Source: a virus. From it: a DNA stretch of 24,128 nucleotides. A model generated the notes under the pieces. That model had not been told where the DNA came from and did not search any database. It worked only from the letters and a program-made list of their open reading frames with translations. Every line of letters starts with the position of its first letter. The stretch's first letter is position 1. Positions 1 to 24,128 of the stretch are shown one piece after another. A program made the translations under genes and the position numbers. The stretch is from positions 1-24,128 of the IMG/VR virus record IMGVR_UViG_3300025138_000347. The stretch is one strand, 5' to 3'.

Positions 1-1146
1 AGGGACTGGCATGGTCATGTGAGTTGCCATCTTCATTCCCGGAGGGATCACGATGGACGACATGTTTTCCGGTTTGTTGCGTCGGTGAAAAAGGAGAGGG
101 TAGCAGTACGACGACATCAACTTCATGGCTTTGCTGTGCTTGTTGGCAGCATCAAGACATGCTCGATACATGTCGGCGTCGGTACCTTCAGGCAATGCCT
201 CGTAAAGAGTGGTGCGGTTCTTATCAGAGAATGACACCCTCTTGCTCTTTGGCGTCACGTCAAGTGCATCCATGATGTCTGGGTTAGACACCTCTTCAAT
301 CAACTTGATGACTTCAAGTAGAAACTTCTCCTTGCAGATAAAAGACCCGGGACCCCTAAGAATCAGATCGTATTCACCAGCCTGCTCTTCTGCGTATTCA
401 ATTTCCTTCTCGCATTTGTCCATGAGACTTTGAAGTGCCAACGATGACATTGGAACTCCAGCCTCTGACATTGCAATTGTGGTCCAGATGCTTTTGCTGT
501 AGAACGAAAGGGAGTAAGCACCATGGGTTGAATCGAAGTGGTCGTCGAACTTCTCTTCTTTGAGTCGCTTGGACAACTCGCTGATAGCGAGAAACGTGTT
601 GTGCGTATCTTGGGCATTGTATTGAATCAGTTTCTGATCTGTGGGTCGATTGTATCTCACCGTCTTCAAGGTTTCGGCGTATGAGTACGCACCAAGTATG
701 GGGCCGAGTGCCTTGAGACTACGTTCTTGTCTCAATTCTGAGTGCAGGTAGTTGAGGACAGAAAGATCAACGAGTTTGGTTGTGTCTGAAAAACAAAACC
801 CGATGTACTTGAGGTACTGGATGTCGAACTGAAGATTCATGCCGAGTATTACGTCAGCCTTACGAATCCATGAACCCAGCATGTCTCTGTCGCAAGGGTC
901 GCTCAGTTGAAAGACCATAGTCTTGCCGGGCTCTAGCCCACCAAGCAAGTCGAAGTTCAATAGCGTTGATGTGGGGGGATTCTTTGGCAGGGTTATGGCT
1001 GCCGTCATCACCAAGTTTTCTTTTGTTACTTGGTCGATGTACTCGCTCTTGCGGGGGTGAAAGACTGTTTGTTCCGGCAACAATAGGCCTATGTGATTGG
1101 CCTTTGTTGCACCGTAGGTTTCGATGTCCAATGAGATAAGGGTCAA
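1..1146 (-). CDS. Family A DNA polymerase with 3'-5' exonuclease, N-terminal part (runs off left edge)
   Basis: This is the N-terminal 382 residues of a phage replicative DNA polymerase of the Pol I family. The three proofreading exonuclease motifs are visible: Exo I LDIET (D7, E9), Exo II NLQFD (N104, D108) and Exo III YNAQD (Y176, D180). After about residue 215 the sequence resembles the start of the polymerase domain (an EAG segment, then a helix pair like the thumb). The catalytic motifs A, B and C lie beyond the window edge, so polymerase activity is inferred from the family. The start is TTG at 1146-1144. It overlaps the TGA of the upstream helix-turn-helix gene as TTGA, and AGAAAGG (1155-1161) sits 8 nt upstream. 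The next in-frame codon upstream is a stop, so no earlier start exists. The coupling suggests that polymerase translation depends on the regulator gene being translated first. Confidence 0.93.
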   Translation of the reverse strand, partial: MTLISLDIETYGATKANHIGLLLPEQTVFHPRKSEYIDQVTKENLVMTAAITLPKNPPTSTLLNFDLLGGLEPGKTMVFQLSDPCDRDMLGSWIRKADVILGMNLQFDIQYLKYIGFCFSDTTKLVDLSVLNYLHSELRQERSLKALGPILGAYSYAETLKTVRYNRPTDQKLIQYNAQDTHNTFLAISELSKRLKEEKFDDHFDSTHGAYSLSFYSKSIWTTIAMSEAGVPMSSLALQSLMDKCEKEIEYAEEQAGEYDLILRGPGSFICKEKFLLEVIKLIEEVSNPDIMDALDVTPKSKRVSFSDKNRTTLYEALPEGTDADMYRACLDAANKHSKAMKLMSSYCYPLLFHRRNKPENMSSIVIPPGMKMATHMTMPVP

Positions 1147-1466
1147 TCATGAAGCCTTTCTATGTCATGCATCTCTGATTCAATGATCTTGCCGTACTCA
1201 GGGTAAACAGCACCAACAATCTTGAAGTATTGCTCGGGTTTTAAGATCGTTACTCCTTTACGAAGATTAGATATAGAACTCGAAGAAATACCTATTTGAT
1301 AAGACAGTTGCTTTGCTGAGGGGGAGTGTTCAATTGCTCGTTGAATCACATTGCATGAGTGTCGTTTAACAAACCATGACCACTCGGACTGGTATGTCAT
1401 GAGTGCGGTTGCCCTACGAACACCATCTTCTAGGTCGTACCGCTCTCTGACATTCAGTCTTCGCAT
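1143..1466 (-). CDS. Helix-turn-helix DNA-binding protein
   Basis: A 107-residue protein with a probable Cro/C1-type helix-turn-helix at about residues 50-80. The stretch AKQLSYQIGISSSSISNLRK has the usual pattern of a helix, a short turn at GIS, then a recognition helix rich in Ser, Asn and Arg. The family binds DNA operators; the target here is unknown. The start ATG is supported by GAAAGGA about 6 nt upstream, within the AGAAAGG motif at 1474-1480. The gene overlaps the upstream acidic protein by 13 nt, and its stop overlaps the polymerase start. Its place directly before the polymerase suggests that it regulates replication or early genes, but that is inference. The N-terminal 45 residues match nothing I recognise. 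Confidence 0.72.
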   Translation of the reverse strand: MRRLNVRERYDLEDGVRRATALMTYQSEWSWFVKRHSCNVIQRAIEHSPSAKQLSYQIGISSSSISNLRKGVTILKPEQYFKIVGAVYPEYGKIIESEMHDIERLHD

Positions 1467-1732
1467 GATCGTTCCTTTCTTTCAGCGTCGGCATCTTCGC
1501 TTTGATCCCAATTCTTTTCTTCAATTCGAAGAGTGCGGGCGTCATACTCTTCGATGGTGGGGATGTACTCTCGAACGAAGTCTTCGAGGGCGTGGAGGAT
1601 GTGTACCCCCTCGCCCTCGAAGCCGACCGAGATAACTTCAGTCACGTCGTCAGTAATGTCGAGAGTGACAGTGCCTTTTAGTTCGCAGTACTCAGTGTCG
1701 ATCGTGAAGTCTCGGTCTGTAATTCTTTTCAC
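1454..1732 (-). CDS. Small acidic protein of unknown function
   Basis: A 92-residue acidic protein that I do not recognise. The first 60 residues alternate short beta-like segments rich in Thr, Val and Ile, followed by a helix (ILHALEDFVREYIP). The C-terminus is highly charged with many Glu, Asp and Lys residues. The start codon is GTG at 1732-1730, overlapping the TGA of the gene upstream as GTGA, with AAGGGA about 8 nt before it. It lies in a run of five tightly coupled genes (2910 down to the polymerase) that must share a transcript. Confidence 0.7.
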   Translation of the reverse strand: MKRITDRDFTIDTEYCELKGTVTLDITDDVTEVISVGFEGEGVHILHALEDFVREYIPTIEEYDARTLRIEEKNWDQSEDADAERKERSCED

Positions 1733-1983
1733 TTGATGTATCCCTTGCTCTTAAAGAATTGCTTGAGGGCCGTACGTCCGGCAACAGAACGATTGTCAAG
1801 GTCATTGTCCTTTTGGAAAGCGTTCAGTCCCTTTACTGTTTCAGCATCACATGTCATGGTGAAAAGAAACTTCTTGCCCAACATGGGAGGCATACTCTTG
1901 GTTGCCTTGGTGTATTCAGGACGGTAGTAAGTCGTCTTAGTCTTCTTGGTTATCTTCTTGGCGGTTTTCTTCTTGGCTCTCAT
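1729..1983 (-). CDS. Lysine-rich protein with ribbon-helix-helix-like C-terminus
   Basis: An 84-residue basic protein. The first 20 residues are almost all Lys, Thr and Ala. From about residue 38 comes a short beta-like strand (KFLFTMTCD), then helix ETVKGLNAFQKDN, a short turn, and helix RSVAGRTALKQFFKSKG. This strand-helix-helix order and length fit the ribbon-helix-helix (CopG/Arc) DNA-binding fold, in which a dimer inserts the beta ribbon into the DNA major groove. The assignment rests on pattern only. The start ATG overlaps the stop of the glycosylase gene as ATGA, with CGGAG 7 nt upstream. With the helix-turn-helix gene, it gives this operon two small DNA-binding candidates. Confidence 0.65.
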   Translation of the reverse strand: MRAKKKTAKKITKKTKTTYYRPEYTKATKSMPPMLGKKFLFTMTCDAETVKGLNAFQKDNDLDNRSVAGRTALKQFFKSKGYIK

Positions 1984-2666
1984 TCTGATTCTCCGGGGTA
2001 CATCGGTTCAACGATGTCGGGGTTTGATGGGACAGGTAGTCTGCCTGACATTGCTCGCCCAAGCAAGTCAATGTGGTCTGATACTGGGTACAAATACTTT
2101 CTGTGCCTCAACACAGCGGCAGGATGGAACGTGGTGTAGATGTTGATCTGGTTGTTAAACAACAACTGGGCTGCTTGCCCTTGATTGCTGAAGCCATGAC
2201 GTAATGACTTCTGTTTTCCAAGCAGGTATTGCGATATGACACCGTAAGCATGGCTACCGAGGCAAAGCAAGAATGATTTGCCGTGGTGGTTTACGATCTT
2301 TTCGATGTCTTCATGGAGGTACACAAAGCACTTCTTGTAATGCTTGTTTTTAGGTGTACCTTCGATTGCGAGCGTAGCACAACGTGCTGCGTTTGTCATG
2401 TACACAGGGGACTTGAGTATCTGTTCGTGGTTAAGGTAAACCTTGGCTAGAAGGTTTCCACTTGGGCCTACAAAACACTTGTTCTCTTGGTCTTCTTGGT
2501 AGCCGGGGTTCATCCCGACAACAATAAGCGGGGGGGAATTAGAAGAGGATTCCGACTGCTTGTGAAAACGTGTCGGAACCCCCGGACTCTTGGCTCCCTG
2601 ATGTAATTCACACCTTGTACATGAGGGCTGCGAAGAGAATGTTGGTAGTGGTATGTCAGTCGTCAT
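1980..2666 (-). CDS. Uracil-DNA glycosylase superfamily protein (family 4-like, Fe-S)
   Basis: A 228-residue protein of the uracil-DNA glycosylase superfamily, which removes uracil from DNA to start base-excision repair. Motif 1 is GMNPGYQED (51-59) followed by CFVGPSG. The substrate-binding motif near the C-terminus is HPAAVLR (181-187). Four cysteines at C16, C19, C96 and C113 match the spacing of the Fe-S ligands of family 4 enzymes, two close together near the N-terminus and two about 17 apart. Family 4 enzymes usually have GEAPG in motif 1; the GMNPG form changes the usual Glu, so activity should not be assumed. The start overlaps the previous stop by 11 nt, and the end overlaps the next start as ATGA. 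Confidence 0.85.
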   Translation of the reverse strand: MTTDIPLPTFSSQPSCTRCELHQGAKSPGVPTRFHKQSESSSNSPPLIVVGMNPGYQEDQENKCFVGPSGNLLAKVYLNHEQILKSPVYMTNAARCATLAIEGTPKNKHYKKCFVYLHEDIEKIVNHHGKSFLLCLGSHAYGVISQYLLGKQKSLRHGFSNQGQAAQLLFNNQINIYTTFHPAAVLRHRKYLYPVSDHIDLLGRAMSGRLPVPSNPDIVEPMYPGESE

Positions 2667-2910
2667 CCCAAAGCCACTCTCCTTTAAGTTGTTGTGGGGG
2701 GCTGATCTTGTTTACTAAGGAATAAAGGTGTGGGTTGATCATTAACCCAAAAGGAAGGTAGGCGTATTCACCTTCCTTGTTGTTTGCAAGTATGCAGAGA
2801 ACTTCAAAGGTTCTACCTTTAGCATCTTGGCAAGAGACAACGGATAAGTCGTTGTTCTTTGCGGCCAGCAGCATGGTTTGAAAGTTTGCTTCTGACTCTT
2901 GTCCGATCAT
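2656..2910 (-). CDS. Hypothetical protein, first gene of the polymerase operon
   Basis: An 84-residue protein that I do not recognise. It has a helical N-terminus (EANFQTMLLAAKNNDLSVV), beta-like segments around FEVLCILANN and GEYAYLPFGLMINP, and an acidic tail ending WLWDDD. The frame stays open 43 codons further upstream, but that stretch runs through a GC-rich hairpin and lacks a well-placed ribosome binding site. The ATG at 2910-2908 has GGAGT 6 nt upstream and is the likely start. An AGAAAGG also occurs at 2929-2935, too far away for this start. The leader upstream carries the shared 10-mer and a hairpin, so this gene is probably the first of the transcript that reaches the polymerase. 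Confidence 0.7.
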   Translation of the reverse strand: MIGQESEANFQTMLLAAKNNDLSVVSCQDAKGRTFEVLCILANNKEGEYAYLPFGLMINPHLYSLVNKISPPQQLKGEWLWDDD

Positions 2911-2985
2911 GTTGATACTCCATCCAGTCCTTTCTAGTTTACTGGGTGATTTGATTATTGAAGATGTAAACCCCGTTGATTTGCG

Positions 2986-3018
2986 GTCGCCCGCCGCCCC
3001 GTTCGCGGGGCGGGCGAC
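2986..3018 (-). promoter_or_regulatory. GC-rich leader hairpin
   Basis: Positions 2986-3001 pair with 3006-3018 around a 4-nt loop, forming a stem of 13 pairs with a 3-nt bulge, almost all G-C. No T-run follows on either strand, so it is not a standard intrinsic terminator. It lies in the 5' leader of the gene starting at 2910, about 75 nt before the start codon. Confidence 0.6.
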
Positions 3019-3041
3019 TCGCTGCATCCATGTACCCAAAA

Positions 3042-3051
3042 ATATGTCGGT
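3042..3051 (-). promoter_or_regulatory. Candidate phage promoter motif ACCGACATAT (copy 1)
   Basis: The minus strand reads ACCGACATAT about 30 nt after a terminator and before a GC-rich hairpin and the gene at 2910. The identical 10-mer recurs at 5975-5984 in the same order of elements. I see no sigma-70-like -35 box at the right distance. A phage-specific or alternative promoter is the inference. Confidence 0.4.
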
Positions 3052-3080
3052 ATCATTGAACTCGAGTTTAAGTGCGCATG

Positions 3081-3111
3081 AAAAAAGGGAACGACCGTGT
3101 TGGCCGTCCCC
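3081..3111 (-). terminator. Intrinsic terminator, minus strand
   Basis: On the minus strand GGGGACGGCC and GGTCGTTCCC (10 pairs, two of them G-U) close a 5-nt loop and are followed by six T residues. It pairs fully only as minus-strand RNA. It ends the transcription unit coming from the genes at 3262-5870. Confidence 0.85.
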
Positions 3112-3261
3112 TGTTAGCGTGGAATCTTAGATCACTTTATAGGGGCATGCTGATCAGGCAACCCTCACCCCAGAGTCCACTGTTTCTCTGAGGATCCTTG
3201 GAATGAGTGGCACCGACCGAAGCCGATGCCACTCTATAGCCCTCGGTTAGTACAAGTTCAC
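3081..3261 (-). ncRNA. Candidate structured RNA or structured 3' UTR ending in a terminator
   Basis: About 180 nt without a convincing gene hold three hairpins that all pair best in the minus-strand transcript. The first (3205-3234) has an 8-bp stem GAGTGGCA/TGCCACTC, a further U-G pair and four pairs, and a UUCG tetraloop. The second (3168-3193) is an 8-pair stem. The third is the terminator at 3081-3111. In the first two, pairs that are C-A mismatches on the plus strand become G-U pairs on the minus strand, which marks that strand as the functional one. It could be a small RNA processed from, or separate from, the upstream mRNA, or a stabilising 3' UTR. No RNA family is recognised. Confidence 0.4.
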
Positions 3262-3414
3262 CTAGAGGGATCGGTAAACAGGTAAGCAGTTTTCTTCTGA
3301 CTTGCTTAGGTCATACCTCATGTCAATACGAACCACACCCCAGAGGTGAATGTGGAAAGTTAGATTTTCAATCCATCTGTCGAACAAGCGACCGATGAAA
3401 CGATTCAGCCACAT
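3262..3414 (-). CDS. Possible 50-aa protein overlapping the previous gene
   Basis: An ATG at 3414-3412 opens a 50-codon frame ending in TAG at 3264-3262. It overlaps the end of the 63-aa gene upstream by 47 nt and then continues alone for about 105 nt. The product is basic and aromatic at its start (WLNRFIGRLFDRW) and looks protein-like, with codon choice like its neighbours. There is no clear ribosome binding site, so translation would need coupling to the gene upstream. No function can be suggested. Confidence 0.42.
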   Translation of the reverse strand: MWLNRFIGRLFDRWIENLTFHIHLWGVVRIDMRYDLSKSEENCLPVYRSL

Positions 3415-3559
3415 CAGGTGGCTGGTTGTAGAACGATACTTCTAGTCGTTCTTTTGTGTGTAGAGGAAGATTTGCAGGGTAGTCTTTTAACTTGTAAGAG
3501 TTAGATGTAATCCCTACAACTTTGTCCTGAAACCTGATGACTTTGAACTCAATCAACAT
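3368..3559 (-). CDS. Small hypothetical protein
   Basis: A 63-residue protein, not recognised. It begins MLIEFKVIRFQ and looks beta-rich in its first half, with a more charged C-terminal half (HTKERLEVSFYNQ). The ATG at 3559 overlaps the stop of the upstream gene by 11 nt and has a GGTGGA-like sequence shortly before it. A longer in-frame extension upstream would lie wholly inside the previous gene and is less likely. It is probably translated by coupling. Confidence 0.6.
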   Translation of the reverse strand: MLIEFKVIRFQDKVVGITSNSYKLKDYPANLPLHTKERLEVSFYNQPPDVAESFHRSLVRQMD

Positions 3560-4067
3560 CTTCATCCACCCAATCCATCTTGCCGATAACAGAGAAACCT
3601 CTGAGATCCAGAAGTTGGTTGAGTGGATAAGCATCATCTCCCACAACTACAGACTTGGTAGTTCCTCGTTCCTTGCAGATCTCATACCTCATTGTGAGGT
3701 CTGGACCGGGATGCAAGTACTCACGTTGAATAGCATAAGCCATATCTACTGCGGCTTTCCGTAGTATTTGATTGGCTAGTTTGATGAGGTGTTCACGAGA
3801 GTATTTCACGATCATTTCTTTACCGGCACGTTTAACAACTACGTTTGTAAAGAACTGTCCGTTTGCGTCTGGACTGAGACCGTCAAGAACAGTCTCGTTA
3901 TCTTCGCTTACTCCGTAGTTGTACATCTCGTCAAGAATACTGCCATGGGTATCTTGCGGATCTTCTTGTCGAGAGAACCCATACTCGTAAGCCCATGGGA
4001 TGTTACTCATCCCAGCCGATTCGGCTACGTCGTTCTCACGAATGTCGTGCATGTGAATAACTGTCAA
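3549..4067 (-). CDS. Hypothetical protein
   Basis: A protein of about 172 residues that I do not recognise. The first 65 residues are acidic and probably flexible. A basic helical segment (EHLIKLANQILRKAAVDMAY) sits in the middle, and the C-terminus is acidic again (DWVDEDVD). The start is uncertain. TTG at 4067 has GAAAGGA 6 nt upstream and is preferred, while ATG at 4052 is the nearest ATG and lacks a well-spaced site. An upstream ATG at 4115 is unlikely because the intervening sequence contains the hairpin at 4089-4118. Confidence 0.65.
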   Translation of the reverse strand: MTVIHMHDIRENDVAESAGMSNIPWAYEYGFSRQEDPQDTHGSILDEMYNYGVSEDNETVLDGLSPDANGQFFTNVVVKRAGKEMIVKYSREHLIKLANQILRKAAVDMAYAIQREYLHPGPDLTMRYEICKERGTTKSVVVGDDAYPLNQLLDLRGFSVIGKMDWVDEDVD

Positions 4068-4088
4068 GGTGAATCCTTTCACACATAA

Positions 4089-4118
4089 GGAGTGGGGGTT
4101 CACAACTCCCCCCACTCC
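4089..4118 (-). promoter_or_regulatory. Intergenic hairpin
   Basis: GGAGTGGGGG (4089-4098) pairs perfectly with CCCCCACTCC (4109-4118) around a 10-nt loop. It lies 15 nt after the stop of the gene at 4134 and just before the ribosome binding site of the next. The minus-strand continuation (TTATGTG) has too few T residues for a strong terminator. Confidence 0.6.
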
Positions 4119-4133
4119 ATGAGAGATGAGACT

Positions 4134-4760
4134 TCAGAGAATTTCGTCGCCTTCTTCGGCACCTACCGGCGTGACTGCGTTCTCTGGTCGTTGCAGTCGC
4201 TTGTACGCTGCTTCCTTGTGAATGGCACCATCAAGACTTGACGGTCCAAACATCTCCCGGTGTTCACTAATTGAATCTGTGAACAACTGAGGATCACTGA
4301 AGTCCAAATCAATGCTCTTGAACTGAACTCTCTTGGTTCCATTCTTGTCAGTGACTCGTCCCGTCATAGGACATGTCACACATAACCCTTCGAACATCTT
4401 GCATTCTGCGGCAAGAGTGTCTCTGTCCATCGCCATGTAGTTTCCGAGATGGTCATCATCCACCCCAAGAGCAGACAACAAACTCTTGAGTTGAACCGCC
4501 CCAAGGTTCACTGCTACTCGCTTGATACGTCCTTCGTTGTCCACGACCTGTGCCACCGGCAACTTTGCTCCGATGGTGTAACTCCAGACCACGGCCTCAT
4601 ATGAATCTTTGCCGTCCGCCACATCTTGTGGGTGCTTGAAGATGAAGTTCGTGGTGTTGGCGTTGTTGGCACTAGCAGAAACTCGGGCCAGTGCCACTTC
4701 CGTGATATTCGGAACCATGAGAGAAACCGTACAGTCGTCCATCCAGTCAAGATTAGCCAT
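4134..4760 (-). CDS. Hypothetical early protein, possible single-stranded DNA-binding protein
   Basis: A 208-residue protein. The start ATG at 4760 is clear, with AGAAAGG (4767-4773) 6 nt upstream. The middle carries a helical segment (LKSLLSALGVDDDH) and a pair of cysteines (CVTC, plus one about 8 residues earlier), followed by beta-like strands (TKRVQFKSIDLDF). The C-terminus is acidic (EEGDEIL), a feature shared by phage single-stranded DNA-binding proteins, which use the tail to recruit the polymerase. Its place among replication genes fits that role. I see no diagnostic OB-fold motif, so the idea is weak. It sits directly after a terminator, so its expression may be set by readthrough. 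Confidence 0.7.
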   Translation of the reverse strand: MANLDWMDDCTVSLMVPNITEVALARVSASANNANTTNFIFKHPQDVADGKDSYEAVVWSYTIGAKLPVAQVVDNEGRIKRVAVNLGAVQLKSLLSALGVDDDHLGNYMAMDRDTLAAECKMFEGLCVTCPMTGRVTDKNGTKRVQFKSIDLDFSDPQLFTDSISEHREMFGPSSLDGAIHKEAAYKRLQRPENAVTPVGAEEGDEIL

Positions 4761-4790
4761 TGTATTCCTTTCTAAAAATACAATACTGAG

Positions 4791-4844
4791 AAAACCCCGC
4801 CCCACCGGGCGGCGGCAAAGCCGCGTCGCCCGGAGGGGAAGGGG
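4791..4844 (-). terminator. Long GC-rich intrinsic terminator, minus strand
   Basis: The minus strand folds into a long stem. CCGGGCG and GCGGC pair with GCCGC and CGCCCGG around a TTT loop, with a 2-nt bulge. Two more blocks of four C-G pairs extend the base, and TTTTCTC follows. It begins about 9 nt after the kinase stop. The next gene's ribosome binding site follows within 25 nt, leaving no room for a full promoter, so it probably acts as a leaky terminator or attenuator. Confidence 0.62.
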
Positions 4845-4852
4845 GAGATAGG

Positions 4853-5278
4853 TTATTTCCCACACCCTTCGAGTGTGAGTTCCGTGGGCCATTCTTCCCA
4901 ACGCTCTGCCATCTTGTCGATGGTTTCCTGAGGGACATCATGGATGTTGCCATGACATCCCACCATCTTGATGACGGAAGTGTCGTACTGGTAAGCCTTA
5001 GCCAACTCAGCGTAATGACCCAACTCCCATCTGGTGCTGAAGGTGTTTGCAACCACCAGCATGGGAGTTTTCATAATCATGTGTTCCTTGATTCGCTTCT
5101 GACACCAAAGGTGAGCCTCAGTCAACTTAGAGGCATCAAATTCATAAGGGCCTCGTCCGTTCCAGCCCTTGTAGAAGTAGAAATCGGCTTCGTAGTGCCA
5201 ACGCCTCTTGATCGTCAGCCTACGAGCCAGCGTCGTCTTTCCCGTTCCCGGGAGTCCTCGAATCAGAATGAGTTTCAT
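4853..5278 (-). CDS. P-loop kinase, polynucleotide-kinase-like (AAA/NEDD4BP2-type)
   Basis: A 141-residue P-loop nucleotide-binding protein. The Walker A motif is GLPGTGKTT near residues 8-16. A likely substrate Asp lies in HYEADFYF, the region AHLWCQKRIKEHM is helical, and MLVVANTFSTRWE matches the NTF(T/S)xxWE motif of this family. The family includes the 5' kinase domain of T4 polynucleotide kinase and N4BP2-like kinases, which phosphorylate 5' ends of nucleic acids. In phages such enzymes can repair nicked RNA or DNA. No phosphatase domain is present. The start ATG has AGAAAGGG (5284-5291) 5 nt upstream. It ends just before the long terminator at 4791-4844. Confidence 0.82.
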   Translation of the reverse strand: MKLILIRGLPGTGKTTLARRLTIKRRWHYEADFYFYKGWNGRGPYEFDASKLTEAHLWCQKRIKEHMIMKTPMLVVANTFSTRWELGHYAELAKAYQYDTSVIKMVGCHGNIHDVPQETIDKMAERWEEWPTELTLEGCGK

Positions 5279-5306
5279 GTGATCCCTTTCTAAAGCCTAG
5301 CGGAGC

Positions 5307-5337
5307 GATCTCCGGCGGCACCGCCCTGCCGGAGATC
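5307..5337 (-). promoter_or_regulatory. Intergenic hairpin
   Basis: GATCTCCGGC (5307-5316) pairs perfectly with GCCGGAGATC (5328-5337) around an 11-nt loop that can form three more pairs. It fills the 69-nt gap between the gene at 5348 and the kinase start. A competing stem, CGGAG (5301-5305) with CTCCG (5310-5314), uses part of the same bases. No T-run follows. Confidence 0.65.
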
Positions 5338-5347
5338 CGAAGCGGCG

Positions 5348-5611
5348 TCAATTGTTATCCTCTGAGTAGTAGTGAATAGGACCACCGTAAATCACCTTCA
5401 TGATGATGTAATAGTCCTTGTATGCCCTGACGTACAGATCGTTGCCTTCCTCCAGATGTTCGACGTACTTTTTTGCTTCCTCCTTTTCAAACTTGGTTGC
5501 GTTGCATGCCCCCGGCTTCCAGTTCTCATTCACCTCCCGAAGCATTTCGATGTACTCCTTCAGTATTACTTGAAGTCGTTCGTCACACTCAATCAGTTGA
5601 TCAATTCTCAT
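5348..5611 (-). CDS. Small hypothetical protein
   Basis: An 87-residue protein, not recognised. The N-terminal half is helical (ERLQVILKEYIEMLREVNEN). After a KPGACN turn a second charged helix follows, and the C-terminus is rich in Tyr (YKDYYIIMKVIYGG). The ATG at 5611 lies inside the end of the upstream gene (11-nt overlap) with GGAG 7 nt before it. A longer frame to 5662 would lie wholly within the upstream gene and is rejected. Confidence 0.65.
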   Translation of the reverse strand: MRIDQLIECDERLQVILKEYIEMLREVNENWKPGACNATKFEKEEAKKYVEHLEEGNDLYVRAYKDYYIIMKVIYGGPIHYYSEDNN

Positions 5612-5870
5612 CTTTGTTCTCCAGTTCCTTGATCCACTTGTCGTCTTCCAGTTCTGCGACACGCACGAACAGTCCAGTGATCATCCACTTCATACGGTGC
5701 CACTCATTAAAAGCATCGGCTCGTCCTTCTGGGCCGTACTGACAACCCTCGAAACCAGCACCAAGAACGCTCTCGATCTCGGCGTCACAATCAGAACAGA
5801 GAGGGAAATGCTTATCGACATTCCCCTCCATGCTCTTACTACACCTTGGGCAGTTATTCATCATTTTCAT
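5601..5870 (-). CDS. Zinc-ribbon protein
   Basis: An 89-residue protein whose first 30 residues hold two CxxC pairs (CPRC at about 7-10 and CSDC at about 25-28), forming a probable zinc ribbon. The rest is helical and charged (AFNEWHRMKWM, then VAELEDDKWIKELEN). Such small phage zinc proteins often bind nucleic acid or host proteins, but no specific role can be read here. The start ATG has AGAAAGG (5879-5885) 8 nt upstream. It is the first gene after a terminator, the shared 10-mer at 5975 and a GC-rich hairpin. Confidence 0.75.
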   Translation of the reverse strand: MKMMNNCPRCSKSMEGNVDKHFPLCSDCDAEIESVLGAGFEGCQYGPEGRADAFNEWHRMKWMITGLFVRVAELEDDKWIKELENKDEN

Positions 5871-5904
5871 GTTCTTACCTTTCTAGTTGAATATGATCTA
5901 AAGA

Positions 5905-5957
5905 CACCGCGGCGGCGTGCCGAGGCACGAGGCACCGGAGGGCACGACGCTGTGGTG
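5905..5957. promoter_or_regulatory. GC-rich imperfect hairpin in leader
   Basis: Positions 5905-5921 can pair with 5941-5957 with one mismatch and two G-T pairs in the plus-strand sense; in the minus strand those become extra mismatches. An inner perfect inverted repeat, CGTGCC-GA-GGCACG (5916-5929), is present. It lies in the leader of the zinc-ribbon gene. Confidence 0.45.
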
Positions 5958-5974
5958 GCTTATCTTGTTGTGGC

Positions 5975-5984
5975 ATATGTCGGT
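5975..5984 (-). promoter_or_regulatory. Candidate phage promoter motif ACCGACATAT (copy 2)
   Basis: The same 10-mer as at 3042-3051, again on the minus strand, about 60 nt after a terminator and before a GC-rich hairpin and an AGAAAGG ribosome binding site. The repeated order of parts is the main support for a promoter. Confidence 0.4.
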
Positions 5985-6045
5985 CTTAATAATTCTGCCT
6001 TCAGCGGAGTCGGGGACACGGATACCGTTGGGCTCGCGCGCATAA

Positions 6046-6072
6046 GAAAACCTCCCCTTGCGAGGAGGCTTC
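6046..6072 (-). terminator. Intrinsic terminator, minus strand
   Basis: The minus strand reads CCTCCTC-GCAA-GGGGAGG, a 7-pair stem (one U-G) with a GNRA tetraloop, extended by three A-U or G-U pairs and followed by TTTTCTT. It begins 12 nt after the stop of the 71-aa gene. Confidence 0.88.
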
Positions 6073-6083
6073 CCTTGCCTTGT

Positions 6084-6299
6084 TCACTTAACGCCGTCGT
6101 CGACGTTCTTACCCCCCTTTACTGAGACCTTCCAGAAGTCGTAGGAGAGTTCACCGTTGTAGAGGGACAGTTTGTAAGCCTTACCTTCCACGATGATTAC
6201 GGAAGGGACTCCCGCCACGGCCAACTTCTCGATGACTCCCCCCTTCGCAGTGTGGATTTCACTGGGGATGGTTGCGATTTCGAAAGACGATGATGACAT
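6084..6299 (-). CDS. Small hypothetical early protein
   Basis: A 71-residue protein, not recognised. Two beta-like segments (KLAVAGVPSVIIVEGKAYKL and SYDFWKVSVKGG) suggest a small beta-rich fold, with Ser-rich residues at the start. The ATG has AGGAG 7 nt upstream, one of the strongest sites in this arm. It stands alone between the 478-bp repeat region and its own terminator, so it is probably transcribed from a promoter inside that region. High single-gene expression is plausible. Confidence 0.72.
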   Translation of the reverse strand: MSSSSFEIATIPSEIHTAKGGVIEKLAVAGVPSVIIVEGKAYKLSLYNGELSYDFWKVSVKGGKNVDDGVK

Positions 6300-6335
6300 G
6301 GCTATCTCCTAGATGCCAGTTATGGGAAACGACGA

Positions 6336-6375
6336 CCACTTTGGCCGTCTTGCGAGGAACGAGAGGCCAATGTGG
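6336..6375. repeat. 11-bp inverted repeat in leader of the 71-aa gene
   Basis: CCACTTTGGCC (6336-6346) and GGCCAATGTGG (6365-6375) are inverted copies with one mismatch and an 18-nt spacer. It may be an operator or an RNA hairpin in the leader. Confidence 0.5.
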
Positions 6376-6431
6376 ACGGCGATTCCATTAGGCTTTCGAA
6401 CTTTTCGGGCAGGTAAAACCACGAAGGTTCT

Positions 6432-6774
6432 GGTACCGCTACCGTGGGGTATAGGTGGGGGTGTAGTGGCCCCTACTTCGCTGTGCTAGCAGTAAGAGAA
6501 AGGCCCCTCCCGTATCAAAATCTTTTGCCCGGTACTTTTGGTACTAGTGTGGTACGCAGTTATCGCCGTTTTAGGCTTAATACAGGCGGTTGTACCAGAC
6601 ATACCGCATGTACCATGCTGCGGGCTATCCTTTATATCTCTCTTCTCTCTCTCTTAACTTTCTAAAAAGATGTGGTACATATGGTACGGGAGTAAAAAAA
6701 CGGCCTTCCCGTTGCCGAGAAGACCGCTTGGAGGGGTACCAGACCTGCCTAAAGATCTGGTACGGGTGTGGTAC
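6432..6774. repeat. Array of 11 GGTAC/GTACC half-sites (iteron-like)
   Basis: GGTAC occurs at 6432 (as GGTACC), 6531, 6540, 6551, 6674, 6683, 6735 (as GGTACC), 6759 and 6770, and GTACC at 6592 and 6610. Less than one would be expected by chance in this length on both strands. Several share a longer consensus TGGTAC, and neighbours are spaced 8, 9, 11 and 11 bp apart, close to one helical turn. One copy lies in the palindrome GCATGTACCATGC (6606-6618). Such spacing suggests a protein binding side by side on one face of the DNA. Confidence 0.7.
6694..6726 (-). terminator. Intrinsic terminator after the helicase gene, minus strand
   Basis: The minus strand reads CGGTCTTCTC and GGGAAGGCCG (10 pairs, two of them G-U) around a 6-nt loop, followed by seven T residues. 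It lies about 50 nt after the helicase stop. Confidence 0.87.
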
Positions 6775-6777
6775 TTG

Positions 6778-8166
6778 TTAGGACTTAAGGGCTAAACCCC
6801 TAAGGCCCCTTTTGCCACCATTGCCAATCCGTGCTTTGCGAAGATCCCAAGTCGTTCCTTCGACGAGGCGATGGATTAGTTGGTTCTGGCTAAGTGGGGG
6901 GACTTTGAGGTCCTTGCTCCATTCCCGCCAATGGGAATACAAGGCTTCGGAGGGAATAAACCCACCTTCTTTAGGCTCAAACTTATTACCTAAGAACTCA
7001 TCAACGGGGTTATTGACGGTGTGGTACTCATCAATAAGGCTAAGAGACCGCTCGGGCATAGGAAATTTCTGCTTGGGGTCATTCTCTTCTTCGATAGCCT
7101 GAGCCCCTCTCCAAGCCCAATAGGCAATTCCGGGCAATTCTTCAAGGAGTTGATCGGCTAGTCGGTAGTTTTCACGACCAGCAAAACTTACCGTGAAGGG
7201 GAGAAGTACCATCTTCCCAGACAGCCCGAGCCCCTTGTTGGGGAGACGCGGAATCTCGTTGGACTGCATGATCGGGACGGCGTCCACAACCACATTCCTG
7301 AGCGGCTGCTCGAACTTTCTGTTGATGGAGATGGGGTCTTTCCCCACAATCGACTTGAGGACTCTGCATGCTGCTTCACCCTCACGATTTGATATTTCAG
7401 ATACTTCATTGATTGCCATCACCCGTGCTTGTTCGATGCCCCAAAGCCCGAACTGACCAGCGATATCCTCAAGGCATGTACCCATATACGCCTCGCCAAG
7501 AAGGGCCTTGAGGACAGACATGATTGTACCTTTGCCCCCTCGGATCTTTCCATACATCAAGAACCATTTGGCATAATCTCTATGCGGCAAAAGGCAATAA
7601 CCAAACATCCGCTGCAAAAGGCAAGACCATTCAGGGTCTCCACCGCCCCATTCTTCTAGGCACTTGTCCCAAGTAGGACAAACGGCCTTTGAATCAAAGT
7701 CGCAAGGGAGAACATTTGGGTCAAAGAATGTTTCATCCCGGTCAAACATGTCTCCTGTCTTTGCATCAAGGATCGTATCGCCAAAAGAAATCAATGTATG
7801 CGTTGATTTTGTTTTGGGGGCCGTTAGCCATACAGGAGACTTTTCGTGTGGAAGAGTCTGCACTGCTTGCAACGCACGCATGACCCCCTGAACCTTGGGG
7901 ATATTAGGTGCAAATCTAACTTGTCTGGTTCCGGTCGCAGACGCTTGGGGGAAAGTGGTGTTTTCTAGCGAAACCCAAATTGCACTCTCAACCCACTCGC
8001 GGTCTCGTTGTTGCCAACGCTCTGCATACCATTCGTAAAAATTACCTCTCCAAAACCATAGTCCGTTTCTACCATTAGGGGTAGAGAAACGGGTCTGCAG
8101 CAGGTATCTTGCAACCTGCATGGGTTCTTGGGACGCTAGGGTAGGCGTTTGCGTCCTGCTTGTCAT
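6778..8166 (-). CDS. SF3-type replicative helicase (D5/P4-like)
   Basis: A 462-residue ATPase of helicase superfamily 3, as found in phage P4 alpha and poxvirus D5, which unwinds DNA at an origin. The Walker A motif is GKIRGGKGT (206-214), Walker B is VMAINE (249-254), and motif C is PIMQSNEIPRL (298-308), followed by GKMVLLPF. The C-terminal 90 residues (from about DEYHTVNNPVDEF) look like the winged-helix tail typical of these proteins. The first 180 residues show no clear primase motif. The start is ATG at 8166 with GGAGG 7 nt upstream. An in-frame ATG 21 nt earlier would place that site inside the gene. SF3 helicases often recognise repeats close to their own gene, which fits the array at 6432-6774. 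Confidence 0.88.
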   Translation of the reverse strand: MTSRTQTPTLASQEPMQVARYLLQTRFSTPNGRNGLWFWRGNFYEWYAERWQQRDREWVESAIWVSLENTTFPQASATGTRQVRFAPNIPKVQGVMRALQAVQTLPHEKSPVWLTAPKTKSTHTLISFGDTILDAKTGDMFDRDETFFDPNVLPCDFDSKAVCPTWDKCLEEWGGGDPEWSCLLQRMFGYCLLPHRDYAKWFLMYGKIRGGKGTIMSVLKALLGEAYMGTCLEDIAGQFGLWGIEQARVMAINEVSEISNREGEAACRVLKSIVGKDPISINRKFEQPLRNVVVDAVPIMQSNEIPRLPNKGLGLSGKMVLLPFTVSFAGRENYRLADQLLEELPGIAYWAWRGAQAIEEENDPKQKFPMPERSLSLIDEYHTVNNPVDEFLGNKFEPKEGGFIPSEALYSHWREWSKDLKVPPLSQNQLIHRLVEGTTWDLRKARIGNGGKRGLRGLALKS

Positions 8167-8208
8167 AGTTGATCCTCCAAAGGACAATTAGTAATGTCAT
8201 TAATCCCG

Positions 8209-8214
8209 TATAAT
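8209..8214 (+). promoter_or_regulatory. Possible -10 box TATAAT for the late genes
   Basis: A perfect TATAAT lies in the 120-bp gap between the divergent helicase and late genes. No TTGACA-like -35 lies 16-18 bp upstream (the bases are AT-rich), so this is a weak promoter call. The late leader would be about 66 nt long and carries AAGGAAAGG before the first late start. Confidence 0.3.
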
Positions 8215-8286
8215 ACAATTGCTGGCGTTCTGGCTCCAAGCCTTACCCCTCTTGCAAATGCGTATTCCTAAGGAAAGGCTCAGGGC

Positions 8287-9540
8287 ATGACTGCCAATTC
8301 AAATCAAACTACCTCCACACCACAAGGCAATGGTACCAACCCTGCTGCTTCTCTGGAGATGATGGCTTCAATGTTTGCTCAGATGCAGCAAGAAGATGCT
8401 GAACGAAGAGCAAGGCAGGGAATCATCGGGCAAACGCAAGAAGCAAACCGCCTCATCAACGCAGGGCCCTTTGGTGGTCGCAACGAGTTGAGGACCCAGT
8501 CCATCGACGAACGTCGAAGAGAGATGAACGTAGGCTCTCTCCGGGGACGCACGCAAGCACAGAAGGAAAGGGACGAGAAGTCTCGTGCCGCAACGAAGAA
8601 ACGAAACGCGGACAAGAAGGCACGGCGAGCAAACAAAAAGCAGCCTTCGCCTGCAAGTAGGGTTCCGCAACAAAGTCCTGCTCCTGCCGCCCCGCAAGAA
8701 AACTTTGTTGAAAATCGAACGCCCGAACAAGAGCGTCAGTTGCAAATTGATCTTGCCAATGCCTATGGGATGGCAAACGCACGAAGAAAAGAAGAAGAAC
8801 TTCAAGGGCGAAGAGATTTCACTGCCAACTTGGGAGGCATCCCGCCTGCCGGGCCTTATCTCGCTCCTGTAGATGGAAGAACTCCTGCACAAGAACGGCA
8901 ACTTCAGATTGATCTTGCCAATGCTCACGGAATGGCAAACGCTGCGAGGGCAGAAGAAGAGATGGGTGCCCGAAGGGACTACACATTCGACATGAGAAAC
9001 AACCCTACGGTTGTCAACAACAGGACTCCCGAGCAAGAGCGTCAACTTCAAATCGACCTTGCTAATGCACAGGGTTCTGTAAATGCTGATCAGGCTGCTG
9101 CCGAGAGAGATCTATATCAACGAGGGGCGTTCACCTCAAATCTCGGCATGGGTCCCCGTGTAGGGTCTACCCATTACGGAAGTGATCATGCCGGTGCTGA
9201 TCCCACCCATCCCCTAAGGCTTCCTAGATTCATGATGTCAGGAGGAGGAGGAATAGACACCGCGGAAATTCGGTATCCAATTCCATACCCGACAAACCCA
9301 AGCCCTATTGATGGGCGTATGGGGCCGTTCCCCGAAAGCCAATTCCAAGGTCCTCCCGATCCCCGAGAAAGAAACATCGGATATCCGGGAAACTACCCGG
9401 GCACCCCTATTCCAATCCCTCCTTTTATGCTCCCGGGATTTGATAGGGACCGTTCACAAATCGAATTGCCCATCCGATTCAACCCCATGGATTTCCATAT
9501 GGGGAGCCCGTATATGCGTCCACGTAATTACGAGTATTGA
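8287..9540 (+). CDS. Triple-repeat late protein of unknown function
   Basis: A 417-residue protein, the first late gene. The first 140 residues are Gln-rich and then basic (a run of Lys, Arg and Ala around 95-120). Next come three copies of a 40-44 residue unit starting at about residues 143, 197 and 245, each with RTPxQERQLQIDLANA followed by a charged helix and an aromatic stretch. The last 120 residues are rich in Pro, Gly, Tyr and Met (RYPIPYPTNP, PIPIPPFMLPGF), like a flexible virion protein. I do not recognise it. Its position before the terminase genes and its composition suggest a virion or injected protein, by inference only. The start ATG follows AAGGAAAGG at a workable distance. 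Confidence 0.8.
   Translation: MTANSNQTTSTPQGNGTNPAASLEMMASMFAQMQQEDAERRARQGIIGQTQEANRLINAGPFGGRNELRTQSIDERRREMNVGSLRGRTQAQKERDEKSRAATKKRNADKKARRANKKQPSPASRVPQQSPAPAAPQENFVENRTPEQERQLQIDLANAYGMANARRKEEELQGRRDFTANLGGIPPAGPYLAPVDGRTPAQERQLQIDLANAHGMANAARAEEEMGARRDYTFDMRNNPTVVNNRTPEQERQLQIDLANAQGSVNADQAAAERDLYQRGAFTSNLGMGPRVGSTHYGSDHAGADPTHPLRLPRFMMSGGGGIDTAEIRYPIPYPTNPSPIDGRMGPFPESQFQGPPDPRERNIGYPGNYPGTPIPIPPFMLPGFDRDRSQIELPIRFNPMDFHMGSPYMRPRNYEY
8713..9150 (+). repeat. Three tandem in-frame repeats within the late protein
   Basis: The repeat units begin near 8713, 8875 and 9019, spaced 162 and 144 nt. The core encodes ERQLQIDLANA in all three copies, while the DNA differs at many third positions. 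Protein-level selection has therefore kept the unit, and the duplication is not recent. Confidence 0.85.
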
Positions 9541-9548
9541 AGGTTTAA

Positions 9549-10841
9549 ATGGCAAAGCGAAATCTCCAGCAAACGGATATCACCGAACTGATTTCATCGG
9601 GGATGTCCACAAAAAAGCAAAGAGCATTGTTGAAGAAGGCTATTTCTTCTGGAGAAATTAGTGCCATTGAAGCAATGGGTTTGTTTCTTAATGAGGCTGG
9701 GGGCAAGAGATTTCCAACCCCTAGATTTCTAGAAGAAGCAGTAGCCAAGGAAGTCCCGGGCTTTGAACTCTTCGCTAATGAACAAGAAAACATTCTTCGT
9801 AGAGAAAGAATGCTTCCTTTTGAGGAGATGGAAAAACAAGGAAGTTTGTCTGTCAGAGGCAAAGCATCTCTCGAAGCCATGAGGGCTGCTCAAGACGAGC
9901 CTCCACTTTCAAAGAAGGGCCGTGAAGATCTTCGATTGGAGATGGAAGAGCGTGATAGGCTAGTCCGTAAAGCAGATCGAAGGTCTACTAGTAAGGGTAT
10001 AAAATATGACGGTCCCGGAAGGAACGATGAACTTGGGGTTGGTCGATTAGGTCCGGACCAAAACCAATTCCGTACCCCACGAGAGGAAGTTGGCCTTCGC
10101 CTTAATCGACTAAGGGCTGACGCTACTATCCAGTTTGAAGAAGGTACAGGCAGGAGAGCCCAGACAGTTATTGTCAAGCCGGATTTATCCGGTAAGGGCC
10201 TTACTGTTGAAATGCAGGATTACCGAGGCAATCCAAAAAGGATTACCAAGGAAAACTCAAACCGCATCATGTTGAAGTACTTCCGTGCTTTGTACAAGAA
10301 GACGGGAAATCGAGATTTCAACCCCGACAAAAGAGGCGGCATTGCTTCTAGCATTGAGAAGAGAGCCGCTATTTTTAGAAACCAAGATAAGCCTCTTTCC
10401 TTTGGGGCTACGGGGACCCCGGAACAAGGGGCTGTTCGTAGAAACACCCTTGTTGATGTGGCTAAGAGCCGAACGGGTCTTGGGCTTACTGACAAGGGAA
10501 GAGCAAGCGAAACACTTCCCAACGAAAAACTCAGGGATGAGATCAAAGAAAACTTTAGTTCTGACCCTAAAATCCGAAGAGGCCAAATGCTTCGAAGGGC
10601 AAAACTCAAGGGGGAGATTGCTAATCCAACTCCTCAGGTTTTCTCTGCGGGTACAGGGAAACCTGCTACATCTAAGGACTTTGATCGTCTTAGGAAATCC
10701 GCAGGCCCTGACTCTGACATAAACAAGTTGCGTACTCAATTCATGAAAATGGCTAAGCGTGGCGGACCTGCTGCACTCATCGCACTCGCACTTCTAGTGG
10801 GGGGAGGGGCTCTTGTCGGATCAACTAGCGAAGCAGCCTGA
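9549..10841 (+). CDS. Basic late protein with C-terminal membrane segment
   Basis: A 430-residue protein, not recognised. It is highly charged, with many short Lys/Arg/Glu helices through residues 1-400. It ends in one hydrophobic, Gly- and Ala-rich segment at about 408-427 (AALIALALLVGGGALVG) preceded by KMAKRGG, which looks like a tail-anchor or membrane-inserting helix. A protein of this shape among virion genes could be ejected into the host envelope with the DNA, but this is inference. The start ATG has GAAGG 5 nt upstream. It follows the repeat protein by 8 nt and overlaps the next gene by 29 nt. Confidence 0.78.
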   Translation: MAKRNLQQTDITELISSGMSTKKQRALLKKAISSGEISAIEAMGLFLNEAGGKRFPTPRFLEEAVAKEVPGFELFANEQENILRRERMLPFEEMEKQGSLSVRGKASLEAMRAAQDEPPLSKKGREDLRLEMEERDRLVRKADRRSTSKGIKYDGPGRNDELGVGRLGPDQNQFRTPREEVGLRLNRLRADATIQFEEGTGRRAQTVIVKPDLSGKGLTVEMQDYRGNPKRITKENSNRIMLKYFRALYKKTGNRDFNPDKRGGIASSIEKRAAIFRNQDKPLSFGATGTPEQGAVRRNTLVDVAKSRTGLGLTDKGRASETLPNEKLRDEIKENFSSDPKIRRGQMLRRAKLKGEIANPTPQVFSAGTGKPATSKDFDRLRKSAGPDSDINKLRTQFMKMAKRGGPAALIALALLVGGGALVGSTSEAA

Positions 10842-11295
10842 ATGGGAACACCAAGGAAACGCGGGAAAGATTCTATCTTTCTTTGATGCAGACGCAGCGG
10901 CCAAAGCAATCGACATGAACTCTTTCACAATGGAAGAGGAGATTGCTACTCTTGTCCAGCACATGAGGGACCCAGACGCTAAGATTGCTCTCAGAGCCCA
11001 CAATCAATTCCGCCGAGTCTTGAATGAAGTTGCGAAGGCAAGCGGCCTTATAACTACTCAAGAATACACGGCAACCAATCAAGAAGGGAATAAGAGTGTC
11101 CGCATCACCCGCAATCAAAAACTCCTCTCAAACCTCAAAGCCACGACCCACCGAAGTAACCTCCCGGAAAAACCTAACTTCGCAGCCCAGTATCTCCCCC
11201 CCTCAAGAAGAGATTCTGAAAGCGATGAAGGGGATGGGTCCGATGGGACTGGCGAGATCGGCGGGTCAAGTACTATTCGACTTGGCGATCAATGA
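10813..11295 (+). CDS. Possible terminase small subunit
   Basis: A 160-residue protein starting at TTG 10813, with GGGGAGG about 5 nt upstream, inside the end of the previous gene. Residues 40-100 are helical (TMEEEIATLVQHMRDPDAKIALRAHNQ, then RRVLNEVAKASGLI), followed by a basic segment (SVRITRNQKLLSNLK). The C-terminus is acidic and low complexity (DSESDEGDGSDG). Small size, helical core and location two genes before the large terminase fit a small terminase, which recognises phage DNA for packaging. I see no clear DNA-binding motif, so the call is positional. Its last 200 nt also encode the start of the next gene in another frame. Confidence 0.6.
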   Translation: MSDQLAKQPEWEHQGNAGKILSFFDADAAAKAIDMNSFTMEEEIATLVQHMRDPDAKIALRAHNQFRRVLNEVAKASGLITTQEYTATNQEGNKSVRITRNQKLLSNLKATTHRSNLPEKPNFAAQYLPPSRRDSESDEGDGSDGTGEIGGSSTIRLGDQ

Positions 11296-11530
11296 TATTG
11301 ACGGGTTCATTGGAAACCGGGAGCGGTTCGGGGCTTTTCTGTATCAAAGATACGTTCATCAAGATGAACCGACCAAGCACTTCTTCCGGGTCTTTGACGC
11401 CGTGCATCCGTACAGCCTTCTACGGAACGCAGATGTTTCCTTTGTAGCCATCATGGCAAGGATTGCTGCGATTGAACTCCTTGCCTCTGGAACTCTGAAT
11501 GCGAATCAAGAGAATAGAGACAAGGTCTGA
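11096..11530 (+). CDS. Hypothetical protein, large out-of-frame overlap with previous gene
   Basis: A protein of up to 144 residues in the +1 frame relative to the gene before. From about residue 40 it is well ordered, with helices such as LARSAGQVLFDLAINDIDGF and VAIMARIAAIELLASG. The start is GTG at 11096 with AAGGGA 6 nt upstream. ATG at 11226 would cut the overlap to 70 nt but has a poorer site. The first 40 residues from the GTG are Ser-, Pro- and Lys-rich and could be disordered. It overlaps the large terminase start by 32 nt. I do not recognise a family. Confidence 0.68.
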   Translation: MSASPAIKNSSQTSKPRPTEVTSRKNLTSQPSISPPQEEILKAMKGMGPMGLARSAGQVLFDLAINDIDGFIGNRERFGAFLYQRYVHQDEPTKHFFRVFDAVHPYSLLRNADVSFVAIMARIAAIELLASGTLNANQENRDKV

Positions 11531-13439
11531 GGGTAACGAACTCTTTCCGCTGCCTTCTGATTACATGGAATGTACGGAAGAAGGCCAAAGACAAGCCCGA
11601 ATTAATGCCTGTAGGCAATGGCTAGTCCCAGTAACGACCCCGCAAGACAAAGCGGATCGTTTTATTGGGGCTATGCTTTTCTTTGATCATTGGTATCTGT
11701 GTCCGGATGAAGCAGACGACTTCAACCCAATGTTCTATGACGAAGATCCAGTCCCCCTACCGGACGGACACTTGGGGATCTACAAGGAGTGGGCACAGAA
11801 CCGAGCGTCTATTGCCATTGCACCGCGAGGTTTTGCCAAGAGCAACTGCATTCGGAAGTCAATCCTTCTCCAGATGCTGACAAGGCCCGGCTACTCATTC
11901 ATCTACGCGACCTCCACGAACGACAACGCCAAGCAGACCGGCCAGATCATCAAGACGCAGTTCCAAGAGAACGCCCGCATCTTTGATGATTGGAGCCCTG
12001 AGTTCCCTGACAACCGAATTGTGCCTCGTCGTGGCGAAGCCTCCTTCGGCATCGAGTTGATGTATCTGAAGAACGGGTCGTGGTTCAGGGCGATCTCGTC
12101 TGAAAGTAGGCAGCGTGGTGGTCGCCCCCGCTGCTACGTCCTTGATGACCCCGAATATGACCCACGGGCATCAACCTCGATGTCTGTCCTGCGGTCATAC
12201 ATGGACACCCTGCTCTTCAAGGTGGTCATGCCCATGATCACGAGGCCCGGCACGAGTCTCCGATGGCTCGCTACCTTTGTGAGTCGTCGTCACTATGCGT
12301 GGTACGCCATGGAGACTCAGGAATCTTTAAAGGGCCTCAAGGCTAAAGATCCCCGATTCGATCACTGGTCACGCATGATCATCAAGGCTGCATATAAAGA
12401 CACTGATGATCGCCTTGTTTCTTGTTGGCCCGAGATGTGGCCGGTAGACCGCCAACAAAAAATAGATGATCCACGTCTTAAAGAACGAATCAGCCTTGAG
12501 GAGATCAAGGAGCAGATTGGTTCTGCAAACTTCTCTTCAGAGTACATGGCTGATCCCGGTTCTAGCGAAGATCAATTCTTCCCTGAGTTAGGGGATAGTC
12601 ATCGCTGGTGGCTTACAAGCATTGATGCGGCATACGGCACATCTCCTCGTGAATCTGCCACCTTGATTAATTGGGAGGATAAAGAAGGCAATACAAAGAA
12701 GATGCCTATTTGTGACTTCTTGAAAAACTCATGGCTGTTCATGACTATTGATACGTCTTGGACTTCAAAGGGTGATTCGGATTACAAGGTTGCAACGGTC
12801 ATGGCCGCAACTCCAGAGAATGAGTTGTTTGTTCTTGATATCTGGGGGGGGCAGTGCGACGAAAACACCCTTATCAAGAACGTATTTGAGATCGCAGATA
12901 AGTGGCGGGTTCCCTCAATCCATCCAGAAGTCGTCAGGCAAAGCATTGCTCTTTACCAAACGCTAGACACTCTTGTAAAACAACGGGCTACTGAGATGTT
13001 TGGGGTCGCACACTTGCCAAAGATCGTGCCGCTCAAAGTTGGGATGATGTCTAAGTCTTCTCGGATTGGGGCTCTTCAATTCCGTTTTGAGAACGGTTTG
13101 ATTAAGTTTCCTATAGAGAAAAGAATGGACCGCCATTGGACTAATCTGTTTGATCAAATTGAGCAGTTCAATCCTGAAGTCCCTGATGGCGGACTCGCTA
13201 AAGACGACCATCTTGATACTCTTTCAATGTCAGGCAATATCCTCAAGGGCAGGATTAGACGAGCCCCGGAAGATATGGAAGATGATAGGTCTACTGAAGA
13301 GCGTCTTCTTGACGGGGAATTAACTGACGAACAGGGCACTCTTCTTGCTTATAAGTTGAAGTCACTTAGTCCGGAGTTGATAAATGAACTACTCGCAAGA
13401 GCCGGAGATTGCCCCCCAGATGGAAAGAGCAGAGTCTGA
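11499..13439 (+). CDS. terL: Terminase large subunit
   Basis: A 646-residue DNA-packaging motor of the usual two-domain kind. The N-terminal ATPase has a Walker A-like APRGFAKS (108-115) and Walker B CYVLDDPE (212-219, the D/E pair acting on ATP). The C-terminal RNase H-like nuclease has its first Asp in FMTIDTSW (D418), a Glu near IHPEVVR (E477) and a final Asp in KDDHLDTL (568-575). The enzyme docks at the portal, pumps DNA into the prohead and cuts the concatemer. Length is typical. ATG 11499 overlaps the previous gene by 32 nt and has only a weak ribosome binding site, so coupling is likely. The C-terminal 70 residues are charged and specific to this phage. Confidence 0.95.
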   Translation: MRIKRIETRSEGNELFPLPSDYMECTEEGQRQARINACRQWLVPVTTPQDKADRFIGAMLFFDHWYLCPDEADDFNPMFYDEDPVPLPDGHLGIYKEWAQNRASIAIAPRGFAKSNCIRKSILLQMLTRPGYSFIYATSTNDNAKQTGQIIKTQFQENARIFDDWSPEFPDNRIVPRRGEASFGIELMYLKNGSWFRAISSESRQRGGRPRCYVLDDPEYDPRASTSMSVLRSYMDTLLFKVVMPMITRPGTSLRWLATFVSRRHYAWYAMETQESLKGLKAKDPRFDHWSRMIIKAAYKDTDDRLVSCWPEMWPVDRQQKIDDPRLKERISLEEIKEQIGSANFSSEYMADPGSSEDQFFPELGDSHRWWLTSIDAAYGTSPRESATLINWEDKEGNTKKMPICDFLKNSWLFMTIDTSWTSKGDSDYKVATVMAATPENELFVLDIWGGQCDENTLIKNVFEIADKWRVPSIHPEVVRQSIALYQTLDTLVKQRATEMFGVAHLPKIVPLKVGMMSKSSRIGALQFRFENGLIKFPIEKRMDRHWTNLFDQIEQFNPEVPDGGLAKDDHLDTLSMSGNILKGRIRRAPEDMEDDRSTEERLLDGELTDEQGTLLAYKLKSLSPELINELLARAGDCPPDGKSRV

Positions 13440-13689
13440 TCCTTCTCTTCAATCTGTGACAATCCCTTATTTTTTGTACGAAGCGATGGCAAGAGCGTAT
13501 TATGGGCAGGCAAGGAATTCGGATGTGCCTGTAGAGGCTCCCCCTGTGCGGGCGGAGGAGTCTCTCAATTTAAGTAATGTCCACTTCAATCCAACGGATG
13601 TTCCTGTCCATTGGAAGCCGGGGGGCGTAGCCGCAAAGGGCCTTGGACATGTCTCAGCACCGATTCAAACTGCCAAAAAAGAAGATTGA
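13384..13689 (+). CDS. Small hypothetical protein between terminase and portal
   Basis: A 101-residue protein that overlaps the end of the terminase by 56 nt and the start of the portal by 41 nt. A short helix near residues 30-42 (FLYEAMARAYYGQ) lies between two disordered, Pro-rich stretches. The start ATG has GGAG 7 nt upstream. It is not recognised. Small proteins at this position in other phages include portal- or packaging-associated factors, but nothing here identifies one. Confidence 0.68.
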   Translation: MNYSQEPEIAPQMERAESDPSLQSVTIPYFLYEAMARAYYGQARNSDVPVEAPPVRAEESLNLSNVHFNPTDVPVHWKPGGVAAKGLGHVSAPIQTAKKED

Positions 13690-15652
13690 AATCTGTCAGG
13701 TCATTCGTGACCATGCAGAAAAAGAAATCTCTCGGTTGTCTTACCGCAGGATTACTTGGCTTCTTACTTATTACTATCTAAACGGCATGCGTCGATTTGA
13801 CGTATTCGATCCCGAATCAGGCAACTTGTCCCCCCACTATCTAGATGATGAGGGGAACATGGAGTTCCAGTCGCAGGAAATGCTCTCTGCGATTGATCGT
13901 GCTTCCGCAAGACTTGCTGCTATGGACTTGCGTCCAAAGATCATGAGGACGGGCACTAGCCTTCCAATGATCCGGCAACGATCTACTGCCCAGTTGCTTG
14001 CGGACTCCTTGGTTTCTGACGATCAGATTGCTGAGGTCTCGACCAAGTTCGCTCACTTGTTTACTTCTCTTGGTTCTTGTGGCATTCAAGGCCACATTTC
14101 AGATCACCCCACGATTGGTCTTACTGGCGATCTTGAGGTCATCCACCCCAAGGAGATCTTGCCCTTCCCTTCATTGGGTCAGGATTACACCAAGCAGTGC
14201 GGGATGATTCGACAGAGGATTGTCCCTCTTGAAACTCTAGTAGAGAAGTTTGGGGACAAGGTCAAAAGGCATATTGAGGAGATGGAGTACTACGAGATTG
14301 AGGTTGGGGATCCTCTTGAAGATCCCGAAAATTCTTACGACCACACTCATAGCACTGGTAACCCTTTTAGCAATAAGGGTTACAAGAGCAACTCTGCTGA
14401 TTCAATGACGGTTGTCAGAGTTCGGGAACTTTGGATTGATGGTCCTAGAGATACTTGCTCTAGGTACATCATCTGTTCTGGTGATTATCTTTTTGAAGAC
14501 CAAGACCTTGAGGGCACTCAGACTTATTGCCCTATTGGTTTTTCTCGGTTTATGGAAAATGGCTCCTTCCATGGGGCCGGTCTCTTTGATCTTCTGTTTT
14601 CAATTAATCGAGAAATGGAAAAGATGTTGAAGGCTCTCTTCAACAACATCAAGGAGTTGGATCGGTATGGGGTGGTTGTTATGCCCCAAGGGTCTATGAA
14701 TGAGCGTTCTATTCTCCGGGAAGTGGGGGATGGGCTTCGGATGATTTCGTATGCCCCTGACCCGCTCAACGAGAAGTTCTCTCCGTTTGTAATCTCCCCC
14801 CATAATGCTGGGGATGTCCCCGGCAAGACGGCTGCTTTTGCCAAGCAATTGATGCAAGGCATCAATCCCGTTCAAGATCTCATTGCCGAGAAGGGGCGAG
14901 TTGACTCGGCAACGGGCCTTCAGTTCCTTGACGAACAGATTAACCGGGCCATGACTAACCCCACAATGGGGGTTGTTCAAGCCTTTGGCAAGATGTATAG
15001 AAGCATGGTTTCTAATGCCAGTCGAGAACTGGTATTGAGTCCTCGTCCTATCCCCGTAAAGTCTCTTGATTTGAACCTTGCGGGGGCAATCATTGACTTT
15101 GATAACAGTCAGATATCGTTCGAGAAGAACCCAATCCCTAATGTCGCCCATCTAACTTTCTCGGTTAGGCAGATCAATCCTCGTTCCGAGGTGGTTAGAA
15201 AGCAAGAAGCAATGCAAATGCTTCAGGCAGGACTTATGGATCCTGACGGGTTTAAGTTGTTTGCCTTGAAGGAGGGTCTGGACTTTGCCATGTGGATTGA
15301 TGAAGATCAATCTGCATATGAACAAGTCGTCCAGAACATCCTTAATCTCTACGGCAACGGCACTGATCCGGGGCAAGTAATCCTCACGCCTCATACCAGC
15401 AGGCCAGAAATACAACTAAGGGTCCTTGGATCCTTTATGTCTGGGCCAATGATTACAAAGGCTGACCCTGTTGTTGTAGATGAGTTCAAGAAGTATCGTG
15501 AAGCACTGATACAATTCATGGGTGCCTCGCTCCCCGCGATGGTGCCTAACCCCGATTCGGCTGCAATGTTCGCGGAACAACAGCCACAACCGCCTTCCGG
15601 ACCCGGACCTCAACCCGGCCCCGGCATGAGGCAAGGAGCAAGCCTTGGTTGA
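13649..15652 (+). CDS. Portal protein
   Basis: A 667-residue portal, the ring through which DNA enters and leaves the capsid and on which the tail is built. The central block at about residues 310-350 (LLFSINREMEKMLKALFNNI, then GVVVMPQG) is typical of podovirus-type portals. It is followed by a long region including DSATGLQFLDEQINRAM and an RQINPRS segment. The C-terminus is Pro/Gly-rich. Size and the order terminase-portal-scaffold-capsid support the call. ATG 13649 is chosen because AAAGGG lies 8 nt upstream; TTG 13643 in the same frame lies too close to it. Confidence 0.88.
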   Translation: MSQHRFKLPKKKIEICQVIRDHAEKEISRLSYRRITWLLTYYYLNGMRRFDVFDPESGNLSPHYLDDEGNMEFQSQEMLSAIDRASARLAAMDLRPKIMRTGTSLPMIRQRSTAQLLADSLVSDDQIAEVSTKFAHLFTSLGSCGIQGHISDHPTIGLTGDLEVIHPKEILPFPSLGQDYTKQCGMIRQRIVPLETLVEKFGDKVKRHIEEMEYYEIEVGDPLEDPENSYDHTHSTGNPFSNKGYKSNSADSMTVVRVRELWIDGPRDTCSRYIICSGDYLFEDQDLEGTQTYCPIGFSRFMENGSFHGAGLFDLLFSINREMEKMLKALFNNIKELDRYGVVVMPQGSMNERSILREVGDGLRMISYAPDPLNEKFSPFVISPHNAGDVPGKTAAFAKQLMQGINPVQDLIAEKGRVDSATGLQFLDEQINRAMTNPTMGVVQAFGKMYRSMVSNASRELVLSPRPIPVKSLDLNLAGAIIDFDNSQISFEKNPIPNVAHLTFSVRQINPRSEVVRKQEAMQMLQAGLMDPDGFKLFALKEGLDFAMWIDEDQSAYEQVVQNILNLYGNGTDPGQVILTPHTSRPEIQLRVLGSFMSGPMITKADPVVVDEFKKYREALIQFMGASLPAMVPNPDSAAMFAEQQPQPPSGPGPQPGPGMRQGASLG

Positions 15653-16538
15653 AGAGACAAGTAACGTGGAAGAGACTTCCGAATCCTCAACTCCTGACGG
15701 TTCTACCGGGGCTACTCCTGTAGTAGACCTCGACCAGAAGATCCGAGTGGGGGGAGAAGAGTATTCGGCCAAGCAACTTGCGGAGACCGCTGAGAACTAC
15801 GAGAACCTCAGGGAGTATGCCGAACAACTTGAGGGGTTCCGTGATGCTACTTCTCGATTGATGAACCCAGAGACTTCTCCTGAGGTCAAGAAGCAGGATG
15901 CTAGGGCTCTCTTGACAGAAATGAATTACGCACCTGAACAGATTAATGAGTGGGTTAAGATTTACGACGAGGAAACTCCAATGGCAGAAAACCCCGGACA
16001 AACGCCTGCACCCCCGCAGCCAGTAATGGATCCTCGTACTGATCAAATCAATGATCAAATGCTGAAGATGCGGGCGCAAATGCTCCAGCAAAATTTGGAA
16101 AATTCTCTTACTTCTGCTATCGAATCTGATGCTGATAGTAAGATGCTTATTGAATGGTTGGGAAACAACCGCCAAGCCGAAGAAGCAAAGGTTGCAAAGG
16201 AAAGCATTTCGGAGAGAGTCAAGGCTCAAGCCTTGGAGAACCTTCGAAGTCGCCGAAACCAAGCAGGATCCTTTGACGATAATTGGGTTGGCGAAGAAGT
16301 ACAGAGGGCAGCCAGTAAGGTTGCCAAGGACATGCTCACGGTAATCGGAGATACGTCCAAGATTGGGCGCGTTCCGGAAACGGCGGGGCAGACCGAGGTT
16401 CTTCACCGCAAGGAGCCCGTAAAGGTGCCAGACACCAAGGGCAAGTCCTTCGGTGATGTTGAAGCCCAGTTGCGTGACTGGACTTCTGATCAGATTCTTC
16501 GGTCGCTCTCCGATCCCGGCGGCGACTCTAAAGCGTGA
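15645..16538 (+). CDS. Capsid scaffolding protein
   Basis: A 297-residue acidic, mostly helical protein just upstream of the major capsid gene, as expected for a scaffold that directs prohead assembly and is then removed. The N-terminus is Ser/Thr/Glu-rich and disordered. Residues 45-110 and 135-235 are charged helices with coiled-coil character (for example KMRAQMLQQNLENSLTSAIE). The C-terminus (DWTSDQILRSLSDPGG) may hold the capsid-binding helix. The start is TTG 15645 with AGGAG 6 nt upstream, overlapping the portal stop by 8 nt. No protease motif is seen. Sequence identity to a known scaffold cannot be claimed. Confidence 0.8.
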   Translation: MVEETSNVEETSESSTPDGSTGATPVVDLDQKIRVGGEEYSAKQLAETAENYENLREYAEQLEGFRDATSRLMNPETSPEVKKQDARALLTEMNYAPEQINEWVKIYDEETPMAENPGQTPAPPQPVMDPRTDQINDQMLKMRAQMLQQNLENSLTSAIESDADSKMLIEWLGNNRQAEEAKVAKESISERVKAQALENLRSRRNQAGSFDDNWVGEEVQRAASKVAKDMLTVIGDTSKIGRVPETAGQTEVLHRKEPVKVPDTKGKSFGDVEAQLRDWTSDQILRSLSDPGGDSKA

Positions 16539-16549
16539 GGTAATTTCCT

Positions 16550-18154
16550 ATGGCTACCACTGGTAGTATTTTTGACAAGGAGAGTACGCGGATTGAAGAG
16601 ATCCTGTCGAAGCAAATCGACACGATCCTCCCGACTCTCGACCCGATTTGGCGTGATACTGTTGTCACTTCGCAGGGCGTTGGCAGTGTCAACGAATTCT
16701 CGAAGGACTTTCAGGTCAACAAGTTGTATCGCACCGGCATGACTGGTGTGATTGAGAACGCTGGCGTCACTGGTGTTGACGACTTTGTTCTCTACGGCGA
16801 TGCTAATACTACCGAACTCGGTAGTCGTATGCGTCGTAACAGCAACACTACGACTTTCCCTGATCCGCTGGATGGCGCGAAGCCCAAGACGTTCCGTCTT
16901 ACGGTTCCAATGCGTGCCATGTACACCAACCTGTCGCTCTCCCTTGGAGAACTTCAGATGGACGCGACTCCTGCGGTCGTGGGCGATGTGATTGCTCCGA
17001 TTCTTCAGGGCTTTGCCCAGAACCTGAGCCACACGCTGTGCAACTACTGGTACATCAGCCAGAATCAGTCGTACCGACTCGGTAAGATCGGCAGTGTCAC
17101 CAACCACACAGATACCAAGGGTGTTGAAGGTAGCGGTGCCAATGCGAGCGGGACTCGTTCGAGCCGTATTGTCCTTGCTGGTCACGAGTACGACCGCTTC
17201 TTCACGGGTCAGCGACTGGACATTTACCCGGCATCGGGTGAGGGTATTGCCGCTGCCGCAAATGCTGGTATTCGTCGCAACGGAGGCGACAACGCTGCTC
17301 GTAAGTCTGTGTATGTTGCTGCTGTCGATGATCTGAAGGGCGAACTGATTCTTGTTTCGCCCGAGGGTTACACTGTTGTTCCTGCGGCAGGCGACATCAT
17401 TGTCTACGCGAACAGCGTGGAAACTGGTGCTGCTCAACAGGTAGCCAACAAGTTCACGGGCATTGCGGGTATCAACTCGTGGCTCAAGGGTTCTAGCACT
17501 GCAGCGGCAGACGCCCAACTTCTGGGTGGCGAAGCAATTAGTACTGCAACCATTGACGTCAACGAACATCCCGAGTTCAAGTCAATGTTCAAGAACAACG
17601 TCGGCGTTCTGACGGAACACAAGTTGCGTCAGTACCTTCGTCGTTTCCACGCAGCGAAGAGTAAGTTGGGTCAGACCATTGACAGCCTTGTGGCTTCTGA
17701 TGGTGTTTGGCTTGCTTACGAAGCCCAGAAGATCGGTCAGTACCAGATTGACCGTACTAACAACCTTTCCAACATGAACTCGCAGGGTTCTGTGGAAGGC
17801 TTCGCGATGACTTTCGAGGGTCGTACCTACAAGGGCCACACCTCGCAGTACATCGAGAAGGAAACGGTCTACGGCACCAAGACTTCCGGTGGCAACTGGA
17901 AGCGGTTTGTGCCGCCTGACTACGCTGGTCTTCAGTCGATGGGTGAAGCCGATGCTTACGTTCCGTTCCGGTTCGTGGTTCCGGCTCTCACTGGCGGCAC
18001 CAGCGTGAAGTATCCTCTCACCAACAACGCCAACGGCCTTCTGACGGAAACCGTCCAGATGCCCGGCATGCTTCGAATGCAGTTGATCCCTGATCAGCCC
18101 GCAGGCATGAAGTTGAATGGTGTTACCGAGGATCGCGTTTACGCCGACGCCTGA
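16550..18154 (+). CDS. Major capsid protein
   Basis: A 534-residue protein with the composition of a phage major capsid protein, rich in Gly, Asn, Thr and Val with few Cys. It follows the scaffold by 11 nt, and GAGG precedes the ATG. Its N-terminus (RIEEILSKQIDTILPTLDP) is helical, and the middle carries a long alternating region typical of HK97-fold proteins with an inserted domain. Its codon use differs from its neighbours: Arg is encoded by CGN only, and I find no AGA or AGG, while nearby genes use both freely. This fits a very highly expressed gene. The HK97 fold is inferred from gene order and composition. Confidence 0.87.
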   Translation: MATTGSIFDKESTRIEEILSKQIDTILPTLDPIWRDTVVTSQGVGSVNEFSKDFQVNKLYRTGMTGVIENAGVTGVDDFVLYGDANTTELGSRMRRNSNTTTFPDPLDGAKPKTFRLTVPMRAMYTNLSLSLGELQMDATPAVVGDVIAPILQGFAQNLSHTLCNYWYISQNQSYRLGKIGSVTNHTDTKGVEGSGANASGTRSSRIVLAGHEYDRFFTGQRLDIYPASGEGIAAAANAGIRRNGGDNAARKSVYVAAVDDLKGELILVSPEGYTVVPAAGDIIVYANSVETGAAQQVANKFTGIAGINSWLKGSSTAAADAQLLGGEAISTATIDVNEHPEFKSMFKNNVGVLTEHKLRQYLRRFHAAKSKLGQTIDSLVASDGVWLAYEAQKIGQYQIDRTNNLSNMNSQGSVEGFAMTFEGRTYKGHTSQYIEKETVYGTKTSGGNWKRFVPPDYAGLQSMGEADAYVPFRFVVPALTGGTSVKYPLTNNANGLLTETVQMPGMLRMQLIPDQPAGMKLNGVTEDRVYADA

Positions 18155-18167
18155 TCTCAATAGTCAT

Positions 18168-18205
18168 GGGAGGGGGGCATAGTCCCCCCTCCCCGACTTT
18201 CGGGG
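18168..18205 (+). promoter_or_regulatory. Hairpin pair between capsid gene and the small basic genes
   Basis: GGGAGGGGGG (18168-18177) pairs perfectly with CCCCCCTCCC (18184-18193) around a 6-nt loop. A second stem, CCCCGA (18191-18196) with TCGGGG (18200-18205), shares three bases with the first, so the two compete. No long T-run follows. It may protect the 3' end of the capsid mRNA or act as a weak terminator. Confidence 0.55.
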
Positions 18206-18212
18206 GGCCGTC

Positions 18213-18479
18213 ATGGCTAAGAAAGTAAAGAAGAAGGGTGCGATGAAGGGCTGCTCGCTTAAGAGCGGCTGCAAGTCCAAGAAGGGCGGGCTTACCGCCA
18301 AGGGCCGCGCATCCATCAACCGCAAGACTGGGTCCAACCTTAAGGCTCCTCAGCCCGGAGGTGGTTCCCGCAAGAAGTCTTACTGCGCTCGATCTGCGGG
18401 TCAGATGAAGAAATTCCCTAAGGCAGCCAAGGATCCGAACAGTCGGCTTCGCAAGGCTCGCCGCCGTTGGAAGTGCTGA
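18213..18479 (+). CDS. Small basic Cys-containing protein (DUF6321-like)
   Basis: An 88-residue, very basic protein with four cysteines (14, 20, 58, 88). The segment GLTAKGRASINRKTGSNLKA, then KKSYCARSAGQMKK and DPNSRLRKARRRWKC, matches the pattern that I recall as DUF6321, seen in marine phages and some large viruses. The function is unknown. Strong positive charge and position right after the capsid gene suggest a nucleic-acid-binding or capsid-lining virion component. The start ATG follows a G-rich stretch that is part of the neighbouring hairpin. Confidence 0.78.
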   Translation: MAKKVKKKGAMKGCSLKSGCKSKKGGLTAKGRASINRKTGSNLKAPQPGGGSRKKSYCARSAGQMKKFPKAAKDPNSRLRKARRRWKC

Positions 18480-18480
18480 C

Positions 18481-18636
18481 ATGGCAAAGAAGAAGTCGGG
18501 TGGCAAGAAAGACGCTTGCTACCACAAGGTCAAGGGCCGCTATAAGAAGTGGCCGTCTGCCTATGCAAGCGGAGCCCTCGTCAAGTGCCGTAAAAAGGGA
18601 GCCAAGAATTGGGGAACCGGCGGCAAGAAGAAGTAG
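18481..18636 (+). CDS. 51-aa basic protein (DUF5872-like)
   Basis: ATG at 18481, one base after the previous stop, opens a 51-codon frame ending in TAG. The product has Lys-rich ends and a central CYHKVKGRYKKWPSAYASGA followed by LVKCRKKGAKNW. This matches a pattern that I recall from DUF5872-type proteins of marine phages and giant viruses. Two Cys about 24 residues apart may bind a metal. The function is unknown. It is short, but the recognisable motif, the spacing and the match in style to its neighbours make it a convincing gene. Confidence 0.78.
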   Translation: MAKKKSGGKKDACYHKVKGRYKKWPSAYASGALVKCRKKGAKNWGTGGKKK

Positions 18637-19154
18637 GCTCTGCTCATTGGCGTCTCAAGGTTGTTGCTGAGATACAACAATGGAGCAAGCAGGTACTAGA
18701 GCGACCTTCGAATCATTTCGAGGGCTTGCCTCCTTGTCCGTTTGCCCGTAAAGCGTGGGCTGACAACAAGGTGAAGGTAGGCTTTGGTGGCAAGAAAGAG
18801 ATCTTGAAGAGTTGTTTGAACTGGGACGAAAGCATCGACCTTCTTATCGTTGTCACGGAAGGTTGGGAGTGGGGGGAGATCGACGAGTGGTGCGAAGAAG
18901 AGAACAAGCAACTCGCACAAGACGATCTTGCCCTCATGGCATTCGTTCCTGATTCAGAGGCTATTCCTCCCGGGCAGCCGGTAGAGGAACTAGAAGATTG
19001 GGAGCCTCTTCTTGAGGAGCCCTACGCAATGGTATTTATCCAAAGACTTTCTACCGTGAACACTGCTAGTGATAAACTAGAGCGTCAGGGTTACTACAAG
19101 AACTGTACGACGGAGTTCTTGGAGTATGTTAAAGACCGTCGAATGAGGTTATAA
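18609..19154 (+). CDS. Hypothetical acidic late protein
   Basis: A protein of about 181 residues, not recognised. It contains FEGLPPCPFARKAWADNKV near residues 37-55, an Asp/Glu-rich middle (EWGEIDEWCEEENKQLAQDD), and a C-terminal region with NTASDKLERQGYYKNCT. The start is TTG 18609, with GGGAG 7 nt upstream, overlapping the 51-aa gene by 28 nt. No in-frame ATG occurs until well inside the conserved-looking part. Its acidic character contrasts with the basic proteins on either side. Confidence 0.72.
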   Translation: MGNRRQEEVGSAHWRLKVVAEIQQWSKQVLERPSNHFEGLPPCPFARKAWADNKVKVGFGGKKEILKSCLNWDESIDLLIVVTEGWEWGEIDEWCEEENKQLAQDDLALMAFVPDSEAIPPGQPVEELEDWEPLLEEPYAMVFIQRLSTVNTASDKLERQGYYKNCTTEFLEYVKDRRMRL

Positions 19155-19156
19155 CA

Positions 19157-19261
19157 ATGGCTGGTATGCGAAACGGTATGGGCAAGAAGAAGGTCATGGG
19201 CAAGAAGAAGGTTGCTAAGAAGGTTCCTGCGTTCCTGAAGAAGGTCAAGAAGAAGAAGTGA
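19157..19261 (+). CDS. 34-aa lysine-rich peptide
   Basis: ATG at 19157 opens a 34-codon frame, with GAGG 8 nt upstream. The product is nearly half lysine, with repeated MGKKKV and KKV units. It starts two bases after the previous stop and its stop overlaps a GTG start as GTGA. Such a peptide could only bind nucleic acid or an acidic surface. The good ribosome binding site and tight junctions favour a real gene. Confidence 0.62.
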   Translation: MAGMRNGMGKKKVMGKKKVAKKVPAFLKKVKKKK

Positions 19262-19323
19262 CTCCTGCATCCGAAATGATCTGCCCTCGTTGTGAAAAGC
19301 CATGGAAGGAATGTTGCTGCTAA
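19258..19323 (+). CDS. 21-aa CxxC peptide (tentative)
   Basis: GTG at 19258 overlaps the preceding TGA as GTGA and opens a 21-codon frame ending in TAA. The peptide holds CPRC and a terminal run of three Cys, so it resembles half of a zinc knuckle. The stop overlaps the next ATG as TAATG. It is supported only by composition and junctions, and it may instead be a spacer. Confidence 0.4.
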   Translation: MTPASEMICPRCEKPWKECCC

Positions 19324-19544
19324 TGGCTAAAAAGAAGAACGGCCTTAAGAAGTGGTTCGGCCAGAACAAGGGCAAGGGTTGGATCGACTGCAAGACGGGT
19401 AAGGCGTGCGGTCGTAAGTCAGCAAAGGGTGGAAGCAAGCGGCCTTACCCCGCTTGTCGCCCTACCAAGGCTGCTTGTACTAAGAAAGGTACTTCAGCCA
19501 AGAAGGGTCCAGCGAGAGTATCATGGCGGTCAAAAAAGAAGTAG
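19323..19544 (+). CDS. 73-aa basic Cys-containing protein
   Basis: A basic protein with four Cys at about residues 23, 29, 45 and 52 in GWIDCKTGKACGRKS and YPACRPTKAACTKK. I recall this pattern from small proteins of marine phages and giant viruses that occur beside the DUF5872-like type. A zinc-binding role is possible. The start is ATG 19323, sharing bases with the preceding TAA and matching the MAKK start of two nearby genes. ATG 19302 in the same frame is an alternative. Confidence 0.75.
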   Translation: MAKKKNGLKKWFGQNKGKGWIDCKTGKACGRKSAKGGSKRPYPACRPTKAACTKKGTSAKKGPARVSWRSKKK

Positions 19545-19972
19545 ACAACCAGATTCGAGAAGTGATTGAAGAGATGCTTGGGGTGGGCTCAGGTGTATCT
19601 CTTCAATACGGAAGACTCGAAAAAGCGGGGGCTCGGTACGGTCGCCCCTCTGGCCGAGGCGAGAGGATCCTCATGAACGAGGCTCTTCTTGACGATGACA
19701 TTATGGACATCCTGTACAGGGCTGCACACGAGTCAGGGCACGCCCGCCATCATCGCCAAGTCGGAGATGAGGGGTACAATATGGCGTCTCGACGACGAAA
19801 AGAATACATCGCAGACAAAGAAGCCATGAAGTACTTTAAATCAAAGGGCTATAAACTAGGCCCAAAGGCAAGATCTTTTGCAGAGTCTTCTCACCCTGAA
19901 TCTGGTCGTTTTAAGCGCCAAGCAGGGAAAGCAGGGCTCTTTCGCATCCTTATGGATTTGATTAAGAAGTAG
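19523..19972 (+). CDS. Putative zinc metallopeptidase (HExxH)
   Basis: A 149-residue protein with the metal-binding motif HESGH (69-73). After 20 further residues comes EYIAD (94-98), which fits the ExxAD glutamate ligand of M48-type gluzincins. The size fits a minimal gluzincin domain without extra domains. No signal peptide or membrane segment is seen, so it would act in the cytoplasm or inside the virion. Position among virion genes suggests a role in maturation or in the host after ejection. Anti-repressor or immunity-type peptidases (ImmA-like) share the motif but usually sit with a repressor. The start ATG overlaps the previous gene by 22 nt. Confidence 0.75.
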   Translation: MAVKKEVDNQIREVIEEMLGVGSGVSLQYGRLEKAGARYGRPSGRGERILMNEALLDDDIMDILYRAAHESGHARHHRQVGDEGYNMASRRRKEYIADKEAMKYFKSKGYKLGPKARSFAESSHPESGRFKRQAGKAGLFRILMDLIKK

Positions 19973-19974
19973 TC

Positions 19975-20934
19975 ATGTCTGACCGTCGTACACTCGAAGA
20001 ACTCAAGGCTCTACTCCAAGGCTCTCATGCCGCGGAGGAGAAGTTGATTGTTAAGAAAGGGAAAGCACTTTCCCAAGCCAGAGAAGGACGGCAATACACA
20101 AGAGACCTTCAAGCCAAAATCATAAGATCCCTGAACCGTCTTAAAGGGATGGAACCTGTCACTATTCAGACTCCCTTTGGAGGGCCTCAAGAAATTCTTC
20201 GCCCGACATCAAAGGCGTATCGTCGGAACCCTTTGGAAAGAGGCCGCCGGAAGGTTCTGGCGAACTACATCCGCCAGATTCGAGAAGAGTTTCCAGACCC
20301 AAAGCAAGCAAAGGCTCACATCCTTGACGCTCTTAGGGCGGATATGGAGTTTGGTAAGAGGAATTCCTACGGTTTTACAAGGTCTATCAAGAACCCTCTT
20401 GTATCGCTCGTAGGCATTTTGGAAGACATGGACTCAGAGGTCTACAGCGAATTTGCCGAAGCACACTTTGAAAGAGTTCATAGCGGCGATTATTACGATG
20501 AGATGGACACAAGGGAATCGGATGAACTTTACCAAGATGAGATGGAATACTCTTCTAAAGAGAAGGTAAAGAGAGAGGAAGAGAAAATGGAAAAAGAGGT
20601 AAAGAAGAGAAAGAAGGAAGAGATCAAGGAAGCCCGAGGCAAGAGAGCATTCAACCGTCGCAATCTTCGCCGTACTCCTAGCAAGGAGTTGGCGGCATTG
20701 ATGGCTCTTGCTGTTGGCGATTTTGATCCTGTCGCTGGACTTTCTCTTACCGAAGAGTTGAACCAAAGAGTGATTGACGAAGCGAACCGTGGGATGTCTC
20801 GTCGCAATATGATTACGCGAACTGCGGGGCAAGCCATCAAACCCGCTCTCCCGACTGGACCCGGCGGGGGTAGTGGGGGGGAAAAGGTAGCAAAGACTTT
20901 CCTAAGACTTCTTTCAAGAGGAAGAATCAAATGA
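19975..20934 (+). CDS. Coiled-coil late protein, unknown function
   Basis: A 319-residue, highly charged protein. Residues about 175-225 are a Lys/Glu heptad-like stretch (VKREEEKMEKEVKKRKKEEI) typical of a long coiled coil. The N-terminus is helical and basic. The C-terminus ends in a Gly-rich linker (GPGGGSGG) and a short basic tail. It starts two bases after the peptidase stop. It is not recognised. Length and coiled coil fit a minor virion or assembly protein, but that is inference. Confidence 0.72.
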   Translation: MSDRRTLEELKALLQGSHAAEEKLIVKKGKALSQAREGRQYTRDLQAKIIRSLNRLKGMEPVTIQTPFGGPQEILRPTSKAYRRNPLERGRRKVLANYIRQIREEFPDPKQAKAHILDALRADMEFGKRNSYGFTRSIKNPLVSLVGILEDMDSEVYSEFAEAHFERVHSGDYYDEMDTRESDELYQDEMEYSSKEKVKREEEKMEKEVKKRKKEEIKEARGKRAFNRRNLRRTPSKELAALMALAVGDFDPVAGLSLTEELNQRVIDEANRGMSRRNMITRTAGQAIKPALPTGPGGGSGGEKVAKTFLRLLSRGRIK

Positions 20935-21482
20935 GTGAGATTGAGATCATATTTGACGCAAGGGCTCACGCCGCGGGCATGGGTCTTGTACTCGGTGAAG
21001 ACCACGAGATTCTTCCAGACTCAGAGTGGATCTTGTGGGCTAGACGTTTTAGCGGTATCGACGATCTATTTGTTTACCTCCACAAGATTGCGGGCACCTT
21101 TGTTCTTGCGAAGTGGATCTACCATCCGGAACGAGACGGCATTGGGATCGTTATGGAGTTGGAGGCTTTTGACGCCCCGCCTAACTGGTATCCCCCCACT
21201 CAGGAGTGGCTTCGGAACAGGCTTCGGCCCGCCCAAGAGATTGCTGAAGTCATGAAGAAAGGGATTCGGGATCGGGCCAACTCCAAGCGGCGGATGGAGC
21301 GAAACGACATTGAAGAAAAGCATCGAATTGCAGATTGGGTAGGCCGCAGTACGGGAGATGAGAATGCTGCTAACTCCTATCGTCAGAAGAAATGGACTAA
21401 CAATACTTCTGAAGAAGCGGTAGAATTCAAACAGGATCTCATAAACTCGGCCAAGGGTCGAATTATTACAGGCGGCACCTAA
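20931..21482 (+). CDS. Hypothetical late protein
   Basis: A 183-residue protein, not recognised. The first 100 residues look alpha/beta with many aromatics (SEWILWARRFSGIDDLF, LAKWIYHPERDG). A PPNWYPPTQEWL segment leads to a charged helical tail. ATGA joins it to the previous gene and AGAGGAAG precedes the ATG. Its stop overlaps the next start as TAATG, so these genes are probably translated as a chain. Confidence 0.7.
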   Translation: MSEIEIIFDARAHAAGMGLVLGEDHEILPDSEWILWARRFSGIDDLFVYLHKIAGTFVLAKWIYHPERDGIGIVMELEAFDAPPNWYPPTQEWLRNRLRPAQEIAEVMKKGIRDRANSKRRMERNDIEEKHRIADWVGRSTGDENAANSYRQKKWTNNTSEEAVEFKQDLINSAKGRIITGGT

Positions 21483-21817
21483 TGAACCCTCTGGCTCTAC
21501 TCCAACTTCTCGGCCCTCTTCTTAAACAACTTCCCCGTCAGGCAAGGGAAGAGTTGCTTTCTGCTATGAAGACTTCGGCTCGTACTGAAGGCAATGCTTT
21601 CAGGATGATTCAAAGAGGTTCAAGCGATGGCACCAGTGCTATCAGAAGCCCTGGCGCAATGTTTGATAGGGCGGGGAAGGCTAACTCTCGGCAAACGGAA
21701 ATCCTTGACTTGTTGACAGAAGACTTGGGTGGTACGTTTGATCAGAGCAAGGTCGATGACGCCCGCGACATGCTCATGAACATCATGGCGAAGCGGCCTA
21801 TTCATAGGAGACGTTGA
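21482..21817 (+). CDS. Small hypothetical late protein
   Basis: A 111-residue protein with a hydrophobic, Leu-rich start (MNPLALLQLLGPLLKQLP) that is short and amphipathic rather than a clear membrane span. A basic, flexible middle follows, then a helical end (DDARDMLMNIMAKRP). It is not recognised. It sits just before the probable adaptor and overlaps it by one base. Confidence 0.68.
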   Translation: MNPLALLQLLGPLLKQLPRQAREELLSAMKTSARTEGNAFRMIQRGSSDGTSAIRSPGAMFDRAGKANSRQTEILDLLTEDLGGTFDQSKVDDARDMLMNIMAKRPIHRRR

Positions 21818-22734
21818 TGCACAGTACCGGCTCATTCCTGTACACCGTCATTGAGCGGATCCGGGGCTACCTCGACGATCCTGACTTTGACGCCAAGTAC
21901 GACAACGACTTTCTTGTCCGCCACATCATCAGCCCGACGATGGTGGATGTGCTGTCCCGCATCAACATGAATGCGGACAACCCCACCATTATGCGGATGG
22001 ATTTCAGGCCCAATGCCACCGACGAGTACTACCAACTACCCAACGCTGTAGGTGAAGTTCTTCGGATTGGTCGTCGTGATTCAAATGGAAATCTTTGCGA
22101 GGAGATTAAACCTCGTAACGAGTTCCACCCTAACGGAGTAGGTTGGGCTCTTGAGGGAAACACACTTCGGTTTGATCCCAAGTATGGAAACGAGACAGAG
22201 GATTGGACTGTCTATTACATCCCGAGTGGGGACGTAATGCCTCATTACTCCAACGATGGGGGGACTATGCGAGGCGACAGGGAAACCTTTGTCCTTGACA
22301 CTACGCCTAATCTTGGGGCCTTGGACCGAAGAGAAAACTCTTACTGCGGTCAAATTCTTCGTGTCATCCCTGCTACTGGTATGGTTGAAGAGCGGGTTAT
22401 CGCAAGCCACGATGTGGCTCTCAACGAGATTACTACTCGTATTCCTTTTAATACGGCTCTTGAATCCGCTGTTCGTTATGAGATTGCACCTATTGGGATG
22501 CAGTCTTTGTACGAATCTATTGCAGCGGGTTCAGCCATGAAGTTGGGTGCTTACCGAAAGATATCTGGAAGCCATTACCAGATGATTCTTCAACAGTATC
22601 GATCTTCTATTAAGACGGCAACGGACAATCTTGCAAACATGCAGATGCGAACGGGCAAATCTTTCCAGAAGAAGACCGTTGACAACCCTGCTTATAACGA
22701 CCTCTTCTTTGCTGGAACTGGGAGAACGCCATGA
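21817..22734 (+). CDS. Probable head-tail adaptor or connector protein
   Basis: A 305-residue protein. The N-terminus (FLYTVIERIRGYLDDPDFDA) is helical, followed by a beta-rich middle (DEYYQLPNAVGEVLRIG, WTVYYIPSGD) and a long C-terminal helix region (SIAAGSAMKLGAYRKISGSH). Helices around a beta domain with this length and location are typical of adaptor proteins that sit beneath the portal in podoviruses and siphoviruses. No specific family motif is recognised. The start is ATG 21817 with AGGAG 6 nt upstream; TTG 21814 is in the same frame but too close to it. Confidence 0.55.
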   Translation: MHSTGSFLYTVIERIRGYLDDPDFDAKYDNDFLVRHIISPTMVDVLSRINMNADNPTIMRMDFRPNATDEYYQLPNAVGEVLRIGRRDSNGNLCEEIKPRNEFHPNGVGWALEGNTLRFDPKYGNETEDWTVYYIPSGDVMPHYSNDGGTMRGDRETFVLDTTPNLGALDRRENSYCGQILRVIPATGMVEERVIASHDVALNEITTRIPFNTALESAVRYEIAPIGMQSLYESIAAGSAMKLGAYRKISGSHYQMILQQYRSSIKTATDNLANMQMRTGKSFQKKTVDNPAYNDLFFAGTGRTP

Positions 22735-23114
22735 CTGCTCGATACGATTGGACAATCAATCAAGGCGAGACTTCGCAATTGACGGTCAAGCGGGCAGATT
22801 CAAGCGGTAGTTATAACAACACTGATTTTGTTGCTAACTTTCGCATGCAAATTAAAGACAAGTATGGTGGTACGGCTGTGTTTACTTCTGCCGCTTCAAA
22901 CTTTGCGAGCCCGTTTGATGATGGGTCTGGCGGTAATGCAGAGCAACAAAACTCTACGGTCCAGATTTCTTTGACATCTGCTGAGACGGCTGCGATTGCT
23001 TCAGGCAAGTATGTCTATGATGTTGAGAATTACGATTCGGCTACGCCTCCAGTCGTAACTAGAGTTCTTGAAGGAAGCCTTATCGTAAAGCCGGAGGTTA
23101 CGACTAGTGCCTGA
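22731..23114 (+). CDS. Beta-rich virion protein (Ig-like phage domain)
   Basis: A 127-residue beta-rich protein. It starts with WTINQGETSQLTVKR. A segment DFVANFRMQIKDKYGG follows, then TSAETAAIASGKYVYDVENY and finally a strand (GSLIVKPEVT). This order (QGET near the start, SGKYxYD in the second half, xPEVT at the end) is common in small phage tail or baseplate proteins with an immunoglobulin-like fold. It probably serves as a tail structural or fibre-attachment part. ATGA joins it to the adaptor gene, with GGGAG 6 nt upstream. Confidence 0.65.
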   Translation: MTARYDWTINQGETSQLTVKRADSSGSYNNTDFVANFRMQIKDKYGGTAVFTSAASNFASPFDDGSGGNAEQQNSTVQISLTSAETAAIASGKYVYDVENYDSATPPVVTRVLEGSLIVKPEVTTSA

Positions 23115-23973
23115 TACGGTAACTATTACTCCTGTAACGCAAACGATTACGGTAACCCCCGCTGGGGGGACTACTACCACAATCACGCCTGTCGCTTCGC
23201 AGATTGTGACGATTGGTCAGTCTGCAAGTATTAGTTCGGCTTTTGCAAATACCGACGGTCTTCCCGAAGGCAGTAGTAATCTTTACCACACAACCGCAAG
23301 GGCTTCTGCGGCAGCGCCAGTTCAATCTGTAACAATGCCCACTGGGTATGGGTCCACGAATTCTTCTGGGTCTGTTGTTGTAACGGTTACGGATTCTTCT
23401 GCTGTAAGGACTGGGATTGGCTTTGATGCTGCGGCAAGAGCCGCTGTCTCTGTAGCCGGAACCGGGCTTTCCTATAACGCTAGTACTGGCGTTGTTACTT
23501 CTTTGATGACTTCCACGGCTACGTCTACCAAGGGTATTGCCAACACGAACGTCCTTGAGTGCAATGCCAGCGTAGCCAACGATGACTTCCTTCGTATTGA
23601 TGGGACGTCTGTAGAAGGTCGAACTGCAGCCCAAGTCCTTACGGACATTGGAGCGGCGGCCGCTGCCCACACGCACGCCGACTCTTACACCGGGCAAATC
23701 GAAACGGTAGCAGACAAGGTTTACACTATTGATCCCGCTGCTGTTTCTGCTAGAACCATCACTGGCTTCTTTATCAAGAGCGGGAGTGGAACGGTTACTT
23801 CAACTTTGAAGAATGGAACTGATACGGTCAAGGCTGCGAGTGTTTCTACTTCTAGCGGGGCTCAAACCTCTTTTGCAAACACAAGTGTTGCAGCGGACGG
23901 TCTGATCACAATCACGATGTCGTCTAACTCATCTGCGACTGATGTCATTTTCTCCGTGGAGTACACGGCGTGA
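23107..23973 (+). CDS. Tail-fibre-like protein
   Basis: A 288-residue protein rich in Thr, Ser, Ala and Val with few charges, as in fibrous tail proteins. It opens with a Thr-Val repeat region (TVTITPVTQTITVTPAGG). It then shows motifs that recur in phage fibres: LPEGSSNLYHTTARA, DDFLRIDGTSVEGRTAAQVL and AAHTHADSYTGQI. The C-terminal 90 residues are beta-rich. Fibres of this type bind host surfaces or bridge to a receptor-binding tip. The start is GTG 23107 with GGAGG 9 nt upstream, overlapping the previous stop by 8 nt. Confidence 0.78.
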   Translation: MPDTVTITPVTQTITVTPAGGTTTTITPVASQIVTIGQSASISSAFANTDGLPEGSSNLYHTTARASAAAPVQSVTMPTGYGSTNSSGSVVVTVTDSSAVRTGIGFDAAARAAVSVAGTGLSYNASTGVVTSLMTSTATSTKGIANTNVLECNASVANDDFLRIDGTSVEGRTAAQVLTDIGAAAAAHTHADSYTGQIETVADKVYTIDPAAVSARTITGFFIKSGSGTVTSTLKNGTDTVKAASVSTSSGAQTSFANTSVAADGLITITMSSNSSATDVIFSVEYTA

Positions 23974-24128
23974 GTCCGCCGAACAAATGGTTGTTCTTCC
24001 CGACGCAATCTGCGACCGGCATCCTCCAAACGATCACTTGGAACATGACTGGTGCAGACACGGCTACCGTCTCGTCCTCCGGTGCGGCGATCATCAACCC
24101 ATTGAAGACGAACCAACTATCGTGGACT
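23970..24128 (+). CDS. Partial virion protein at right edge
   Basis: GTG 23970 overlaps the previous TGA as GTGA and opens a frame that runs to the window edge (53 residues). GGAG lies 8 nt upstream. The start SPPNKWLFFPTQSATGILQT and the Thr/Ser/Ala-rich composition resemble the fibre-like protein before it. It is probably another tail or fibre component, cut by the edge. Confidence 0.6.
   Translation, partial: MSPPNKWLFFPTQSATGILQTITWNMTGADTATVSSSGAAIINPLKTNQLSWT

Follow-up and report, generated by a model that had tools for sequence, protein, structure and literature searches.

What is the dense cluster of GGTAC/GTACC sites found immediately 3' of an SF3 helicase gene for, and which protein reads it? 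These questions are raised by a locus in a stretch of viral DNA of 24,128 nucleotides (IMG/VR virus record IMGVR_UViG_3300025138_000347), referred to here as the window. An earlier note on this sequence had counted eleven clustered half-sites in 343 bp, and the recount agreed, with 11 distinct GGTAC/GTACC places between positions 6432 and 6774. On the plus strand, GGTAC occurs nine times (at 6432, 6531, 6540, 6551, 6674, 6683, 6735, 6759 and 6770) and GTACC four times (at 6433, 6592, 6610 and 6736), two of the latter overlapping a GGTAC to give the GGTACC palindromes at 6432-6437 and 6735-6740, both already noticed. All 11 places fall within the 478-bp gap 6300-6777, which is bounded by the stop of the helicase gene on one side and on the other by a small gene that starts at 6299 and shares the helicase gene's strand. 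Dinucleotide shuffles of this gap (2000) averaged 1.5 such places and never exceeded 7, while the entire window holds 46 matches against a shuffle mean of 24.6 and maximum of 40. Adjacent direct neighbours are spaced by 9, 11, 9 and 11 bp; of the spacings first proposed (8, 9, 11 and 11 bp), those of 9 and 11 bp were thus borne out and that of 8 bp is absent. The palindrome reported at 6606 was recovered as GCATGTACCATGC at 6606-6618, with palindromic five-base arms flanking TAC, as was the pyrimidine tract containing TTTATATCTC inside the array. The parts of the locus, together with the other genes considered below, are as follows, in window coordinates.

6778 to 8166, minus strand: SF3 (D5/P4-type) helicase gene, counted from the ATG at 8166; proposed initiator
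6778 to 7014, minus strand: C-terminal winged-helix domain of the helicase (last ~78 codons)
6811 to 6822, minus strand: wing-tip codons N-G-G-K, separating GTACC-type from GACC-type loci
6735 to 6774, minus strand: array block A, with GTACC at 6770-6774 and 6759-6763 and the GGTACC palindrome at 6735-6740
within 6735 to 6774, minus strand: inverted repeat GTACCAGA/TCTGGTAC in block A
6698 to 6729, minus strand: predicted intrinsic terminator of the helicase transcript, with a 14-bp stem, 4-nt loop and T run
6674 to 6687, minus strand: array block B, a pair of GTACC half-sites at 9 bp, directed towards the core
6615 to 6673, minus strand: core of 59 bp, AT-rich (63%), purine-biased, containing TATAAA
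6592 to 6614, minus strand: array block C, with GGTAC, a degenerate GGTAT and GGTAC at 9-bp steps, facing block B
6531 to 6555, minus strand: array block D, with three GTACC half-sites spaced 11 and 9 bp
6453 to 6527, minus strand: conserved element ATTTTGATACGGGAGGGGCCTTTC ... AGGGGCC, from an alignment of 23 loci
6432 to 6437, no strand assigned: outlying GGTACC palindrome, outside the layout conserved in relatives
11499 to 13439, plus strand: large terminase gene
1143 to 1466: small HTH protein
1729 to 1983: small RHH protein

The persistence of sites and spacing in relatives had been proposed as a check, and related helicases were found in IMG/VR contigs plus one genome contig, giving 27 related loci of which a few are near-duplicates. 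The array lies 3' of the SF3 helicase gene in 26 of the 27, including L059, in which one inserted gene (4235-4805, the start of its product reading like a DNA methyltransferase) stands between the two. No such array was found downstream of the helicase in L036, the most distant relative (35% identity). That helicase is followed (4389-4640) by three copies of GGTAAC, with neither a GTACC nor a GACC array there; GGTAAC as a possible third site class was set aside, no relatives of L036 having been found.

What is kept in the relatives is the layout, while the letters of the half-site have changed in some. Direct repeats 9-11 bp apart form two facing groups around an AT-rich, purine-biased core of 54-67 bp, in the order block A (three sites and then one in inverted orientation), block B (a pair of sites 9 bp apart), core, block C (opposed sites, two or three in number, at steps of 9 bp) and block D, followed downstream of the array by the conserved element, which begins ATTTTG in the 23 aligned loci. 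The B-core-C portion is readable in 24 loci, window included, and clades with only ~44% identical helicases share the layout >9> [54-67 bp] <9<9<. Block D is present in only part of the helicase family and is missing from the L054 clade. In the conserved element itself (6453-6527), a paired-stem test for RNA structure gave weak pairing support and no consensus fold.

Concerning the phages that carry the array, each of three long genomes (G001, G002 and G003) has a single dense cluster. Direct repeats at the ends of G001 (127 bp, perfect) and of G002 (100 bp, 99 of them identical) suggest that these are complete genomes of this phage group. No comparable array stands directly downstream of the related primase-helicases (22-30% identity) of seven cultured phages, and a comparison of the large terminase and the array with the phage collection gave no match. 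As tblastn of the large terminase found nothing in 50,697 phage records, the group is without a cultured close relative in that collection. The contig L066, from a Myxococcales MAG, has a helicase 83% identical to that of the window with the array present; it may belong to a phage and have been binned with the MAG.

The half-site reads YGACCA (Y = C or T) in L003, L005/L011 and the separate L054 clade and GTACCA in the other relatives, so that one layout occurs either with GTACC/GGTAC or with GACC/GGTC. The earlier note held that relatives keeping the helicase and lacking clustered GGTAC sites would speak against its reading: this is literally so for L003, L005 and the L054 group, in which the array nevertheless persists with a changed half-site. 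In the helicase alignment, the only columns separating the GTACC from the GACC types are four contiguous residues and one variable N-terminal column. The four residues, NGGK in the window, sit at the wing tip of the predicted C-terminal winged helix, and the third of them is G in 11/11 GTACC rows and R in 10/10 GACC rows. When control labels were used instead (other pairs of genus units plus the far clade), scattered columns were obtained, or many columns in the case of sister lineages. This covariation of wing and site supports binding of the iterons by the helicase C-terminal domain. A tree of the helicase built without the C-terminus needs three changes of site type. The sample holds only about three independent changes, one of them a recombination.

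That recombination is found in L003, which resembles the GTACC-type L004 until about 100 nt before the helicase stop, and the GACC-type L005 from the wing codons through the array (75-94%, dipping to 71%). Wing and array therefore appear to have moved as one unit, L003 having apparently acquired both together by recombination. This joint movement is the strongest single argument for the helicase as the likely ligand.

The helicase belongs to the SF3/D5 type by its Pfam matches (DUF5906 with E 6.8e-11, D5_N above the cut-off, and Pox_D5), and its PHROG matches are DNA primase families; no primase domain was recognised in the protein. A model of the entire helicase, of moderate confidence (mean pLDDT 72), has SaPI5 Rep (7ola) as its best PDB fold match, with D5/E5 helicases also matched. 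As in P4 alpha, a C-terminal winged helix is indicated, here by AlphaFold2 topology (mean pLDDT 83 for the domain) and by Pox_D5 matches in 18/18 members of the helicase family. The best Foldseek matches of the domain model are RFX5 (8zjr) and RFX1 (1dp7), with the P4 origin-binding domain (1ka8) at rank 9 and weak (E 0.19). By Pfam, RFX_DNA_binding (PF02257) is weakly matched in 7/18 members (best E 0.0041), the window protein scoring 14.9 bits against a curated cut-off of 27.

The X-box half-site of RFX factors, GTNRCC, resembles GTACC. These factors are eukaryotic transcription factors, and RFX1 uses its wing, not its helix, to read the major groove (PMC4333399, PMC8998557). Such a reading agrees with the covariation seen at the wing tip, although the two together do not prove a shared binding mode.

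A search by DNA layout only (GTACCANNNGTACCA, 40-70 bases, TGGTACNNNTGGTAC) returned 31 stretches. Matches inside Gly-Thr-Ser coding repeats, where codon usage mimics the layout, were removed; long open frames of such GGTACAAGT-like repeats were seen in L085, L086, L089-L091, L095, L099-L101, L105, L109 and L110. The non-coding matches include already known members as well as two further helicases of the window's family, both with the GG wing, as expected. In other matches, the layout comes 67-82 bp after the stop of a DUF5906 gene or of one of two VapE-like genes, or else 136 bp from the stop of a primase-family gene. In the L097 group (terminase6/P22-portal phages), a DUF5906 gene is found in the same record, not directly upstream of the layout. 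The match in L098 (3400-3700) is rich in GGTACT repeats.

Taken together, the conserved position and layout of the array, the covariation of its half-sites with the wing tip, their joint recombination and the result of the layout search support what the earlier note had proposed, namely a putative origin, with the SF3 helicase, one of the candidates it named, as the ligand. From this comparative evidence we infer that the array 6531-6774 is very probably a replication origin, at which the adjacent helicase would bind the half-sites (GTACCA read towards the core) through its C-terminal winged-helix domain, with the wing tip reading the variable bases. Blocks B and C face each other across the AT-rich core, so that two helicase assemblies would form on them head to head, melt the core and start two forks. 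The core (6615-6673) is accordingly termed here a candidate unwinding region and/or promoter. A turn of GC skew at the array, which had been put forward as a further check, is absent in all four records (window, G001, G002 and G003). This result speaks against the origin reading, as do L036 and the seven cultured phages, where no such array was seen, the small number of independent changes of site type, and the L097 group, in which the helicase gene is not placed directly before the array.

The alternative that survives best, though improbable, is that the sites are operators, whereby a phage DNA-binding protein, possibly the helicase itself as autorepressor, would control the helicase gene and the downstream operon with no replication start. 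The TATAAA-like sequence in the core is promoter-like, so that a regulatory role is possible, and both the predicted terminator lying within the array and the gene beginning on the same strand at 6299 would fit such a role. However, it is the wing of a replicative-type helicase that covaries with the sites, the layout recurs next to other helicase families, and a consensus promoter scan of the gap 6300-6777 found no promoter. As for the small HTH and RHH proteins, which had been suggested as other possible ligands, no relative of either was recognisable in G001 and G002, the genomes with terminal repeats and a GTACC array, yet GACC-type G003 has relatives of both (65% identity for HTH, 32% for RHH). 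Although fast divergence could hide a homologue, the two proteins are unlikely ligands of the array.

Less probable still is an action at the RNA level, the inverted GTACC repeats forming hairpins or terminators of the helicase transcript. On the minus strand the gap does have a more favourable fold than its shuffles (z -4.3), and block A is a longer inverted repeat in several relatives, followed by a T run in L032; block A may double as a terminator. On the other hand, the majority of half-sites are repeated in direct orientation at intervals of 9-11 bp, a change of half-site goes with a change of wing, and the conserved element downstream has little pairing support. An Rfam search of the window gave no match. 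A packaging (pac/cos) site, to which the large terminase gene near the helicase gene and on its 5' side in relatives might point, is the least credible reading, given that the type of half-site tracks the helicase wing and that recombination moved wing and array together.

The proposed origin with its helicase has precedents in SaPI Rep, SCCmec Cch2, pRN1, P4 alpha and the initiator/origin swapping of PLE. For SaPI Rep, the passage of PMC7581432 citing Ubeda 2007 describes an origin of short repeats that directly follows the helicase gene and that the C-terminal domain of the helicase recognises. The present array shares the 3' position, and the best fold match of the helicase model is itself a SaPI Rep. 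It differs in its half-site (GTACC or GACC), in the RFX-like C-terminal domain whose wing tip covaries with the half-site, in the lack of a recognised primase domain, and in its carrier: as the window holds a large terminase and other virion genes common to relatives of 45-54 kb, it comes from a tailed phage and not from a satellite. In SCCmec, 5-bp AAGTG iterons downstream of the helicase are bound by the C-terminal domain of Cch2 (PMC7581432), whereas the array described here has many more sites in a two-sided facing layout around an AT-rich core.

P4 alpha (ori1/crr), which carries its own primase (PMC4234260), is likewise a D5/P4-type helicase, and its C-terminal winged helix binds the origin; Foldseek nevertheless places RFX above P4 for the domain found here. 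P4 has two separated repeat regions, ori1 and crr, while one cluster was found per genome in G001, G002 and G003, so there is no second crr-like array in them. The origin of pRN1 lies just downstream of the gene for ORF904, an SF3 helicase with a C-terminal winged helix, and is a stem-loop without iterons (PMC4234260), unlike the repeat-based array of the window, even if the gap folds as RNA better than its shuffles. In the PLE satellites of Vibrio cholerae, the DNA-binding domain of RepA and the origin covary and are swapped together (PMC8263062), much as the initiator's presumed DNA-contact element and the array change together here. The PLE initiator is however of the RepA_N type with larger semi-palindromic iterons, and the swap there concerns an entire domain, compared with the last codons of an SF3 helicase gene plus the array in the present case. 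Against this background, the facing layout in tailed phages, the narrow covariation at the wing tip and the joint recombination of wing and array are novel.

As a broader and more doubtful possibility, the facing GTACC layout could represent a widespread type of origin in phages, serving several unrelated helicases (SF3, VapE and primase-type), an RFX-type wing reading it in the window's family and a few wing residues switching between GTACC and GACC. If so, viral initiators and eukaryotic RFX factors would share a wing-reading mode and a similar half-site. The origins of uncultured tailed phages are rarely located, and here comparative sequence by itself gives a likely origin, a likely binding protein and the protein element likely to set its specificity. 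The wing element and the array moving together constitute a natural experiment by which a rule of recognition between initiator and origin becomes testable, and other phage genomes can be searched for origins by means of the layout.
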